Shown one piece after another: positions 1 to 64,000 of a DNA stretch of 64,000 nucleotides; position 1 is the stretch's first letter; each line of letters opens with the position of its first letter. Source of the stretch: Thioclava sp. ES.031 (GTDB taxonomy: Bacteria > Pseudomonadota > Alphaproteobacteria > Rhodobacterales > Rhodobacteraceae); NCBI RefSeq assembly GCF_002563775.1, contig NZ_PDJO01000001.1, forward strand, positions 1,622,001-1,686,000, written 5' to 3'. Under the pieces are notes generated by a model. The model saw nothing but the letters and a program-made list of their open reading frames with translations. It was not told the DNA's origin and did no database searches. Made by a program: the position numbers and the translations under genes.

Positions 1-1
1 C

Positions 2-130
2 CTGACCTGGCGGCTGGGGACAGGGCCGCTGCAATCCGTCGTCGTCGGCGTCGCCACCTCGATCGGTATCTACGTAATTTTCAAGCTGGTGCTGGGCCTC
101 TCGCTCGCCAGCGGCCCCTTCGGTTTCTGA
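2..130 (+). CDS. tctB: Tripartite tricarboxylate transporter small membrane subunit, 3' end
   Basis: Only the last 42 codons are inside the window; the 5' part is cut by the edge. The visible peptide has one hydrophobic helix (VVVGVATSIGIYVIFKLVLG) and ends LASGPFGF, the usual C-terminus of TctB/TTT small membrane subunits. These have four transmembrane helices and partner the large TctA permease and a periplasmic TctC receptor for uptake of carboxylates. The stop lies 6 bases before tctA, so the two are co-transcribed. The assignment leans on the tctA neighbour, because 42 residues alone are weak. Confidence 0.75.
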   Translation: MTWRLGTGPLQSVVVGVATSIGIYVIFKLVLGLSLASGPFGF

Positions 131-136
131 GGTGAT

Positions 137-1678
137 ATGATGGACACCTTAATGTCACTCGCAGACGGTTTTCACACCGCTCTGACCTTCGAGAACCTGC
201 TGCTCGCCCTGCTGGGCACGTTCCTTGGCACCATGATGGGCGCGCTGCCCGGCCTCGGGCCGTCCAATGGCGTCGCGATCCTGATCCCGCTGGCCTTCAC
301 GCTGGGGCTGGGCGCCACGCCGTCGCTGATCCTGCTGACGAGCGTTTATTACGGGGCGATGTATGGCGGGCGGATCAGTTCGATCCTGCTGAACATTCCG
401 GGCGACGAGCCCGCGATGATGACCTGTCTCGACGGCTATCCGATGGCCAAGAAAGGCCTTGCGGGCGAGGCGCTGTCGCTGTCGGGCATCGCGAGCTTCG
501 TGGGCGCCTTCTTTGCGACCTGGGGGCTGATCCTGCTGGCGCCGCAGCTGGTGAAATTCGCGCTGCTGTTCGGACCGGCGGAATATTTCGCCCTCTTCGC
601 ACTGGCCTTTGCCACGCTGGGCGGGGTCTCCTCGACCAATCAGGCGAAATCGGCTTTCGCCGCGATGCTGGGCCTCGGTCTGTCGGTGATCGGGGTGGAC
701 ACCCAGACCGGCGTGCCGCGTCTGACCTTCGGCGAGGTCCACCTCTATGACGGGCTCGATTTCCTCGTCGCCATCGTCGGCCTCTTCGCGCTGTCGGAAG
801 TGTTCATCTTCCTCGAACACCGTCACGGCTCGGCCACCGGCGCGGGCCACAAGGTCTCGGTCGGGCGCATCACGCCGCCGTGGAAGATGGTGAAAGAGAC
901 GACGCCGTCGATGCTGCGTTCCTCCTTCCTCGGCTTCGTCGCGGGCGTGCTGCCGGGGGCAGGGGCGTCGCTGGGCTCTTTCATCTCCTACTCGATGGAG
1001 AAGAAGCTGGTGGACCGCAAGAACACCTTCGGCACGGGCGATCCGCGCGGTGTCGCGGCGCCCGAGGCGGGCAATAACGCCGCGGCAGGCGGTGCGCTTG
1101 TGCCGATGCTGGCGCTTGGCGTGCCGGGCTCGGGCACCACGGCGGTGCTGCTGGCGGTGCTTTTGTCGCTCAACATCACGCCCGGCCCCTTGCTGTTCCA
1201 GAACAACCCCGATGTGGTCTGGGGCCTGATCGCGGCGCTCTTCATCGCCAACTTCATGCTGCTCGCGATGAATATCCCGATGGTGGGCATCTTCACCCGC
1301 GTGCTGATGATCCCGCCGCGCATCCTGATGCCGATCGTCGCGATGGTCTCCTTCGTGGGGATCTATGGCATCTCCGGCTCCAGCTTCGATCTGCTGGTGA
1401 TGATCGGCTTCGGCGTGATGGGCTGGGTGCTGCGCAAGCTCGACGTGCCGCTGGTGCCGATCATCCTCGGCACGCTCCTGGGCAACACGATGGAGAACAA
1501 CCTGCGCCGGGCCGTGACGATCTCGAACGGCGATTACTGGACGCTGGTCGGCAGCCCGCTTGCGATCGGGCTGTGGGCGGTGGCGATCATCGGCTTCATT
1601 CTGCCGCTGTTCCTGAGCCGCTTCGTGAAGGCGCGGATGCATGAGCGCCGCGATGACGAGGGGGCGATCTCGGACTGA
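137..1678 (+). CDS. tctA: Tripartite tricarboxylate transporter large permease TctA
   Basis: 513-residue polytopic inner-membrane protein of the TctA family, the transport subunit of a three-component secondary carrier for di/tricarboxylates or related organic acids. The family signature GALPGLGPSNG is at residues 35-45. A second, inverted copy of the motif (GVLPGAGASLGSF) lies near residue 270, as expected from internal duplication. Full length is about 500 residues, so the gene is complete. The ATG at 137 follows a GAGGTGA ribosome site. A second in-frame ATG comes directly after it, so the start could be 3 bases later. The substrate cannot be read from sequence. The facing thiolase/CoA-ligase operon suggests a carboxylate catabolised through CoA thioesters, but that is inference. 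Confidence 0.93.
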   Translation: MMDTLMSLADGFHTALTFENLLLALLGTFLGTMMGALPGLGPSNGVAILIPLAFTLGLGATPSLILLTSVYYGAMYGGRISSILLNIPGDEPAMMTCLDGYPMAKKGLAGEALSLSGIASFVGAFFATWGLILLAPQLVKFALLFGPAEYFALFALAFATLGGVSSTNQAKSAFAAMLGLGLSVIGVDTQTGVPRLTFGEVHLYDGLDFLVAIVGLFALSEVFIFLEHRHGSATGAGHKVSVGRITPPWKMVKETTPSMLRSSFLGFVAGVLPGAGASLGSFISYSMEKKLVDRKNTFGTGDPRGVAAPEAGNNAAAGGALVPMLALGVPGSGTTAVLLAVLLSLNITPGPLLFQNNPDVVWGLIAALFIANFMLLAMNIPMVGIFTRVLMIPPRILMPIVAMVSFVGIYGISGSSFDLLVMIGFGVMGWVLRKLDVPLVPIILGTLLGNTMENNLRRAVTISNGDYWTLVGSPLAIGLWAVAIIGFILPLFLSRFVKARMHERRDDEGAISD

Positions 1679-1693
1679 GACCGCACCCCCAAA

Positions 1694-1726
1694 CGCAGGC
1701 CCCGCTCCTCCCAAGCGGGGCCTGCG
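1694..1726. terminator. Long GC-rich stem-loop after tctA
   Basis: A perfect 13-bp inverted repeat (arms 1694-1706 and 1714-1726, 7-nt loop) between the converging tctA and SDR genes. No T run follows, so by itself it is more an mRNA-stabilising or bidirectional pause structure than a classical terminator. Confidence 0.5.
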
Positions 1727-1739
1727 CCGGATCGAAGGC

Positions 1740-1771
1740 AGGGGCGGCGGTGGTCAATCCGCCGCCCCTTT
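1740..1771 (+). terminator. Rho-independent terminator for tctA
   Basis: Perfect 11-bp GC stem (1740-1750 pairing with 1759-1769, 8-nt loop) followed by TTTCTC. It ends 15 bases before the stop codon of the opposing SDR gene and separates the two converging operons. Confidence 0.65.
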
Positions 1772-1785
1772 CTCACCTCCGAGCC

Positions 1786-2589
1786 TTATTGCGTGGTCCA
1801 GCCGCCATCGACGGGGATCGAGGTGCCGGTCACGTTGTGCGCGATCGGCGCACAGAGCCACAGCGCGAGCGCCCCGATCTCGGAGGGATCGGACATGCGC
1901 CGGGTGGGCTGCTTTTCCGCCAGAAGATCCGCGATCCCCGCCGCCCGGTCGCCACCATGCGCCGCTGCGCGTTCCGCGATCTGGGGGCCGAGAATGTCGG
2001 TCTCGGTCCAGCCCGGACAGATGCAGTTCACCGTCACGCCGCCCGCCTCGCGCGTGCCCGCCTGCGCATATTCCAGTGCGGCGACCCGGCTCATGCCCAC
2101 CAGACCGAATTTCGAGGCGACATAGGGCGCCTTGTTGGCCGAGGCCACGAGCCCATGCACTGAGGCGATGTTCACGACGCGGCCATAACCGCGCTCGGCC
2201 ATGCCCGGCATCGCGCGGCGCATCGTGTGGAACGCGCCCGACAGGTTCACCGCGAGAATGGCGTTCCAGATCTCGGGCGTGGCCTCGGCGAGGCTGACCG
2301 TGCGCTGGATGCCTGCATTGTTCACGAGGATATCCGCGCCGCCCCACGCCTCGACCGCATCCATCATCGCGTCGATCTGTGCCGGATCAGCCATATCGGC
2401 GTCGAAGAACTTCACCTCGGGCGCGCCCGCGGCCTCCAGCACCGCTGTCGCCTCGGCGACCTGCGCCTCATCGGCCAAACCGTGCAATGCAATGCGCGCG
2501 CCCGCCTCGGCCAGCGATTTCGCGATCGCAAGCCCGATGCCTTGCACCGAACCCGTTACCAGAGCCGTCTTTCCATCCAGTCGCGACAT
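1786..2589 (-). CDS. SDR, 3-hydroxybutyrate dehydrogenase-like
   Basis: 267-residue classical short-chain dehydrogenase, probably NAD(H)-dependent and acting on a 3-hydroxyacyl substrate. Visible motifs are the nucleotide-binding GSVQGIG at residues 13-19, NNAG, the catalytic Ser in NIASVHG and YVASK carrying the catalytic Tyr and Lys. The C-terminus VDGGWTTQ is typical of D-3-hydroxybutyrate dehydrogenases, which this resembles most. The ATG shares one base with the TAA of the upstream CoA ligase (TAATG). This implies translational coupling and places the gene last in a thiolase / ligase / dehydrogenase operon. The true substrate may be a beta-oxidation-type intermediate rather than 3-hydroxybutyrate. 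Confidence 0.85.
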   Translation of the reverse strand: MSRLDGKTALVTGSVQGIGLAIAKSLAEAGARIALHGLADEAQVAEATAVLEAAGAPEVKFFDADMADPAQIDAMMDAVEAWGGADILVNNAGIQRTVSLAEATPEIWNAILAVNLSGAFHTMRRAMPGMAERGYGRVVNIASVHGLVASANKAPYVASKFGLVGMSRVAALEYAQAGTREAGGVTVNCICPGWTETDILGPQIAERAAAHGGDRAAGIADLLAEKQPTRRMSDPSEIGALALWLCAPIAHNVTGTSIPVDGGWTTQ

Positions 2590-4091
2590 TAGTCCTCCTC
2601 CGTCACTTTCTTGCGCAGCTCGGTCTTGAGGACCTTGCCGTAATTGTTCTTGGGAAGCTGCGTCACCACGCGATACGCCTTGGGGCGCTTGAACCGCGCG
2701 ATCTGCTCGCAGCAATGTTGATCGAGGGCGGCGGGGTCGATCTCGGTCTCCGGCGCGGGCGTGACGAAGGCCACGACGCTCTCGCCCCATTCCGGATCGG
2801 GCTTTCCGACCACCGCGACCTCGTGGACCGAAGGGTGCAAGAGCAGCGCCTCCTCGACCTCGCGGGGGTAGATATTCGTGCCGCCCGAGATGATCACGTC
2901 CTTCGAGCGGTCCTGCAGCGTGACGAAGCCGTCCGCATCCATCGTGCCCAGATCGCCGGTCCAGAGCCAGCCGTCGCGGAGCGCCTTCGCGCTTGCCTCG
3001 GGGTTCTGCCAATAGCCGCCCATGACGGCTGCCCCGCGCACCAGAATCTCGCCGGTCTCGCCCGCGGGCAGGGCGCGGCCCTCGCTGTCGGCGATGCGCA
3101 CCGCGACCGGGCTCTGCGCCTGACCGACCGAGGCCAGACGCTCACGCCAGCGTGGATGGCTGCGGTCGGCGACCAGCTCGCGCGACAGGGCGGTGATCGT
3201 CATCGGGCTCTCGCCCTGGCCGTAAATCTGGACGAAGCGCGGCCCCATCACTTCGACCGCGTCGATGATATCGGCGACATACATCGGCCCGCCGCCATAG
3301 ACGATCGTCTTGATGCCCTCGCCGGTCTGGCCCGTGGCGCGGGCGCGGTCCACCAGACGGCGGATCATCGTGGGGGCGGCGAACATCGAGACATGTTGCA
3401 GCTTCGGCGCGAGATCGAGGATTTCGTCCGCCTCGAACCCGCCCGAGTGCGGCACCACATGGCGCGCCCCGCGCATCACATGGACGAAATTGTAAAGCCC
3501 CGCGCCATGCGACATCGGCGCGGCGTAGAGGATCGCGTCCTGCGGTTCCACGCTGTCGACATCCGAGAAATAGCCCAGACACATCGCCTGCACATTGGCC
3601 GAGGTGATGCACACGCCCTTGGGCCGCCCGGTCGTGCCGGAGGTGTAGAACAGCCAGACCGTCTCGGTCTCAATGATCTCGACCGGGGCGGGCATCGGAT
3701 CATGGCGCAGAAGATCGGCATAGGCCGGGCCTTTCAGGTCCACGGTCTCGACGCCCAGATCGATCCCCGGGTCGCCGGTGAAGGCCAGCTTCGCCTCGGA
3801 AGCCTCAACGATCCATGCGGCCTCGCGCGGGTGCAGCTTGCCGTTGATCGGCACCGCCACCGCGCCTGCGAACCAGATACCATAGATCGCCTCTAGATAT
3901 TCGGGGCAGTTCTTGGCGAACAGCGCCACGCGGTCGCCCGGAGCGATCCCTTTCGTGACCAGCGCCGCCCCGATCCGGGCGGCGCGGTCGGCGAATTGCG
4001 CATAGGTCGCACGCAGCTCTTCGCCCTGCAGTAGCGCAGGGGCGTCCGGCGTGCGGACCGAGCTGCGGATCAGCCACTCCGCCGGGTTCAT
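2589..4091 (-). CDS. AMP-dependent acyl-CoA synthetase
   Basis: 500-residue adenylate-forming CoA ligase that activates a carboxylic acid with ATP and CoA. The P-loop-like core YTSGTTGRPKG is at residues 149-159. Further C-terminal are YGQGESP, the TGDLG hinge and the catalytic-Lys region NNYGKVLKTELRKK. Length is normal for the medium/long-chain or aromatic acid ligase group. It overlaps the thiolase gene upstream by 4 bases (ATGA) and the SDR gene downstream by 1 base, so the three form one transcript. Substrate class cannot be decided from the sequence. Its partners suggest the acid is degraded by a short beta-oxidation-like route. Confidence 0.88.
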   Translation of the reverse strand: MNPAEWLIRSSVRTPDAPALLQGEELRATYAQFADRAARIGAALVTKGIAPGDRVALFAKNCPEYLEAIYGIWFAGAVAVPINGKLHPREAAWIVEASEAKLAFTGDPGIDLGVETVDLKGPAYADLLRHDPMPAPVEIIETETVWLFYTSGTTGRPKGVCITSANVQAMCLGYFSDVDSVEPQDAILYAAPMSHGAGLYNFVHVMRGARHVVPHSGGFEADEILDLAPKLQHVSMFAAPTMIRRLVDRARATGQTGEGIKTIVYGGGPMYVADIIDAVEVMGPRFVQIYGQGESPMTITALSRELVADRSHPRWRERLASVGQAQSPVAVRIADSEGRALPAGETGEILVRGAAVMGGYWQNPEASAKALRDGWLWTGDLGTMDADGFVTLQDRSKDVIISGGTNIYPREVEEALLLHPSVHEVAVVGKPDPEWGESVVAFVTPAPETEIDPAALDQHCCEQIARFKRPKAYRVVTQLPKNNYGKVLKTELRKKVTEED

Positions 4092-5254
4092 GCCGCGCGC
4101 TCCGCTTCGAGGATGGAGCAGTAATTCGCGACGCCCGAGCCGCCCATGTTGAAGACGCAGCCCAGTTCCGCGCCGGGCAGTTGCATCTCGCCCGCCTGAC
4201 CGGTGAGCTGCATCGCGGCCAGCACATGCATCGACACGCCGGTCGCGCCCACGGGATGGCCCTTGGCCTTCAACCCGCCCGAGACATTCACCGGCAGACG
4301 CCCGTCGCGCAGCACCAGACCGTCGTCGATGGCCCGCGCGCCCGCGCCTTGCGGCGCAAGCCCCATCGCCTCGTAGACGAGCAGTTCCGCGATGGTGAAA
4401 CAGTCATGGACCTCGGCGAAGGAGAGATCGTCGACCCCCACGCCCGCCGAAGCATAGGCGCGGCGGAAGGCCTCTGCCGGGCCTTCGAAGGCCAGCAGAT
4501 CGCGGCGCGACATCGGCAGGTAGTCACTGACCTGCTCGGCGGCGCGGAACGCGATGGAATTGGCGAAATCGCCCGCGCGGTCATCGGCGACCATGACCAG
4601 CGCCGCCGCCCCGTCGGAAATCAGCGAGCAATCGGTCATCCGCAGGGGCGGGGCGATCATCGGGTTCTTGTCGCTGACCGTGTTACAGAATTCGAACCCC
4701 ACATCCTTGCGCATCTGCGCCAGCGGATTGGCCAGCGCATTGTGGTGGTTTTTCGCGGCGATCCGGGCCAGCGCGGCCGAGCGGTCGCCATGCGCCTGAT
4801 AATAGGCCTGCGCAAACCGTGCGAAAATCTGCGGGAAGGAAACGCCCGCTTCCTCCATCTGGTAAGACGCCCCGGCCAGCGCCTCGGTGACGCCGGCGGT
4901 GTCCTTCGCGGTCATCTTCTCGGCCCCGATCACCAGCGCGGCCTTCACCCGGCTCGAGCGGATCGCATCGCGCGCGGCATAGATCGCAGCCGAGCCCGAC
5001 GCGCAGGCATTCTCCACGCGGGTCGCAGGCGTGAAGCGCATCCTGTCGTCGATCCCCAGCGCCAGCGAGCTTGCGAACCCGTCCGGCACCAGCCCGGCGT
5101 TGAAATGGCCCAGCCAGATGCCGTCGATCTCTGCCGGGTCGATCCCTGCGTGCTCCAGCGCGCCGCCGCCCGCTTCGAGAACCAGGTCCTCGAGCGTGCG
5201 CCCCTCCAGCTTGCCGAATTTCGTATGGCCCCAGCCGACGATCTTCGCGTCCAT
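4088..5254 (-). CDS. Thiolase family protein (SCP2/acetyl-CoA acetyltransferase type)
   Basis: 388-residue thiolase-fold protein. The nucleophilic Cys84 sits in VENACASGSAA. The C-terminal half has the His of GHPVGATG and a second Cys in ELGCVFNMGGSG, the pattern of SCP-x-like thiolases rather than PhaA. It would cleave a 3-ketoacyl-CoA, or condense acyl-CoAs. It is the first gene of the operon and is divergent from the PAS-LuxR gene across 94 bases. The ATG at 5254 is preceded by GGGAGGAG, an excellent ribosome site. Confidence 0.87.
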   Translation of the reverse strand: MDAKIVGWGHTKFGKLEGRTLEDLVLEAGGGALEHAGIDPAEIDGIWLGHFNAGLVPDGFASSLALGIDDRMRFTPATRVENACASGSAAIYAARDAIRSSRVKAALVIGAEKMTAKDTAGVTEALAGASYQMEEAGVSFPQIFARFAQAYYQAHGDRSAALARIAAKNHHNALANPLAQMRKDVGFEFCNTVSDKNPMIAPPLRMTDCSLISDGAAALVMVADDRAGDFANSIAFRAAEQVSDYLPMSRRDLLAFEGPAEAFRRAYASAGVGVDDLSFAEVHDCFTIAELLVYEAMGLAPQGAGARAIDDGLVLRDGRLPVNVSGGLKAKGHPVGATGVSMHVLAAMQLTGQAGEMQLPGAELGCVFNMGGSGVANYCSILEAERAA

Positions 5255-5320
5255 GCGGGTCTCCTCCCAATGATCCTCCGTTGCGGGGGAGACTAGCGCA
5301 GGGGCGGCGCGACCTCTATT

Positions 5321-5332
5321 CGTAGAACTACG
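5321..5332. promoter_or_regulatory. CGTAG-AA-CTACG palindrome between thiolase operon and LuxR gene
   Basis: Perfect 5-bp arms around a 2-base spacer, 16 bases before the PAS-LuxR start and 66 bases before the thiolase start. LuxR/NarL-type HTH dimers bind short dyads of this size. The position fits an operator through which the adjacent regulator controls itself and the catabolic operon. Binding is inferred. Confidence 0.5.
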
Positions 5333-5348
5333 CTATCGGGAGGAGAGG

Positions 5349-5915
5349 ATGGAGCAGGACCTGCTGGACAGCGATGAGATGGCGCTGCTGGCGTTCGAGC
5401 ATGCGCCGGTCGGGCTGGCGGTCACCCGCGACCGGGTGATCGAGCGGTGCAACGCGCGGTTTTGCGAGAGTTTCGGCTATCGCGAAGACGAGTTGCCGCA
5501 GCGCTCGCTCGCGGTGCTCTACCCGTCGCAGGAGGAATTCCTTCGCATCGGCGAGATCGGCTTGCGGCGGATGCGCGAGACCGGGCGCTATGCCGATGAG
5601 CGGATCATGCAGCGTCGCGACGGGTCTTTGTTCTGGTGCCGGGTGCGGGGTCAGTCGCTGACGCCCGACGACCCCTTCGCCCGCGCTGTCTGGAGCTTTG
5701 CTGATCTGTCGGAATTACGGCCCGTCGTCGATCTGACCGCACGCGAGCGGCAGGTGGCAGCCCTTCTGGCCGAGGGGCAGACCAACAAGGAGATCGCGCG
5801 GGTGCTGGAACTGTCGCCGCGCACGGCAGAGGCGCATCGCGCGCGACTGCAGGCCAAGCTTGGCGCGCGCAACACCGCCGAACTGGTGGCGCGGCTGACG
5901 GGGCTGCCGCTCTAG
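5349..5915 (+). CDS. PAS-LuxR transcriptional regulator
   Basis: 188-residue regulator with an N-terminal PAS domain (about residues 10-120: FEHAPVGLAVTRDRVIERCN, FGYREDEL, RRDGSLFWCRVRG) joined directly to a LuxR/NarL helix-turn-helix (about 128-188: LTARERQVAALLAEGQTNKE, then RTAEAHRARLQAKLG). There is no receiver domain, so it is a one-component sensor. The PAS probably binds a small ligand or cofactor related to the substrate of the divergent operon. The start ATG follows GGGAGGAGAGG. Family architecture is clear; ligand and targets are inferred from position. Confidence 0.85.
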   Translation: MEQDLLDSDEMALLAFEHAPVGLAVTRDRVIERCNARFCESFGYREDELPQRSLAVLYPSQEEFLRIGEIGLRRMRETGRYADERIMQRRDGSLFWCRVRGQSLTPDDPFARAVWSFADLSELRPVVDLTARERQVAALLAEGQTNKEIARVLELSPRTAEAHRARLQAKLGARNTAELVARLTGLPL

Positions 5916-5932
5916 ACGTGTCCCCAAAGGAA

Positions 5933-5956
5933 AAAGGGGCGCCGATGCGCCCCTTT
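5933..5956. terminator. Bidirectional terminator
   Basis: Perfect 10-bp stem (5933-5942 and 5947-5956, loop CGAT) whose arms begin AAA and end TTT, so it can terminate both the LuxR transcript and the opposing Cache-HAMP transcript. Confidence 0.75.
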
Positions 5957-5983
5957 ATGTCTCGTTTCCAGATCCGGCCCAAA

Positions 5984-7105
5984 TCAGGAATGCGGTTCAG
6001 GTGTCTGGCGGGGTGGCCGCTCGCTACGCTGCGGGGTGAGCTTGCTCTGGATGATCGCGAGCGCGCTCGATAGCGAGGCGGCTTCCTGAGAGCTCGTCGC
6101 TTCTTCGGGGAAGACGTAGTTGCCGTTCGCGATGCTCTTGGCATCCTCCGCCAGCCGCTCGACCGGGCGCAGCAGCAGCTTGAGGAACACGAGCGTCACG
6201 GCGAGTAGGCACAGCGCCGCAGCTGCGACCGTCGCCAGCGTCACCTGCGTCAAAACCGGCAGATCATTCGAGATGTTGTCGCGGCGCAGAACCGCGAAGA
6301 CGCGCCAGCCGAAGTTGGGCAGTTTGTTCCAGACGAAATCCGGCGCAAAGGCATAGGTTCCGCCGTCCTTGCCGTCGACAAGGTGGAAGACGCCGGAGGA
6401 CTTGCTGCGCAGGCTCGCGCTCGACGTCAGGCTCTTGGGCAGGGGCGTGCTCTCGTGACGGGTGTCGATGACGGTGTCGCCGTTGATGTCCTGCACGACC
6501 ACGTCGATGCCGAGCTCCTTGCTCGCCTCGAACAGGAAGCTGCGCACCCATGCGATCCGCACGCGGTAGACCAGCACGCCGATCTTCTGGCCGTTCGCGC
6601 CCTTCACGGGGGTCGAGAGGTTCAGGAAATACTCCATCTTGCCGGTCTGCGCATTCGTGGCCGTCTCGGTGATCGAGTCGACCGACGGCACGCGGATACC
6701 ATCGCGGAACCACCGCTTGGAGCTGACATTCTTGCCGACCTCATAGCCGTTCGAGCCGGAGATGATCGTGCCATCGGGCGCGGCGAAGCCTGCCCAGGCG
6801 ACCTGACCCCCGGTGCGGGCGACGGCGTCCATGAACTTGTTGATGTCGTCTTGCGACGCGGTGCCGATGCTTCGCGCAACGGCATGCATACTGTCCCATT
6901 CGCGCATCAGGGCCGTGTTGAAGCTGAGCGCGATCGCATCCGAGCCTCTGAGGACGAGCTTGTGCTCGATCGCGGTCTGAAATTCATGGGCCTGATCCGA
7001 GACGACCTTGGCGACGAAGACGGCCGTCGCTGCCACGACGAGCACCATCGCCAGAGCGGTGCGTCGGAAAATGCCCCCGAGATTGTGTTGTCGCCGAATG
7101 GTCAT
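5984..7105 (-). CDS. Membrane sensor with periplasmic Cache-like region and HAMP, no output domain
   Basis: 373-residue protein: N-terminal TM helix (about 14-33), a periplasmic region of about 245 residues with dCache/PDC-like features (GFAAPDGTIISGS, WFRDGI, YFLNLSTPVKGANGQKIGVL), a second TM (about 283-305) and a HAMP-like segment (LLLRPVERLAEDAKSIANGN). It then ends in about 40 polar residues. No GGDEF, EAL, kinase or MCP domain follows. Such stubs may be decayed receptors or accessory sensors. It lies beside the glucan synthase locus, whose known relatives respond to c-di-GMP, so a role in signalling to exopolysaccharide synthesis is possible but unproved. Confidence 0.75.
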   Translation of the reverse strand: MTIRRQHNLGGIFRRTALAMVLVVAATAVFVAKVVSDQAHEFQTAIEHKLVLRGSDAIALSFNTALMREWDSMHAVARSIGTASQDDINKFMDAVARTGGQVAWAGFAAPDGTIISGSNGYEVGKNVSSKRWFRDGIRVPSVDSITETATNAQTGKMEYFLNLSTPVKGANGQKIGVLVYRVRIAWVRSFLFEASKELGIDVVVQDINGDTVIDTRHESTPLPKSLTSSASLRSKSSGVFHLVDGKDGGTYAFAPDFVWNKLPNFGWRVFAVLRRDNISNDLPVLTQVTLATVAAAALCLLAVTLVFLKLLLRPVERLAEDAKSIANGNYVFPEEATSSQEAASLSSALAIIQSKLTPQRSERPPRQTPEPHS

Positions 7106-7406
7106 CTTCGCTTCAATCCTACGCTAATTGTAGAAGGGGTCCGATTTAAATCATGGTTACTGAGTAAATACGGCGAGAAAATGGTGGGCGCCCACTTCTT
7201 GGTTAAATTTTGCTGATGCCGGGACGGGGCGCGCTTGCAAAGTCCAGGGCGATGCCGAACACTCGATTTTGAGGCTTCGCGCTGACAGGGACGTCCCGCG
7301 AATTTCGGGGCGTGGCAGCATGAACCGGTTGCGCCGCGGCGCGGAAAAGCAGAACAGAAAATGAAGGCCGCAAAGGTCTAGGATACAGGCTTACAGGAAG
7401 CGCTAA
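7106..7406. promoter_or_regulatory. Divergent intergenic region with AT-rich stretch
   Basis: About 300 bases between the Cache-HAMP gene and the outer-membrane protein gene with no coding potential. The end nearest the sensor is AT-rich against a GC-rich background and holds the palindrome GATTTAAATC (7143-7152), 37 bases upstream of the sensor start. It probably contains both promoters. No known operator was recognised. Confidence 0.4.
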
Positions 7407-7985
7407 ATGCACAAGAATTACGGGGTGAGCGTCGCGATCGCGACCTGTCTGGCACTGTCGCTGGGGGCGGGGTCGCAGGCTTGCGCGGACGGCACTTTTC
7501 TGCAGTTCGACGCGGCGAAGAACACCTCCGACACGGTCTTTTCGATGTCGCGCGGGAAGGTGAGCTTCAGCGCAAATTTCTCTGATTACGAAGGCGGATG
7601 GTCCACCGGCGCAGCCGTGACGCGGGACTTCGCGCTCGAGGGAGTCGGCACGCTGAAACTCGGCCCCAGCATCGGTCGCACCTTGGCGGACGATAGCTGG
7701 CGACTTGGCGCGCGCGTGGGGCTGGAGCGGTATACGCCGACCAGCTTCGGGCATGTCTTCATGCTGGGGCAATACAACACGATCGATCAGGACTGGTTCG
7801 CGCTGTTTCAGGCCGGGAACCGCTCCGGGCTGGGGCTGGAACTCTCCGCGGGCGGGAGCGACACCTATTCCGAGCGCACCATCGCGGTGACCCAGAAAAT
7901 CGACGGCGGGCCGGTCTCGATCCGGGCGGGGTGGCGCGCCTTGGCCAAGGAAGCCTTCGTCGGCCTTTCCATTAACACCTATTAA
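7407..7985 (+). CDS. Small outer-membrane beta-barrel-like protein (BcsS-like)
   Basis: 192 residues with a Sec signal peptide (1-27, cleavage near SQACA/D). The mature chain has alternating polar/hydrophobic strands with many Gly and aromatic residues and ends in Tyr (GLSINTY), the C-terminal aromatic expected of barrels inserted by the Bam complex. Overall form recalls the cellulose-biosynthesis-associated BcsS family of alphaproteobacteria, but similarity is judged only by eye. It ends 18 bases from the opposing glucan synthase gene. It could be the outer-membrane part of glucan export or secretion; that role is inference. Confidence 0.6.
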   Translation: MHKNYGVSVAIATCLALSLGAGSQACADGTFLQFDAAKNTSDTVFSMSRGKVSFSANFSDYEGGWSTGAAVTRDFALEGVGTLKLGPSIGRTLADDSWRLGARVGLERYTPTSFGHVFMLGQYNTIDQDWFALFQAGNRSGLGLELSAGGSDTYSERTIAVTQKIDGGPVSIRAGWRALAKEAFVGLSINTY

Positions 7986-8003
7986 TTCGCGGCGCCCGCA
8001 GGC

Positions 8004-9992
8004 TCACTCGTCCGAGGAGAATTTCGGCAGGAACCGGCGGTAGATGTCGTGCAGAAGCGCGCTTGCGCGGACATGGCTGACGCCCGGCTCGTTCCCTTCG
8101 GCATAGAAGCGCACGAACAACTCTTCGCGCTGCTCCTCGGTCGGCAGAAGCTGGAGCCGCGCGCCATCGCGTGTCTTCGCGATGACGTAGCACTCGATCG
8201 GGTCGGTGATCTGGTCGATCGTCAGCATCCCCCGGGTCTGTTCCGGCAGAGTCAGGCCGCGCAGGCGCACCGTGTCCATCGTGAACGAGGTCATCCAGAC
8301 CCAGTATTCCGTGCCGTCGGATTCGAAGGAAATCCGCTCGGGCTCATCGGCCACATGGATTTCGCGCCGGGGCAGCTCCACGCAGGCGCGGCAGGTCGCC
8401 GCCAGCAGGAACAGGTTATAGATCGTCCAGAACAGGATCACCCATTTGCCGTCGCCTGCGTCGAAATAGGCGAAGCGATCCCAGATGATCCCGATCAGAA
8501 GGCCGCCCAGCGTCAGGAAAAACAGGATCAGGAACGGCATCATGATCCGCCATTGCACGACGACCTTCGACCGATCCCCGCCTTTCGCCGTCACCGAAAA
8601 CGGATGCCCATGGGGCCGCAGCAAGCCGGTGAAGGCGGCGCGGGCGATCGGAATCGCGCCGATCAGCTGGCTCACGTCGTTCAGGAGCGGCACGACCATG
8701 CCGCGGCTGAGCATGTTCAGTATCATCAGGCTCCACAGGTAATAGACCCCGAAATAGCTCAGCACATCCGCGAGGCCTGCATTCACTACCGTGATGTTGA
8801 AATACCAGTAGAGCAGGGGGTAGCAGATCGCCGCGATCCGGAAGGGGAAGGTCGTGGTCCAGTAGAAGATCGAGTCGATGACGCTCCAGCGGTCGCGCAG
8901 TCGCAGGTTGCTTTTCGAGAACGGGCCGAGCGAGGACCGCGCGATCTGCATCAGGCCGAGGCACCAGCGGGCGCGCTGGGTGATGTATTCCTTGAGGCCT
9001 TCCGGGGCGAGGCCTTCGGTCAGCGGCTCGGCCAGATAGACGGTGCGCCAGCCTGCATTCTGCAACGCCAGCGTCAGCATGAAATCCTCGGTCACGCTCT
9101 CGGTGTTGAAGCCGCCGATCTCGCGCAGCGCACTCCAGCGGCAGACCGAGGAAGTGCCGCAGCAAAAGGCGATGCCCCAGCCGTCGCGCGCGGGCTGCAT
9201 CTGGTCGAAGAAGAAGCGCTGCTCGTCGGGGTAGGAGTTGTCGAGCTTGAAATTGTGCTGGATCGGGTCGGAGTTGAAGAAATGCTGTGGCGTCTGCACG
9301 AGACCCACCTCGGGGTCGTGAAACAGCGCCAGCGTGCGCGAGATGAAGCCGCGATGGGGCACGAAATCCGCATCGAGGATCGCCACGAAATCGGGCTGCA
9401 CCTCTTCCTCGGCCAGCCGGTCCAGCGCGTGGTTGATATTGCCCGCCTTCTGCCCCTCATTGTCGGCCCGGCGCATATAGCGCACGCCCTTGGTCTCGCA
9501 AAAATCGCGCAGCCAGTCGCGGCGGCTGTCGTCGCAGACCATGATCATCTTGTTGCGATGGCGCAGGAATTTGGCGCCGACGATGGTGCGTTCGAGAACG
9601 TCACGATCCTCGTTATAGGTGGCGATCAGGATCGCGACGAGCGGTTCTTTTTCGGTCGGGAGATTGGCGTATTGATCCGCTTCCTCGCTGCGCAGCTTGA
9701 TCCGCGACAGGACGAGAAAGGCGCTGAGCGATCCGATCATGGTGAAGGCTTCGAGACCGAAGAGCGACCAGCTCGCCAGAGCATCCAGCGTCAGGCCGGG
9801 CGGGGCGAGGGTCTCGGTCGCGCGCCACCAGATATAGCGCAGCGCCAGCACTGCACTGATCCCCAGAAGCACCGCACGGTGCCAGTTGCGGCGCGGTTTG
9901 ACGAAGCTCGGCAGAATGGCGGTGATACCCACCACGAGGATGAGCTGCATCGCCGCCGAGCCAAGCTCTCCCAGTTGCGGATAGAAGACCAT
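8004..9992 (-). CDS. bgsA: GT2 processive beta-glucan synthase (BgsA-like)
   Basis: 662-residue inner-membrane glycosyltransferase with several N-terminal TM helices, a cytosolic GT2 domain and C-terminal TM helices. Processive-synthase motifs are complete: Asp pair D154/D155, DAD 207-209, TED 301-303 and QRARW 339-343. The C-terminal cytosolic tail lacks the RxxxR/DxSxxG signature of PilZ. That distinguishes it from BcsA and matches Sinorhizobium meliloti BgsA, the mixed-linkage beta-(1,3)(1,4)-glucan synthase activated by c-di-GMP through a non-PilZ C-terminus. It directly follows a HlyD-like gene, the same bgsB-bgsA order. No bcsB, bcsZ or bcsC is nearby. The symbol is by resemblance; the product polymer is inferred. 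Confidence 0.72.
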   Translation of the reverse strand: MVFYPQLGELGSAAMQLILVVGITAILPSFVKPRRNWHRAVLLGISAVLALRYIWWRATETLAPPGLTLDALASWSLFGLEAFTMIGSLSAFLVLSRIKLRSEEADQYANLPTEKEPLVAILIATYNEDRDVLERTIVGAKFLRHRNKMIMVCDDSRRDWLRDFCETKGVRYMRRADNEGQKAGNINHALDRLAEEEVQPDFVAILDADFVPHRGFISRTLALFHDPEVGLVQTPQHFFNSDPIQHNFKLDNSYPDEQRFFFDQMQPARDGWGIAFCCGTSSVCRWSALREIGGFNTESVTEDFMLTLALQNAGWRTVYLAEPLTEGLAPEGLKEYITQRARWCLGLMQIARSSLGPFSKSNLRLRDRWSVIDSIFYWTTTFPFRIAAICYPLLYWYFNITVVNAGLADVLSYFGVYYLWSLMILNMLSRGMVVPLLNDVSQLIGAIPIARAAFTGLLRPHGHPFSVTAKGGDRSKVVVQWRIMMPFLILFFLTLGGLLIGIIWDRFAYFDAGDGKWVILFWTIYNLFLLAATCRACVELPRREIHVADEPERISFESDGTEYWVWMTSFTMDTVRLRGLTLPEQTRGMLTIDQITDPIECYVIAKTRDGARLQLLPTEEQREELFVRFYAEGNEPGVSHVRASALLHDIYRRFLPKFSSDE

Positions 9993-10004
9993 GCCGCCCC
10001 GCCC

Positions 10005-11144
10005 TTAGCGCAGGAAGTCGAGGGGGCGGTGCTCGAAGAACACCCGCCCGGTCCGCCCCACGGGACAGTCGAGATCGGGATCGGATTTCAGTTCCGGGAC
10101 GAGAAGGGTCACATCGTAGCGCTCGAGATGTTTCTGGCTCGGCGCGATGGCGAGATGCTGGTAGACGCGCGCCGCGCCGCTGCCCGCGAGCCGGGCGATC
10201 GTCGCATCGTAGATCCTGTCGCGCGAGGCCAGCTTGAAGGTCGCGGAATCGCCCACCTTGAGGCCGTTATAGACGCCTTCGCTCACCGAGGCGGTCACCA
10301 GCGAGACATCGAAATCGACAATCGACATGATCGGGTCGCCCCGCTGCACCGTGACACCATCCGCCTGCAGGGTTTCCCAGTAGATGCCGTTCGCGGGCGA
10401 TGTCACCTGGCTCGATGTCAGGGTGTTCACCCGCGTCTGTTCCTTCGACCGGCGGGCGTCGAGCGTCTTGACGCGGGCCTCGGCCTCGGTGAGGTCTGCT
10501 TCGAGCGAGGCGATCTCCTCGTCGAGAAGCGCGCCGCGCTGTTCGGAGCTCGGGGCGTCGTTATAGCCGTCGCCCAGATAGACGCCGGACTTGGCGGCAT
10601 CGAGCGCGTTTTCGAGCAGCGCCACGTCTTCGCGCGCCTGCGTCACGGGGCCATTCTCCGCCGGGGCGGCAGGGGCGGTCTGCGCCACTTTCGTCGCACT
10701 CGTCTCCGAGCTTTGCGCATCGGGCTGCAGCCGGTCGAGCCGCGCGCGGGCGAATTTCAGTTTCGTCTCGATCTCGGCGATGCGATGCGCGCGATAGAGC
10801 TTGCTGCGCGCGCTATAGGCGTCGCGTTGCGTGCGTTTGGCGGCGAGGTCGCTCTTGATCCGCGCGACATTCGCCTCCGCATTCGTCACTTCCATCCGCA
10901 AATCGTTGAGACGGATCGTGTCCGAGAGGACATCGTCGACGGTGGCCAGCCGCTCGCCTTTGTCGACATGGGCGCCAAGCGGTCGTTTCGGCATCGACAG
11001 CTTGCCGGCGGTGCTGCTGCGCACCGTGACCACGGGCGCATTGACCACGGCATCCGCGCTGACGCCCGACATCTGCTCTCCGACGATCACCCAAAGAGCG
11101 CCCGCAACCAAAATAATACCGATAACAGGGCGAACAGTTTTCAA
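10005..11144 (-). CDS. bgsB: HlyD-family membrane fusion-like protein (BgsB-like)
   Basis: 379 residues: one N-terminal TM helix (about 6-22), a biotinyl-lipoyl-like half (VTVRSSTAGKLSMP), a long Ala/Glu/Arg-rich coiled coil (about 75-245) and a second lipoyl-like/beta-barrel part (TSPANGIYWETLQADGVTVQ, GDPIMSIVD). This is the periplasmic adaptor architecture. In S. meliloti the bgsB product of the same type pairs with BgsA for glucan export. The start is TTG at 11144, with GAGGAG seven bases upstream; no better ATG exists. The stop is 12 bases before the synthase start, so the two are one operon. Confidence 0.75.
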   Translation of the reverse strand: MKTVRPVIGIILVAGALWVIVGEQMSGVSADAVVNAPVVTVRSSTAGKLSMPKRPLGAHVDKGERLATVDDVLSDTIRLNDLRMEVTNAEANVARIKSDLAAKRTQRDAYSARSKLYRAHRIAEIETKLKFARARLDRLQPDAQSSETSATKVAQTAPAAPAENGPVTQAREDVALLENALDAAKSGVYLGDGYNDAPSSEQRGALLDEEIASLEADLTEAEARVKTLDARRSKEQTRVNTLTSSQVTSPANGIYWETLQADGVTVQRGDPIMSIVDFDVSLVTASVSEGVYNGLKVGDSATFKLASRDRIYDATIARLAGSGAARVYQHLAIAPSQKHLERYDVTLLVPELKSDPDLDCPVGRTGRVFFEHRPLDFLR

Positions 11145-11379
11145 CTCGGGGCTCCTCTATGTTGCTCGTTTCTGGGCGGCGGGGCCTAGATTTTAAACAA
11201 CCTATAAACGTAACGTAATTGCAAGATACAACCCGGGGACCAAGGTCGAATAATTGGTTTGTGATGCGGAGCGGCCCGTGCTGGATATGGCCGTTTCCGG
11301 GCCCGAGAGGTCCGTCGATAACGCGACGGAAACGCGCGCGCTCGTGATATACTCTTCCAGTTCAGGAGGAGGATTCACC

Positions 11380-12294
11380 ATGACCGACCCAGCCAATGCG
11401 CGTCGCTTGACGGCGGCCGATTTCGACCAGGAACTTCTCGATCTTTACGATTACTATGTCCATGGCAAGATCTCGAAACGGGAATTTCTTGATCGGGCGG
11501 GGAAATGGGCAGTGGGCGGCGTGACCGCGCTGGCGATCCTCGGGGCGCTCGCACCCGATTACGCGCTGGCCCAGCAGGTGGCCGAGGACGATCCCGACAT
11601 TCTGGGCGAGGACATCACCTATTCCAGTCCGAACGGCACCGGAGAGATCGCCGCCTATCTGGTGCGCCCGGCACAGATCGACCCGGAGCGCCCGCCCGCG
11701 GCGATCCTCGTCGTGCATGAGAACCGCGGGCTCAACCCTTATATCCGCGACGTCGTGCGCCGGCTCGCCAAGGCGGGCTTCGTGGCGATGGGGCCCGATG
11801 GGCTGTCCTCGCTCGGGGGCTATCCGGGCAATGACGACGAGGGGCGCACGATGCAGCGCAGCCTCGATCAGGGCGCGCTGCTCAATGATTTCTTCGCCGG
11901 GTTCGAGTATCTCCAGACGCTCGACGGAACCAATGGCAAGGTCGGTGCGACCGGGTTCTGCTATGGCGGGGGCGTGGTGAACAAACTCGCCGTCGCCTAT
12001 CCCGAGATGGGTGCGGGCGTGCCGTTCTATGGCGCCGCGCCCGACTCTGCGCAGGTCGCGATGATAGAGGCGCCGCTGATGATCCAGCTCGCAGCGCTCG
12101 ATCAGCGGATCAACGCGATGTGGCCGGAGTATCAAAAGGCGCTCGAGGAGAACGACAAGCGCTACGAGGCCTATATCTATCCGGGCGTGAACCACGGGTT
12201 CCACAACGACACGACGCCGCGCTACGACGAGGCCGCCGCGAAGCTCGCCGAGGAGCGCATGATCGCGTGGTTCCGGACCTACCTCGCCGGATAA
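11380..12294 (+). CDS. Dienelactone hydrolase family protein with N-terminal signal
   Basis: 304-residue alpha/beta hydrolase. The catalytic triad is visible as Cys194 in GFCYGGG, Asp241 in AALDQRI and His272 in GVNHGFHND, the Cys-Asp-His set of dienelactone hydrolases. An N-terminal region of about 65 residues (ISKREFLDRAGKWAVGGVTA followed by a hydrophobic stretch and ALAQ) looks like an atypical export signal, as in YghX-type relatives, so the enzyme may be periplasmic. The ATG at 11380 has AGGAGGAG upstream. An earlier in-frame ATG (11254) lacks a ribosome site and is rejected. Substrate unknown. Confidence 0.82.
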   Translation: MTDPANARRLTAADFDQELLDLYDYYVHGKISKREFLDRAGKWAVGGVTALAILGALAPDYALAQQVAEDDPDILGEDITYSSPNGTGEIAAYLVRPAQIDPERPPAAILVVHENRGLNPYIRDVVRRLAKAGFVAMGPDGLSSLGGYPGNDDEGRTMQRSLDQGALLNDFFAGFEYLQTLDGTNGKVGATGFCYGGGVVNKLAVAYPEMGAGVPFYGAAPDSAQVAMIEAPLMIQLAALDQRINAMWPEYQKALEENDKRYEAYIYPGVNHGFHNDTTPRYDEAAAKLAEERMIAWFRTYLAG

Positions 12295-12405
12295 GCCGCC
12301 GCGCGCTCGCGGCCTGCCGGGGGTGCGCTCGGATTTGGCGCGTGCTAGGCCTCTCGAAAGCGCCGCGCCGATGCGCGGGCGGCACGAGGGAAGAGAGGCG
12401 CGCGC

Positions 12406-14082
12406 ATGAGAAACGGTGGACAACTTCTGGTCGAAAGCCTTGTGGGGCTTGGTGCGCGCAAGGCGTTCGGGGTGCCGGGCGAGAGCTATCTCGCGGTGCT
12501 CGACGCGCTCCATGACACGCAAGGCACGCTGGATTTCGTGCTGTGCCGTCAGGAAGGCGGGGCGAGCTTCATGGCCGCGGCTTACGGCAAACTGACCGGG
12601 GAGCCCGGCATCTGCATGGTCACGCGCGGCCCCGGGGCCACCAATGCCTCGATCGGGGTGCATACGGCGATGCAGGATTCCGCGCCGATGATCCTCTTCG
12701 TGGGGCAGGTCGGCACCGATATGAAGGGCCGCGAGGCGTTTCAGGAGCTCGATTACAAGGCGGTCTTCGGCACCATGGCGAAATGGGCGGTCGAGATCGA
12801 CCGGGTCGAGCGTATCCCCGAAATCCTCTCGCGTGCCTGGACGATGGCTGTGAGCGGGCGGCCCGGTCCGGTCGTGGTGGCATTGCCCGAGGATATGCTG
12901 ACGTCGATGACCGAGGCCGCGCCGCTTAGCGCGCCCGTCCGGATCACCGAACCGCAGCCCGATCCGGTCGCGATGGGCGAACTGCGCGCGATGCTGGCCG
13001 GGGCCAAGCGTCCGCTGATCCTCTATGGCGGGTGCAACTGGCGCGGGGACGGTACCGCGCCCATTAAGTCCTTCGCGGAAGTCTCTGATATCCCTGTTCT
13101 TTCCGTCTTTCGCTATCAGGACCAGTTCGACAATAATTCGCCCGTCTTCTGCGGCGATGCGGGCGTCGGGATGGCGCCGCATGTGAAGCGCCTGATGCGC
13201 GAGGCCGACGTGATCCTCGCGATCAATGCGCGCTTTGGCGAGAACACGACCGATGGCTACACACTCTTGGATGTGCCGCAGCCCGCGCAGCGGCTGATCC
13301 ATGTCCACGGCTCGGATCTGGAGATCGGCAAGATCTACCGCCCCAAACTGGGCATCCAAGCCGGACCGAACGCCTTTGCTGCAGCCCTTGGCGCGCTGGA
13401 GCCGGTCAAGGGTGACTGGGCCGACTGGCGGGCCGAGGGCCGCGCGGCCTATGAGGCGGGCTTCGATCTGCCCAATCTGCCTTCGCCGGTCGATATGGGC
13501 AAGGTCTGCGCCTATCTGCGTGAGCACCTCCCCGAGGATATGATCCTGACCAACGGGGCGGGCAATTTCGCGGTCTGGCCGGGGCGGTTCTTCCGCTTCG
13601 GGCCGAACGCCACGCTGCTTGCGCCGCAATCGGGCGCGATGGGCTACGGGGTGCCCGCCGCGATTGCCGCCAAGGTGGCGCAGCCCGAGAAAACGGTGGT
13701 CTGCTTCGCGGGCGATGGCGATTTCCAGATGACCTCGCAGGAGCTTGCCACCGCCGCGCAGGCGGGCGCGCAGCCGATCATCCTGATCCTCAATAACGGG
13801 ATTTACGGCACGATCCGGGCCCATCAGGAGCGCAATTATCCGACCCGTGTGTCGGGCACCTCGATGGCGGTGAACCCGGATTTCGCGGCGCTGGCGAAGG
13901 CCTATGGCTTCCACGGCGAGCGGGTCGAGCGGACGGAGGATTTCGCCGCCGCGTTCGAACGGGCGCGGGCGTCCGAGACCGGCGCGGTGCTGGACCTCGT
14001 GATCTCGCCCGAGGCGCTCACTCCGCGTCAGTCGCTCTCTGCGATGCGGGCCGCGGCGCTGGAGGCGGGCAAGGGGCGCTGA
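12406..14082 (+). CDS. Thiamine diphosphate-dependent enzyme, acetolactate synthase-like
   Basis: 558 residues with the three-domain layout of the ThDP decarboxylase superfamily: N-terminal pyrimidine-binding domain with the conserved Glu in FGVPGESY, a central domain, and a C-terminal PP domain with the GDGDFQMTSQ...LNNGIYG cofactor motif. It resembles AHAS large subunits, but no regulatory small-subunit gene (ilvH) is adjacent. It stands between a hydrolase and an SDR rather than in an ilv operon, so it may be a catabolic or specialised carboligase/decarboxylase. The ATG follows AGAGAGGCGCGC at moderate spacing. Confidence 0.83.
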   Translation: MRNGGQLLVESLVGLGARKAFGVPGESYLAVLDALHDTQGTLDFVLCRQEGGASFMAAAYGKLTGEPGICMVTRGPGATNASIGVHTAMQDSAPMILFVGQVGTDMKGREAFQELDYKAVFGTMAKWAVEIDRVERIPEILSRAWTMAVSGRPGPVVVALPEDMLTSMTEAAPLSAPVRITEPQPDPVAMGELRAMLAGAKRPLILYGGCNWRGDGTAPIKSFAEVSDIPVLSVFRYQDQFDNNSPVFCGDAGVGMAPHVKRLMREADVILAINARFGENTTDGYTLLDVPQPAQRLIHVHGSDLEIGKIYRPKLGIQAGPNAFAAALGALEPVKGDWADWRAEGRAAYEAGFDLPNLPSPVDMGKVCAYLREHLPEDMILTNGAGNFAVWPGRFFRFGPNATLLAPQSGAMGYGVPAAIAAKVAQPEKTVVCFAGDGDFQMTSQELATAAQAGAQPIILILNNGIYGTIRAHQERNYPTRVSGTSMAVNPDFAALAKAYGFHGERVERTEDFAAAFERARASETGAVLDLVISPEALTPRQSLSAMRAAALEAGKGR

Positions 14083-14094
14083 GCGCGTGCCGCC

Positions 14095-14790
14095 TCAGAA
14101 TGTCTCGACCCAGGGGCGCAGCGTGATTTCGTTCGTCCAGGCGCTGCGATCCTGCTCGATCAGCTGGCGATAGGTCTTTGCGATCGCCTCGGGGCGTAGC
14201 ATCGAGCCGGGCTTGTCGGGCGCCTCGCTGCGGCCCGGATTGAGGATCATGCCGTCGATATTCACCCAGGCGACATGGATGCCTTGCGGGTGCAATTCGC
14301 GCGCCATGCTTTCGGCCAGTCCGCGCTGCGCGAATTTCCCCATCGCGAAGGGGGCGGAGCGCGCGAAGCCTTTCACCCCGGCGGAGGCCCCGGTGAACAG
14401 AATCGTGCCGCGAGTGCCCTCGGTAGGCTCGGCTTCGAGCATCCGCCGCGCGGCGTGTTTGCCGGTGAGAAACGCCCCGATTGCGGTGATCTCGACGGCG
14501 GCGCGAACGTCCTCGGCATCGAGTTCCGCTACCGGGCCACGCACCCGGCCAGACGGGTTGTAGACGACGACGCGCGGCGGCGCGGGCAGGGCGTCGAACA
14601 GATCGGCAATCGCGGCCTCGTCGGTCGCGTCCAGCTGCACCATGCGCGCGCCGGTTTCCTTGGCCAGCGCCTGCATCTTCTCGGCGCTGCGAGCCGCCAG
14701 CGTCAGGTCATAATCGGGCGCGAGCTCTCGTGCCACTGCGGCTGAAAGCCCGTCGCCCACTCCGATTATCACCGCCTGTGCCTTGCTCAT
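14095..14790 (-). CDS. Atypical SDR lacking the catalytic Tyr
   Basis: 231-residue Rossmann-fold SDR. The nucleotide motif is GVGDGLSAAVA. The Ser position is present in FTGASAG, but the usual YxxxK reads FAMGK, with Phe in place of the catalytic Tyr. It may therefore be a non-canonical reductase, or a binding/regulatory protein. The ATG at 14790 lies behind GGAGGAC. It converges on the ThDP-enzyme gene with 12 bases between stops. Substrate unknown. Confidence 0.75.
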   Translation of the reverse strand: MSKAQAVIIGVGDGLSAAVARELAPDYDLTLAARSAEKMQALAKETGARMVQLDATDEAAIADLFDALPAPPRVVVYNPSGRVRGPVAELDAEDVRAAVEITAIGAFLTGKHAARRMLEAEPTEGTRGTILFTGASAGVKGFARSAPFAMGKFAQRGLAESMARELHPQGIHVAWVNIDGMILNPGRSEAPDKPGSMLRPEAIAKTYRQLIEQDRSAWTNEITLRPWVETF

Positions 14791-14895
14791 GGTCTGTCCT
14801 CCTCCAGTTCGCGTTTCCGCGCCCCGCGCGGATGCCTTACGACATAGCCCGGCGCGACAATGGCCCAAATCGGAGCCGTCCGCATCGCGGACAGC

Positions 14896-15894
14896 TTAGC
14901 CGAAGAGGATCAGATGCGAGCGCCAGATCACGATCAGGCAGACGATCCCGAAGCTTGCGAACCCGGCCATCGACCAGATCAGCAGCCGCCGCATCAAGCC
15001 CGGCAGCGGCCCGGCCAGCGAGGCGCGCTTTTGAAACGGGCTGAGCGCGCCCGCCCCAAGCCCGGCTGCGGTGGCCAGAAACAGCGGCACATACAGCGCG
15101 TAGCCGACATAGCCGTATTCGGGCTTGAGGATGCAGAACGGGCAATGATGGTTGGGGTTTTCATAGATATAGAGCGAGATCGTGGCGACGATCGCGGTCA
15201 GCCCCATCCCGAACACCAGCGCCGAGGCCAGCGCGTAAAGCCCGTAGCCGCGCTTGCGGATCAACGCCGCGATCCCCGTAGCCAAGGCGATCAGCGCGGT
15301 GAGGCCAAGCAGCCAGAGCGCCTGCGCTTCGCCGACGCCCGCCATCTGGTTCGCGAGATTAGGGTTGTTCGGCGTGAACAGTTTCGAGCAGCACGAGGTG
15401 ATGACATCGGTCTGCATGTCGAGGAAATAGCTCAACTCGACCGCGCCATCGGCAAGGATCAGCGGCGTGATCGCCAAAAGGGCTGCGTATTTCACGCGGG
15501 TCAGCGGGTAGTCCCGTCCCAGCCTGTCGGCCCGGTCGAGGATCAGCCAGATCACGGCGGCGAAGAACACGCCGATCTTGAGATAGAGCGCGGGGAAGCC
15601 GTAATCGTTTACGTTGAGCGTGCCGACGGCGCACATCGCGCCGACGAATAGCGACGACATCCGGTCGGCATTGAAGACGAACAGCAAAAGCGCGGCGAGC
15701 TCGGCCAGCATGACAGCGGCGAAGAGGGTCGAGACCAGCTCGGTCATGCGCTCCATGCGCAGCTGGCGCGCGCCCATATCCGTCAGATCCCAGCGGCGCA
15801 GCACGGTGACGGCGAAGCCGCCCGCCCAGAGCGCCGTCAGCGCGGCCAGACCCGCCACCAGCAACAGCGCCATGATCGGCGTTTGAAAGATCAT
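14896..15894 (-). CDS. Polytopic membrane protein with CPFC motif in the NosL-ABC operon
   Basis: 332 residues with about eight predicted TM helices. Notable polar residues facing loops are SCCSK in the middle and NHHCPFCILKPEYGY in the later half, which could bind a metal or act as a thiol pair. I do not recognise the family; CPFC recalls redox or metal-transfer proteins such as VKOR-like or DUF2946 proteins but there is no clear match. The gene overlaps the ABC ATPase gene by 4 bases (ATGA), so it belongs to the same transcript as the transporter and the two NosL-like proteins. It is the last gene of the operon. Confidence 0.7.
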   Translation of the reverse strand: MIFQTPIMALLLVAGLAALTALWAGGFAVTVLRRWDLTDMGARQLRMERMTELVSTLFAAVMLAELAALLLFVFNADRMSSLFVGAMCAVGTLNVNDYGFPALYLKIGVFFAAVIWLILDRADRLGRDYPLTRVKYAALLAITPLILADGAVELSYFLDMQTDVITSCCSKLFTPNNPNLANQMAGVGEAQALWLLGLTALIALATGIAALIRKRGYGLYALASALVFGMGLTAIVATISLYIYENPNHHCPFCILKPEYGYVGYALYVPLFLATAAGLGAGALSPFQKRASLAGPLPGLMRRLLIWSMAGFASFGIVCLIVIWRSHLILFG

Positions 15895-16589
15895 GGCTGC
15901 GGCTCCTGCTGGGCGGGCGCGTCCTCGATCCGCCCGTCACGCATCGCCACCACCCGGTCGACGCAGTCCGCGCCCCAGACGCGGGGGTCGTGGCTCGACA
16001 TGATGACGGTGCGCCCGCGCGCTTTCTCCTCGGCGACGATCTGCAGGAAAGTCTCGGAAAGCGCGCTGTCGAGATTGGCCGTGGGCTCGTCTGCGATCAG
16101 GATCGGGGGATCGTTGATGAGCGCCCGCGCGATCGCCGCGCGCTGTGCCTCGCCGCCCGAGAGCAGCTCGATCCGGGTCTGGGCGCGCGGCCCCAGACCC
16201 AGCGCCTCGATCCGGTCCATCGCCCGTTCGTGCAACTCCCCGAAGGGCTGGCCCAGCGGCGCGGCTGGCAGCATCACGTTTTCCAGCACGGTCAGCCCGC
16301 GCACGAGGTTGAACCGCTGGAAGATGAAGCCGAACCGCTCGCGCCGCAGTTCGGTCTGGAAGTGCTCGGGCAGGCCCGAGACGACCTCGCCATCGAGGCT
16401 GACGCGGCCCGTGGAGGGGCGCGCCATGCAGGCGACGACCGACAGGAGCGAGGATTTCCCCGAGCCCGACGGTCCCTTGAGAACGGTGACGGCCCGGCCC
16501 TCGATCGTCAGGTCGATCCCGTCCAGCGCGGTCACGGCATTGGGGCGGCCCGCATTATAGGTCTTGGTCACGGATTGCAGTGTGATCAT
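15891..16589 (-). CDS. ABC transporter ATP-binding protein (LolD/MacB type)
   Basis: 232-residue ABC ATPase. Walker A is GPSGSGKSS, the signature is LSGGEAQR and Walker B is ILIADEPT. Sequence features are those of the LolD/MacB/FtsE group, whose partners are FtsX-like permeases. Here the partner is the permease gene immediately upstream (10-base gap). This group usually powers mechanical extraction or periplasmic work rather than solute uptake. In this operon the clients are likely the NosL-like proteins or their metal cargo. Confidence 0.88.
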   Translation of the reverse strand: MITLQSVTKTYNAGRPNAVTALDGIDLTIEGRAVTVLKGPSGSGKSSLLSVVACMARPSTGRVSLDGEVVSGLPEHFQTELRRERFGFIFQRFNLVRGLTVLENVMLPAAPLGQPFGELHERAMDRIEALGLGPRAQTRIELLSGGEAQRAAIARALINDPPILIADEPTANLDSALSETFLQIVAEEKARGRTVIMSSHDPRVWGADCVDRVVAMRDGRIEDAPAQQEPQP

Positions 16590-16599
16590 GGGGGCCTCC

Positions 16600-17742
16600 T
16601 CAGCGCATCACGGCATCGGGATCGGCCGAGGCCGTGCGCCAGATCGGCACCACGGTCGCGGCGATATAGGGCAGGGTGGTCAGCAGCGCGAGCGTCAGCA
16701 GTTGCAGCCCGTCCACATGCGGGCTCAGCGGGAAATCGGGATAGATCACCGCCCAGCCCTTCAGGATCGGTGCGAAGAGCGGGGCGCCGAAGAAGAACAC
16801 ATGGGCGAAGCCCGCGACGGTGCCGATCAGGAAAGCTGCGAGCGAGATCAGCCCGCCTTCCCACATCTTCATCGCGATCACGTCGCGCGTGTTCCAGCCC
16901 ACGGCCTTGAGGATGCCGATCTCGCGCGCTTCCTCGGCCGAGAGCCCGCTGGCTTTTTCGGCGGCGAAGATGACGAAGGCGAGGATGCCCGCGAAGGCCA
17001 GTGCCGTCAGCAGCCCCTCGCGCCAGTCGAACAGTTTCTGATAGGTACGCGCGATATCGGCGCGGGTGACGAAGCGCATCTGCGGCAGCGCGGTCGAGCC
17101 TTTCTGGACGATCGTGGCGACCTCGTTGGGGTTGCGCACACGGGCCACGACATCGGTGTAGCGACCTTCGGGAATGTCGAAGAAGTTGCGGAAATCAGCC
17201 TCGTTCATCAGCATCAGATCCGAGGTCATCAGCGCGGAGTCGCGGCTGAAGGTCCTGGCGACGTCGAATTTCTTCAGATCGCCCTCGTAGCGCGACAGGA
17301 AAACCGGGGCGCCCGCCCATTCGAGGCCGCGTGCGCGGGGGATGCCCTCGCCAATCGTGATCTGACCGGGATCGGGCATCATCTCGGGGTCGTCGGGCAC
17401 CATGACGGTGTAATTCGCGCCATTGATCCGGTCGTAGTAATAGCCCCAGAGCCGGGGATGGGCCTCGGTTACACCGCGGATTGCGGCGATCTCGTCCGCG
17501 ACCGATCCGTCGATCAGGTCCTGACGGCCCAGCGTGATTTTCTGTACGGTGATCTCGGGCGCGCCTTCGAGCACGGTCGTGGTCTCGAACCGCAGGCTGG
17601 CGGCGAAGAATATCGCCGAGGCGAGCACGAAGACCACCACGGAATAGACGGCGATCAGGGCGATATTCTTGCCTTTGCGGCGGGCGAGAGCGGCGAGGGT
17701 GAAATCGGCCAGCGCGCGCTGGCGGCGCAGGAATGGGGTCAT
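16600..17742 (-). CDS. ABC permease, FtsX/MacB family
   Basis: 380 residues: N-terminal TM helix (about 26-48), a large periplasmic MacB_PCD-like domain (about 50-255) and three C-terminal TM helices with the conserved EAREIGILKAVGW coupling motif between the first two. This is the type VII ABC topology (LolC/E, MacB, FtsX). It overlaps the stop of the upstream 107-residue gene by 4 bases, so the module small protein / permease / ATPase / membrane protein is tightly coupled. Function in metal-centre assembly is suggested by the two NosL-like genes only. Confidence 0.85.
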   Translation of the reverse strand: MTPFLRRQRALADFTLAALARRKGKNIALIAVYSVVVFVLASAIFFAASLRFETTTVLEGAPEITVQKITLGRQDLIDGSVADEIAAIRGVTEAHPRLWGYYYDRINGANYTVMVPDDPEMMPDPGQITIGEGIPRARGLEWAGAPVFLSRYEGDLKKFDVARTFSRDSALMTSDLMLMNEADFRNFFDIPEGRYTDVVARVRNPNEVATIVQKGSTALPQMRFVTRADIARTYQKLFDWREGLLTALAFAGILAFVIFAAEKASGLSAEEAREIGILKAVGWNTRDVIAMKMWEGGLISLAAFLIGTVAGFAHVFFFGAPLFAPILKGWAVIYPDFPLSPHVDGLQLLTLALLTTLPYIAATVVPIWRTASADPDAVMR

Positions 17743-18062
17743 TTCGCGGCCTCGGGTTGGAAGAGGAGCCAGCCCTTGCCGGGCGTGGCGGGGGGCGGCA
17801 CGAAGGTGCCGGAGGGGAAGTGGTCGAAGCTGCCCGGGTGGTCCTGAAACGGCGTGTTCAGATCGGCGAGGCTCGGGTTCCGGGTATAGCGCGCCTCGGT
17901 AAACAGCGCCGGATCGGTCAGCCCTAGCCGCGCGACCAATGTGCGCTCTTCCAACAGGCGGCCATCACGATGGGGACGCGCGAAGACGGGGTAATAAAGC
18001 TCCACCGCCAGCAGTAGCGTCAGACAACCGAGACCCGCGAAAACATAGCTCGAACGGCGCAT
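17739..18062 (-). CDS. Small membrane-anchored protein of the NosL-ABC operon
   Basis: 107 residues with one N-terminal TM/signal anchor (about 6-26) and a periplasmic tail rich in Pro and Phe (HPGSFDHFPSGTFVPPPATP, GWLLFQPE). No Cys in the tail and no recognised domain. Its ATG shares one base with the stop of the second nosL-like gene (TGATG) and its stop overlaps the permease start by 4 bases. It is therefore a genuine operon member, perhaps an accessory subunit bridging the permease and the NosL-like proteins. Confidence 0.7.
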   Translation of the reverse strand: MRRSSYVFAGLGCLTLLLAVELYYPVFARPHRDGRLLEERTLVARLGLTDPALFTEARYTRNPSLADLNTPFQDHPGSFDHFPSGTFVPPPATPGKGWLLFQPEAAK

Positions 18063-18646
18063 CAGAACGGGCCGCCCTGATCGAGCGCGTCGAGCAGCTC
18101 CGGCGTGACCTCGTCATGGCGCAGCAGCTTCTGGCCCTTGTGGTCGCGCATGAAATCCTGCGCATCGACCGCGTTCATAAGCGGCACCAGCTCGTGGCCC
18201 ATCGGGCCCAGCACGTCCGAGCCCACGACATAAAGCGCCTCGCGCGCGTCGATCAGCTTGAGCCCGTAATACTCCGTCACGCCCATGCCGGTGATCTGAT
18301 CGGCGGTCCGGCCAAGGGCGTATTTCTCCATGTCGAACATGTATTTGAAGTAGTCCTTGGCGCCGTCGAAATGATCGGCATAGCCATCCGCGTAGAGCAC
18401 CGTGGTGACCCATTCGGGGTATTTGTAGACGAACATGCCGCAGACCGGGCAGGTGTCGCCGGGGCCGGGCGGGGGCAGGTCGAGCGTGGGCGCATCGGCG
18501 CGCGCGGGGCTCAGCCCCGGGCCGAGCGAGAGGGCGGCGGCGAGGCCCGCCGCGCGTTTGAGCATCTGGCGCCGCGTTGGGCGTGACATGGGGCGTGACA
18601 GGGGGCGTGCGGGCGTGCTCCCGTGATGGCAGGGATGGTTGCACAT
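18062..18646 (-). CDS. NosL-like protein 2, Tat-exported
   Basis: 194 residues. A twin-arginine signal is evident (TRRQMLK followed by AAGLAAALSLG and an ARA cleavage site). The mature part begins with DTCPVCGMFVYKYPEW, the CxxCGM pattern of NosL copper(I)-binding proteins. Later Met residues (MGVTEYY, PMGHELVP) may add ligands. NosL delivers copper to nitrous oxide reductase; here no nosZ is in sight, so another cuproenzyme or metal sensor may be served. The start at 18646 is chosen for the AAGGAG site 10 bases upstream. Upstream in-frame starts lack one. The N-terminus before the Tat motif (MCNHPCHHGS) carries extra Cys/His. Confidence 0.8.
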   Translation of the reverse strand: MCNHPCHHGSTPARPLSRPMSRPTRRQMLKRAAGLAAALSLGPGLSPARADAPTLDLPPPGPGDTCPVCGMFVYKYPEWVTTVLYADGYADHFDGAKDYFKYMFDMEKYALGRTADQITGMGVTEYYGLKLIDAREALYVVGSDVLGPMGHELVPLMNAVDAQDFMRDHKGQKLLRHDEVTPELLDALDQGGPF

Positions 18647-18681
18647 CGTCTTGCAACTCCTTGAATAGAGGTCGGAAAGGA

Positions 18682-18700
18682 CGGGGCCGCGCGGGCCCCG
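18682..18700 (-). other. Stem-loop between the two nosL-like genes
   Basis: 7-bp perfect GC stem (18682-18688 with 18694-18700, 5-nt loop) in the 65-base gap. There is no T run, so it is more likely a processing or stability hairpin than a terminator. It could set different levels of the two NosL-like proteins. Confidence 0.4.
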
Positions 18701-18711
18701 CCCTGAGGCGA

Positions 18712-19326
18712 TCACTGACCGGCGCGGGCGCGGCGCTCGGCGCGGCGTTTGCGAATGTTGATCGTGTCGCGCGCCATATCGGCATAGGCCATGACCAGCG
18801 CCTCATCGAAGCTCGCCAGCTTGCCCCCGTCCTTGGCCGCCGCATCCGCCTTGGCCGGATCGGCATAGGCGTATTTCGACGTGCCGGTCATCGTGCCGGG
18901 CTTTTTCGCGTCGATCACATAGGTCATGTCGTCGACCACCGCGAGCGGCTTGACCTTGGCCGTGGCCCCCGCATCGCCCGCGTAGATCGTCTTGGGGCCC
19001 GCATCCACGTTGAGCGCGAGGCTGATCGCCGCGCAATGCAGCGAGCAGGTGCCGTCGACGGTGTCGTTGTCATAGACGATCAGGTGGCGCGTCTGGCTGA
19101 ACATCTGCCGCATCATGCCGCAATAGGGGCAGCGGGGGTATTTCTCGAACTCGTTCTCGAGCGGCGCCGTGTCGGTCTTGAGAAAGCGGGTCAGCCCGTT
19201 CTGGTCGGTCCAGTCCATCGGCGACATCGGCATGCCGTCCATCGGTTTCATATCCTCGGCAGCGGCGCCGGAAGCCACCAGCGCGAGGCCGGTCGAAGAG
19301 GTCAGAAGAAAGTCGCGTCGTTTCAT
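18712..19326 (-). CDS. NosL-like protein 1, Tat-exported
   Basis: 204 residues starting MKRRDFLLTSS, a Tat-type signal ending near SGAAAE. The mature part contains a Met-rich stretch (MKPMDGMPMSPMDW), then the NosL-type CPYCGMM and a further TCSLHCA. This adds up to many soft copper ligands. The C-terminus is basic (RKRRAERRARAG). It differs clearly from the second NosL-like protein, so the pair is not a recent duplication. The start at 19326 has AGGATG upstream. An ATG three codons earlier is possible. Copper binding is inferred from family and motif. Confidence 0.8.
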   Translation of the reverse strand: MKRRDFLLTSSTGLALVASGAAAEDMKPMDGMPMSPMDWTDQNGLTRFLKTDTAPLENEFEKYPRCPYCGMMRQMFSQTRHLIVYDNDTVDGTCSLHCAAISLALNVDAGPKTIYAGDAGATAKVKPLAVVDDMTYVIDAKKPGTMTGTSKYAYADPAKADAAAKDGGKLASFDEALVMAYADMARDTINIRKRRAERRARAGQ

Positions 19327-19437
19327 CGGGATCATCCTGTCATATCGCAACGCACCGCCATCGAGAGACGGGCGCAGTCGCGAGCCATGTGTCTGGTTTG
19401 GAAAAAAGCACGTCCGGATCGACGTGCAGGGACGCAC

Positions 19438-19953
19438 TCAGACGACAGGAGGGGCGCGGGCGTGCCGGAAACGGGGCGCGGTCTGCACCGGGAGAGAGAG
19501 CCGCTCAAGGGACGCGTGGAGCGGGGCGATCTCGCGGTCGAGACGGGCCGGGGTGACGATCGTGTCGGGCGCCTCAAACGCGCAGACCGAGGCCGAGCCG
19601 CAGACTGCGCATTGGCTGTGGACCTGACCGGTGGGCGCGGTCTGGCCGGGCAGGGGCGCGGCCCCATCCGGGGCGGCGACCGTTTCGCCCTGCGGGGTCA
19701 TGTAGACGATGCCCTCGCCGGTACAGATCTGCAGCAGCCCCATCTGCGCGCCGGGCGCGGCCCGGCCGGTGGCGGCGATGGCGGCCGCGCCCAGATGATC
19801 GGTCAGCAGGACGACCTGCAGCAGGATCGCGACGAGCGCGGTCAGCAGCGCCGATTGCGCGCGGCGCAATCCAGCGAAGCGCGGCGCGTGCAGGCGCGGG
19901 CCGCGTTCGATCTTGCCGTCAAAGGCTCTGGAGGCGCGTTGGGGTCGGGTCAT
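19438..19953 (-). CDS. DUF2946-like periplasmic/membrane protein
   Basis: 171 residues: a basic N-terminus, one hydrophobic segment (LLTALVAILLQVVLLTDHLG) and a tail with QICTGEG, SQCAVCGSASVCAF and a Pro-rich end. The single TM followed by IC... and CxxC...C is the layout of DUF2946, a family often found beside copper transport genes. It is the first gene of the operon with two NosL-like proteins and an ABC transporter, with 111 bases before the next gene. Start ATG at 19953; a GTG one codon earlier is possible. Confidence 0.7.
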   Translation of the reverse strand: MTRPQRASRAFDGKIERGPRLHAPRFAGLRRAQSALLTALVAILLQVVLLTDHLGAAAIAATGRAAPGAQMGLLQICTGEGIVYMTPQGETVAAPDGAAPLPGQTAPTGQVHSQCAVCGSASVCAFEAPDTIVTPARLDREIAPLHASLERLSLPVQTAPRFRHARAPPVV

Positions 19954-19989
19954 CACTCAAGCTCGTATCACACGAGGGTGAGCCGAGAA

Positions 19990-20003
19990 TTGATCCGCGT
20001 CAA
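19990..20003 (-). promoter_or_regulatory. FNR/CRP-family (FnrL/Nnr-type) binding box
   Basis: TTGATCCGCGTCAA, or TTGACGCGGATCAA in the operon direction, matches the TTGAY-N4-RTCAA box of FnrL/FnrP/NNR regulators. It lies 36 bases before the start of the DUF2946-like gene. This predicts induction of the whole NosL-ABC operon under low oxygen or nitric oxide. The close spacing implies a very short leader. The regulator itself is not in the window. Confidence 0.65.
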
Positions 20004-20299
20004 ACGCTTGAGGGGTGACTCAGCGTCGCAGTGTCGCGCGCCCAGAGCAGAGGCGGCCCGGCCATGGCCCGGCCAGACCCCGTGCCTTCAGGCCACGCGC
20101 CGCCAAGGTTGCGCGGGAAAGTGCACGGCCTCCCCGGTCTCGATCGAGCGCTGCACCGGGCCTTTCGGGGTCCGCTGCGATATCTCGACACAGCAACTCG
20201 GAAACCTGATGATAGGTCGGCAGGCCGGTGCGCTATCAAGCAGGTTGCCTGCCTAAGCTAAGTCGAAGAGGAATCGCGAGGGAGAGGCGCATGACTGCA
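20004..20299. other. Gene-free stretch
   Basis: About 300 bases between the FNR-type box and the ssuD-like remnant with no convincing reading frame on either strand. Short frames exist but have no ribosome site or recognisable product. The stretch may hold decayed coding sequence. Confidence 0.4.
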
Positions 20300-20307
20300 G
20301 TGCGGAT

Positions 20308-20490
20308 GAGAACGGCTATGTCGCGCCGAACCTCTGGACCGGGCGCGCCCGCCGGCTGCGGTGCGGCGCTGGTGGGCTCAGCCGATCAGGTGATCTCGAA
20401 GCTCGAAGAATGCCGCGAGATGGGCATTCGCGCCTTCATCTTGTAGGGCTATCCGCATCTCGACACGGTCTCGCTGCCCGAAATCTATGG
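20308..20490 (+). pseudogene. Remnant of an SsuD-type FMNH2-dependent alkanesulfonate monooxygenase
   Basis: Short peptides in two frames reproduce the C-terminal end of SsuD-like luciferase-fold monooxygenases: ENGYVAPNLWTG, then after a frame change GAALVGSADQVISKLEECRE MGIRAFIL, an in-frame TAG, and GYPHLDTVSLPEIYG. The usual protein reads through as a conserved FILSGYPHLEE-type end. Only about 60 codons remain, with a frameshift and a stop where Ser would be. It is a decayed fragment just upstream of the aldo/keto reductase gene. Confidence 0.65.
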
Positions 20491-20530
20491 GACCGCCCGC
20501 AACACCGCTCGCAGAAGGGAAACGCCGCTA

Positions 20531-21421
20531 ATGGAAAAGATTGACCTTACCTCGGATGTCGCGCTCAGCCGGATCGTCTATGGCATGTGGCGGCTCGCCG
20601 ACGATGCCGACACCTCGCCCGCCCATGTGCGCGCGAAGATCGACGCCTGTCTGGCGCAGGGGATCACCACGTTCGATCACGCCGACATCTATGGCGGCTA
20701 CACGGCGGAGGGGATCTTCGGCGCGGCGATGCGCGAGGACCCGTCGCTGCGCGATCAGATGGAGATCGTCACGAAATGCGACATCATCGTCTCGGCGGGC
20801 CGTCATTCGCATCGCAAGGTGAAGCATTACGACACCTCGCGGGCGCATATCGAAGCCTCGGTCGAGGCTTCGCTGAAGGAGCTGGCCACCGACCGGATCG
20901 ACCTGCTGCTGATCCACCGCCCCGATCCTCTGATGGATCACCACGAGACGGGGGCGGCGCTTGATGACCTCGTGGCCTCGGGCAAGGTTCGCGCGGTCGG
21001 CGTGTCGAACTTCCGCCCGTGGGACTGGGAGTTGCTGCAATCGGGGATGAAGACGCCGCTGGTGACCAACCAGATCGAGATCAGCCTTGGCTGCCTGCAG
21101 CCCTTCACCAATGGCGATCTGGCCTTCCACCAGCGGCAGGCGCAGCCCCCGATGGCGTGGTCGCCGCTGGGCGGCGGCGCGCTGATGACGGGCGAGGGCC
21201 GGGTGCAGAGCGCTCTCGACGAGATCGCCGAGGCGCAGGGCGTGGATCGCGCGGCTGTCGCGACGGCCTTCCTGCTGGCGCATCCGGCGCGGATCATCCC
21301 GGTGATGGGGACGAACAATCTCGAGCGCATCGCGAAGCTTTCCGATGCTTTGAAGGTTCAGATCGACAGGGAGACGTGGTTCCGCCTCTACGAGGCCGGG
21401 CTCGGTCAGCAGGTCCCGTGA
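20531..21421 (+). CDS. Aldo/keto reductase, YdhF-like
   Basis: 296-residue AKR with a TIM-barrel fold that reduces aldehydes/ketones with NADPH. Visible are the catalytic Asp-Tyr region FDHADIYGGYTAE, the Lys in EIVTKCDI, LIHRPDPLMD (His), VGVSNF and the cofactor-binding IIPVMGTNN near the C-terminus. This set is typical of the E. coli YdhF group. The ATG at 20531 is preceded by AAGGGAAACGCC. The gene follows an ssuD remnant and is closed by a strong terminator, so it is probably monocistronic. Substrate unknown. Confidence 0.88.
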   Translation: MEKIDLTSDVALSRIVYGMWRLADDADTSPAHVRAKIDACLAQGITTFDHADIYGGYTAEGIFGAAMREDPSLRDQMEIVTKCDIIVSAGRHSHRKVKHYDTSRAHIEASVEASLKELATDRIDLLLIHRPDPLMDHHETGAALDDLVASGKVRAVGVSNFRPWDWELLQSGMKTPLVTNQIEISLGCLQPFTNGDLAFHQRQAQPPMAWSPLGGGALMTGEGRVQSALDEIAEAQGVDRAAVATAFLLAHPARIIPVMGTNNLERIAKLSDALKVQIDRETWFRLYEAGLGQQVP

Positions 21422-21441
21422 CGAACGCCGCCCACTGATTC

Positions 21442-21475
21442 ACCCCGCGCCACCCGGCGCGGGGTCTTCTTTTTC
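21442..21475 (+). terminator. Rho-independent terminator of the aldo/keto reductase gene
   Basis: Perfect 10-bp stem (21442-21451 with 21456-21465, loop ACCC) followed by CTTCTTTTT. Confidence 0.85.
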
Positions 21476-21494
21476 GGGACGGTTGAGCGGCCGC

Positions 21495-21731
21495 TCAGGC
21501 CGACAGCCAGCCTTCGAGCTTGCCGCTGTCGGGCAGGCCGCCCGTGTGGACCAGCTTCCCGTCGACCGAGACACCGGGGGTCGACATCACGCCCGCCATG
21601 GCGATCGCGCGGGGATCGGTCACCTTCTCGACCGAGACCTCGATGCCGAGCTTGGCGGCCGCTTCCTTGACCATCTCTTCGGTCTTTTCGCAGCGTTTGC
21701 AGCCGGGGCCGTAAACCTTGACGTCCTTCAT
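21495..21731 (-). CDS. Small thioredoxin-fold redox protein (redox-active disulfide protein 2 type)
   Basis: 78 residues, thioredoxin fold with the CxxC motif YGPGCKRCEK near the N-terminus and the cis-Pro segment STPGVSVDGKLVHTG. This is the MTH895/redox-active disulfide protein 2 group, routinely encoded beside the YraQ/DUF318 permeases, as here. It likely reduces the permease or its cargo. GGAG lies upstream of the ATG, 11 bases after the permease stop. Third gene of an ArsR / permease / thioredoxin operon. Confidence 0.85.
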   Translation of the reverse strand: MKDVKVYGPGCKRCEKTEEMVKEAAAKLGIEVSVEKVTDPRAIAMAGVMSTPGVSVDGKLVHTGGLPDSGKLEGWLSA

Positions 21732-21742
21732 TTCTTTTCTCC

Positions 21743-22804
21743 TTAGAACAATGCGTTGAACAGGAAGCCGACGGCGAGGATGCCGCTGGCGACGACCCCG
21801 ATGAACACCGCGATCAGGCGCAGTTTCAGGACCTGACGCAGGATGATCATCTCGGGCATGGAAAGCGCGATCACCGACATCATGAAGGCCAGAACCGTGC
21901 CGAGCGCGGCGCCCTTGCCCAGAAGCGCCTCCACGATCGGGATGACGCCGGCGGCGTTGGTGTACATCGGCACGCCCATCAGAACGGCTGCCGGCACCGA
22001 CCACCACGTGCCCGAGCCCATGATGCGCACCATCAGGTCCTGCGGCACATAGCCGTGGATCAGCGCGCCCATGGCGATCCCGACGATGATCCAGATCCAG
22101 ACCTTGGCGAAGATCTCGCGCACCGCCTCGAGGCCCAGACGATAGCGGTCGGTCATGCTCAGATCGTCGCTCTCGACCGCGCCCGGGGTGGTTGCGCCGG
22201 AATGGATATCGCGCACCCAGTCCTGCAGCCAGCCCTCGACATGGAGCCTGCCGATCACCCAACCCGCGACGATCGCGATGGCGAGGCCGAAGGCGAGATA
22301 GACCAGCGCCACGGACCAGCCGACGAGGCCGACCAGCAGGATCAGCGCCACTTCGTTGACCATCGGGGCTGCGATCAGGAAGGAGAAGGTGACGCCCAGC
22401 GGGATGCCCGCGGAGACGAAGCCGATGAACAGCGGCACCGCCGAGCAGGAGCAGAACGGGGTCAAGACGCCCAGGCCCGCCGCCATCACGTTGCCGACGC
22501 CCTCGCGCTTGCCCGAGAGAAGCGCGCGGGTCTTTTCCGGGCTGAAGAAGCTGCGCACGACCCCCATCGCGAAGACGATCAGGGTGAGCAGCATCATCAC
22601 TTTCGGCACGTCGTAGAAGAAGAAGGCCAGCGCCTCGCCGGTATGGGTGTCGCGGGCGACCGGCAGCAGCGAGACGATCCATTCGGAGAGGGCCGGGAGC
22701 TGGTGGTAGACTACCCACCAAACGACGAGCCCTGCCGCGACGACCACGCTCCACGCCCAGCCGGGCATCCCGCCATGCGGGGTTTCATGCTGTGTCACAC
22801 TCAT
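21743..22804 (-). CDS. DUF318/YraQ-type permease (ArsP-like superfamily)
   Basis: 353-residue permease with about ten TM helices in two repeats. The first repeat carries LTPFCSCSAVPLFIGFVSAG and the second MGVPMYTNAAGVIPIVEALL, both hallmarks of the YraQ/DUF318 family, which includes the organoarsenical exporter ArsP. The CSCS thiols and the adjacent thioredoxin-like protein suggest handling of a thiophilic compound such as a metalloid or organo-metalloid. That substrate is not established. The ATG overlaps the stop of the ArsR gene by 4 bases. Confidence 0.85.
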   Translation of the reverse strand: MSVTQHETPHGGMPGWAWSVVVAAGLVVWWVVYHQLPALSEWIVSLLPVARDTHTGEALAFFFYDVPKVMMLLTLIVFAMGVVRSFFSPEKTRALLSGKREGVGNVMAAGLGVLTPFCSCSAVPLFIGFVSAGIPLGVTFSFLIAAPMVNEVALILLVGLVGWSVALVYLAFGLAIAIVAGWVIGRLHVEGWLQDWVRDIHSGATTPGAVESDDLSMTDRYRLGLEAVREIFAKVWIWIIVGIAMGALIHGYVPQDLMVRIMGSGTWWSVPAAVLMGVPMYTNAAGVIPIVEALLGKGAALGTVLAFMMSVIALSMPEMIILRQVLKLRLIAVFIGVVASGILAVGFLFNALF

Positions 22805-23091
22805 GCCGCGGTCCTTTCCGTGTTGGCGCTGGCTTTCATGACCGCGCTCAGAATCTGCTGGATTTCCGGGGAGAGGTCGGGGTTCACCCGATACCGGACC
22901 CATTGCGCATCGCGCCGGTCGACGACCAGCCCGGCGGCTTTCAGCACGCCCATATGGCGCGACATGCGCGACTGGGTGACATCGAGACGCGCCATCAGTT
23001 CGCAGGCGCAATGCTCGCCCCCGTCATGCAAAAGCTGCATCGCCCCCAGCCGGGTGGGTTCGGCAAGTGCGGAAAGAATCGTCACGATCAT
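22801..23091 (-). CDS. ArsR-family repressor
   Basis: 96-residue winged-helix repressor (SALAEPTRLGAMQLLHDG, CELMARLDVTQSRMSRHMGV, LKAAGLV, wing VDRRDAQWVRY). A Cys pair (HCACEL) at the start of the recognition helices matches the ArsR CxC-type metalloid or thiol sensing position. The start at 23091 is chosen because GGAGG is five bases upstream. Starts at 23103 and 23133 are in frame but weaker. It leads the permease / thioredoxin operon and probably represses it until the inducer binds. Confidence 0.87.
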   Translation of the reverse strand: MIVTILSALAEPTRLGAMQLLHDGGEHCACELMARLDVTQSRMSRHMGVLKAAGLVVDRRDAQWVRYRVNPDLSPEIQQILSAVMKASANTERTAA

Positions 23092-23112
23092 CGGTGCCTC
23101 CATTTCGACATT

Positions 23113-23122
23113 CGCATATGCG
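23113..23122. promoter_or_regulatory. CGCATATGCG palindrome, probable ArsR operator
   Basis: A perfect 10-bp dyad centred on CATATG, 22 bases before the chosen arsR start, with a partial repeat (GCGCATTCGCGC) next to it. ArsR/SmtB proteins commonly bind imperfect dyads of this kind overlapping the promoter, so autoregulation is likely. Confidence 0.5.
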
Positions 23123-23342
23123 CATTCGCGCAAATAGAGTCAACGCGCCCGAGGTGGAGCATTCGGTCGCACCCATCCACCGGGGCGCGGGAATCTATCG
23201 ATGAGAGTGATCGCATCACGGGCCTCTGACCTTCACGGGATCGGGGCCAGATTAGCGCTGAAGGGACGCATCGCTTCAATGCGCTCGATCAAGTCGGGCG
23301 CGATTCTTCGAGATATCTAGCGAAAGGCCACGGTGTTGGGCG

Positions 23343-24113
23343 TCAGGACGGATCGCGCGCGATGTTGCGCTCCATCAGCCGTTGGAACAGCCCGGGCGAG
23401 GCGCGGTTGATCCACCACGCGAGCCGCGCGACGCGGCCCACCGGGATCATCGGGCGGCCGCGCTTAAGCCCGGCGAGGATCACCTGTGCGGCAGCCTCTG
23501 GCGTCATGTAATCCACCCCGTCCGCAGCCGCACCGGGGCGCGCGATGCCGTCGGATTGCCGCTCGGCCCGGTCGATATTGGTCGCCACGAAAGACGGCGC
23601 CGCGATCTGCACGCGCACGCCGTGAGGGGCCTCTTCCGAGCGCAGCGATTTGAAAAACCCTTCCAGCGCATGTTTCGACGCCGCATAGGCGGTGCGGTGA
23701 TAGAGCGGCGAGAACCCCGCGACCGAGGAAATCGCCAGATGCGTGCCGTGGCTTTCCCGCAGGGGCTCGAGGAAATACCGCGCCATCGCGGTCGCCGCGA
23801 AATAGTTGATCTCGAAAACCTTGCGATGCGCCGCCTCGGTCAGCTCCGAGAACGGCCCGATCTGGGTGACGCCTGCGTTATAGATCACCAGATCGATGCG
23901 GGGGTAACGCGTCAGGATGTCTGTGCAGGCACTGGCAAGCTGATCCGCGTCGGTCAGATCACAGGCGATGGCCTCCTCGTTCGGCGTGGCCGTCAGCCCG
24001 GAGATCTCCCGGTCGAGCAGCACGACCTGCCAGCCCTCGGCGCGCAGACCCGCCGAGAGCGCCTGCCCAAGCCCCCCGGCACCGCCCGAAATCACCGCGA
24101 CGCGCGCGCTCAT
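23343..24113 (-). CDS. Short-chain dehydrogenase/reductase
   Basis: 256-residue classical SDR: GGAGGLG cofactor motif, YNAG, Ser in AISSVAG and YAASK with both catalytic residues. The C-terminal part (ILAGLKRGRPMIPVGR, then RLAWWINRASP) resembles SDRs acting on lipids or sterol-like substrates. It is the last gene of a four-gene operon. Its ATG overlaps the stop of the epimerase gene by 4 bases, so the set is co-translated. Exact substrate unknown. Confidence 0.82.
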   Translation of the reverse strand: MSARVAVISGGAGGLGQALSAGLRAEGWQVVLLDREISGLTATPNEEAIACDLTDADQLASACTDILTRYPRIDLVIYNAGVTQIGPFSELTEAAHRKVFEINYFAATAMARYFLEPLRESHGTHLAISSVAGFSPLYHRTAYAASKHALEGFFKSLRSEEAPHGVRVQIAAPSFVATNIDRAERQSDGIARPGAAADGVDYMTPEAAAQVILAGLKRGRPMIPVGRVARLAWWINRASPGLFQRLMERNIARDPS

Positions 24114-25048
24114 AGCCCCGCCTCGCGCGCCCAGAGATCGAAGACTTCCGCGCTGGTCAGCTCGGGCGTGTAGCCGAAGACCTCCTTCAGCGCGTCATTT
24201 GCGAGCACGGGGCGGTATTGCAGGAAGCGCACCTGCTCTGGCCCGTAGCGGCTCAGCCCCAGCGGATGGGCGAGCGCGAGCGCGGCCTTGATGCCAAGCG
24301 CGGGCAGGCGGCGCACCGGTTTGCCCAGACGCCGCGCGAGATCGCTGACGCCAAGCGCGCCGTCGCCCGCTACGTTGAAGATGCCCGGCGGACCATCGGT
24401 CGCGGCGCGGATCAGAATCCGCGCGAGATCGCGGGTCCAGATGAAGACGAAGGGACTCTCGCAGCCCCTCAGCGCGAGCAGGCGCGGTTTGCGGAAAAGC
24501 GCGGTGATCTGGTTGTCCGTGCCCTTGCCCAGAACCGTGCCCACCCGCAGCACGACCTGCTCGAGGGCAGGGTGGGTGGCGCGTGCCTCGGCCAGCATCT
24601 CCTCGACCTGCCGCTTGTGATCGGCATAGGCGAACTCGGGATTGCCGCGCACCGGATCGCTCTCGCGCAGCGGCACGGGGTTGTCCGCGTGATAGCCATA
24701 GGCCGCGCCCGAGGAGGTCACGACGAGCCGCCGCACCCCGACGGCGAGCGCAGCCTCCAGCACCTTGCGCGTGCCCTCCACATCGACCCGGTAGGCCAGC
24801 TCGCGCCCCATGCCGGGGCCGGGCGTCACGATGGAGGCGAGATGCACGATCACCTCGGGGCGTTCGCGCGCGATGACCTTGCCGGGGGCGTCGGTGGTCA
24901 CATCCATTGCCACGAAGCGAACGCCCTCGGGGAGCGTATCAGGTGCCGCGAGATCGGTTGCGATGACCTCATGGCCGCTCTCAGACAGTTCTGCGGTCAG
25001 CACGCGGCCGATCATGCCGCCCGCACCGGTGATCAGGATCCGGGTCAT
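24110..25048 (-). CDS. NAD-dependent epimerase/dehydratase family protein
   Basis: 312-residue extended SDR with GAGGMIG near the N-terminus, the Ser/Thr site in VTSSGAAYG and YADHK as the catalytic YxxxK. The fold is that of nucleotide-sugar epimerases and 3beta-hydroxysteroid dehydrogenases. In this operon, beside a bile-acid-symporter-family protein and a flavin monooxygenase, a hydroxysteroid- or terpenoid-type dehydrogenase is as plausible as a sugar epimerase. Overlaps both neighbours by ATGA. Confidence 0.8.
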   Translation of the reverse strand: MTRILITGAGGMIGRVLTAELSESGHEVIATDLAAPDTLPEGVRFVAMDVTTDAPGKVIARERPEVIVHLASIVTPGPGMGRELAYRVDVEGTRKVLEAALAVGVRRLVVTSSGAAYGYHADNPVPLRESDPVRGNPEFAYADHKRQVEEMLAEARATHPALEQVVLRVGTVLGKGTDNQITALFRKPRLLALRGCESPFVFIWTRDLARILIRAATDGPPGIFNVAGDGALGVSDLARRLGKPVRRLPALGIKAALALAHPLGLSRYGPEQVRFLQYRPVLANDALKEVFGYTPELTSAEVFDLWAREAGL

Positions 25049-25947
25049 CGCGCGGCCTCCTTTCGTCTCATGACGGTTGAGATCGCGAAGCCCGCGATGA
25101 TGTGCCAGATGCCCCAGAAAGCCGCGACGATCGCCATGCCGCCCAGGCCCCCGAAGAAGGCGAAGATCAGCACGAGCCCGAGGCCCGAATTCTGGATGCC
25201 GGTCTCGACGGTGATCGCGCGCCGGTCGAAGGGCGACAGTCCCGCCAGTGTCGCGGTGCCATAGCCGCCCGCGAAGGCAAGTGCGTTGTGCAGCACCACC
25301 ATCCCCGCGATCAGCCCGACGAATTGCACGAAATACTGCCAGTTGGCGCTGAGCGAGAGCGCCACGAACGCGACGAAAATCGCCATCGAGACCCATTTCA
25401 GCGGATCGCGAATACGCGTCGTGAGGTCATAGCGGTAATGGTTCAGCGCGATGCCGGCGATCAGCGGCAAGAGCAGCATGACGCCGACGGTGATCGCCAC
25501 GCTCACCGGGTCGATATGGGTCTCGTGCAGCAGCGTCCGCGTCGGTGCATAAAGACTGCCCCAGAAGGCGATATTGAGCGGCGTCAGCACGATCGCCGCT
25601 GCCGTGGCGAAGGCGGTCAGCGACACCGAGAGCGCCGTGTTGCCACCGGCCCGATGGGTGAAGAAGTTCGAGACATTCCCGCCCGGGCAGGCCGCGACAA
25701 GGATCAGCCCCAGCGCGATCGAGGGGCTGGGCTGCAGCGCCAGCACCAGCCCGAAGGTCAGCGCGGGCAGCACCAGAAATTGCGACGTGAACCCCACGAT
25801 CAGCGCCCAGGGCCTGCGCACCAGCGGGCGGAAATCGCGGGGGGATAGGTCAATCGCGACCGAGAACATGACGATGCCGAGGATCGCGTTGAGCAGATGC
25901 AGGGCGCCGGGGCTGAAATTCAGCCGGACCGCGTCGAGCCCCGTCAT
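25045..25947 (-). CDS. Bile acid:sodium symporter family protein
   Basis: 300-residue polytopic protein, about nine or ten TM helices, of the BASS/ASBT superfamily. It has the crossover-region patterns ACPGGNVSNFFTHRAGGNTA and ETGIQNSGLGL, corresponding to the two Na+ site motifs. Family members move bile acids, pantoate, pyruvate or other organic anions with sodium. The gene overlaps the monooxygenase gene upstream and the epimerase gene downstream by 4 bases each, so uptake and oxidation of one compound are probably coupled. Confidence 0.85.
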   Translation of the reverse strand: MTGLDAVRLNFSPGALHLLNAILGIVMFSVAIDLSPRDFRPLVRRPWALIVGFTSQFLVLPALTFGLVLALQPSPSIALGLILVAACPGGNVSNFFTHRAGGNTALSVSLTAFATAAAIVLTPLNIAFWGSLYAPTRTLLHETHIDPVSVAITVGVMLLLPLIAGIALNHYRYDLTTRIRDPLKWVSMAIFVAFVALSLSANWQYFVQFVGLIAGMVVLHNALAFAGGYGTATLAGLSPFDRRAITVETGIQNSGLGLVLIFAFFGGLGGMAIVAAFWGIWHIIAGFAISTVMRRKEAAR

Positions 25948-27263
25948 GCCGGAGCCTTCCCGCCGAGCGCCTTGATCCAGCCGGTGACCGCCTTGCGATA
26001 GGTCGCCTTGTCCACGTAATAGGCCATCCGCGCGAGTTTCAGATAGGCCATGCCGCCGGTCGCGCGCTCGAACCCGTCGGCCTTCTTCGCCTGCAGGCGC
26101 TTCGCGGCCTCCGAGCCGTCGCGCAGCCCGCGAATGTAGCGCGCCACCATCTCGGCCTGCTCGTGACGGCCCTGCCAGCCAAGCCCGCTCGCCTCGAGCA
26201 TTCCCAGCACGAAGAGATCATCGCGCTTGGGATGCATCGCGTTCAGATACAGATGCGGCGCATCGCCCTGCCAGTTCAGCAGCTCCGGTGCGATGAACGG
26301 GTAATGCAGCTTGTAGCCGGTGGCCGCGAGGATCATGTCATACTCGGCTTGCGTGCCATCCTTGAAATGCACCGTTTTGCCGTCGAGCCGTTCGATATCG
26401 GGGCGCACTTTCAGATCGCCGTGGCCCGCGTGGAACAGCACCAGCGAGTTCACGATCGGATGGCTCTCGTAGAGTCTGTAATCGGGCTTGGGAAACCCGT
26501 ATTTCTGCGGATCGCCCACGAACCATTTCAGCAGCGCGCCGTCGATCTTGCGCTTGAGCCACATCGGCAGCTTGATCGCCCCGCCCAGCGTGTCGGCGGG
26601 TTTGCCGAAGACGTATTTCGGCACGAAGTAATAGCCGCGCCGCATCGAGAGATCGCAGCTTTTGCCGTGATGGATCGCGTCCACCGCGATGTCGCAGCCG
26701 GAATTGCCCGCACCCACGACGAGCACCCGTTTGCCGGTGAATTGCGAGGGATCGCGATAGGCCGAGGAATGGATCAGCTCGCCGTCGAACTGGCCGGGGA
26801 AGTCCGGCATGTTCGGCTCGGAGAGCGTGCCATTGGCGATCAAGACGCCCGCATAGACCTCCGAATGCTCGCCCTCGCCATCGCGCCAGCTGACCCGCCA
26901 GCCTTCGCCATCGCCGCCCAGCGGCTCCAGTTTCGTCACTTCGGCGTTGAAGCGGTAATGGCGGCGAATGTCGAAATGATCGGCGAAATCGCGGAAATAC
27001 TGCGCCATCTCGCGGTGGCTGGGATATTCCGCCACCTCGTCGCGCATCGGGAAGTCGGTGAATTCCGTCATCCGTTTCGAGGAAATCAGATGCGCGCTTT
27101 CATACATCGTCGAATGCGCGCCCTCGATATCCCAGAGCCCGCCCACATCGCTGTGCAGCTCGAAGCCCTGATAGTCCACTCCCTGTTCGCCCAGCACCTT
27201 GGCCGCGGCCAGACCCATCGGGCCCGCGCCGATCAGGGCGAACGTGCCCCTCGTATTTGTCAT
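25944..27263 (-). CDS. Flavin-containing monooxygenase
   Basis: 439-residue class B flavoprotein monooxygenase. It has the FAD site GAGPMGLAAAK at the N-terminus, the FMO fingerprint FPGQFDGELIHSSAYRD, the NADPH site GAGNSGCDIA and ATGYK in the C-terminal half. It would insert oxygen at N, S or a ketone carbon using NADPH. First gene of the four-gene operon; start 27263 has GGGAGGAG upstream. A TGAAC-N4-GTTCA operator lies 29 bases before it, shared with the divergent TetR gene. Confidence 0.88.
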   Translation of the reverse strand: MTNTRGTFALIGAGPMGLAAAKVLGEQGVDYQGFELHSDVGGLWDIEGAHSTMYESAHLISSKRMTEFTDFPMRDEVAEYPSHREMAQYFRDFADHFDIRRHYRFNAEVTKLEPLGGDGEGWRVSWRDGEGEHSEVYAGVLIANGTLSEPNMPDFPGQFDGELIHSSAYRDPSQFTGKRVLVVGAGNSGCDIAVDAIHHGKSCDLSMRRGYYFVPKYVFGKPADTLGGAIKLPMWLKRKIDGALLKWFVGDPQKYGFPKPDYRLYESHPIVNSLVLFHAGHGDLKVRPDIERLDGKTVHFKDGTQAEYDMILAATGYKLHYPFIAPELLNWQGDAPHLYLNAMHPKRDDLFVLGMLEASGLGWQGRHEQAEMVARYIRGLRDGSEAAKRLQAKKADGFERATGGMAYLKLARMAYYVDKATYRKAVTGWIKALGGKAPA

Positions 27264-27291
27264 GTTGCGTCTCCTCCCAGACATTCTTAAA

Positions 27292-27307
27292 TTGAACCAT
27301 TGTTCAA
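27292..27307. promoter_or_regulatory. TetR-type operator between FMO operon and tetR
   Basis: TTGAACCATTGTTCAA: 6-bp perfect arms with a CATT spacer, located between the divergent monooxygenase operon and TetR gene, 20 bases from the latter. Its core differs by one base from the large palindrome before the acyl-CoA synthetase at 35535. Confidence 0.7.
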
Positions 27308-27327
27308 AATAAGCAAGCCCCGATCTG

Positions 27328-27993
27328 ATGACGAAAAAGACGACCGAGAAACAAAGACTTAGAGCGCCGTCGAAGCGCTCTCTCGCGAGTCGTTCACGGA
27401 TTCTCGATGCGGCGGAAACGGTGTTTGCACGGGACGGATTCGAGGGTGCGAAGGTGCGCGACATCGCCGCGCTGGCCGAGGTGCCACTGGGTCTGGTGAA
27501 CCATCACGGGGGTTCGAAAGAGGCGCTGTTTCGCGAAGTGGTGGAGCGGCGCGCCGAAGAGCTGGCGCGTCTGCGTCTGGAGGCTCTGGCGCAGGCGAAG
27601 GGGCAGGGGACGCTCGATCTGACGGCGATTCTCGGCTGTTTCTTCCGGCCCTATCTGGCGAAGGCGGCGGGCAGCGATCCGCAATGGCTGGCCTATGCGC
27701 GGCTGGTGGCGATGGTCTCGGCCGATCCGGCCTGGGCCGATATCTCCACCGATCTGTTCGACCCGACCGCGCAGCGCTTCATGGACGAGATCTGCGCGCT
27801 GCATCCCAAGGTCAGCCGGGCGGTCGTGGCCGAAGGGTTCGTCTATTCGGTGGCGGCGCTTCTGGCCTTCCTGACCTCGGAATGGCGGATCGCGGCGCTG
27901 GCCTCGCAGTCAGATGCGCAAGCCTCGGTCGAGGGGCTGGTCGCCTTCTGCGCGGCGGGCTGTGCGGCGCGGATCGCGCAGGCCGAGACGTGA
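27328..27993 (+). CDS. TetR-family regulator
   Basis: 221 residues. The N-terminal TetR HTH reads SRILDAAETVFARDGFEGAK, then VRDIAALAEVPLGLVNHHGG. The ligand-binding half is helical and ends in an Ala/Cys-rich region; it resembles AcrR/CerR-like regulators with a C-terminal TetR_C domain. It is divergent from the monooxygenase operon across a shared dyad, so it very likely represses that operon and itself. The next gene, a TSUP permease, starts 5 bases after its stop and is probably co-transcribed. Confidence 0.88.
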   Translation: MTKKTTEKQRLRAPSKRSLASRSRILDAAETVFARDGFEGAKVRDIAALAEVPLGLVNHHGGSKEALFREVVERRAEELARLRLEALAQAKGQGTLDLTAILGCFFRPYLAKAAGSDPQWLAYARLVAMVSADPAWADISTDLFDPTAQRFMDEICALHPKVSRAVVAEGFVYSVAALLAFLTSEWRIAALASQSDAQASVEGLVAFCAAGCAARIAQAET

Positions 27994-27997
27994 CCGG

Positions 27998-28738
27998 ATG
28001 CTGAGTGCAACGACCCTGCTGGTCATCACCGCCGTGTTCTTCTCCGCCTTCCTGCGCGGCATCGCGGGGTTCGGTTTCGCGCTGGCCGCGGTGCCGATCG
28101 TCTCGCTGATGGTGCCGCCGATCGAGGCTGTGACGCTGGCGGTGCTGCTGCAGGTCGTGGTCGGGTGCCGCGATCTTTTCACCCTGCATGGGCATGTGCA
28201 CAAACCCTCGCTCGCACGGCTGTCGTTGGGCGCGATCCTCGGCACGCCGGTCGGGATTTTCGCGCTCACCGCCGTCAGCGCCGATGCCGCGCGGGTGATG
28301 ATCGCGCTCGCCGTTCTGGCGGGGCTGGCGCTGCTGCTGCGCTACAAACCTGCGCGCCCGCATCCCCATAGCGGGCTCGCGCTGCTGGCGGGCGTCGCCT
28401 CGGGGGCGTTTTCCGGGCTGGCGGCGATGCCCGGCCCGCCCGCGGTGGCCTATTATCTGGGCGCGGGCACCACGGCTGTGCAGACGCGGGCCTCTTTGCT
28501 TCTGTTCTTCTTCGTGGCCTCGCTGCTGGCCACGCCGGGGCTGATCTGGGCGGGTGCTGTGAATGGCGACGCGCTCTGGCTGACGCTGGTCTCGGTGCCT
28601 GCGCTGGCGCTGGGGACATGGGCGGGCACGGCTGCCTTCGCGCGGCTCGACAACGCCCAGTACCGGACGATCGCCATCGTGGTCATGGCGATTTCGGCGG
28701 TGCTGGCGGGCTGGCGGGGCCTGTCGGTCTATCTCTAG
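27998..28738 (+). CDS. TSUP (TauE/SafE) family membrane protein
   Basis: 246 residues, about eight TM helices in two repeats, with the family pattern FSAFLRGIAGFGFALAAVPI at the start and VASGAFSGLAAMPGPPAVAY at the matching place in the second half. TSUP proteins export sulfonates, sulfite or other organic anions. The start ATG at 27998 is 5 bases after the tetR stop, with weak ribosome binding (reinitiation likely). It could export a product of the divergent monooxygenase operon. Confidence 0.85.
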   Translation: MLSATTLLVITAVFFSAFLRGIAGFGFALAAVPIVSLMVPPIEAVTLAVLLQVVVGCRDLFTLHGHVHKPSLARLSLGAILGTPVGIFALTAVSADAARVMIALAVLAGLALLLRYKPARPHPHSGLALLAGVASGAFSGLAAMPGPPAVAYYLGAGTTAVQTRASLLLFFFVASLLATPGLIWAGAVNGDALWLTLVSVPALALGTWAGTAAFARLDNAQYRTIAIVVMAISAVLAGWRGLSVYL

Positions 28739-28759
28739 GGCAGGGCGCGAGCGCCCCTC

Positions 28760-29836
28760 TTAGCTGCCGCGGGCGAGGATGAACCACTCGCCGATATTCT
28801 CGCGATTAATGAAGCCCACGAAATTGCCGGTCTTGCCGATCACCGCTACGGCCGGAATACGCCCTTTCGCGAACGCGTCGAGCACATCGTCCATCCCCGT
28901 CTTCAGCGACACGACGGGTACGTTGTCGAACATGATCTCGGAAACGGGGCGCTGGCGGAATTCGGGGTCGGGTCGGGCCAGCACGCTCTCGCGGGTGACG
29001 AAACCGACGAACTGCCCGTCTGGCGTAAGCACGGGGAACTCCGATTGCGAACTGTGCAGGATCGCCTGAGCGGCGGTGTCGAGCGTATCGTCGGGCGTCA
29101 GCGACACGAAGGAGGTGATTACCGCGTCACGCGCGGCCGAACGATGGGCGAGGCCACGCATCGCCGCATCCGAGCTTTCCGCCCCGGCCGCGAAGAAGAT
29201 GAACGCCGCGATCAGAACGAGGATCGGGTTGCCGCTCGTCAGCCCCCAATAGGCGAAGAGCACGGCGATGACCTGCCCGGTCCGCGCCGCCACCTGCGTG
29301 GCTTTCACCCGGTCCATGAACAGCGCAAGCACGGCGCGAAACACCCGCCCGCCATCCATCGGGAAGGCCGGGATCAAGTTGAACGCCACGAGAAGCGCGT
29401 TGACCAGCGCGAGCCGCCCCCAGAAGCTTTGCGCCGGATTGTCGAGCGATTGCAGATCGCTCAGCCAGCCGCTGCCGCCAAGAAAGATCGTCAGGATCAG
29501 GAAGATCACCACATTGACCGCTGGACCCGCCACCGCGATCAGGATTTCCTGCTTGGGGTTTTCCGGGATCCGCTCCAGCCGCGCCAGCCCGCCGATCGGC
29601 AGAAGGGTGATGTCGGGGGTGCGCACGCCGAACCGGGCCGCCATCGTCGCATGGCCGAATTCGTGCAGCACGACGCAGGCGAAGACCGACAGGATGAAGA
29701 GCATGTTGATCAGCGCGGCCTGCGGCCCGTCCGCCGCCCAGGCGGAAGCGGTGATCCAGATGATCAGCAGGACAAAGGTGACATGCACCCTGAGAACCGT
29801 GCCGCCGATCTTGCCGAGTGAATAGGACCAGCTCAT
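28760..29836 (-). CDS. Site-2 protease family (M50) with CBS domains
   Basis: 358-residue intramembrane metalloprotease. Zinc ligands are seen in VVLHEFGHATMAARFG and the third ligand region in NLIPAFPMDGGRV. Several TM helices precede a C-terminal cytosolic pair of CBS motifs (VITSFVSLTPDDTLDTAA; VPVVSLKTGMDDVLDAFAKG). This is the SpoIVFB-like group with CBS, which can respond to adenine nucleotides. No anti-sigma or other obvious substrate gene is adjacent. Start ATG 29836 has GAGAGGGATGAA upstream. It converges on the TSUP gene. Confidence 0.88.
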   Translation of the reverse strand: MSWSYSLGKIGGTVLRVHVTFVLLIIWITASAWAADGPQAALINMLFILSVFACVVLHEFGHATMAARFGVRTPDITLLPIGGLARLERIPENPKQEILIAVAGPAVNVVIFLILTIFLGGSGWLSDLQSLDNPAQSFWGRLALVNALLVAFNLIPAFPMDGGRVFRAVLALFMDRVKATQVAARTGQVIAVLFAYWGLTSGNPILVLIAAFIFFAAGAESSDAAMRGLAHRSAARDAVITSFVSLTPDDTLDTAAQAILHSSQSEFPVLTPDGQFVGFVTRESVLARPDPEFRQRPVSEIMFDNVPVVSLKTGMDDVLDAFAKGRIPAVAVIGKTGNFVGFINRENIGEWFILARGS

Positions 29837-29987
29837 TTCATCCCTCTCTTTCCGCCGTGCGGTTGCCCCGAAAGCGGGGCGCGGCACACGGATGTCCGCC
29901 GCCCTCAATCTGACCCTTCGTCCCGGTCACCACAAGGAAGCAATCCCAATAAGTGACGGAGTTTGAAAAAGCTTCTGCCCGCGCAGA

Positions 29988-30749
29988 TCAGAATTCCGTC
30001 ACGCGCCGCGTCGTCTCCGGGTCGAGGAAACCCGCGACCGTGGCATCGGTCTCGAGCTGCAGCGCCCGGTGCAGGTCCGGCACCGCGGCGTGATTGAGAA
30101 CGCGTTTCATCGCACGGACCGACAGGACGGGAAGATCGGCGAGCCGTTCGGCGGTCTGGACGGCCACCGCGATCAGCGCGGCATCGTCAACCACCTTCCA
30201 CGCCAACCCGATCTCGCCCATCTCCTGCGCCGAATACCGGTCGCCGAAGATCAGCATCTCGCGCGCCTTGTTCAGCCCGACCAGCGCGGGCAGGAGCGAG
30301 GTGACGGCCCCGGTGACGAATAGGTTCAGCGAGACCTCGGGGAAGAAGCCCTTCGCGCTCTCCGCCCAGATCGGGAAGTCGCAATTGATCGCCCATTCCA
30401 AGCCGCCGCCGACGGCCCAGCCGTTGATCGCGCCGACCACCGGCTTCGCGCCGAGCGTAATCGCATGGGTCGCGCGCTGGATCGCGTGCACGATCTCGCG
30501 CGCCTCTTCCTCGGTCTCGGGATGGGTATGGGCCTTGCGGTCATCGCCCGCACAAAACGCTTTGCCCGCCCCGGTGAAGATGATCGCCTTGGTGGCCGGG
30601 TCGGCATTGGCGTCCTCGAAAGCACGCGCCACATCGACAACCAGCTGCCGGTTCATCGCGTTGAGGCGTTCGGGTCGGTTGAGGGTGATGGTGCGCACGC
30701 CCTTGGCGCCAAGCTGGCTCAGGACGGTGTCGTAGCTGAAATGGCTCAT
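29988..30749 (-). CDS. Enoyl-CoA hydratase/isomerase family protein
   Basis: 253-residue crotonase-fold protein. The oxyanion-hole segments are GKAFCAGDDRK and INGWAVGGGLEWAINCD. At the second catalytic position it has FFPEVSLNLF, keeping a Glu. It would hydrate or isomerise an acyl-CoA made by the CoA ligase encoded just upstream, with which it overlaps by 4 bases (ATGA). Last gene of the TetR / ligase / hydratase operon. Confidence 0.87.
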   Translation of the reverse strand: MSHFSYDTVLSQLGAKGVRTITLNRPERLNAMNRQLVVDVARAFEDANADPATKAIIFTGAGKAFCAGDDRKAHTHPETEEEAREIVHAIQRATHAITLGAKPVVGAINGWAVGGGLEWAINCDFPIWAESAKGFFPEVSLNLFVTGAVTSLLPALVGLNKAREMLIFGDRYSAQEMGEIGLAWKVVDDAALIAVAVQTAERLADLPVLSVRAMKRVLNHAAVPDLHRALQLETDATVAGFLDPETTRRVTEF

Positions 30750-32050
30750 TGGAAACTCCGGATGACGCGTTTGGTCTTGCCCTCGGTGCGCGGGAAGCTG
30801 TGGGCCGGGAGCAGGGTGACGCTCGCCGTCGCGCCCAGTTTCGACTTGATCCGTTGCTCCACCTTGCGCGCAAGATCGGGCGTGGCGTGCTCGCCCTCCG
30901 CCAGTTCGGCGCTGACGGGCAGGGTGTCATAGGGCGGCGGCGTGTCGAGGGTGATGCGATAATCTCCCGAAAGCTCGGGGATTTCGTTAAGCATGGCGGC
31001 GACCATCGAGGGGAACATGTTCAGGCCCCGCACGACCACCATGTCATCGGAGCGCCCGACGACCGAGAAACGGAACCCGGTGCAGCCGCAGGCGCAGGGC
31101 TCGGTTTCGCCGATGGTGATGATGTCGCCCGTGCGGAACCGCACCAGCGGCTGGCAGTCGCGGACAAGATGGGTCAGAACCAATTCGCCGCGCGCCCCGG
31201 CCTTCAGCGGGATCGGCGCGTCGGTATCGGGGTCGATCAGTTCGGGATGCAGCACGTCGGCGGCCATGAAATGCAGCTTGGTGTCATGCGGACATTCCGC
31301 CGCGAAGTTCGAGAAGACGTCCGAGACGCCGTAATTCGCGTTGCGCGGCTCCATCCCCCAGGTCTCGCGCAGGCGGGCGCGGAAGGCGGGATCGTCAAGG
31401 CCCGGCTCGCCCCCGAACAGACCCAGCTTGAGGCCCAGATCGCGTGGCGTGAGCCCGGGGTGTTTCTCGGCGATGACCCGTTCGAGCACGGAAGGGTAGG
31501 AGGGCGTGCAGGAGATCGCGGTGATGCCGACCTCGCGGATCGTCTGGATCAGCAGCTCGGTCGAGCCGACGCCGAAGGGCACGACCAGCGCGCCCGTCGC
31601 CTCCAGCGTCATGTGATCGGTCAGCCCGCCCATCCACATCTGGTAATTGAGGCAATGCACCACCGTGTGTTCGGGCGTCAGCCCCGCAGAACGGTGACAG
31701 CGCCCGCCGACTTCCTGCGTCACCAACGCGTCGCGGGCCGACAGGGCGAGGTTCATCGCCTGACCGGTGGTGCCCGACGTCCGATGCAGGCGGTTGGCGG
31801 TGCTGCGCGTGGCGGCGAGGTAGTCGCCGAAGGGGGGATGCTCGGCCTGCGAGATCCGCAGTTGCGATTTGTCGGAGAGCGGCAATTCGGGCAGGTCGCG
31901 CAGGTCCTCGGGCGGTCTGCGCCCCTGCCAGAGCCTTTGGTAGAAGGCGGAATGCGCGACGACATGGGCGCGCTGCGCCTGCCAGCGGCGTTCGATCTCG
32001 GGCTGCAGCTCCGCGCGGGAGAGGTTCTCGGCGCCGGGAATGGTGCTCAT
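30746..32050 (-). CDS. Phenylacetate-CoA ligase-like AMP-dependent synthetase
   Basis: 434-residue adenylate-forming enzyme of the PaaK type, shorter than FadD. The P-loop region is LHRTSGTTGQ. Later motifs are NYGVSDVFSNFAAECP, RTGDIITI with an adjacent Cys cluster (ETEPCACGCTGFR) and the hinge/catalytic VVVRGLNMFPSMV. PaaK-type enzymes activate aryl acids. The CACGC cluster, seen in many PaaK relatives, may bind zinc. ATG overlaps the stop of the TetR gene by 4 bases. Acid specificity is not determined. Confidence 0.85.
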   Translation of the reverse strand: MSTIPGAENLSRAELQPEIERRWQAQRAHVVAHSAFYQRLWQGRRPPEDLRDLPELPLSDKSQLRISQAEHPPFGDYLAATRSTANRLHRTSGTTGQAMNLALSARDALVTQEVGGRCHRSAGLTPEHTVVHCLNYQMWMGGLTDHMTLEATGALVVPFGVGSTELLIQTIREVGITAISCTPSYPSVLERVIAEKHPGLTPRDLGLKLGLFGGEPGLDDPAFRARLRETWGMEPRNANYGVSDVFSNFAAECPHDTKLHFMAADVLHPELIDPDTDAPIPLKAGARGELVLTHLVRDCQPLVRFRTGDIITIGETEPCACGCTGFRFSVVGRSDDMVVVRGLNMFPSMVAAMLNEIPELSGDYRITLDTPPPYDTLPVSAELAEGEHATPDLARKVEQRIKSKLGATASVTLLPAHSFPRTEGKTKRVIRSFQ

Positions 32051-32724
32051 GCCGTCATCCCCCGGTCCCAGAGCAGCGAGAGCGTCTCCAGCACCGCGTC
32101 GCGGTCCTGCGATATCTCGATCACGGCCGGATCCTTCGCCAGCAGAAGGTTGGAGAGGTATTGATCGACCATGCCCCCCAGCGCATAGGCGCGGCGCAGC
32201 AATTCGTCGCGCGGGGGCGCCGTCTTGCCCTCCTGCCGCTGCCTGCGTTCCACGGAGGCGACCACCGCCTCGATCCATTCGCGGTTCAGCGTCTGAAACG
32301 CCGCCTGCGCCTCGGGGAAGCCGTCGGTCGGGTGGATCAGGCTGCGCATCAACCCGCTATTTTGCTCGAACAGACGGAGATAGGCGCGGGTCGCCGCGCG
32401 CGGCGCATCATGGCCTTCGCGTTCGCTCGCCGCCCTCATCGCCAGTTGAAGGAAGGCCACGAACCCCCGAAGCAGGCTGTCGAGAAGGGCGTTACGATCC
32501 TTGAAGTAAAGGTAAAACGTGCCGTTCGAGACGCCGGCCGCCTTGCAGATCTCCGCGACGGTGAGGCCCTGCGGCCCGCCGTCTTGCAAAACCTTGCAGG
32601 CGGCGATTTGCAGCTGGGCGCGGGTGCGCTCTCCCTTCGGGCGTCCGGCGCTGGTCGTGGCAAGATGCTCCGGGAAAGAGAACACGGCGGCGTCCTGCGA
32701 CGCTTTTGCGAGAGAGGGCTTCAC
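32047..32724 (-). CDS. TetR-family regulator of the ligase/hydratase operon
   Basis: 225 residues. The HTH reads RTRAQLQIAACKVLQDGGPQ, GLTVAEICKAAGVSNGTFYL and YFKDRNALLDSLLRGF. It is preceded by an atypical N-terminal tail of about 30 residues. It is the first gene of the operon, overlapping the CoA ligase by ATGA, and a perfect 16-bp palindrome lies 18 bases before its start. Autoregulation with an acyl-CoA or aryl-acid inducer is the simplest reading. Confidence 0.87.
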   Translation of the reverse strand: MKPSLAKASQDAAVFSFPEHLATTSAGRPKGERTRAQLQIAACKVLQDGGPQGLTVAEICKAAGVSNGTFYLYFKDRNALLDSLLRGFVAFLQLAMRAASEREGHDAPRAATRAYLRLFEQNSGLMRSLIHPTDGFPEAQAAFQTLNREWIEAVVASVERRQRQEGKTAPPRDELLRRAYALGGMVDQYLSNLLLAKDPAVIEISQDRDAVLETLSLLWDRGMTA

Positions 32725-32742
32725 GTTCCGGCTCCAAAAATG

Positions 32743-32758
32743 AAACTGACGTCAGTTT
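32743..32758. promoter_or_regulatory. AAACTGACGTCAGTTT palindrome, probable TetR operator
   Basis: Perfect 16-bp dyad with no spacer, 18 bases upstream of the tetR start in an otherwise short AT-rich promoter region. Its sequence is unlike the TGAAC-N4-GTTCA operators elsewhere in the window, so a different regulator, presumably the adjacent TetR, should bind it. Confidence 0.7.
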
Positions 32759-32822
32759 TATATTTAGGAAAAGCGAACCCGTCAACGCTGGCGTGTCTCT
32801 GCGTTTCGTCGGGGTGGCGGTC

Positions 32823-33812
32823 TCAGATACCAGAGGGCGCCAGATAGACCTCGCCGGGGGCAAAGGGGAGGAAGCGCTCCGCCGCGATCCCGGAGGCCGC
32901 AAGGCTTTGACCCAGCAGGGCGGGCGGCTCTTCGCGCGGCTCGTCGGTCAGCTGGAACGTCCCCCAATGGCAGCCAAGCGCCTGCGTGGGGCCGATATCG
33001 GTGAAGATGCGCACGGCCTCTTCGGGCGCGACATGCTGGGGCTGCATGAACCAGCGCGGCTCATAGGCCCCGATCGGGATCACCGCGATGTCCGGCGCGC
33101 CGTGCCGGGCGCGGATATCGCGAAAGAGCGCCCCGTCGCCATAGCCGGTATCGCCCGCGAACCAGATCCGGCTCTGCGGCGTGTCGATCCAGAAGCCGCT
33201 CCAGAGCGCCATGCGCCGATCCCCAAGACCGCGCGCCGACCAATGGTTCGCAGGCGTCAGCGTGACGGTGACACCGGGGGCCAGCGCGATGCGGTCGTGC
33301 CAATCCCCGGTCTCGATCTGTGCCCCGCGGACCGCCTTTCGCACCGTCGCATCCGTGCCCAGCGGCATCACCATCTTCGGGCGGTGACGCGCATGCAGCT
33401 TGCGCAAAGTGACGGTGTCGAGATGGTCGTAATGGTTATGGCTGATCAGGACCGCGTCGATGGGCGGGAGGTTGTCGAAGGCGATACCGGGCGCGGTCAC
33501 CCGACGGGGCCCGGCAAAGCGCAGCGGGCTTGCGCGCTCCGACCAGACCGGATCGGTCAGCAGGTTGAGCCCCGCGACCTGAATGAGAACCGAGGCATGA
33601 CCGACCATGGTCAGCCGCGCCGCATCGCTACGCTCGGGCGGGATGTTCGGCTCGACGGGGACATTCTTGGGCCAGCGCGCCCGCTGCCCCTCGCGGTGCC
33701 ATTTCAGAATATCGCGCAGGGAGCGGTCGGTAGAGGGCTGGCCATGCGGGTGAAAACGCTCGCCGTCGAAATGGTCCGTGACCGGACCGGAATAGTAGCG
33801 GTTACGTGCCAT
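32823..33812 (-). CDS. MBL-fold metal-dependent hydrolase (NAPE-PLD/RomA-like)
   Basis: 329-residue metallo-beta-lactamase-fold protein. Metal ligands are in LISHNHYDHLD (HxHxDH), WFAGDTGYGD and the C-terminal GCHWGTFQLTDEP. The HASVLIQ..NLLTDPVWSERASP region is that of the NAPE-phospholipase-D/RomA group, suggesting a lipid phosphodiesterase or similar. It starts directly with MARNRYYSGPV and has no signal peptide. It follows the HDAC-like gene in the same direction (gap 63 bases) but a functional link is not evident. Confidence 0.85.
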   Translation of the reverse strand: MARNRYYSGPVTDHFDGERFHPHGQPSTDRSLRDILKWHREGQRARWPKNVPVEPNIPPERSDAARLTMVGHASVLIQVAGLNLLTDPVWSERASPLRFAGPRRVTAPGIAFDNLPPIDAVLISHNHYDHLDTVTLRKLHARHRPKMVMPLGTDATVRKAVRGAQIETGDWHDRIALAPGVTVTLTPANHWSARGLGDRRMALWSGFWIDTPQSRIWFAGDTGYGDGALFRDIRARHGAPDIAVIPIGAYEPRWFMQPQHVAPEEAVRIFTDIGPTQALGCHWGTFQLTDEPREEPPALLGQSLAASGIAAERFLPFAPGEVYLAPSGI

Positions 33813-33875
33813 CTCGTGCCTGCCTTTGTCTTTCGGGGGGAGCGGACCGGACCCGGCCTGTCGCGTGTCGGGATA

Positions 33876-34799
33876 TCAGCGCGCCAAGGCCTCGAGATGG
33901 GCGGTGGCCCCCTCTGCAAGCGCGGTCGGGTTATAGCCGCCCTCCAGACAGGAGACGATACGCCCCTCGCAGCAGCGGCGCGCGACGCCCCGGATCGCAT
34001 TGGTCAGCCACCAGTAATCGCCCGCGGTCCAGAGCAGCCCGGAGATATCGTCCTCGCGATGCGCGTCGAACCCGGCGGAGACGATGATCAGCTCCGGCTT
34101 GAAGGCCTCGAGCCGCGCCAGCCCGTCCTCCCATGCCACCTTCATCTCGGAGGCGCCGCTTCCGCTGGCCAGCGGCAGGTTGAGCACGTTGTCATGCGCC
34201 CCGGTCTCCGAGCGCGCCCCGGTGCCCGGCCAGAGCGATTTGGGCTCCTGATGCGACGAGATGAACAGGCTGCGCGGCTCGTCCCAGAGGATATCCTGCG
34301 TGCCATTGCCGTGATGCACGTCGAAATCGAGCACCGCGACGCGCGACAGGCCATGCCGTTCAAGCGCATGCAGCGCCGCAAGCCCGGTATTGCCATAGAT
34401 GCAGAACCCCATCGCCCGCGTCCGCGTCGCATGGTGCCCCGGCGGGCGGGTCGCGACGAAGACGCGCTTGGCCTCGCCCGACAGCACGAGATCGACGGCC
34501 TGCAAGGCACCGCCCGCGCCCAGACGGCTCGCACGGCGCGAGCCCGGCGAGACATGGGTGTCCGAGTCGAGATCGGCATGCTCTTGCCGCGCGAAGACCT
34601 CTTCGAGTGCGGCAAGATAAGCCGGATCATGGCCCAGCAGGAGATCCTCGTCACTGGCCTCGCGCGCCTCGATGACGGGCAGCTCCAGCTCGTCGATCAG
34701 TCCGCGCACCGTCTCCAGCCGCCACGGACGCTCGCGATGATGAGGCCCGGTATCGTGACCAAGGCAATCCGCATGGGTGATCGTGACGAAACTGCTCAT
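33876..34799 (-). CDS. Histone deacetylase family amidohydrolase
   Basis: 307-residue arginase/HDAC-fold deacetylase. Recognisable sites are RPPGHHATR (catalytic His pair), VLDFDVHHGNGTQDIL (Zn Asp/His), SAGFDAHREDD (Zn Asp) and CLEGGYNPTALA (EGGY with the transition-state Tyr). The family in bacteria includes acetylpolyamine amidohydrolases and AcuC-like protein deacetylases. The LEGGYN end resembles class II HDAH enzymes. Substrate not determinable here. Confidence 0.88.
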   Translation of the reverse strand: MSSFVTITHADCLGHDTGPHHRERPWRLETVRGLIDELELPVIEAREASDEDLLLGHDPAYLAALEEVFARQEHADLDSDTHVSPGSRRASRLGAGGALQAVDLVLSGEAKRVFVATRPPGHHATRTRAMGFCIYGNTGLAALHALERHGLSRVAVLDFDVHHGNGTQDILWDEPRSLFISSHQEPKSLWPGTGARSETGAHDNVLNLPLASGSGASEMKVAWEDGLARLEAFKPELIIVSAGFDAHREDDISGLLWTAGDYWWLTNAIRGVARRCCEGRIVSCLEGGYNPTALAEGATAHLEALAR

Positions 34800-34986
34800 G
34801 AAGCTCTCCAGAGAAGGGGCGTATCGGGGCTATAGGCGCGAGTCGGACCCGCGGCACCGTTACAAGTCCGGTGCTGCCCGTTGCGAAGCTGCGTCAGCCT
34901 TGGGGAAATGACAAGCACCCCCGGCGGAGGAAACACGCGTCCGCCGTGACTTTGAAGGGACGTCGCCTCAACGCGGCGCGTTGCTG

Positions 34987-35292
34987 TCAGCAGGGTGGCC
35001 CGATCAGAAACACGGGCGGCAGTTCGCGCGCGCGGCGCTCTGCCAGCCGTTGTTTAGCGGTGGCCAGCTTGACCTGCGTGACCTCAAAGCGCACCAGCGC
35101 CCGGCTGCGCGCGTCATAGAGCCGCCGTATCGGTGAACCCGGATTGCCGATCATTCCCGGACGACGGTCCGCGCTTGGCGGAAACCAGTCGTTCAAGGCC
35201 ACAAGCGCGTCTCGCCACGCTCTGTCCGCCTCGATGTACCGCTCGAACGCAAGACGCAAGGCGCGGCGGCGCGTCGTGAGTTCCGGTCGCAT
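34987..35292 (-). CDS. Small basic protein of unknown function
   Basis: 101 residues, rich in Arg and Ala, probably two long helices (about 3-32 and 58-92) separated by a Pro/Gly-rich loop (WFPPSADRRPGMIGNPGSP). No signal, Cys cluster or known domain. It is supported as real by GGGGGAGGAG ahead of the ATG and a well-formed sigma-70-type promoter upstream. Function unknown; the helical, highly charged nature would suit a coiled-coil or nucleic-acid-associated protein. Confidence 0.65.
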   Translation of the reverse strand: MRPELTTRRRALRLAFERYIEADRAWRDALVALNDWFPPSADRRPGMIGNPGSPIRRLYDARSRALVRFEVTQVKLATAKQRLAERRARELPPVFLIGPPC

Positions 35293-35327
35293 TTTCTCTC
35301 CTCCCCCAGAAGATTCGACATCCTTTA

Positions 35328-35356
35328 ATTATAGCAGAAACGCGGCGAGTCGTCAG
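35328..35356 (-). promoter_or_regulatory. Sigma-70-type promoter of the small basic protein gene
   Basis: On the minus strand a consensus -10 TATAAT (35328-35333) is separated by 17 bases from CTGACG (35351-35356), a fair -35. The -10 lies about 36 bases before the start codon. A perfect TATAAT is rare in such GC-rich DNA. Confidence 0.65.
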
Positions 35357-35443
35357 GTTTTGCTGGGCTCCGCGGCGATCACCGTCTCGAACACGGTTTC
35401 GCGAGCAGGGCAGGATTTCCTTGTCTCGACGCTTTAGGGTTGC

Positions 35444-35469
35444 ATTAAATGAACCATCGTTCATTTAAT
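35444..35469. promoter_or_regulatory. 26-bp TetR-type operator before acyl-CoA synthetase
   Basis: Perfect 11-bp inverted repeat (ATTAAATGAAC and GTTCATTTAAT) around CATC, 65 bases upstream of the acyl-CoA synthetase start. The core TGAACCATCGTTCA differs by one base from the core before the 27328 TetR gene. This is strong evidence for a shared or closely related TetR regulator. Confidence 0.75.
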
Positions 35470-35534
35470 ATGAGCGCCCCCATGGAGGATCGTTGGCCCA
35501 ATGTGCCGGCGATGGGGTGTCAGAGGAGGAAATC

Positions 35535-37268
35535 ATGCATAGCGAGACGAACCCGCACCCTGAACTCGGTGTGGCCCCGAAACGCGGTCTGGCCCATGTC
35601 GCCGGACCGACCGATACCCCGCTGATCGAGGACACGATCCCGGCCGTGCTCAAGCGCACCGCCGCGCGCTGGCCCGATCGCGAGGCAGCCATCTTCACCT
35701 CGGAAGGAATCCGCTGGACCTGGGCTGAGTTCGCGGCACGGGTCGACCGGCTCGCCTCGGGTCTGCTCGCGCTCGGTTTGCGGCACGGCGACCGGCTCGG
35801 CATCTGGTCGCCCAACCGCTCGGAATGGCTGCTGACGCAATTCGCGACGGCGCGGATCGGGGTGATCCTCGTGAACATCAACCCGGCCTATCGTCTGCAC
35901 GAGCTGGAATTCGCGCTGCGCAAGACGGGCTGCCGGGGGCTGGTGCTGGCGGAGACCTTCAAGAGCTCGGATTACCTGTCGATGATCCAGCGCCTGCTGC
36001 CGGAGCTTGCGAAGAGTGAGCCGGGCCAGCTGGAAACCATGAAACTGCCCGACCTGCGCGACATCATCACTCTGGGAGAGACCCAGCATCCCGGATGCCA
36101 TCGCTTCTTGGATGTGGAGGCGCTGGGCGAGGCGCAGGACCGTAGCGCGCTCGATCCGATCACCGCTCAGCTGGACCCGAACGAGCCGATCAACATCCAG
36201 TTCACCTCCGGCACGACCGGGTCGCCGAAAGGCGCGACCCTGACCCATCGCAACATCGTCAACAACGCGCATTTCGTGACCGGCGCGATGTTGGCGACCG
36301 AAGCGGACCGCGTCTGCATCCCCGTGCCGTTCTACCACTGTTTCGGTATGGTGATGGGCACGCTGGGCTGCGTCACCAAGGGCGCGACCATCGTCGTGCC
36401 GAGCGAAGGGTTCGATGCCCAGAGCGTGCTGGAATGTGTCGCCGCCGAGCGCTGCACCGCGCTTTACGGCGTGCCGACCATGTTCGTCGCGATACTGGAG
36501 CATCCCGATTTCGCGAACCACGATCTGTCCTCGCTGCGCACCGGCATCATGGCGGGCGCGCCCTGTCCGATCGAGGTGATGAAGCAGGTGCAGTCGAAGA
36601 TGCACATGTCGGAAGTGACCATCGCCTACGGGATGACCGAAACGGCACCGGTCTCGTTCCAGTCGGCCACCGATACGCCTTTGGAAAAGCGCGTCTCCTC
36701 AGTAGGTCAGGTGCAGCCGCATCTCGAAGTGAAGATCGTGCGCGAGGATGGCTCGCTCGCCAATGTGGGTGAGCAGGGCGAGCTGCTGACGCGCGGCTAC
36801 TCGGTCATGTGCGGCTATTGGGGCGAGCCCGAGCGCACGGATGAGGCGCTCGATGCGGACGGCTGGATGCATACGGGCGATCTCGCCCGGATCGACAGCG
36901 AGGGCTATTGCAACATCACGGGCCGGGTGAAGGACATGATCGTGCGCGGCGGCGAGAACGTCTATCCGCGCGAGGTCGAGGAATTCCTCTACACCCATCC
37001 CGATATCAGTCAGGCGCAGGTCTTCGGGATACCGGATCACAAGTTCGGCGAGATCGTCGCCGCATGGATCGTGCCGCGCAACGGGGCCGAACTGACCGAA
37101 GACGCTATCCGCGCGTTCTGCCGCGACGAGATCGCGCATTTCAAGGTTCCGGCGGTGATCCGCTTCAAGGAGAGCCTGCCGCTCACGGTCTCGGGCAAGC
37201 CGCAGAAATTCGTCATGCGCGATGCGATGATCGAGGAGCTGGAACTGGAGGTCGAGGCGACCGCCTGA
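35535..37268 (+). CDS. Acyl-CoA synthetase (ACSF2/FadD-like)
   Basis: 577-residue AMP-forming fatty-acyl-CoA synthetase. Motifs are FTSGTTGSPKGATLTHRN, the long-chain/medium-chain-type YGMTETAPVS, TGDLARIDSEGY, GRVKDMIVRGGENVYPRE and the catalytic Lys in VSGKPQKF. The sequence most resembles the medium-chain ACSF2 group. The start at 35535 has GAGGAGG upstream; the ATG 42 bases earlier has none. A TetR operator precedes it and no other gene follows in the same operon. It would feed fatty acids into beta-oxidation. Confidence 0.88.
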   Translation: MHSETNPHPELGVAPKRGLAHVAGPTDTPLIEDTIPAVLKRTAARWPDREAAIFTSEGIRWTWAEFAARVDRLASGLLALGLRHGDRLGIWSPNRSEWLLTQFATARIGVILVNINPAYRLHELEFALRKTGCRGLVLAETFKSSDYLSMIQRLLPELAKSEPGQLETMKLPDLRDIITLGETQHPGCHRFLDVEALGEAQDRSALDPITAQLDPNEPINIQFTSGTTGSPKGATLTHRNIVNNAHFVTGAMLATEADRVCIPVPFYHCFGMVMGTLGCVTKGATIVVPSEGFDAQSVLECVAAERCTALYGVPTMFVAILEHPDFANHDLSSLRTGIMAGAPCPIEVMKQVQSKMHMSEVTIAYGMTETAPVSFQSATDTPLEKRVSSVGQVQPHLEVKIVREDGSLANVGEQGELLTRGYSVMCGYWGEPERTDEALDADGWMHTGDLARIDSEGYCNITGRVKDMIVRGGENVYPREVEEFLYTHPDISQAQVFGIPDHKFGEIVAAWIVPRNGAELTEDAIRAFCRDEIAHFKVPAVIRFKESLPLTVSGKPQKFVMRDAMIEELELEVEATA

Positions 37269-37322
37269 GCCGTCTCAAGCGTTGCGAGCGTTGCGCGGGG
37301 TCTCCGCGCGGCGCTCTCTGCG

Positions 37323-38567
37323 TCAGGCTGCGTCCTTGGGTTTATGCGTGCCATTGAACCGCGAGCGCATCGGCAACAGGCTCAGCGCCGCCGTCGTCGC
37401 AAAACCCGCCCCCGCCAGGAACGTCCATTGCGCGCCGCCGATTTCCCAGAGCGCCCCGGCAAGCACGCTTGCGATCAACAGCCCCACGCCGGTCACGAGG
37501 TTGAACATGCCGAAGGCGGTGCCGCGCAGCTCTGCCGGGACCGCTTCGGCCAACAGCGCGGCCAGCAGCCCCTGGGTGAAGCCCATATGCATCCCCCAGA
37601 GCAGCACGCCGACCGCAAGCCCGCCGATCCCGCTGACCAGCGCCAGCGTCAGGTCCGCCGCGATCAACAGCCCCAGCCCGACCAGCAGTAGTCCCACGCG
37701 CCCGACCCGGTCGGAGAGTGCGCCCACCGGATAGGCGATCAGCGCATAGACCGCGTTCATGCCCACCAGAACCAGCGGCACCAGCATCACAGGAATGCCA
37801 TCATCGTTGGCGCGCAGGATCAGGAAGGCCTCGCTGAACCGGGCGAGGGTGAAGAGCGTGGCGACCACCACGACCCACCAGAACATAGGGCCCAGGAGCT
37901 TGAGTTCCGAACGGGCGAGCGGGTTGCGCACGCGGCGTTGCGTGCGGGGATGGGCGGGCTCTTTCACCACGAACAGGATCAGCCCGAGCGATAGGAAGGC
38001 AGGGATCACCGCGACCCAGAAGACCGAGCGGAAATCGTCCGAGAACAGCCACATCAGCCCGATCGCGGCGAGCGGCCCGATAAAGGCGCCCACCGTGTCG
38101 AGCGATTGCCGCAGCCCGAAGGCTGCACCGCGCATCTTGCCCGGCGCGAGGTCGGCGATCAGCGCGTCGCGCGGCGCACCGCGGATGCCTTTGCCCACCC
38201 GGTCGATGAAGCGCGCGGCCACCAGCCAGTCGAATGTCGGGGCGAGCGGGAAGATCGGTTTCGTCACGGCCGCCAGCCCATAGCCGAGCGCGGCCAGTTC
38301 CTTGCGCCGTCCGATCCGGTCCGACAGCGCGCCCGAGAAGACCTTGGTGATCGCGGCGGTGGCTTCGGCGATCCCTTCGATCACGCCCACCGCCAGCGCC
38401 GTCGCGCCGAGCCCGGTCATCAGGTAGACCGGCAAAAGCGCGTGGATCATCTCCGAGGAGATATCCATGAAAAGCGACACGAACCCCAGCGCCCAGATGC
38501 CCACCGGCAATCCGCGTCCAAACTTGCCCGCTGGCGTGTCCTGTGCCTCTTGCGCGTCGTCCGTCAT
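37323..38567 (-). CDS. MFS transporter
   Basis: 414-residue major facilitator with 12 predicted TM helices. The loop 2-3 motif is GALSDRIGRRKELAALGYGL and a similar GALSDRVGRVGLLLVG lies after TM8. The sequence resembles the group of drug/metabolite exporters annotated as YajR/multidrug MFS. Upstream of the start ATG is CGCAGGAGG. It is separated from the P-type ATPase by 27 bases in the same direction, so possibly co-transcribed. Confidence 0.85.
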   Translation of the reverse strand: MTDDAQEAQDTPAGKFGRGLPVGIWALGFVSLFMDISSEMIHALLPVYLMTGLGATALAVGVIEGIAEATAAITKVFSGALSDRIGRRKELAALGYGLAAVTKPIFPLAPTFDWLVAARFIDRVGKGIRGAPRDALIADLAPGKMRGAAFGLRQSLDTVGAFIGPLAAIGLMWLFSDDFRSVFWVAVIPAFLSLGLILFVVKEPAHPRTQRRVRNPLARSELKLLGPMFWWVVVVATLFTLARFSEAFLILRANDDGIPVMLVPLVLVGMNAVYALIAYPVGALSDRVGRVGLLLVGLGLLIAADLTLALVSGIGGLAVGVLLWGMHMGFTQGLLAALLAEAVPAELRGTAFGMFNLVTGVGLLIASVLAGALWEIGGAQWTFLAGAGFATTAALSLLPMRSRFNGTHKPKDAA

Positions 38568-38594
38568 GTGCCTCCTGCGCGCGCCGTGAGGGGC

Positions 38595-41003
38595 TCAGTG
38601 CCCGCGCGCCTGTGCCCTGCGATCATAAAGCGCGCGAATGAGCAAGGCCATCGCCCCCTCGAGGGGCAACCAGACGAGACAATAGAGCCAGACCAGCAGC
38701 GCGGGCCCCCAGCCGATCGGCGTCACGAAGAGCCCGTAAACCGCGATCAGCGTGCCCAGCAATTGCGTGGCCTCCGTCGTCGCGAACAGCCGCAGCGCCG
38801 GGAAGGGCCGCCGCCAGAACCAGCTTTGATGGCGCGTGACGAACAGCGTCATATGCCCCGAGACGAGAAGCTTGAGGAAGATGATCGTCTGAATCTGGTC
38901 GCGCGGCAGGCCGAGATAGGCATCGACGAACCAGAACAGCACGAAGGTCTCGATCACCCCGGTCACGCCCAGCGTCGCCGCCACCGTCAGCACGCGCCGC
39001 ATGTCCCATCGTACCGGGCGTGGCGAGACCGAGACATTGTCATAGGCGATCATCATGATCGGGAAATCGTTGAGCACCGCCAGCAGCACGATCATGATCG
39101 CGGTGACGGGGTAGAAATCGAAGATCAGGATCGAGAGCGTCATGAACAAGAGCACACGGATCGTCTCGGCCACGCGGAAGGTGGCGTAGCTCGTCATCCG
39201 CTCGAAGATCCGGCGCGCTTCCTCGATGGCGGTGGTGATGATCGACAGCCCCTTGTCGGTCAGCACCAGATCGGCGGCGGCACGCGCGGCATCGGTCGCC
39301 CCGCTCACCGCGATCCCGGCATCGGCCTTGCGCAGGGCAGGGGCGTCGTTCACCCCATCACCGGTCATCGCGACGATGGAATGCCCGGCCTGCAGCACCT
39401 CGACGATGCGGAACTTGTGCTCGGGCAGGACGCGCGCGAAACCATCGGCGGCGCGGACATTGGCCTCCACCGTGGCCGGGTCGCCATCGAGCAACTGTCC
39501 CGCCGGATAGATTTTCTGCCCGAGGTCCAGCTTGCCCGCGATCTGGCGTGCAATCGCCTCGTGGTCGCCGGTGATGATCTTGACGTCGATCCCCATGTTG
39601 CGGGCTTCTGCGATGGTGCTGGCGGCATCGGGGCGCGGCGGGTCGATGATCGGCAGCAGGCCGAGGAATTCCCAATCCTGCCCGGCGCGCTTCTGTGCGG
39701 CCCCGAGCGCGCGGTAGCCCTGCTGAGCAAGGGTTTCGACCTCGGCCTCCACCGCTTTGCGCGCATCGTCCGCGAGGGCTGCAAGCTCCACGATCACCTG
39801 CGGCGCGCCCTTCGCGACCTGCCAGTGATCGGCCTCGTGCCGGACCTCCGCCTCGCTGCGTTTGCTCACCGGATCGAAGGGGGTAAAGCTGAGCGTCTCG
39901 ATAGCGTCGAGCGCAATACCCTCCGCCGCCGCCAGCACTGCCTTGTCGATCGCATCGGGCGCGTCGCGGTCGCAGGCAAGCGCCGATGCGCGCAGCAGAT
40001 CGTCGACCGCGATGCCCTCTGCCGGGCGCGGGTCCTCGACGGTCAGTTCGTTAAGCGTCAGCGTCCCGGTCTTGTCCGAGCACAGCACATCGACGCCCGC
40101 CAGCTCCTCGATCGAGACCAGCCGCGAGACGATGGCCTTCATCCGCGCGAGCCGTTCCGCGCCCACCGCCATCGTCACCGACAGAACGGTCGGCAGCGCC
40201 ACCGGGATCGCCGCCACCGTCAGGATCAGCGCGAACTGGATCACCTCGAGCGGCGGGTTGTGCCGCTGGAAGGAGACGATCACGATCATCGCGACCAGAA
40301 CCAGCGCCGCCGCGATCAGGAAATTCCCGATCTGCATCACGGCTTTCTGGAAATGCGATTTGCCATTCGTGGTCTGCACGAGCGAGGCGGTGTGCCCGAA
40401 ATAGGTTTCCATCCCGGTCGCGGTGACCTCGCCGGTCATCTCGCCCAGCTTCACGACCGAGCCGGAATAGGCGCTGTCACCGACCGCCTTGTCGACGGGC
40501 AGGGACTCGCCCGTCAGCGCCGCCTCGTCGATGGAGAGATATTTGCCCTCGAAGAGCGTCAGATCAGCCGGCACGATCTGGCCGATCGACAGGCGCACGA
40601 TATCGCCGGGCACCAGATCGCGCGCGGCGATCTCCTGCCATTGCCCGTCGCGTTTCACGCGGGCGCTCGGGGCCAACTGCGCCTTGAGCGCCGCGATGGC
40701 CGAACTCGCCTTGCTTTCTTCCTTGAAGCCCACGGCCGCGTTGAGCAGCAGCATCACGAAGATCACCGCGAAATCGGACCAGTCGCGCAGCACGAGCGAC
40801 AACAGCGCCGCCAGTTCGATCAGCCACGGGATCGGCCCCCAGAAATAGCCCGCGATCCGCTGTAGCAGGGTTTTCTCGTCGCTCTGGAGCGCGTTCGGAC
40901 CGTATCGCTCGAGCCTCTGTGCCGCCTCTGCCGAGCTCAGACCTGTCTTGCGGTCTGTCTCCGGCACATCCTGCGTCATCGGTTCAGCGACGGTCTGGTC
41001 CAT
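38595..41003 (-). CDS. Plasma-membrane proton-efflux P-type ATPase (type IIIA)
   Basis: 802-residue P-type ATPase. Actuator motif AALTGES, phosphorylation site CSDKTGTLTLNE and hinge MTGDGVNDAPALRKAD are all present. An N-terminal cation-ATPase domain (SSAEAAQRLERYGPNAL) and the PVALPTVLS motif in TM4 are typical of H+-ATPases (PMA1-like) rather than Ca2+ pumps. It extrudes protons with ATP. The start at 41003 overlaps the 3' end of the upstream hydrolase gene by 20 bases; it has GGAG at good spacing. A later ATG at 40979 would remove the overlap. Confidence 0.87.
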   Translation of the reverse strand: MDQTVAEPMTQDVPETDRKTGLSSAEAAQRLERYGPNALQSDEKTLLQRIAGYFWGPIPWLIELAALLSLVLRDWSDFAVIFVMLLLNAAVGFKEESKASSAIAALKAQLAPSARVKRDGQWQEIAARDLVPGDIVRLSIGQIVPADLTLFEGKYLSIDEAALTGESLPVDKAVGDSAYSGSVVKLGEMTGEVTATGMETYFGHTASLVQTTNGKSHFQKAVMQIGNFLIAAALVLVAMIVIVSFQRHNPPLEVIQFALILTVAAIPVALPTVLSVTMAVGAERLARMKAIVSRLVSIEELAGVDVLCSDKTGTLTLNELTVEDPRPAEGIAVDDLLRASALACDRDAPDAIDKAVLAAAEGIALDAIETLSFTPFDPVSKRSEAEVRHEADHWQVAKGAPQVIVELAALADDARKAVEAEVETLAQQGYRALGAAQKRAGQDWEFLGLLPIIDPPRPDAASTIAEARNMGIDVKIITGDHEAIARQIAGKLDLGQKIYPAGQLLDGDPATVEANVRAADGFARVLPEHKFRIVEVLQAGHSIVAMTGDGVNDAPALRKADAGIAVSGATDAARAAADLVLTDKGLSIITTAIEEARRIFERMTSYATFRVAETIRVLLFMTLSILIFDFYPVTAIMIVLLAVLNDFPIMMIAYDNVSVSPRPVRWDMRRVLTVAATLGVTGVIETFVLFWFVDAYLGLPRDQIQTIIFLKLLVSGHMTLFVTRHQSWFWRRPFPALRLFATTEATQLLGTLIAVYGLFVTPIGWGPALLVWLYCLVWLPLEGAMALLIRALYDRRAQARGH

Positions 41004-42129
41004 TGTTCGTGTCTCCAGCTTTGGCCCCGAGCTTGCCGAGCCACTGGCCGATTTCCGGCCAGACATTCGAGAGCGTGTGGCTGCCCATGAAGAGGCCGAT
41101 ATGCCCGCCCTCGACCAGGCGGCTCACGATATCCTTGCGCGGCGTGCCGAGCAGCGTCTCGGCGGCGAAGACCTGTTCGCGCGTGGTGATGTCGTCCGCC
41201 TTGCCCGCCAGTAGGAAGGCCGGGCAGGTGATCGCGCCCAGATCGAGCTTGCGCCCGAGGCCCACGAACTCGCCCTTGGCGAACAGGTTCTGTTTGAAGA
41301 GCAGGTCGATCGCCTGCAGGTAATAGCGCCCCGGCAGGTCGATGGGGTTCTCGTACCAGCTTTCGAACCGCTCGGTGCGCTTCATGAAATTGCGGTCGTC
41401 GATATGCTCGTAGAGATCGACGAACTTGCCGAAATACTGCTGATCGGCATGCATGTTCTTCCAGCCGGCGAGCATGAACCGCCCCGGCATCCGGCCCTCA
41501 CCGGCCTCGACCATCTCCTGATAGGCTGAGAGCGGCATTTCATGGGCCAGCTTGCGGATCGGACCGTGCCCGGCATCGGTGTCGATGGGCGATCCGGCGA
41601 GTACGAGGCCCGCGACTTTCTCGGGGAAGCGCGCGGCATACATCGCCGACATCCAGCCGCCCTGACACAGCCCCACCAGCATCACCCGCCCGCCGAGCTC
41701 ATCGACCGCGACATTGATCTCGGCGAGGTATTTGTCGATGTCGAAATCGCGCATCTCGGGCGTCGCGCTTTTCCAGTCAGTGCAGAGAACGCGGCCGAGG
41801 CCTGCATCCAGAAGCGTCTCGATCAGGCTCTGGCCCTTGGCATAATCCGCGATGGTCGAGGAATGCCCGGCATAGGGCGCGTCGACAATCACCGGGAGGT
41901 CGCCGCCCGTGCCGCCGAAATCGCGCAGCCGCATCGTGTCGAGATCGAGCAGGATATGGTTCTTCGTGGCCCAGTCCGGGTCGGGCGGATGCGTGATCTT
42001 CGCCGCCTCGTCGAGATAGGTCAGCCCTTTTTCGACCGCGTCGAGCCCGATCTTCTGCCACTCCATCGCCGCCGCCATCGGCCAGAAGAAGGGCACGCTG
42101 TGTTCGTAGGTGTTGTTGGCATCGCTCAT
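40984..42129 (-). CDS. PhaC/PHB-depolymerase-like alpha/beta hydrolase
   Basis: 381-residue alpha/beta hydrolase with LVGLCQGGWMSA as nucleophile elbow. The elbow has Cys in GxCxG, as in class III-type PHA synthases and some depolymerases; Ser is used in other hydrolases. Asp (LAGKADDITT) and His (VEGGHIGLFMGSH) complete the triad. The C-terminal GHIGLFMGSHTLSNVWPEIG..WL is typical of PHA synthase/depolymerase relatives. It might act on poly-3-hydroxybutyrate or a related ester. Its stop lies inside the start region of the P-ATPase gene. Confidence 0.72.
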   Translation of the reverse strand: MSDANNTYEHSVPFFWPMAAAMEWQKIGLDAVEKGLTYLDEAAKITHPPDPDWATKNHILLDLDTMRLRDFGGTGGDLPVIVDAPYAGHSSTIADYAKGQSLIETLLDAGLGRVLCTDWKSATPEMRDFDIDKYLAEINVAVDELGGRVMLVGLCQGGWMSAMYAARFPEKVAGLVLAGSPIDTDAGHGPIRKLAHEMPLSAYQEMVEAGEGRMPGRFMLAGWKNMHADQQYFGKFVDLYEHIDDRNFMKRTERFESWYENPIDLPGRYYLQAIDLLFKQNLFAKGEFVGLGRKLDLGAITCPAFLLAGKADDITTREQVFAAETLLGTPRKDIVSRLVEGGHIGLFMGSHTLSNVWPEIGQWLGKLGAKAGDTNNGPDRR

Positions 42130-42279
42130 GTTCGACACTCGCAAGACGCTTTGGTGCACAGATGCACTCTTTTGAGACCCCAAGGCCGGTTAGAATGCAA
42201 GTGCAGCAAAGCCCGAGCGCGCGAACGTGAAGGTGATGTGTGGAGCGGTGAGGCGGTTTTGGCGGCGAGTGACGCTTTC

Positions 42280-43092
42280 TTAACCCGTGCTCAGAAGCGC
42301 CGTGACCAGCGCGCTGGACGGGTCGGACAGCTCCTCGATCACGTCGAAATGGTGCCGCCCGTAGGCCGCGACCAGATCGGCCGAGGGCCAGTGCTCGGCG
42401 AGCAGGGACGATTGGCGCAGGAATTCCGGCCGCTCCGCCGCGCCGACCCAGACGGTGGCCTGCACGCCGGGGCGCAGCTTCAGCAGGGCGGGGCTCTCGC
42501 TCGCGGCGATCTCGGGCGTGATCCCGAGCCGCGCGTTCATCGAATGCATCTGCAGCGGGCGCAGGTCATGCACGCCGCTTACCGAGATCACCCGCCGGAT
42601 GCGCGCCGCGGTTTCATCGGAGAGCGCGCTGCCTTGCGATACCGACCGCGTCACGAGATGCCCGCCCGCGGAATGGCCGACGAGATGGATCGGCCCCTCC
42701 ACCAGCCCCGCCGCGTGATCGATGGCCCGCGCGATCTGCTGCGCGATGCCGGGAATGCTGTTCTCGGGGGCGAGCGTGTAGCCGGGCAGGGCGACGGTCC
42801 AGCCCTGTGCCAGCGCGCCTTGCGCCAGATGGGACCACATGTCCTTGCTGAATTTCAGCCAGTAGCCGCCGTGCACGAAGACTACGAGCCCCTTGGACGC
42901 GCCTTCGGGGCGGAAGAGGTCGATCTTTTCTCGGGGCGCTTCGCCATAGGCTACCTCGCTCATCCGATCGGCATGGCGCGACCGGAATTCCGCGGCGCGC
43001 TTGGCCCAGAGATCGGGGTAGCTGCTGCCATTCTCGATATAGCCGCCGTTCTCGAAAGCGTCTTCCCAGTCGATCCCGCTCAGGTCTTCCAT
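42280..43092 (-). CDS. Arylformamidase-like alpha/beta hydrolase (kynurenine formamidase)
   Basis: 270-residue hydrolase with HGGYW (oxyanion hole), GHSAGGHLV (nucleophile Ser) and the His in GRHHFDVIEEL, the pattern of the alpha/beta-hydrolase-type arylformamidase, not KynB. It hydrolyses N-formylkynurenine to kynurenine. The start at 43092 has GGGAGGG upstream. It is divergent from the kynureninase gene across 175 bases, which supports the role in tryptophan catabolism. No tryptophan dioxygenase gene lies in the window. Confidence 0.8.
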   Translation of the reverse strand: MEDLSGIDWEDAFENGGYIENGSSYPDLWAKRAAEFRSRHADRMSEVAYGEAPREKIDLFRPEGASKGLVVFVHGGYWLKFSKDMWSHLAQGALAQGWTVALPGYTLAPENSIPGIAQQIARAIDHAAGLVEGPIHLVGHSAGGHLVTRSVSQGSALSDETAARIRRVISVSGVHDLRPLQMHSMNARLGITPEIAASESPALLKLRPGVQATVWVGAAERPEFLRQSSLLAEHWPSADLVAAYGRHHFDVIEELSDPSSALVTALLSTG

Positions 43093-43267
43093 GTTCCCTC
43101 CCGCTCGTTTCGCGTCCCATTCGGAGACAGAGCATATCCCACGGGATATTGCGAGGGCATGGTTGCGCGGGTAGCGTGCGCCGGAGCCGAAACTCTCGTG
43201 ATCCATCAGCCGATTGCCGGGTTTCGAGACGCGCCGACAAGGCCGCGATTATCTGAGGGAGAGACCC

Positions 43268-44458
43268 ATGGCGAACCTGCCGAGAAAGCATCTTTTCGAT
43301 CTGCCCGAGGGGGTGATCTATCTCGACGGGAACTCGCTCGGGCCGCTGCCGCGCGGCGTGGCGGAGCGGCTGGAGAGCTGCGCGCGCGACGAATGGGGGC
43401 AGATGCTGATCCGGGGCTGGAACGAGGCGCACTGGATGGATCAGCCCGCCCGCGTCGGCAATCGGATCGGTCGGCTGATCGGTGCGCCGGAGGGCTCGGT
43501 CGTGCTGGGCGATACGCTCTCGATCAAGGTCTATCAGGCGCTGGCCTCGGCGCTGGAAATGCGGCCCGACCGCAAGGTGATCCTGTCGGACAAGGGCAAC
43601 TTCCCGACCGATCTCTACATGGCGGATGGGCTGATCCGTTCGCTCGGTCGCGGGCACGAGCTGCGCACGCCCGCACCCGAGGACGTGGCCGACGCGATCA
43701 CCAAGGAGGTGGCGGTGGTGATGCTGACGCAGGTCGATTACCGCACCGGACGGATGCACGATTTCGAGGCGATCACCCGCAAGGCCCACGCGGTCGGCGC
43801 TGTGATGATCTGGGATCTCGCCCATAGCGCGGGCGCGGTGCCGGTGGACATGACGGCGAACGGGGCCGAATTCGCCGTCGGCTGCACCTATAAATATCTC
43901 AACGGTGGCCCCGGCGCCCCGGCCTTCATCTATGTCCGGCCCGACATCGCTGACACGGTGCGCCCGGCGCTCAGCGGCTGGCTCGGCCATGAGGCGCCCT
44001 TCGCCTTCGATCTCGACTATCGCCCCGGCCGCGCGGTCGAGCGGATGCGCGTCGGCACGCCGCCGGTCCTGCAGATGACCGCGCTCGAAGAGGCGCTCAA
44101 GGTCTGGGATAGGCTGACGATGGCGGAAGTGCGTAAGCGCTCCGTCGCGCTGTCGGAGCTGTTCATCCGCGAGGTCGAGGTGCGCTGCCCCGAGCTGACG
44201 CTGCTCAGCCCGCGCGACCCGGAGGCCCGCGGCAGTCAGGTGTCGTTCGGTTTCGCCGAAAGCTACGCCGTCGTTCAGGCCTTGATCGCACGCGGGGTGA
44301 TCGGAGATTTCCGCGCGCCCGATGCGATGCGCTTCGGCTTCACGCCCCTTTATCTCGATGAAAGCGACGTGACGCGCGCCGCTGAAATCCTCGGCGATGT
44401 GATGGCGCAGCGGGCCTGGGACACGCCTGCGTTCAAGGCGCGTGGGCGGGTGACATGA
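43268..44458 (+). CDS. kynU: Kynureninase
   Basis: 396-residue PLP enzyme that cleaves kynurenine to anthranilate and alanine. The PLP Lys is in GCTYKYLNGGPGAPAF and the phosphate/ring contacts in WDLAHSAGAVPVD. The N-terminal YLDGNSLGPLPRGV is characteristic of kynureninases. Length is normal (about 400). The ATG at 43268 is used, with GGGAGAGA upstream; earlier frames have no site. It pairs with the divergent arylformamidase gene. Confidence 0.9.
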   Translation: MANLPRKHLFDLPEGVIYLDGNSLGPLPRGVAERLESCARDEWGQMLIRGWNEAHWMDQPARVGNRIGRLIGAPEGSVVLGDTLSIKVYQALASALEMRPDRKVILSDKGNFPTDLYMADGLIRSLGRGHELRTPAPEDVADAITKEVAVVMLTQVDYRTGRMHDFEAITRKAHAVGAVMIWDLAHSAGAVPVDMTANGAEFAVGCTYKYLNGGPGAPAFIYVRPDIADTVRPALSGWLGHEAPFAFDLDYRPGRAVERMRVGTPPVLQMTALEEALKVWDRLTMAEVRKRSVALSELFIREVEVRCPELTLLSPRDPEARGSQVSFGFAESYAVVQALIARGVIGDFRAPDAMRFGFTPLYLDESDVTRAAEILGDVMAQRAWDTPAFKARGRVT

Positions 44459-44579
44459 GCGGGGCGTGCGATCGCGGGAATGCGGGCTTTGGGCGACGCG
44501 GTCGCAAAGGTCAATTTCCACCAAGGCACCGCTGTCGTCTAGAATAGGGCGGAAGGCTGATTTGCGGAAAAGGTGCGTC

Positions 44580-45527
44580 ATGCCGGACATTCTGACGATC
44601 ACGCTCAAACCGGCGGTCGATTACGCAACCGCGACCGACCATGTCGAGGCCGGTCCCAAGCTCTATTGCCGCGAGCCGCGGATGGATCCGGGCGGAGGGG
44701 GTGTCAATGTCGCGCGGGCGATCGCGAAGCTGGGCGGAGAGGTGCGCGCGTTTGTCGTGGTCGGCGGGACCATGGGGGATCGTCTCCTGTCACTCTTGGC
44801 GGCAGAAAACGTCCCTGTATTGGAATGTCGGGTGGCGGCGGAGACGGGGTACAGCCTTGCGGTGACCGATGCCGAGACGAGCGAGCAGTTCCGCTTCACC
44901 CTGCCGGGCGGCTCGCTGAGCGACACCGACGCCCGCATGATCCTGGAGCAGATATCGCAGGCCGTGCCGCAGGACGGTTTCGTCGTGCTGAGCGGCGGTG
45001 TCCCGAAAGGGCTTCCCGTCGATTTTCCGCAGCAGGTGCAGGCGGTGGTCGCTGAGCGCAACGGGCGTCTGGTTGTCGACACCTCCAAGGCACCGCTTCA
45101 GCACCTGATCCATCACCCCGCAGCCCCTTTGGATGTCCTGCGGCTCGATCGCGGCGAAATGGAAACGGCCTCCGGCCGCGAGATACGGTCGATTGCAGAC
45201 AGCCTCGCTTTCGCGGACGAGCTTGTGCGCCGCGGCGTCGCGCGGATCGTGATTTCCGGTCATGGCGCGGAGGGGTCCGCGATGGTCGCAGGCGATCAGA
45301 GGGTCTTTTGCCATGCGCCCGAGGTGCCGGTGCGCAGCAAGATCGGGGCAGGGGATGCGTTTCTCGGCGCCTTCACGCTCTCGCTTGCGCGGGGCGAGCC
45401 CCCCGAGCAGGCCCTCACATGGGGCGTTGCCGCGGCGGCTGCGACAGTCGGGACAGAGGGAACGGCGCTTCTCGACGCGCCCGAGACCGAGGCCCTGATG
45501 CCCCAATGCAGGTTGGAAATTTGCTAG
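44580..45527 (+). CDS. PfkB-family sugar kinase, 6-phosphofructokinase II-like
   Basis: 315-residue ribokinase-fold kinase. Substrate-binding DPGGGGVNVARAIAKLGG is near the N-terminus and the catalytic anion-hole KIGAGDAFLGAF near the C-terminus. The N-terminus MPDILTITLKPAVD resembles E. coli Pfk-2 and 1-phosphofructokinase. It phosphorylates a hexose phosphate, most likely fructose-6-phosphate or tagatose-6-phosphate. Codon use is slightly different from the GC-rich neighbours. The ATG at 44580 has GGAAAAGG upstream. The transcript end is not obvious. Confidence 0.83.
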   Translation: MPDILTITLKPAVDYATATDHVEAGPKLYCREPRMDPGGGGVNVARAIAKLGGEVRAFVVVGGTMGDRLLSLLAAENVPVLECRVAAETGYSLAVTDAETSEQFRFTLPGGSLSDTDARMILEQISQAVPQDGFVVLSGGVPKGLPVDFPQQVQAVVAERNGRLVVDTSKAPLQHLIHHPAAPLDVLRLDRGEMETASGREIRSIADSLAFADELVRRGVARIVISGHGAEGSAMVAGDQRVFCHAPEVPVRSKIGAGDAFLGAFTLSLARGEPPEQALTWGVAAAAATVGTEGTALLDAPETEALMPQCRLEIC

Positions 45528-45591
45528 GTAGAAAGCCGCGTGCGTCGCGCTGATGGCCGCGATCGGCAGAGCATCCCTTCTCAAAGAGAAA

Positions 45592-45613
45592 CGGCAGGAG
45601 TTTCCTCCTGCCG
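45592..45613 (-). terminator. Terminator of the small minus-strand gene
   Basis: Perfect 9-bp stem (45592-45600 with 45605-45613, loop TTTC). Read on the minus strand it is followed by TTTCTCTTT, a T run typical of intrinsic termination for a gene to its right on that strand. On the plus strand no T run follows. Confidence 0.65.
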
Positions 45614-45719
45614 CTTCGCCTCCCGGCACGTCGTGTGGCGAGCGTCGGCCGGTTCGCGTGGAACCTCACATCGCTCAGCCTTCATGCCGGGAATTCCGGT
45701 CCCGATCTTCAGGCAAGGA

Positions 45720-45881
45720 CTATTTCTGGGCGCTGCGCGGCGCTGTGCTTTCCGCGTTCGCAGCTTTCTCTTCGGTAAGAGTCCGGAAGAAATGAGGCCA
45801 GGCGAGGGCGGCATGGCCCTTGTTGTTCGCGATTTCATTCGTCTGGGGCTTCTTGCCCGTTGGCATTTTTTCGACAGCCAT
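45720..45881 (-). CDS. Small hypothetical protein
   Basis: 53 residues, Lys/Ala/Thr-rich (MAVEKMPTGKKPQTNEIANN...). No TM, Cys or known family. It is supported by GGAGG eight bases before the ATG, by a good terminator about 107 bases downstream, and by a 6-bp inverted repeat (CCCGAG/CTCGGG, 45902-45918) just upstream that could be part of a leader or operator. The region has little other coding sequence. It could be a stress-related small protein, but nothing in the sequence proves this. Confidence 0.5.
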   Translation of the reverse strand: MAVEKMPTGKKPQTNEIANNKGHAALAWPHFFRTLTEEKAANAESTAPRSAQK

Positions 45882-45917
45882 GTTCGGCCCTCCATTTTTG
45901 TCCCGAGAGATACTCGG

Positions 45918-46226
45918 GAAGTTCCTCTGAATGACCGAAATCTTCGGCCAGCGTCCCGGCTTCTCCTTGGGAGAAGGCGGTTTTGCGGTGCGTTCGCCCG
46001 CGTTCCGTTCCAATCGTGCCGCGCGCAAACTCGCGGTCAGAGCGCTCGTTTCCCGGCGTCGGCCTCGCGAATGAGGCGCATTGCGGCAGTCGACTTTTCC
46101 TGAGCCGTCGCGGCTCTCGGGGGCAGGTCACGGAAGACGCCGCCCAAGTCGTGGTTGCGGGGCACAGGCCCTCGCTGTTCGCAGGAACCGGCCTTTTGGA
46201 GCCGGACCCGGAACCATTCAAATCAG
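45918..46226. other. Gene-poor stretch
   Basis: About 300 bases between the small ORF and the cold-shock remnant. The minus-strand frame ending about 46050 contains a plausible C-terminal peptide (AATAQEKSTAAMRLIREADA...), but it has no start or ribosome site and no recognised family. It may be another decayed gene end. Nothing firm is annotated. Confidence 0.35.
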
Positions 46227-46356
46227 CTAAGTGCCATATCGCAGGCGGGCTTGCGCCCGTCGCGGCCGGCTTCGAATTCGTAGGTGACGGCCTGTCCGTC
46301 TTCGCGCTGCGAGATGCCCGCGCGCGCAAGGTCCGAAACGTGGACGAGAATATCCC
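46227..46356 (-). pseudogene. Truncated cold-shock domain protein
   Basis: The minus frame reads DILVHVSDLARAGISQREDG, then QAVTYEFEAGRDGRKPACDM and ends ALS. This is the C-terminal half of a CspA-type cold-shock domain: VHVS is RNP2, and the conserved strand-4/5 pattern follows. The N-terminal half with the RNP1 motif (GFGFI) is missing. The frame has a stop just upstream, so only about 43 codons remain. The sequence is AT-richer than its surroundings. Decayed remnant. Confidence 0.65.
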
Positions 46357-46849
46357 ACCCGCAGAATGCGGCAGTCAGGCTTGGTCAAATCAATCGTCTG
46401 ACGGAAGCCGACAAAGGGAACAGGTTGCAGAAGGGAATAGCGTAGTCCGGTCTACCTACGCGAACTCGGCCCGCTTTGCAAAGGAAATAAGCGCTACGAG
46501 ATCGGCCCCCGCGACCCCGCCTGCGGGCGCACAGGGTTTATATCGCGCACAATCAAGCCGTTGCGCGAAAACTCCGGCCCGCGTCTGCAAAATCCTCGTA
46601 ATTTCGGTGCAAAACCCTTATGTCTGCACTCGCATATCTTAATTCTCGGACCCTGTTCCTCCCGGCTCAGCGACGATCTTGAGCTTTGTCGGGCCGCAGC
46701 TTTTCAAAGGCGGCACTAAGGAAAAGGAGCCTCATATCGGCCCATCATGCCGTGAGCCTGTTCGAGCAGACCAATCCCTCAACCCTCCTACCGGGCTGAA
46801 CTGGTCGATACCGCAATTTCTGTCCCGAGCGACCTCCACGGAGCTTCGT
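46357..46849. other. Gene-poor, AT-richer stretch
   Basis: About 490 bases without a convincing gene. The centre (roughly 46560-46650) has lower GC than nearby DNA. A plus-strand frame continues into the DUF982 gene but its first part has no ribosome site and codon use is poor. Promoter elements for the DUF982/PlsC genes probably lie here. Confidence 0.4.
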
Positions 46850-47314
46850 ATGTCTCAGGGACCGGACCGCGATCCGCGCGCATGGACGCTGACGCCTCGC
46901 GATCCGCTCGGGATACCAAACCGGCGCGCCCGCGCGCGCAGACCCAATTCACCGCATAGTAACGGCTTGGCCCGCACTTATGCCTCCGTGATCGCGCAAC
47001 CGTCCAAATCGGAGCCGTCACGACCGCTTAGAAAGAAACGAACCTTGATCGAAATTTACTGGGGCAAACCCATCTCCCTTGTCGTGTCGCCGGACGGCGA
47101 CGTCAAAACCTTCAGCACCATCGAACAGGTGCATTACTGGCTGCGCGAGAAATGGCCGGTCAGTGATACCGCACAGATCCGTGCAATTGACCGCGTCGAA
47201 GCGGCGATGGAGTGTCTGGGCACCGTGGGCGATGCGCGCCGCGCGTTCCTCGCAGCCGCGACCACCGCCGGTTTCTCGCCGCTTGATACGATGGATCACT
47301 CGATTGCAGCCTGA
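46850..47314 (+). CDS. DUF982 domain-containing protein
   Basis: 154 residues if begun at 46850. The C-terminal 85 match the DUF982 pattern: EIYWGKPISLVVSPDGDVKT, STIEQVHYWLREKWP, VEAAMECLGTVGDARRAFLA AATTAGF. DUF982 is a small alphaproteobacterial family of unknown function. The N-terminal 65 residues are Arg/Ser/Pro-rich and may be non-coding; a shorter protein from TTG at 47044 (with AGAAAGAAACG upstream) is a real alternative. It overlaps the downstream plsC gene start. Confidence 0.6.
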   Translation: MSQGPDRDPRAWTLTPRDPLGIPNRRARARRPNSPHSNGLARTYASVIAQPSKSEPSRPLRKKRTLIEIYWGKPISLVVSPDGDVKTFSTIEQVHYWLREKWPVSDTAQIRAIDRVEAAMECLGTVGDARRAFLAAATTAGFSPLDTMDHSIAA

Positions 47315-48086
47315 TCATACAGCACATACGGCGCCGCGCGCGCGACGCGAACAGGCCCGGTCGGCGCCGCGGTTCGAGGGCCTGCGCTCGAAGCTCTTCG
47401 ACGCGGCCTTCGGGGCGTGGACGGCTCTGCAAGCGCCAATGATCCCGGTCCTCGCATTGGCGCGGCGCCCCCGGCTCGTGCGCGCCGCCGTGCGGGTCTG
47501 GACAGGCGGGGTCTTCGCGCTCGCACGCGGGATCCTGCGGTTGCGCGTGTGCGAGCAAGGGCTCGAGAACAAACATCTCGACAGCCCCTGCATCTATGTC
47601 TGCAATCACCAATCCACCTGGGAAACGCTGGCGTTCAACCAGCTCGTGCCCGACGTCTGCATCATCGCGAAACGCGAATTGCGGCGCATCCCGATCTTCG
47701 GCTGGTTCCTCGAACATTCGCCGATGATCCTGATCGACCGCAGCGGCGGCGGGCGTGCCCTTGCTGGGATGATCACCCAGGCGCGCGAAGAGGCTGCCAA
47801 AGGCCGCTCGATCCTGATTTTCCCGGAAGGCACGCGGGTCGGTGTGACCGATCGCTGCGAATTCCAGCCGGGTCTCATCGCGCTTTATCGCAAGCTGGGC
47901 CTGCCGATCGTGCCGGTCGCGCATAACGCGGGCCATGTCTGGCGCAGGGACGTGAAGACCGGCGGCATGATCACCGTCGCCTATTTCCCGGCAATCCCGC
48001 CCGGGCTTCCGGGCGCGGAGGTGAGCGCGCAGGTCGAAGCGCTTCTCAATGTCGAGAAAGACCGCCTACCGCCCGTCCACCCCTGA
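47304..48086 (+). CDS. plsC: 1-acyl-sn-glycerol-3-phosphate acyltransferase-like
   Basis: About 260 residues, PlsC-family acyltransferase of phosphatidic acid synthesis, membrane-associated. The motifs are NHQSTWETLAF (HX4E variant common in alphaproteobacterial PlsC), IFGWFLEHSPMILIDRSGG (motif II), IFPEGTRVGVTD (motif III) and GLPIVPVAHNAG (motif IV). No ATG suits the 5' end. TTG at 47304, overlapping the DUF982 stop, gives a full-length protein. The true start could be a little downstream. It has one N-terminal hydrophobic segment. Confidence 0.82.
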   Translation: MQPDHTAHTAPRARREQARSAPRFEGLRSKLFDAAFGAWTALQAPMIPVLALARRPRLVRAAVRVWTGGVFALARGILRLRVCEQGLENKHLDSPCIYVCNHQSTWETLAFNQLVPDVCIIAKRELRRIPIFGWFLEHSPMILIDRSGGGRALAGMITQAREEAAKGRSILIFPEGTRVGVTDRCEFQPGLIALYRKLGLPIVPVAHNAGHVWRRDVKTGGMITVAYFPAIPPGLPGAEVSAQVEALLNVEKDRLPPVHP

Positions 48087-48151
48087 GAGCCTGCGCCGCT
48101 AATGCGCACAGCTCGCCCACAGCTTGCCCTGCGCCACTCAGGTCGCGCGGA

Positions 48152-48415
48152 TCAAGCTGCGTTGCGGCGATGGCGGCGCGCGAGCGCGGCGATCCGGCGG
48201 AATTCGTCGGCGATACTCAGCGGCAGCGTGTCGGTCGCGTCCGGCACGGCCCCGGGATCTTCCTGCCCGTCATGCATCACCTCGCGCTCGGCAATCCACG
48301 CCAGAAGGGCCTCGCGCCGCTCTGGCGGCATCTCCGCAACCAGCCGTGCCAGAATGCGGCGCTGCGCGATCAGCCGCGCCTCCAGCGTTATCAATGTCTC
48401 GTCCAGGTAGCTCAT
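48152..48415 (-). CDS. Small hypothetical protein
   Basis: 87 residues, acidic/basic helical protein (LDETLITLEARLIAQRRILA, RLVAEMPPERREALLAW, ADEFRRIAALARRHRR). The start is ATG at 48415, with GAGAGCGACCAG upstream (weak). It lies 49 bases downstream of the small FPASDPP protein gene in the same direction and may share its transcript. No domain recognised. The pattern of short helices with conserved PPER is seen in small alphaproteobacterial stress proteins, but this is only an impression. Confidence 0.6.
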   Translation of the reverse strand: MSYLDETLITLEARLIAQRRILARLVAEMPPERREALLAWIAEREVMHDGQEDPGAVPDATDTLPLSIADEFRRIAALARRHRRNAA

Positions 48416-48464
48416 CTGGTCGCTCTCCTCGCCTCTTCCCGCTGCGGGGCTTGCGCTGGTGAGG

Positions 48465-48662
48465 TCAGTAATTCGCGGGCGGGTCGCTCGCCGGAAAGGT
48501 CTGGTCCATCTCCTCGTCGACGCGGTCCCATTGCCGGGGCGGGTTCCGCATCTGCCCGGGCCCTGCTGGGCGCACGTGATGCGTGCCGGCTGCGCGTCGC
48601 TGCCTGAGGATATACCCCACGGCGCCGAGGGCCGAAGCGGCAAGAAGTAGTCTGGTCAACAT
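48465..48662 (-). CDS. Small membrane protein with FPASDPPA motif
   Basis: 65 residues: a signal-like/TM N-terminus (LTRLLLAASALGAVGYILRQ) and the C-terminal motif DEEMDQTFPASDPPANY. The D...TFPASDPPA motif is shared by many small bacterial proteins, often stress-associated, of unknown function. An EcfG-like promoter lies upstream. First gene of a possible two-gene unit with the 87-residue protein. Confidence 0.7.
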   Translation of the reverse strand: MLTRLLLAASALGAVGYILRQRRAAGTHHVRPAGPGQMRNPPRQWDRVDEEMDQTFPASDPPANY

Positions 48663-48744
48663 GTTGGGCCGCCTTCGTTCAAAGCGAGTCCCCGCGTGAG
48701 ACCCGTGCGGTGCTGCACGCGAGGGTCGTCATGCCTACCCAGAA

Positions 48745-48769
48745 AACGCGCCCTGCAACGCCTCGTTCC
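48745..48769 (-). promoter_or_regulatory. Candidate EcfG (general stress) promoter
   Basis: On the minus strand, GGAAC (48765-48769), 16 bases, then CGTT (48745-48748). This matches the alphaproteobacterial general-stress sigma-factor consensus GGAAC-N16/17-CGTT and lies about 83 bases before the FPASDPPA gene. One such match could also arise by chance in a window of this size. Confidence 0.45.
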
Positions 48770-48882
48770 ATAGAGATTTCATCTGGCAAAGCATCGTGAA
48801 CGCGTCGGAGCCGCCCGCAGGTGCAGGCGGCTCCGACCCGACGCCGCGTTTTATCGGGCGCCGCGCGTGAGGGGCGAATATC

Positions 48883-50277
48883 TCAGGCCGCCTTCTCGGC
48901 CGCGGGCGTCGCCGTGACAGGCGCGATCAGGCGCCCCCGCACTATGAGCGTCAGGGCGAGGAGGAGTAGTACCGCATCGGCAATCGGGAAGGCGAACCAC
49001 AGACCTTCGATCCCCGCCAGCGCATTCATGAGGACGAGCAGAGCAGGCACCAGCAGCCACGGCTTGACCAAAGTCAGCGCCGCGGTCCGAAGCGGATGGC
49101 CCATCGCCTGAAAATGCATCGCGAGCACGAGGATCGGCCCGGTGATGACGTAGAGTGCCACCATCGGACGCAAGATCGTGGCGACCGCCGTGACGACCTC
49201 GGGGTCCTTCGAGAACATCGCGCCGAGCGCGTCGCCCGCGACGAGACAGGTCAACGCCACGCCAGCACACCAGAGAAACGCGACGGAGATGGCCATCCGC
49301 AGGGCCGCGCTGGCGCGATCCATCCGGCCCGCACCGGCGTTGTTGCCGGTGATGCTCTGGGTGCTCAGCGCGATCGCCATCTGCGGCAGATAGGCCAGCC
49401 CGAGAAGGCGCGTGACCACCCCGTAGGCGGCGATATAGCTTGCATGCCCCGCGGCGGTGGTGCCGATGACGAGAAGGACCGTGCTGCTCACCAGCGCCAT
49501 CCCGATGAAGTTCAGACACAGGGGCAGCCCGAGCGCGAGGATACGTCCCCATCCCGAAAGCCAGCTGGACCGCCAAAGCGCCCCAAGCGGCAGAAGCTCG
49601 CGGTCCCGTGCGCGCACGACCAACACCAGCGCCAGGCCGAGGATCTGTGCGCTGACGGTGCCGAGGGCGGAGCCCGCCACGCCGAGCCCCAGAAGCACGA
49701 TGGCCACGTAATTTGCCCCGATATTGAGCAGGTTCACGAGCACCGAGAGCGCGGCGATGAGCCCGGCGCGCCCTTCGTTGCGCAGGGCATCGGCGTGCAG
49801 CCCCAGAGCGAACTGGACCGGCGCGCCAAGGATCAGGATCAGCAGATAGCTCTGCGCCGGACCCGCGACCGCGTCGTTCCCGGCGGCGAGGGTGGAGATA
49901 AGGGCAGGGCCTGCCGTCAGCGCCAAGATGATCAGCACAGCGCTCAGGGCGAGCGCCAGCCCGTGGGCTCTTGCGAAGACGGCGCCGGCTTCCCGGCGTT
50001 GCCCGGCCCCCAGATGCCGGGCGAGCAGGCTCGACATGCCGCCGCCGCTCAGGGCGGTCAGCGCGGTGAGCAACATGACGACGGGAAAGGCCAGGCTGAC
50101 CGCCGCCAGCGCCTGAGCGCCAATGAAGCGCCCGACGAAGATGCCGTCGATCACGTTCAGCAGGCCGCCCGTGGACATCACAACGGCCATCGGGAGCGCA
50201 TTCGACAGGAACAATCGCCCGATAGGGCGGGTCAGAAAGCGGTTTTCAACAGTATTTGAGGCGGGTCCAACAGACAT
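48883..50277 (-). CDS. MATE family efflux transporter
   Basis: 464-residue MATE (DinF/NorM-like) drug/cation antiporter with 12 predicted TM helices in two repeats. The first has the pattern LFLSNALPMAVVMSTGGLLNVIDGIFVGRFI. The second has LGLPLCLNFIGMALVSSTVL and the conserved YIAAYGVVTRLLGLAYLPQM, SITGNNAGAG. It exports toxic organic cations using Na+ or H+. The start ATG is 50277, with CCGGAGGAATGA upstream. Its promoter shares the 430-base intergenic region with the divergent LacI gene. Confidence 0.88.
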   Translation of the reverse strand: MSVGPASNTVENRFLTRPIGRLFLSNALPMAVVMSTGGLLNVIDGIFVGRFIGAQALAAVSLAFPVVMLLTALTALSGGGMSSLLARHLGAGQRREAGAVFARAHGLALALSAVLIILALTAGPALISTLAAGNDAVAGPAQSYLLILILGAPVQFALGLHADALRNEGRAGLIAALSVLVNLLNIGANYVAIVLLGLGVAGSALGTVSAQILGLALVLVVRARDRELLPLGALWRSSWLSGWGRILALGLPLCLNFIGMALVSSTVLLVIGTTAAGHASYIAAYGVVTRLLGLAYLPQMAIALSTQSITGNNAGAGRMDRASAALRMAISVAFLWCAGVALTCLVAGDALGAMFSKDPEVVTAVATILRPMVALYVITGPILVLAMHFQAMGHPLRTAALTLVKPWLLVPALLVLMNALAGIEGLWFAFPIADAVLLLLALTLIVRGRLIAPVTATPAAEKAA

Positions 50278-50658
50278 CGCTCATTCCTCCGGAGAGGCAT
50301 TTCGAATTGGGGGGAGCCTGCATTGCCCACCTGTGAAATGCTTCGAGGGTGAGATGTCGTATCGCTCCGGGCTTCACCGTGACTTGCGTCTGCAGGCGGC
50401 AGGTGCCCGGCACCTTTCCCGGTCGTTACGAGAAAAACCCCGCTCGGGCAATGCGGTATGAGGGTGACCCCGCGAGATTTCGGTTTCGGGATGCCCAATG
50501 GCGACGGCGCAAAGCCCGGCCGATGGCGGGACGTGCGAGCCGCGCCCGGACCCCAGTTTTTTCTCGCATTTTCCGACAGGCGACGGCCCTGGGCGCGAGG
50601 GGCTGCGCCCGCGATGCCGCAGCGCGGCACACAGCGTCTTGACCTCCGCTCGGTGTTT
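50278..50658. other. Long intergenic region
   Basis: About 380 bases between mate and lacI, before the LacI operators. I see no gene in it. It is likely to hold the promoter of the mate gene and the upstream part of the lacI/agl promoter. Confidence 0.4.
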
Positions 50659-50692
50659 CGAAACCGGTTTCGGCTTTACGAAACCGGTTTCG
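50659..50692. promoter_or_regulatory. Twin LacI-type operators
   Basis: Two identical perfect palindromes CGAAACCGGTTTCG at 50659-50672 and 50679-50692, centres 20 bases apart (about two helical turns), ending 18 bases before the lacI start. The GAAACCGGTTTC core with central CG is a classic LacI/AglR-family site. Two copies imply cooperative binding and strong, autoregulated repression of the downstream operon. Confidence 0.85.
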
Positions 50693-50710
50693 CAGGCCTA
50701 GTCTCTGGCC

Positions 50711-51790
50711 ATGGAGGAGATTCGCGATACCGATCAGCAACCGTCCGAACCGGCGCCGCGCCGGGTGCGGATCTCTGATCTTGCGCAGGCGCTGGGGCTG
50801 ACCAAGAGCACCGTGTCGCGGGCGCTCAACAATTATTCCGACATCTCTCCCGAGACCCGCGAGCGCGTGGCGCGCGTGGCGGCCGAGATGGGCTATGCGC
50901 CGATGCCCTATGCGCAGGCTGTGCGCACGGGGCGGGTGCGGGCGCTGGGTCTGGTGCTCGAACTCGACGCGCCGGACCGCTACGGGCCGTTCCTCACGGA
51001 TTTCCTTGGCGGGATCACGCAGGAGGCCTCGCTCGAAGGCTGGACCCTGACGATCGCCTCGTCGAACTCGCGCGAGGAAATGGAGGACACGGTCACGCGG
51101 CTCTTGCAGGAGCACAAGGTCGACGGCTTCATCTTGCCGCGGACGCAGGTCGTGGATCCGCGGGTGAGCTTTTTGCAGGCGAAACACGTGCCCTTCGTTC
51201 TGTTCGGCCGCACCGGCCACGGTCAGCCCGATCCGGGCCTGTCGTGGTACGACGTGGATGGCGAGGGCGCGATGCGCGCCGCGGTCGCGCGGCTGGCGGG
51301 CTTCGGTCATCGCCGCATCGCCTTCGCCGGGTCGCATGCGAGCTACAATTTCGCGCTGCTGCGCCGGGACGGCTACCGCGCGGGGCTGGAAGAGGCCGGT
51401 CTGCCCTTCGATCCCGCGCTCGAGCTGATGGAGATTTCCGACCGCGCGGAAGGGGCGCAGGCGGCGCGCGATCTGCTCGATCTGCCCGATCCCCCGACCG
51501 CGATCGTCTATTCCACCGACGCGACCGCGCTGGGGGCCTATGACGTGGCGCGCGAGCGGGGGCTGACGATCGGGCGCGACCTGTCGATCATCTCCTATGA
51601 CGGTATTCCCGAGGGCCGGATGGTCGATCCGCCCCTCACGACATTCGCAGTCGACAGCCAGCACGCGGGTGCGCGTCTCGCGTCACTGCTGATCGCGCAG
51701 CTCCGCGGTGCGCCGCCCGGAGAGCTGACGGAATTGGTGGCGGCGCAACTGGAACCGGGAGGCTCCGACGGGCCGCCGGTCGACCCATAA
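50711..51790 (+). CDS. LacI-family repressor (AglR-like)
   Basis: 359 residues. The N-terminal HTH and hinge read RISDLAQALGLTKSTVSRAL, NNYSDISPETRERVARVAAE and MGYAPMPYAQAVRTGRVRAL. The periplasmic-binding-protein-like effector domain follows (RTGHGQPDPGLSWYDVDGEG; SIISYDGIPEGRMVDPPLTT). First gene of the transporter operon, 30 bases before the SBP gene. The AglR-like label rests on operon content and operator type. The inducer is presumably an alpha-glucoside or the solute carried by the transporter. Confidence 0.88.
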   Translation: MEEIRDTDQQPSEPAPRRVRISDLAQALGLTKSTVSRALNNYSDISPETRERVARVAAEMGYAPMPYAQAVRTGRVRALGLVLELDAPDRYGPFLTDFLGGITQEASLEGWTLTIASSNSREEMEDTVTRLLQEHKVDGFILPRTQVVDPRVSFLQAKHVPFVLFGRTGHGQPDPGLSWYDVDGEGAMRAAVARLAGFGHRRIAFAGSHASYNFALLRRDGYRAGLEEAGLPFDPALELMEISDRAEGAQAARDLLDLPDPPTAIVYSTDATALGAYDVARERGLTIGRDLSIISYDGIPEGRMVDPPLTTFAVDSQHAGARLASLLIAQLRGAPPGELTELVAAQLEPGGSDGPPVDP

Positions 51791-51820
51791 GAGAAACGCA
51801 ATCTACTGGGAGGAAAGTAA

Positions 51821-53182
51821 ATGAAGCTAATTCGAGGACATAAAACGGCGATGCTGATGGGCTCGACCGTGCTGGCGCTGATGGCGGGCGCCGTCGCGGT
51901 GCAGGCCGAGACGATCAAGTTCTGGACCACCGAGGAACAGCCCGAGCGTCTGGCCAAGCAGCAGCAGATGGCCGACGACTTCAAGGCGAAGACCGGCATC
52001 ACCGTCGACGTGATCCCGGTCACGGAGAGCGACCTGAACCAGCGCGCCACCGCGGCTTTCGCGGCCGGTGATCTGCCCGACGTGATCTACACGCCGCTGC
52101 AAAACGTGCTGCCCTGGACCGATGCGGGTATCGTCGACACGCTGGCAAGCACCGATGTGGTCGACAAGCTCGATCCGGCGACCTTCGCGCCCGGCGCGCT
52201 GAAAATGGTCGAGACGGATGGTGATTACGCCGCCGTTCCGGTCGATGGCTGGACGCAGATGATCCTCTATCGCAAGGACCTGTTCGACAAGGCGGGCCTC
52301 GCGCCGCCGACCAATTTCAAGTCGATGGAAGCCGCGCTCGACAAGCTCAACAATCCGCCGAACATGTATGGCTTCGTCGCCGCGACCAAGGTCGACGAGA
52401 GCTACATGAGCCAGATCCTCGAGCAGATCTTCCTCGCCAACGGCGTCTCGCCGGTGGGGCCGGACGGCTTCAAGCCGCTCGACGAGAAGAAGACGGTCGA
52501 AGTGCTGAACTTCTACAAGAAGCTGGCCGACGCCTCCCCGCCCGGCGAGAACTACTGGAAGCAGTCGCGCGAGCTGTATTTCGCGGGCAAGGCGGCGATG
52601 ATCATGTGGTCGCCCTTCATCCTCGACGAACTGGCTGGCCTGCGTGACAGCGCCCCGCCGATGATCAACGACGATCCGACCTCGACCGAGCTGTCGAAGG
52701 ATACCGGCGTCGTGACCAACCTCGCGGGCCCGTCGAACCCCGACGGTGCGAGCTGGGCGGACCTGCGTTACTTCACCATCACCGCCGATGCCGACACCGA
52801 AGCGGCCGAGCAATTCGTCGATTACTCGATGAATGACGGCTACGAGCAGACGCTGTCGATCGCGCCCGAGGGCAAGTTCCCGACCCGTCGCGGCACCGAT
52901 GCGGATCCGGAGAAATTCACCAAGCTCTGGGCGACCCTGCCGGTGGGCGTGGACCGCAAGGCGCCGCTCAAGGATCTCTACGCGCCGGCCGTGGTCGACG
53001 AGATCACCAAGGGTCTCGACACCGCACAGCGCTGGGGTGTGAAGGACGGGCAGCTCGCGCTGGCCTCGAAGATGCTCAACAGCCAGGTCATCAACCGGGT
53101 TGTGCGCGACTTCATCGACGGCAACATCTCGGCCGAGGATGCGGTCGCGAAGATGAACGACGAGCTGGGCAAGATCAACTGA
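51821..53182 (+). CDS. ABC sugar transporter substrate-binding protein
   Basis: 453 residues, extracellular solute-binding protein family 1. N-terminal Sec signal with a cleavage site near AVQAE (about residue 29). Mature part begins TIKFWTTEEQPERLAKQQQM, typical of sugar binders; the ligand-facing aromatics include PVDGWTQMILYRKDLFDKAG. It delivers the sugar to the two permeases encoded downstream. It lies 30 bases after lacI and is followed by a stem-loop. Sugar identity not determined. Confidence 0.88.
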   Translation: MKLIRGHKTAMLMGSTVLALMAGAVAVQAETIKFWTTEEQPERLAKQQQMADDFKAKTGITVDVIPVTESDLNQRATAAFAAGDLPDVIYTPLQNVLPWTDAGIVDTLASTDVVDKLDPATFAPGALKMVETDGDYAAVPVDGWTQMILYRKDLFDKAGLAPPTNFKSMEAALDKLNNPPNMYGFVAATKVDESYMSQILEQIFLANGVSPVGPDGFKPLDEKKTVEVLNFYKKLADASPPGENYWKQSRELYFAGKAAMIMWSPFILDELAGLRDSAPPMINDDPTSTELSKDTGVVTNLAGPSNPDGASWADLRYFTITADADTEAAEQFVDYSMNDGYEQTLSIAPEGKFPTRRGTDADPEKFTKLWATLPVGVDRKAPLKDLYAPAVVDEITKGLDTAQRWGVKDGQLALASKMLNSQVINRVVRDFIDGNISAEDAVAKMNDELGKIN

Positions 53183-53194
53183 TCTGACCTCTGG

Positions 53195-53224
53195 CCGGGG
53201 CAGGGCGGCTGCGCCTTGCCCCGG
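53195..53224 (+). other. Intercistronic stem-loop after the binding-protein gene
   Basis: A 13-bp stem with one G-U pair and a 4-nt loop, in the 81-base gap before the first permease gene. No T run follows. Hairpins at this place in ABC operons commonly stabilise the upstream mRNA or cause partial termination, so the binding protein is made in excess over the membrane subunits. Function is inferred from position and structure. Confidence 0.6.
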
Positions 53225-53263
53225 GACCAAAGCCCGCTCTGACTGCATGGATTGGAGACTGTC

Positions 53264-54499
53264 ATGACTGACATATCGCCGCCCAAGGGGCGCGGCGCGC
53301 TTGCCCGTCGCGAGGCGCGTCTGGCCTGGGGCCTGCTGTTCCCGACCATCGCGATCGTGGCGCTTGTCGTGATCGTGCCGCTGCTGGCGATCTTCTGGAT
53401 CTCCGTGAAGCCGGTGACGCTGGGCGATCTGCGTCCGGCCGAGATCCGCACGCGGGTGGCGCTGCGCGAACGCGGCGATCAGGCACTTCTGGAACTGCGC
53501 GTGATCAACCCCTCGCGCGAGCAGGAGATGACCAAGGCGGGGCTGAACGTGACCCTGCCCGAGGGCGTGACGCTGACCGGCGATCTGCCGCAGGGCTGCG
53601 CGATGGACGGGCAGGACCTGTCTTGCGATTTCGGCACGCTGAAACCCGGCTTGAACGAACGCTTCCGCGTCGACGCGCAGGTGACGGGGGACATGCGTGA
53701 AATGGAGCGCGCCATGCGCGACGCCGATGTCACGGCAACCGGTCACGTCTCGAGCGTCCTGACGAATTCCACCTTCACGCTCGACAACTTCCGCCAGCTC
53801 TTTTCGGGCAGCGAGTTCTGGAGCGTGCTGGGCATCACGCTGTTCTACACGGTCTTCGGCACGCTGGGCGCGCTGGTCGTGGGGCTGTTCGCGGCGCTGC
53901 TGCTGAACAAGAGCTTCCGCGGGCAGGGTATCCTGCGCGGGCTTTATCTCTTTCCCTATGTGGCCCCGGTGATCGCCGTGGCCTTCACATGGATCACGCT
54001 GTTCGACCCCTATTCGGGCTCCGCCAACGCGCTGCTGGTGCAGATGGGCGTGAGCGAAGGCGCGATCAACTTCTTCGGGGCCAAGCCGCTTGCGCTGATC
54101 ATGGTGACGGTGTTCGAAATCTGGCGCTATTTCCCGCTCTCGTTCCTCTTCATCCTCGCGCGGATGCAGAGCATCGACACGGATATGTATGAGGCAGCGG
54201 ATATGGACGGGGCCTCTCCGTTCCAGAAATTCTGGTATCTCTCGATGCCGCAGCTGCTGGGGATCCTGTCGGTCCTGTTCCTGCTGCGCTTCATCTGGAC
54301 CTTCAACAAGTTCGACGACATCTTCCTGCTCACCGGCGGCAATGCCGGCACGCGGGTCCTGACGGTCAATGTCTACGAACAGGCTTTCGCGGTGTCGAAT
54401 ATCGGTGCGGGTGCCGCGGTCGCCGTGGTGATCTTCGCCTGCCTTCTGGTCTTCTCGGGGCTGTTCTTCCGCACCATGAGCCGGGAGGAAGGGCTATGA
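53264..54499 (+). CDS. ABC sugar permease with inserted periplasmic domain (AglF/MalF-like)
   Basis: 411-residue MalF-type permease. TM1 (about residues 20-45) is followed by an extra periplasmic domain of about 110 residues with beta-strand pattern and a Cys pair (LPQGCAMDGQDLSCDFGTL) and DUF11-like features (RVINPSREQEMTKAGLNVTL PEGVTLTGD). The five remaining TM helices carry the EAA loop EAADMDGASPFQKFWYLSMP. Start ATG at 53264 with TTGGAG upstream. The insert, about the place of the MalF P2 loop, is unusual for this small-sugar class. Overlaps the second permease by 4 bases. Confidence 0.87.
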   Translation: MTDISPPKGRGALARREARLAWGLLFPTIAIVALVVIVPLLAIFWISVKPVTLGDLRPAEIRTRVALRERGDQALLELRVINPSREQEMTKAGLNVTLPEGVTLTGDLPQGCAMDGQDLSCDFGTLKPGLNERFRVDAQVTGDMREMERAMRDADVTATGHVSSVLTNSTFTLDNFRQLFSGSEFWSVLGITLFYTVFGTLGALVVGLFAALLLNKSFRGQGILRGLYLFPYVAPVIAVAFTWITLFDPYSGSANALLVQMGVSEGAINFFGAKPLALIMVTVFEIWRYFPLSFLFILARMQSIDTDMYEAADMDGASPFQKFWYLSMPQLLGILSVLFLLRFIWTFNKFDDIFLLTGGNAGTRVLTVNVYEQAFAVSNIGAGAAVAVVIFACLLVFSGLFFRTMSREEGL

Positions 54500-55710
54500 A
54501 AATCCTGCATAAAGGCTATCTCACCGGACCGATCATCGGCGCGCTCTGGGCGCTGGTCATCTCGGTCACGCTGGGGGTTGCGATCTCCTTTGCCACCGGC
54601 GCTGCGGCCAAGCCCGCTCTGATCGGGTCGCTGATCCTCGGGCTCGCGACCGGGTTTGCCCGCGTGCGCATCACCAATCGCTGGGCTGCGGATGCGGTGG
54701 CGGTGGTCGTGGCGCTTGCACTGATGCTGGTGGGCCTCGGCGCGCTGCAATTCGACGACAGCTTCAGCCTTGTTGCGCGCGTCGTGCTCAGCGTGGTGCT
54801 GGCCGGAACGGTCTCGATCCCGCTCCGCTCGATCCTGCGCGAACTGCATTTCGGCGCGCTCACCCGCCACCAGTTCGAGGATGCGGTGATCCGCTTCCTG
54901 ACCGGCTTCGGCTATATCTTCTTCACCGCGATCGTGGTCATCCCGTTCTACGTGATGGTCATGACCTCGATGAAGTCGCAGCAGCAGCTGATGCTCAACC
55001 CGCTCGATTTCACCATCGACCTGAGCCGGGGCTGGCACCTGTTCGACAGCTATTACGAGCTGATGACGCGGTTCCATTTCGGCCGCTACCTCTGGACGAG
55101 CTTCTATGTCTCGGTGCTCACCGTGGCGTTGACGCTGCTGTTCTCGGTGCCCGGCGCCTATGCGGTCGCACGGCTGCGCTTCCGCGGGCAGAAAGTGTTC
55201 TCGCGCGGCATCCTGCTGATCTACATGGTGCCGATGATCGTGCTCGCGCTGCCGATCTATATCGCCTACTCGATGGTCGGTCTGCGCAACTCGATCCTCG
55301 GGATCGTCATGATCTACCCGGTCACCACGATCCCGGTCGCGCTTTACATGCTGCAGGGCTATTTCCGCGGCCTCCCCGTCGAGGTCGAGGAGGCGGGCCT
55401 GATGGACGGGCTGTCGCGGCTCAAGGTGATCTGGAAGATCACCCTGCCGCTGGCGCTGCCCGCGATGGCTTCGGTCGGGCTCTATGTCTTCATGATCGCA
55501 TGGAACGAGTTCCTGCTCGCTTTCATGCTGCTCGACGATCCCAGCAAATTCACCCTCACGCGGGGCATCGCCTCGCTCAACTCCTCCGAGATCCCGCGCC
55601 AGCACCTGATGGCGGGCGCCGTCATCGCGACGGTGCCGATCATGGCGCTGTTCCTCGGGCTAGAACGTTTCATGACCCGCGGCCTGACGGCCGGCGCGGT
55701 GAAAGGATAA
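54496..55710 (+). CDS. ABC sugar permease with extra N-terminal membrane domain (AglG/MalG-like)
   Basis: 404-residue MalG-type permease; the usual length is about 280. The first 115 or so residues form an additional membrane domain with roughly four TM helices (IIGALWALVISVTLGVAISF; KPALIGSLILGLATGF; AVAVVVALALMLVGLGAL; VARVVLSVVLAGTVSIPL). The standard domain follows, including the coupling EAA loop EEAGLMDGLSRLKVIWKITLP. It overlaps the first permease by ATGA. The reason for the extension is unknown. Confidence 0.87.
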   Translation: MKILHKGYLTGPIIGALWALVISVTLGVAISFATGAAAKPALIGSLILGLATGFARVRITNRWAADAVAVVVALALMLVGLGALQFDDSFSLVARVVLSVVLAGTVSIPLRSILRELHFGALTRHQFEDAVIRFLTGFGYIFFTAIVVIPFYVMVMTSMKSQQQLMLNPLDFTIDLSRGWHLFDSYYELMTRFHFGRYLWTSFYVSVLTVALTLLFSVPGAYAVARLRFRGQKVFSRGILLIYMVPMIVLALPIYIAYSMVGLRNSILGIVMIYPVTTIPVALYMLQGYFRGLPVEVEEAGLMDGLSRLKVIWKITLPLALPAMASVGLYVFMIAWNEFLLAFMLLDDPSKFTLTRGIASLNSSEIPRQHLMAGAVIATVPIMALFLGLERFMTRGLTAGAVKG

Positions 55711-55713
55711 GAC

Positions 55714-56985
55714 ATGATGACCGAAACTCTGGCTGCCGCAGACGACTTCTCCGACCGGGACGCAGCGGCGCGCGACATCCTCACCCAAAACGACCGGGGC
55801 GGCTATACGGTGCCGACCGACGGCCTCTATCCCTACCAGTGGAACTGGGACAGCGCCTTCGCGAGCCTCGGCTTCGCCGAGTTCGACCTGAACCGGGCCT
55901 GGCAGGAGATCGAGACGCTGTTCTCGGGGCAGTGGGACAACGGCATGGTCCCGCATATCATCTTCCACAAGCCCGATCCGGGCTATTTCCCCGGCCCCGA
56001 CGTCTGGGGTTGCAACGGGCCGATCGCGTCCTCGGGCATCACCCAGCCGCCGGTTGCGCTCAGCTTCGCGACGCGGCTTCTGGCGGCTGACCCGGAAGCA
56101 GGCGCGGCCCGCTTCGCGGCGCTCTATCCGAAGATGCGCAAATGGGCGGAGTGGTTCCTGAAATGGCGCCGCGACGAAAAGGGCGCAATCTTCGTGATCC
56201 ATCCGTGGGAGTCGGGTCGTGACAACGCGCCCGACTGGGATGACGCGATGAGCGGGATCGACCCGCAGGATGTGGGCCATTACGAGCGCCGCGACACCCA
56301 GCATGTCGACGCCTCGATGCGCCCGACGAAATACGATTACGACCGTTACATCTGGCTGGTGCAGCGCGCCAAGGCGCTGGATTGGGACGACGCGAAAGTC
56401 GCCGAGGGCAACCCGTTCAAGGTGGCCGATCCGACGATGCATTTCATCCTGATGCGCGGCCTGCGCGACCTGCTGGCGGCTGGCGAGGCGCAGGATCTCG
56501 ACACCGGCGACATGGCCGCGCAGCTGGCCGAGCTGGAAGCCGGTGCGGACGCGCTGTGGAACCCCGGCATGGGCTATTACGACAGCTACAACTGCAACAA
56601 CGGCATCTGGTCGAACGCGCTGAGCAACGCCTCCTTCCTGTGCTGGTTCGGCGGGCTCGACGCGCCGCATATGGAGCAGCATCTGGCCCGCGTGCTCGAT
56701 GCGGCCCCCTATGGCGTGCCCTCGCTCGCGCCCTTCGATCCGCGGTTCGACGCCAAGCGCTACTGGCGTGGTCCGACCTGGGGAATGATGAACATGATGA
56801 TCGGCGAGGGCGCCTCGGAGCGGGGCGTCGCGCTTGGCGAAGAGGTCCGCAAGCGCACCCGCGAGGTGATCGGGCGCTACGGTTTCGTCGAGTATTTCGA
56901 CCCGATGACGGGCGCGGCCGCGGGCGGCAAGGCATTTACCTGGACGGCGGCCGTCTGGCTCGCCTGGGCCGGCAAGGAGGGGTGA
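55714..56985 (+). CDS. GH63-like glycoside hydrolase (mannosyl/glucosylglycerate hydrolase type)
   Basis: 423-residue (alpha/alpha)6-barrel hydrolase. The motifs [62 protein letters not shown] and [20 protein letters not shown] fit the GH63 mannosylglycerate/glucosylglycerate hydrolase group rather than the AglA alpha-glucosidase of classic agl operons. No signal peptide, so it acts in the cytosol on the imported solute. It is 3 bases after the permease gene and 1 base before the ATPase gene, clearly in the operon. The exact substrate is inferred. Confidence 0.75.
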
Positions 56986-56986
56986 A

Positions 56987-58030
56987 ATGGGTTCGATCAC
57001 GCTAAACGGTGTCGAGAAGTGGTTCGGCGACGTCCAGGTCATCAAGGGCATCGACCTCGAGATCAAGGATGGCGAATTCGTCGTCTTCGTGGGGCCCTCG
57101 GGCTGCGGCAAGTCCACGCTTCTGCGGATGATCGGCGGGCTTGAGGATACCTCGCGCGGGGCGATCGAGATCGACGGCGCGAACGTCACCGATCAGCCGC
57201 CCTCGAAACGCGGCCTCGCGATGGTGTTCCAGTCCTATGCGCTCTACCCGCATATGTCGGTGGCCGAGAATATGGGCTTCTCGCTCAAGATGGCCGGTTC
57301 GCCGCAGGACGAATGGCGCGCCAAGGTCGACGAGGCGGCCGATATCCTGAAGCTGCAGAGCTTCCTCGACCGGCGCCCCAAGGACCTGTCGGGCGGCCAG
57401 CGTCAGCGCGTCGCGATCGGGCGTTCGATCGTGCGCGACCCGACGGCGTTCCTCTTCGACGAGCCGCTGTCGAACCTCGATGCGGCGCTGCGCGTGGAGA
57501 TGCGGCTGGAGATCGCCCGGCTGCACCGCAACCTCCAGCGCACGATGATCTACGTCACCCACGATCAGGTGGAGGCGATGACGCTCGCCGACCGGATCGT
57601 GGTGCTGGAATACGGCCGGATCGCGCAGGTCGGCACCCCGCGCGAGCTCTACGAGAAGCCCGCGAACCTGTTCGTCGCGCAATTCATCGGCAGCCCGAAG
57701 ATGAACGTGATGCCCTGCGCGGTCTCGGGGGGCAGCTACAGCCTCGAAGGCGGGCGCGGCGGGACCTGTCCTGCGCCGCAAGCCACGCAGCTTGGCATCC
57801 GGCCCGAACACATCTCGCTGGTGGCCGAGGGCGAGGGGCAATGCGACGGGCGCGTCGACGTGGTGGAATTCCTCGGCGCCGACACGTTCATCCTGTTCGA
57901 TTGCGGCCCCTTGGGCGCCGTGAACGTGCGCGTCGCGGGCGACACCGATCTGCGTCCGGGCGACGTGGCGGGGCTGAGCTTCGAGGCCGAGCGCACGGTG
58001 TTCTTCGACGCGGACGGCATGGCGGTCTGA
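56987..58030 (+). CDS. ABC sugar ATPase (MsmK/UgpC/AglK-like)
   Basis: 347-residue ATPase: Walker [11 protein letters not shown]-loop [10 protein letters not shown], signature LSGGQRQR, Walker [13 protein letters not shown]-loop VTHDQ. The C-terminal region (after about 235) is the TOBE/OB domain found in sugar importers. It energises the two permeases encoded upstream. The ATG is 1 base after the hydrolase stop. The operon ends here with a strong terminator. Confidence 0.92.
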
Positions 58031-58060
58031 TCCCGAGCGCCGGGAGACCCATCCAGACAG

Positions 58061-58090
58061 CGCCCGACCGAATCCCGGTCGGGCGTTTTT
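58061..58090 (+). terminator. Terminator of the sugar ABC operon
   Basis: Perfect 10-bp GC stem (58061-58070 with 58076-58085, loop AATCC) followed by TTTTT, then more T-rich sequence. Confidence 0.9.
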
Positions 58091-58192
58091 CGTTTGGGGG
58101 CGTTCGCAATGCGTGTTGGTCGGTTAAGTGGACAAAGCCGCTGTTGCGGGCAAACGCGGCGTCGGTAAGCTAGAGACGGAGAGTGAGGAAGC

Positions 58193-58636
58193 ATGATCGA
58201 GATCAGGCAAGCGATGGATGCCGATGCTGTCGAGGCGGTAAACACCCTGCGTCGCTCGATCACCGAACTTTGTGTTGCAGATCATCAGAACGATCCGTCC
58301 GATATCGAAGACTGGCTTGGCAATAAGACGGTCGAGACCTGGCGACAGTGGGTCGCGCGGGATGACGCCGTGGTGCTGGTGGCCGAGCGGGACAGGAAGA
58401 TCTTAGGGGTCGGGATGGCCAGCCTGAGCGGTGACATCCTCTTGAACTATGTCCATCCCGATGCCCGCTTTGGTGGCGTCAGCAAAGCTATTCTTTCAGG
58501 CTTGGAGGACGTCTTGCGCGCGCGTGGCATCCGGCGCTGCCGTTTGGAAAGCACCGTTACGGCCCGATCATTCTACGAAAGCTGCGGTTTCCGGTCAGAC
58601 GGCGGTGACGCGCTCTTGCTCTCGAAATCCCTTTAA
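58193..58636 (+). CDS. GNAT family N-acetyltransferase
   Basis: 147-residue GNAT fold. The pattern is MIEIRQAMDADAVEAVNTLR (strand 1/helix 1), VVLVAERDRKILGVGMASL, NYVHPDARFGGVSKAILSGL (acetyl-CoA loop, here with RFGGVS in the Q/RxxGxG/A position) and FYESCGFRSDGGD. It transfers an acetyl group to an amine of unknown substrate. Start with GAGGAAGC before the ATG. Lower GC than neighbours. A second GNAT gene lies downstream. Confidence 0.85.
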   Translation: MIEIRQAMDADAVEAVNTLRRSITELCVADHQNDPSDIEDWLGNKTVETWRQWVARDDAVVLVAERDRKILGVGMASLSGDILLNYVHPDARFGGVSKAILSGLEDVLRARGIRRCRLESTVTARSFYESCGFRSDGGDALLLSKSL

Positions 58637-58889
58637 TTGCGGGGCATGAAGGGCTCCGGGCGGACAACTGGCTGCCATGAAGCCTGTTCCAAGAGGTGCG
58701 GATTGTCCGCTGGCGTCATCCGAGCGCGCCCCCCTTCGCGCGAGCCGCGCTGTCGTTAGTCTGTTATAGCCCACCCACGACATTTGGGTTTTGTTTTGAA
58801 CTTGAACCGCGAGCATGCGGCACGTAGTCGGTTTTCACGACGAACGCTGCCCCTACGGCGCGCTCATTCTACAGGAGATTGGCACTACG

Positions 58890-59369
58890 ATGGTTAAGCT
58901 TCGGAGAATGAGGGCTGACGAATTTTCGGCCTACGTTGAGTATTTCGTTCCGGATTATGCCGCAGATATCTCTGCGAATTATGACGTGGATATCCAGACC
59001 GCCACGAAACGAGCCGAGCAGGCGGTCGAGGAAAGCTTGGCACAGGGTGTCGAAACGCCCGGTCAGCTCTTGTTATGCATCGTCGCAGAACGGGACGAGG
59101 CGGACACCCTGGTCGGATATCTCTGGTGCCAGTCGAACGCGGAAAATCAAACCGTGTTCATCAGCGACTTCTGCATTCTGCCGCCGCATCGGGGAAAAGG
59201 GTTTGCGCGTCTTGCATTGGCAGCGCTGAACGAGTGGTTCTCAGAAACCGAGTTTGGCGAATTTCGCCTCCGTGTCGCAGCAGGCAACAGTATTGCAAAG
59301 AACCTATACCTGTCGGCGGGTTTCGCTCCGACAGGCATCAATATGCGAAAACCGATAGAACGCGCGTAG
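58890..59369 (+). CDS. GNAT family N-acetyltransferase
   Basis: 159-residue GNAT: MRADEFSAYVEYFVPDYAAD at the N-terminus, GYLWCQSNAENQTVFISDFC ILPPHRGKGFARLALAALNE for the acetyl-CoA site (RGKGFA), and NSIAKNLYLSAGFAPTGINM RKPI at the end. AGGAG at 58873-58877 precedes the ATG at 58890 by 12 bases, the best start; the frame is open from 58815. GC content is lower than the window average, as in the other GNAT gene, so these two may have come in by transfer. Confidence 0.85.
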   Translation: MVKLRRMRADEFSAYVEYFVPDYAADISANYDVDIQTATKRAEQAVEESLAQGVETPGQLLLCIVAERDEADTLVGYLWCQSNAENQTVFISDFCILPPHRGKGFARLALAALNEWFSETEFGEFRLRVAAGNSIAKNLYLSAGFAPTGINMRKPIERA

Positions 59370-59462
59370 CGCTAGACGCGCTTTGGCGGGGCAACGACGT
59401 CCGATCCGTCCTGCATAGCGAAACAACACCTTTTGCGCCCCCGTTTCCCTTGCGTGCGCCGG

Positions 59463-60371
59463 TCAGCCCGGCGACGTGAATTCGGCGACGACCTCTCGGA
59501 TCAGCTCGCGCAGCCAGACATGGCCCTGATCCCGGCGCAGATGCGGGTGCCACGCGATCTGGCTGGGGAAGGTGCCGAGGTCGACCGGCACGGGCGCGTT
59601 GCGCAACCCATAGGGCCCGGCGGTCATCGCGGCCACCCGCGCGGGCACGGTGGCTATGCCGCCGAGACGCGCGACCGCGGGCGCGGCGGTCAGGAAATGT
59701 GTGACCACGACGGCCGTATTCCGGTGCAGCCCCGTCGCCTCGGTGCGCTTATGGACCCCTGTGCGCCACTTGCCGGGCGGGGCGACGACCACATGCGGCA
59801 GGGTCTCATAGAGGTTCCGGTCGAGCGACGCGCCCTCGGGCAACGCCTGCGGCGCGACGATGCAGCGGAACCCGTCCTCGAACAGGTCTGAGACCACGAG
59901 ATCCTCGGGCGGGGCGTCGAACCGCCCGACCGCCAGATCGAAAGCCCGTCCGGCAAGCGCGCGGGGGTCCAGATCGGGCCCGATGGGCGAGATTTCGAGA
60001 CGGGCCGAAGGGGCCCTGTCGGCAAAGGCCGCCGCGAGTTCCGGCGCGAGAACGATCTCGGTATAGGGGCCCAGCAACAGCCGGAAGCGGCGCGTGGTGC
60101 GCGCGGGATCGAAGGGCTCGGCGGCGCGGAAGGCCTGTTCCAGCCGCTCTAGCCCGGCGGCGATGTCGGGCGCGATCTCGAGCGCCTTCTCGGTCGGCTC
60201 CACGCCGTAGCGGGCGCGCAGGAACAGTTCGTCACCCAGCGCCGCACGCAGACGTGACAGCGCCGCGCTCACGGTACTCTGGGATTGGCCGAGCCGCTGG
60301 GCGGCGGCGGTGACATTGCGTTCTTCCATGACCGCATGGAACACGCGCAGAAGCGAGATATCGGGTGTCAT
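59463..60371 (-). CDS. LysR-family transcriptional regulator
   Basis: 302-residue LTTR. The HTH is SLLRVFHAVMEERNVTAAAQ RLGQSQSTVSAALSRLRAAL, followed by the linker and a periplasmic-binding-like effector domain. The C-terminal SQIAWHPHLRRDQGHVWLRE resembles NodD/PcpR-like LTTRs. It is divergent from the DJ-1/PfpI-SDR genes across about 140 bases, the usual LTTR arrangement, so those genes are its likely targets. Confidence 0.88.
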   Translation of the reverse strand: MTPDISLLRVFHAVMEERNVTAAAQRLGQSQSTVSAALSRLRAALGDELFLRARYGVEPTEKALEIAPDIAAGLERLEQAFRAAEPFDPARTTRRFRLLLGPYTEIVLAPELAAAFADRAPSARLEISPIGPDLDPRALAGRAFDLAVGRFDAPPEDLVVSDLFEDGFRCIVAPQALPEGASLDRNLYETLPHVVVAPPGKWRTGVHKRTEATGLHRNTAVVVTHFLTAAPAVARLGGIATVPARVAAMTAGPYGLRNAPVPVDLGTFPSQIAWHPHLRRDQGHVWLRELIREVVAEFTSPG

Positions 60372-60514
60372 GTCTTTGAATTATCGATTTCTGACGTTGT
60401 CTGCATCAATTTCTCGATCAGTAAACGCAACCTATCTCTGCTGGGACGCGTTGACGGCCCGAGACGAACAGGGCCGGAAATGCCCTCACATTCATGACGA
60501 AGGAGGCCAAACCC

Positions 60515-61198
60515 ATGGCACGCATTCTTATTCTCTCCACCGCAGCCGACGCTCTGGGCGACACGGGCAAAAAGACCGGCGTCTGGTATGAGGAACTGGC
60601 GACGCCCTATTACGCCTTCCTCGACGCAGGCCACGAGGTGAAAGTGGCCACCATCGGCGGTCGCGCGATCCCGATCGATCCGAATTCCGACGTGACCGGC
60701 GAAGACGCCCCGGCCTCGGTCACCCGCTTCCGCGACGATGCGGAGGCCAAGGCGGTTCTGGATAACCCGTCGCGGATCGAGGACGAGGACATCACTGCCT
60801 ATGACGCGCTCTACATCCCCGGCGGCCACGGCGCGATGTATGACCTCGCCGAAAGCGATATCTCCGCCAAGGCGATCGGCACCGCGTGGGATAGCGGCAA
60901 GGTGGTCGCCTCGGTCTGTCACGGTCCCGCGGCCTTCGACAAAGTCGTGGACAAGAACGGCGACTCCATCGTGAAAGGCCGCAAGGTTTCGGCCTTCACC
61001 GATAGCGAAGAGCGTGGCGTGGGTCTTGCCGATGCAGTGCCGTTCCTTCTGGAAACCCGCCTGCGCGAGCTTGGCGCTCAGTTCGAGAGCACCGACGACT
61101 GGCAGCCCCATGCCGTGGCCGACGGGCGTCTGGTGACGGGCCAGAACCCGGCATCGTCCGAGGCGGCTGCGAAAGAAGTGCTGGCCCTGCTGGGCTGA
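60515..61198 (+). CDS. DJ-1/PfpI family protein (class I glutamine amidotransferase-like)
   Basis: 227-residue alpha/beta protein with nucleophile elbow SVCHGPAAF (Cys), the Glu/Asp region near WYEELATPYYAFLDAGHEVK and the His neighbour. It matches the Hsp31/YajL/HchA-like subgroup with possible glyoxalase/deglycase or stress-chaperone activity. Start at 60515 with AAGGAGG upstream; an earlier ATG at 60494 is inferior. Divergent from LysR and followed by a terminator-like hairpin before an SDR gene. Confidence 0.85.
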   Translation: MARILILSTAADALGDTGKKTGVWYEELATPYYAFLDAGHEVKVATIGGRAIPIDPNSDVTGEDAPASVTRFRDDAEAKAVLDNPSRIEDEDITAYDALYIPGGHGAMYDLAESDISAKAIGTAWDSGKVVASVCHGPAAFDKVVDKNGDSIVKGRKVSAFTDSEERGVGLADAVPFLLETRLRELGAQFESTDDWQPHAVADGRLVTGQNPASSEAAAKEVLALLG

Positions 61199-61206
61199 TA
61201 TCGAGA

Positions 61207-61231
61207 GGCGCCGCCCGGTTCGGGCGGCGCC
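61207..61231 (+). terminator. Terminator-like hairpin after the DJ-1/PfpI gene
   Basis: Perfect 11-bp GC stem (61207-61217 with 61221-61231, 3-nt loop) followed by GTCTTCGTT. Probably attenuates transcription between the DJ-1 gene and the SDR. Confidence 0.6.
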
Positions 61232-61264
61232 GTCTTCGTTCCACATCAATTCAGAGAGGCTGAC

Positions 61265-61948
61265 ATGTCGAAAGTCATTCTAATCACCGGTGCATCCACG
61301 GGCATCGGCGAGAGCTGTGCGCGCCATGCGGTCGAAGCGGGTCATAAGGTGGCGCTGGCCGCGCGCTCCGAGGACAAGCTCGAAGCTCTGGTCAAAGATC
61401 TGGGCGAGGAAAACGCCCTCGCGCTGCCCACCGATGTCACCGACCCCGATGCTCAGGAACGCATGGTCGCGCGCGCGGTCGAGCATTTCGGACGTCTCGA
61501 CGTGGTGCTGGCCAATGCGGGCGTCGGCGCCTCGGCGCGCGGGACCGAGGCCGGATCGGTCGAGAGCTTCCAGAAGATGATCGAGGTGAACTGCCTTGCC
61601 GTGACCTACACCGCGAAATTCACGCTGCCGCATCTGCGCGCCTCGAAAGGGCATATGGTGCTGACCGGCTCGAAGGCGTCGCAGGGCGCGATGTTCGGTT
61701 CGGTCTACTCGGCGACGAAGTGGTTCATCCGAGGCTATGCCGACAATCTCGGCGAAGAGCTTGGCGCGGCGGGCGGTCGCGTCACCTGTCTGCATCCGGG
61801 CATGGTCGACACGCCCTTCTTCGACGAGGCAAAGCCCGACGCGCTGCGCCCCGACGATGTCGCGCGGGCCTTCCTCTTCGCGATCGACCAGCCCGATCAC
61901 GTTCTGATCCCGCATCTGCCGGTCTATCCCAAACCGAAGACGGACTGA
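61265..61948 (+). CDS. Short-chain dehydrogenase/reductase
   Basis: 227-residue classical SDR: GASTGIG, NAGVG, the Ser in LTGSKASQG and YSATK. C-terminal LHPGMVDTPFFDEAKP is typical of NADP-dependent SDR (YdfG/serine-dehydrogenase-like) enzymes. It is 66 bases after the DJ-1 gene, past a hairpin, and is closed by a strong terminator. Substrate unknown. Confidence 0.87.
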   Translation: MSKVILITGASTGIGESCARHAVEAGHKVALAARSEDKLEALVKDLGEENALALPTDVTDPDAQERMVARAVEHFGRLDVVLANAGVGASARGTEAGSVESFQKMIEVNCLAVTYTAKFTLPHLRASKGHMVLTGSKASQGAMFGSVYSATKWFIRGYADNLGEELGAAGGRVTCLHPGMVDTPFFDEAKPDALRPDDVARAFLFAIDQPDHVLIPHLPVYPKPKTD

Positions 61949-61984
61949 TCGGGGCGGGCCGCCTCTGCGGCGATCCGACATTGA

Positions 61985-62014
61985 AAGGAGCCGGCCCATC
62001 GGGGCCGGCTCCTT
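61985..62014. terminator. Bidirectional terminator
   Basis: Perfect 13-bp stem (61985-61997 with 62002-62014, 4-nt loop ATCG) between the converging SDR and aldehyde dehydrogenase genes. T residues flank it weakly on each side. Confidence 0.7.
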
Positions 62015-62041
62015 GCTGTTTCGACCCTCTGAGAGCCCGGC

Positions 62042-63490
62042 TCAGATCGGGTAATGCTGCTTGGGGTCCTCGATGGTGATCCAGCGCAGATCGGTAAATT
62101 CGGCAATCGCCGCGCGCCCGCCGAACCGCCCGTAGCCCGAGGCCTTGACCCCGCCGAAGGGCATCTGCGGCTCGTCGCCGACCGTCGGGCCGTTGATATG
62201 GCAGATGCCGGTCTCAAGCCGGTTCGCCAGCGCCATCGCGCGCGAGACATCGGCGCTGAAGATCGCGCTCGAGAGCCCATATTCGGTGTCATTGGCCACT
62301 TTCAGCGCCTCTTCGTCGCCCTTAACCCGGATGATCGACTTGACCGGGCCGAAGCTTTCCTCCGCATAGATGCGCATGCTTTCCGAGACCCCGTCGAGCA
62401 GTGTGGCCGCAACGATCGTCCCCTCGCGCGACCCGCCGGCGACCAGCTTCGCACCTTTCCCGGTGGCATCGGCGATCAGCGCATCCATCTTCTCGGCCGC
62501 CGCTTCGGAGACAAGCGCCCCAAGCGCCACCTCGCCACGCGGATCGCCTGCGGGCAGGGCACTGGCGCGTGCGGCGAGCTTCTCGACGAAAGCGTCGGCC
62601 ACTTTCTCGTCTACGATGATCCGCTCGGTCGACATGCAGATCTGGCCCTGGTTCATGAAGGCGCCGAAGATCGCGGCATTCACCGCACCGTCGAGATCGG
62701 CATCGTCGAGCACGATCAGCGGCGCCTTGCCGCCCAGCTCCAGCAGCGAGGGTTTCAGATGCTCGCCTGCGAGCCGCCCGATGATCCGGCCGACGGCGGA
62801 AGAGCCGGTGAAGTTCACATGCTTCACGTCCGGGTGCGCGATCAGCGCCTCGACCACATCGGCCGCGTCCTCGGGGGCGTTGGTCACGACGTTGAGCGCG
62901 CCCTCGGGAAGCCCGGCTTCGGCGAAACATTCCCCGATCAGGCGATGCGTCGCAGGGCACATCTCGGACGCTTTCAGCACCACGGTATTGCCGCAGGCAA
63001 GCGCCATCGCGACCGCCCGCGTGCCGAGAATGACCGGCGCGTTCCACGGCGCGATGCCGAGGCAGACGCCCTTGGCGCGCGCAACGCCCATCGCCATCGT
63101 GCCGGGCTTGTCGGAGGGGATGATCTCGCCGCCGATCTGGGTGGTCATCGCCGCAGCCTCGCGGATCATGCCCGCGGCGAGATGCACGTTGAACCCGGCC
63201 CAGGGCCCGGTCGCGCCGGTCTCGGCAATCACCGCCTGAATGAAATCGTCGACGCGCGCCTCCATCACGTCGGCGGCTTTCGACAGGATCTTGCGCCGCC
63301 CGTTCGGCCCGGTCGCGGACCAGCCGGGAAAGGCGCGCGCGGCGGAAGCCACGACCGCCTCGACATCGTCACGCCCCGCCGCGGCGGCGCGGGTGGCGAC
63401 CGCGCCGGTGACGGGGTCGATCCGGTCGTAGGTTGCGCCCGAAGCGGCGGGGGCGGAGGCCCCGTCCAGCAGCAATCCGATCTCTTTCAT
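62042..63490 (-). CDS. Aldehyde dehydrogenase (vanillin/benzaldehyde/salicylaldehyde type)
   Basis: 482-residue NAD(P)-dependent ALDH. Catalytic Glu in LELGGKAP and Cys in QGQICMSTE; the Asn in PWNAPVI and the cofactor site TGSSAVGR are seen. The sequence FGAFMNQGQICMSTERIIVD is characteristic of the aromatic aldehyde (vanillin/salicylaldehyde) dehydrogenase branch. Start ATG 63490 with GGGAGGA upstream. It is in the same direction as the TRAP permease gene upstream (83-base gap), so it may oxidise the aldehyde derived from the imported acid. Confidence 0.9.
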   Translation of the reverse strand: MKEIGLLLDGASAPAASGATYDRIDPVTGAVATRAAAAGRDDVEAVVASAARAFPGWSATGPNGRRKILSKAADVMEARVDDFIQAVIAETGATGPWAGFNVHLAAGMIREAAAMTTQIGGEIIPSDKPGTMAMGVARAKGVCLGIAPWNAPVILGTRAVAMALACGNTVVLKASEMCPATHRLIGECFAEAGLPEGALNVVTNAPEDAADVVEALIAHPDVKHVNFTGSSAVGRIIGRLAGEHLKPSLLELGGKAPLIVLDDADLDGAVNAAIFGAFMNQGQICMSTERIIVDEKVADAFVEKLAARASALPAGDPRGEVALGALVSEAAAEKMDALIADATGKGAKLVAGGSREGTIVAATLLDGVSESMRIYAEESFGPVKSIIRVKGDEEALKVANDTEYGLSSAIFSADVSRAMALANRLETGICHINGPTVGDEPQMPFGGVKASGYGRFGGRAAIAEFTDLRWITIEDPKQHYPI

Positions 63491-63573
63491 GAAATGTCCT
63501 CCCTTTGAGTGTTCGCTCTTGCGTTACGCGGCGCGGCGGTTCGCGGATCGGCGCCGTTCCAGACCTTTGTGCC

Positions 63574-64000
63574 TCACATCATCCCGGGCAGCCACAGCGA
63601 TATTCCGGGCACCGCGACGAGGATTGCAAGGGTTACAAACATCGCGAACCAGAAGGGCAGGACGCCGCGGAAGATCTCGATCAGCGGCACGTTCTGCGCG
63701 ACCGATTTCACGATGAAGACGTTGATCCCCACCGGGGGCGAGATCAGCCCCATCTCGAGCGTCAGCACCACCAGCACCCCGAACCAGATCGGGTCGATGC
63801 CGAGATTGAGGATCACCGGCAGGAAGATCGGCAGGGTCAGCACCAGCATCGCGAGCCCTTCGAGGAAGCAGCCCAGCACCATGTAGATCGCAAGGATCAG
63901 GACCAGCGTGCCGATCCGGCCCAGATCGAGGGAGACGAGAAGGTCGCTCACCTCGGCGGGCAGGTGGCTCAGCGCCACGAAGGGATTGATCAGATGCGCC
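63574..64000 (-). CDS. TRAP transporter large permease (DctM), 3' part
   Basis: The C-terminal 141 residues of a DctM/SiaM-type large membrane subunit, cut by the window edge. The hydrophobic segments and the family signatures VLGCFLEGLAMLVLTLPIFL and LTLEMGLISPPVGINVFIVK are present. DctM works with a small membrane subunit and a periplasmic receptor (DctP), not in view. It precedes the aldehyde dehydrogenase gene on the same strand. Confidence 0.9.
   Translation of the reverse strand, partial: AHLINPFVALSHLPAEVSDLLVSLDLGRIGTLVLILAIYMVLGCFLEGLAMLVLTLPIFLPVILNLGIDPIWFGVLVVLTLEMGLISPPVGINVFIVKSVAQNVPLIEIFRGVLPFWFAMFVTLAILVAVPGISLWLPGMM

Follow-up and report, generated by a model that had tools for sequence, protein, structure and literature searches.

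NosL proteins bind copper through a CxxCGM motif and a later methionine, and they are commonly taken as a sign of N2O reduction. The periplasmic routes by which copper gets to the NosZ copper sites and to CuB of cbb3 oxidases are known only in part. The closest described system, NosDFY-NosL, combines a NosL-family copper chaperone with an ABC transporter, and classical NosL is described as anchored as a lipoprotein (PMC7558416). NosL and an ABC transporter without NosZ are not in themselves new, being in print with NosDFY-type transporters: in Parageobacillus thermoglucosidasius (PMC13068155) and in Shewanella, where nosL and nosY appear in one list with the genes for the sir sulfite reductase (PMC5955497), such sets serve or are proposed to serve a target other than NosZ. 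The transporter is named NosDFY or NosY there, not a LolC-type pair, and the parts of these accounts that deal with the sets mention neither a second NosL nor a protein like the membrane protein POLY described below. A second precedent is CruR, which is described as a copper-responsive leader with a CXXC and a terminal RAPP as hallmarks (PMC9426467) and which stands first in a Bordetella copper-uptake operon (PMC9426467, PMC12914433). DUF2946-like leaders can respond to copper in opposite directions, off for CruR and on for CutF of Rhodobacter capsulatus.

Here we report a seven-gene operon from a Thioclava genome, located in a window of 64,000 nt (the whole stretch of DNA that was analysed). 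We lean towards the reading that it encodes an ABC-powered machine for handing over copper to low-oxygen cuproenzymes, chiefly cbb3 oxidase and, where present, NosZ.

Organization and conservation of the operon

The operon consists of seven co-directional minus-strand ORFs at positions 14896-19956, in the 5' to 3' order DUF2946 leader, NosL1, NosL2, SMALL, PERM, ATP and POLY (Table 1). A preceding sequence-only reading had described these genes and their motifs correctly and had counted four overlapping joins; overlaps were found, but only three of them when starts supported by relatives were used (ATG at 19335 or 19326 for NosL1 and at 18646 for NosL2), namely NosL2/SMALL (1 nt), SMALL/PERM (4 nt) and ATP/POLY (4 nt). 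The gap between DUF2946 and NosL1 measures 102-111 nt and holds a hairpin and T6.

Table 1. Features of the operon and their positions in the window
Feature	Position	Strand	Remarks
FNR/FixK-type box TTGACGCGGATCAA (predicted)	19990..20003	-	exact TTGAN6TCAA upstream of DUF2946
DUF2946 leader ORF, CruR class	19438..19956	-	PF11162 27.7 bits (cut-off 23.7); start uncertain, downstream TTG possible
CAVC, predicted copper-sensing CXXC of nascent leader	19600..19611	-	motif function as described in PMC9426467
RAPP, predicted ribosome-arrest motif	19447..19458	-	motif function as described in PMC9426467
Hairpin then T6, just past leader stop	19402..19427	-	
NosL1, NosL family, RR signal, CPYCGM and TCSLHC	18712..19335	-	PF05573 37.6 bits
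NosL2, NosL family, CPVCGM	18062..18646	-	PF05573 105.7 bits; matches solved NosL 7og7, 7osf
SMALL, 107 aa, N-terminal anchor (by eye), LFTEARYTR and DHFPSG	17739..18062	-	
PERM, type VII (LolC/MacB/HrtB-like) permease	16600..17742	-	FtsX PF02687 38.3 bits (cut-off 25.5)
ATP, ABC ATPase (GPSGSGKSS, LSGGEAQR, LIADEPT)	15891..16589	-	ABC_tran PF00005 100.9 bits
POLY, 8-TM membrane protein, no known family	14896..15894	-	model pLDDT 91.5, pTM 0.90
POLY C88, loop TM2-3	15631..15633	-	54/54; kept in distant homologue of G149
POLY C168-C169, loop TM4-5	15388..15393	-	54/54; kept in distant homologue of G149
POLY H249-H250-C251-P-F-C254, loop TM6-7	15133..15150	-	54/54

A comparison with other genomes, which had been proposed as a check, showed that the gene order is conserved: the core quartet SMALL, PERM, ATP and POLY was co-located in all 51 loci with full flanks (at least 7 kb), and both NosL genes lay within 10 kb in 45 of these. 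Strong NosL1 matches (E <= 3.5e-75) occurred in exactly 6 of 398 phylum genomes, the same six that contain a full-length POLY (Fisher 1.9e-13), and the two co-occurred even where they lay ~15 kb apart (G413). The gene set is a real unit, with linkage beyond chance.

The operon shares with NosDFY-NosL the combination of NosL and ABC transporter, and within the stretch aligned to solved NosL both NosL proteins retain CxxCGM and a downstream methionine. It differs in its LolC/MacB-like permease, the extra POLY and SMALL, the missing NosD, and the presence of two NosL proteins, both without a lipobox pattern. NosDFY membership was rejected because the seven proteins include no NosD beta-helix or NosFY-type ABC component and the permease is of the FtsX/LolC class; a nos operon was rejected because nosZ (PF18764) has no match in the cluster or anywhere in the complete 4.02-Mb genome, as the sequence-only reading had said of the locus. 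Its view that the set is separate from nos operons also agrees with the other genomes, where the module genes are not confined to such operons. No published account was found in the literature, and the operon, already called undescribed-looking, is apparently undescribed.

Proteins of the operon

The genome contains only two NosL matches, both in the operon and both above the PF05573 cut-off of 24 bits. C69, C72, G73, M74, T96, C97, S98, H100, C101 and M149 of NosL1 were invariant in 22 rows, and C69, C72, G73, M74 and M149 across 27 rows of both NosL types; GxMG aligned to 7og7/7osf. The two proteins are distinct, as previously claimed, and Tat export, claimed for both, is well supported for NosL1 by its predicted twin-arginine signal (RR in 22/22 rows), whereas the NosL2 signal (RRQMLK) is likely yet sub-threshold (16.3 vs 16.7 bits), with RRx[FLMIV] upstream of CPxCGM in 29 of 56 NosL2 ORFs. 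A pattern search for the lipobox, and with it the anchor of classical NosL, found none in either NosL of the window and, among the cluster ORFs, 0/55 in NosL1 and 1/56 in NosL2, the short signals narrowly failing the pattern.

SMALL matched no Pfam or NCBIfam family above cut-off and has 15 invariant columns among 24 sequences. The FtsX domain of PERM and its fold place it in the type VII (LolCDE/MacB) superfamily, in agreement with its first description as an FtsX/MacB-type permease. LolC was its best PDB sequence match by profile (2.4e-7), and its model (pLDDT 81.7) gave 56 Foldseek matches in the PDB at E<=0.001, with LolE first (2.2e-16) and MacB (2.2e-12) and HrtB (5e-11) included; the query TM-score was 0.32-0.62 among the matches listed (best 50 of 56). 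PERM reached 31 bits with the LolC/LolE equivalog TIGR02212, against a curated cut-off of 362.45. The protein of the window contains no Cys and none is conserved in relatives; one His is invariant in 20. ATP, previously called LolD-type, is an ABC ATPase whose best NCBIfam models are FtsE, MacB and LolD, each scoring under its own cut-off. The pair resembles LolCDE, MacB and HrtBA in permease fold and ATPase class, and differs in its single permease gene, its NosL and POLY partners, and in missing all listed LolC, LolD, FtsE and MacB model cut-offs.

POLY, first noted as a polytopic protein with SCCSK and HCPFC, was modelled with eight transmembrane helices and contains both motifs. Pfam and NCBIfam searches gave it no family over cut-off, and the PDB yielded neither a sequence match (up to E 10) nor a fold match of its model (E<=0.001). 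M87, C88, C168, C169, H249, H250 and C251 are invariant in 54 sequences and retained in the distant homologue, which keeps HHCPF but has D in place of C254. According to the positive-inside rule, the loops with the conserved Cys and His are predicted to be periplasmic; in the model, every conserved C, H and M other than M1 would lie in or beside such loops, and none mid-membrane except M79, which is partly conserved and close to the end of a helix.

Predicted control by copper and oxygen

The first ORF, already recognized as DUF2946-like, scores above the PF11162 cut-off and carries a CXXC followed by 47 residues, RAPP, 2 residues and the stop, a conserved pattern. In its first position, its CXXC with RAPP near the stop (45 residues apart in CruR), its C-over-G stretch and the structured gap that follows, it resembles CruR and CutF, and it differs in that the genes after it are a NosL-ABC set. 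It is best read, from these motifs, as a copper-sensing leader ORF and not as a working component, a role that the sequence-only reading had missed. Because the leader has the CXXC and RAPP of CruR, expression under copper scarcity is predicted. Its mode of action may involve Rho, an intrinsic terminator or a start-site hairpin. A hairpin with an immediate T-run was found only in the window (T6), L007 (T4) and L008 (T5), and other loci had different folds in leader-NosL1 gaps of 96-185 nt.

FNR-type control, also proposed previously, is consistent with the predicted box at the promoter, the position expected in the FnrL regulon. Of 27 loci, 10 carry an exact TTGAN6TCAA ahead of DUF2946, against an expectation of 0.28 for the windows scanned (from 18 such sites in 594 kb); the other 17 have no exact box in the scanned window. 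The box is letter-identical to a 14-mer upstream of ccoN (cbb3 oxidase) of the same genome (C1:3195064-3195077), located on the flank that faces a divergent universal-stress-protein gene; a third copy is at C1:390982. The same 14-mer is listed for rcc01156 of R. capsulatus, a UspA-domain gene (PMC4634722). The FnrL regulon paper does not mention in its main text the 14-mer that belongs to the R. capsulatus operon.

Cuproenzymes and possible function

The 32 full loci outside Rhodobacteraceae encode nearby P1B-ATPase (17), DsbD_2 (22), TlpA (23), SCO1 (8) and PCuAC (3), with one P1B representative passing the copper-translocating model TIGR01511, which points to copper; no copper neighbour exceeded the thresholds in 19 full rhodobacteral loci. 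When the module was compared with cuproenzymes, as suggested, 53 of the 57 module genomes had ccoN above cut-off and so did 135 of 200 phylum genomes (p 3.4e-5), a background that is not lineage-matched and itself contains module genomes; ccoN is common anyway, so that this link is weak evidence for the target. SCO1 was over cut-off in 55 of the 57, so the module is not a simple replacement of known cbb3 chaperones, and since any POLY occurs in only 7/398 phylum genomes although most of the 398 have cbb3, it is not generally needed for this oxidase.

The stronger correlate is nosZ, whose enrichment the sequence-only reading had missed: it was found in 37/58 module genomes (36/57 when G549 and G016, whose coordinates are identical, are counted as a single genome) versus 61/398 phylum genomes; Magnetospirillum is one host that has both. 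The module might therefore be a trans-acting second NosZ assembly system, working with or instead of NosDFY-NosL, with nosZ-free loci as remnants or in other uses. NosZ is the known client of NosL, the phylum sample has nosZ in 5/7 POLY genomes versus 56/391 others (p 0.0012), and 27 of 40 matched NosZ places are of a longer type (frames of 766-849 aa). We nevertheless consider this unlikely, because nosZ is enriched but not required: 21/58 module genomes lack it, including this one and five Thioclava genomes, in 8 module genomes with nosZ the gene and POLY are on different contigs or at least ~0.8 Mb apart, and the link is weak in the family sample (3/4 vs 43/145, p 0.09).

The copper-handover reading, first put forward as a separate copper or metal-thiol delivery module for low-oxygen growth, draws support from the copper neighbours, the co-occurrence of NosL1 and POLY, the FNR/FixK box shared with ccoN, and the ccoN counts. 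In the working that we infer, low oxygen would switch the operon on through an FnrL-type regulator; under scarce copper the ribosome would stall at RAPP and the downstream genes would be made, until copper on the nascent CXXC freed the ribosome and shut them off. POLY would hold Cu(I) in a Cys/His cluster of its periplasmic loops, PERM-ATP would use cytoplasmic ATP to drive a periplasmic movement and so transfer copper between POLY and the exported chaperones NosL2 and NosL1, with SMALL as anchored adaptor, and the copper would go to periplasm-facing cuproenzymes, chiefly cbb3 oxidase in this genome and also NosZ in others. More tentatively, the operon may represent a second, NosDFY-independent kind of ATP-powered copper-site assembly. 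Its mechanotransmission ABC pair would load the two NosL proteins from POLY, an 8-TM Cys/His copper membrane protein of a new kind, for the benefit of CuB in C-type heme-copper oxidases and, in denitrifiers, additionally of NosZ; oxygen and, through the nascent chain, copper would jointly control it.

Copper acquisition, with POLY and the ABC pair bringing copper inward or loading a P1B-ATPase and the NosL proteins as periplasmic collectors, would suit the place of CruR at the head of a copper-uptake operon and the TonB receptors, PCuAC and P1B-ATPases near some cores. It is improbable, given that the conserved POLY residues are predicted to sit at periplasmic loops and that, to our knowledge, no type VII ABC system of known function imports solutes. 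A LolCDE-like lipoprotein or thiol-redox system, with copper incidental and POLY as a DsbB-like thiol relay, fits LolC as nearest PDB sequence, the CPFC and CC pair of POLY, and adjoining TlpA and DsbD_2 in relatives, but is very unlikely in view of the near-complete lack of lipoboxes and of the distant homologue, which loses C254 and keeps the other Cys and His. About as unlikely is a MacB-type copper efflux or detoxification pump, suggested by a PERM fold near MacB and the heme extruder HrtB and by P1B-ATPases close by in relatives; the operon's proteins include no MacA- or TolC-like partner (Pfam, NCBIfam), the CruR-class leader predicts shut-off by copper, and the promoter box is common to ccoN. 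Least credible is delivery to another periplasmic copper enzyme, e.g. the SirA/MccA heme-copper sulfite reductase or a multicopper oxidase: MccA contains copper, many module hosts are presumably sulfur oxidisers, Shewanella has the sir precedent, and a 479-aa frame of this genome, maybe a multicopper oxidase, weakly matches the copper nitrite reductase model (with no NirK over cut-off), but no scanned neighbour suggests SirA/MccA.

If the copper-handover reading is true, the operon adds a new ABC-driven copper route and a new membrane protein family; its presence in culturable genera (Thioclava, Rhodobacter) makes it amenable to gene deletion. In nosZ-free genomes, where annotation still calls such genes 'nitrous oxide reductase accessory protein NosL', NosL is here part of a separate module.

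Composition and conservation of the gene set

The seven open reading frames recognized in the sequence-only reading are real, and the families guessed for them agree with the assignments made here. They encode a DUF2946 protein, two NosL-family proteins (NosL1, NosL2), a 107-aa anchored protein (SMALL), a LolC/MacB/HrtB-type permease (PERM), its partner ABC ATPase (ATP) and an eight-TM protein without known family (POLY). The complete 4.02-Mb genome has no PF05573 match besides NosL1 and NosL2, and POLY was 98% identical in two Thioclava loci (alignment search A1). Co-directional genes for an ArsR regulator, an ArsP_1 permease and a small Thioredoxin_3 protein (window 21495-23133, minus strand) are a metalloid-type cassette that adjoins the copper operon and is unrelated to it.

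Genes of the operon, with positions in the window
Gene	Position	Strand	Transcription order
DUF2946	19438-19956	-	1st
NosL1	18712-19335	-	2nd
NosL2	18062-18646	-	3rd
SMALL	17739-18062	-	4th
PERM	16600-17742	-	5th
ATP	15891-16589	-	6th
POLY	14896-15894	-	7th

The proposed search for conserved co-occurrence was run on the best 80 of at least 567 POLY relatives (loci L007-L086, alignment A1), of which 51 are full loci with at least 7 kb on each side; presence required a same-strand match over our own score thresholds anywhere within at most 10 kb on each side. SMALL, PERM and ATP were each present in 51/51 of these full loci, NosL1 and NosL2 in 46 each and both together in 45. Record titles of the loci listed name Rhodobacteraceae, Magnetospirillum, Cohaesibacter, Rhodocyclaceae, Gallionellaceae and gammaproteobacteria such as Sedimenticola, with some doubt about the hosts because several loci are from MAGs and possibly mis-binned.

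In a first look at 398 sampled genomes of the phylum, which scored a handful of candidates in each genome (5 and 7), POLY was matched in seven. The NosL1 profile (A5) had E-values of at most 3.5e-75 in all six genomes with full-length POLY (Fisher 1.9e-13, kinship ignored) and a single weak match in a POLY-free genome (G156; 5.7e-7). The association exceeds mere adjacency, since NosL1 lies ~15 kb away from POLY in one genome (G413). The seventh genome (G149) holds a distant version consisting of NosL, another gene, SMALL, PERM, ATPase and a POLY with 28% identity to that of the window; it is without NosL1.

Predicted control by oxygen and copper

The FNR-type control suggested from the sequence gained support as a predicted box. 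Of 18 TTGAN6TCAA sites in 27 loci (594 kb), ten lie in the 340-nt stretch upstream of DUF2946, where 0.28 would be expected; with three near-identical loci counted once, eight upstream sites remain (Poisson 3.8e-10). Genome-wide there are 48 occurrences, compared with 11 for the reversed control. The exact 14-mer of the window recurs at C1:390982 and at C1:3195064, where it precedes the ccoN ORF by ~180 bp and lies at the beginning of a divergent gene matching Pfam Usp; it is also listed for the UspA-domain gene rcc01156 of R. capsulatus (PMC4634722). The R. capsulatus operon (L017) carries a different 14-mer, which is absent from the main text of that paper. In the window (19953-19996) the box lies very near the listed DUF2946 start, where a class II promoter would make transcription begin close to the ATG itself; the actual start codon may be the in-frame TTG preceding RRAQSALL.

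The DUF2946 protein resembles CruR, an upstream ORF product with a copper-sensing CXXC and a terminal RAPP that stalls the ribosome; copper lifts this arrest, and Rho then terminates transcription ahead of the next gene (PMC9426467). The spacing between the two motifs is 47 residues, compared with 45 in CruR, a value that varies by one or two within the family (PMC9426467), and RAPP ends two residues before the stop. The strict pattern was found in 38/80 of the best loci (of at least 567) and in 33/51 full ones, including 18 of the 19 that are rhodobacteral; the single exception (L025) has both motifs but seven residues after PP. Towards the leader end, in 78-nt windows with centres 27-105 nt ahead of the stop, C (44-51%) exceeds G (26-28%), as likewise reported for CruR. 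By analogy, copper is predicted to shut off the downstream genes; this stays a prediction by motif similarity because CutF, the DUF2946-like leader of another cluster, works in the opposite sense (PMC9973294).

Membrane components

The AlphaFold2 model of POLY is confident (54 sequences; pLDDT 91.5, pTM 0.90) and has eight helices, and its invariant residues lie in loops TM2-3 (C88), TM4-5 (C168-C169) and TM6-7 (H249-H250-C251-C254). These loops are predicted to be periplasmic, since K/R are fewer on their side (with the two ends, a mean of 4.4 per 124 residues, compared with 10.5 per 72 opposite). The distant homologue keeps M87, C88, C168, C169, H249, H250 and C251 and has D for C254; the remaining Cys, His and Met of the window protein are unconserved except M1 and, partly, M79 (44/54). 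Together these residues resemble a metal site more closely than a simple CXXC thiol pair.

A profile search linked PERM to LolC (2.4e-7), and its model (pLDDT 81.7) matches structures of LolE, MacB and HrtB, with modest query TM-scores of 0.32-0.62 among the matches listed. A role in transmitting force is more likely for PERM than one as a copper channel, because Cys is absent in the window protein and unconserved elsewhere (one or two in 3/20 rows); across the 20 rows, a single His column and a single Met column are invariant. The single permease gene suggests a homodimer.

Copper-gene neighbours and possible client enzymes

Neighbour families were assigned by Pfam on representatives. The 32 full loci outside Rhodobacteraceae (best 80 of at least 567) include a P1B-ATPase in 17 (one representative: 571 bits, cut-off 397, copper-translocating model), DsbD_2 in 22, TlpA in 23, SCO1 in 8, PCuAC in 3 and an HMA-like protein in 17, the last label being our own because the single representative scanned had no Pfam match. 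None of these exceeded our thresholds in the 19 full rhodobacteral loci of the same set; the P-type ATPases in L014 and L027 are both without a CPC motif. Many loci also encode a small protein of ~110-120 aa, often Met-rich, whose gene is flanked by those for TlpA and the P1B-ATPase (clusters c17/c22; for instance L040:11681-12004); the single representative scanned matched no Pfam family.

The gene set is a conserved copper module, apparently undescribed so far, which supports and sharpens the idea of a separate module first proposed; the copper relay itself is putative. No account of the module was found in searches of open-access journal papers. NosL with ABC components but without NosZ has precedents in Parageobacillus (NosDFY-NosL; PMC13068155) and Shewanella (nosL and nosY listed alongside sir genes; PMC5955497), a 2019 survey ties NosL to N2OR (PMC6769254), and DUF2946 literature lists NosL as one of many neighbours (PMC8456105).

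The proposed correlation with cuproenzymes held as enrichment: ccoN and nosZ are both enriched in module genomes, and neither proves a client. Counts cover nine genomes plus those of 50 of the 80 loci (49 for nosZ, 48 for ccoN and NirK), with 30 loci and G149 left out. ccoN exceeded the cut-off in 53/57 module genomes, compared with 135/200 phylum genomes that include some module genomes; the four exceptions are records titled MAG. nosZ was found in 37/58, with G549 and G016 counted separately despite identical coordinates and likely one genome, compared with 61/398 in the phylum; among the nine genomes, all eight that carry it have it on a different contig from POLY or at least ~0.8 Mb off. 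The genome studied here has no nosZ match and no NirK over the cut-off.

Besides ccoN, this genome has a second, divergent ccoN-like cluster (L114, G000:C1:2208500-2214000; 1704-5225, plus strand), whose COX1 protein reaches 272 bits (ccoN cut-off 583) and which also holds FixO-like and multi-heme cytochrome genes; candidate substrates are O2 or NO. Five Thioclava genomes and one Rhodobacteraceae MAG give similar scores of 267-273 bits. Databases call NosL1 'nitrous oxide reductase accessory protein NosL', Thioclava included (P0122-P0240), although no nosZ was found in the five Thioclava genomes searched, and the name can mislead surveys of N2O reduction. NosZ frames at 27/40 places in module genomes are 766-849 aa long (e.g. 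G413:C1:804724 and 809437), compared with ~630-715 aa for most in the phylum sample; the long frames are possibly clade II NosZ.
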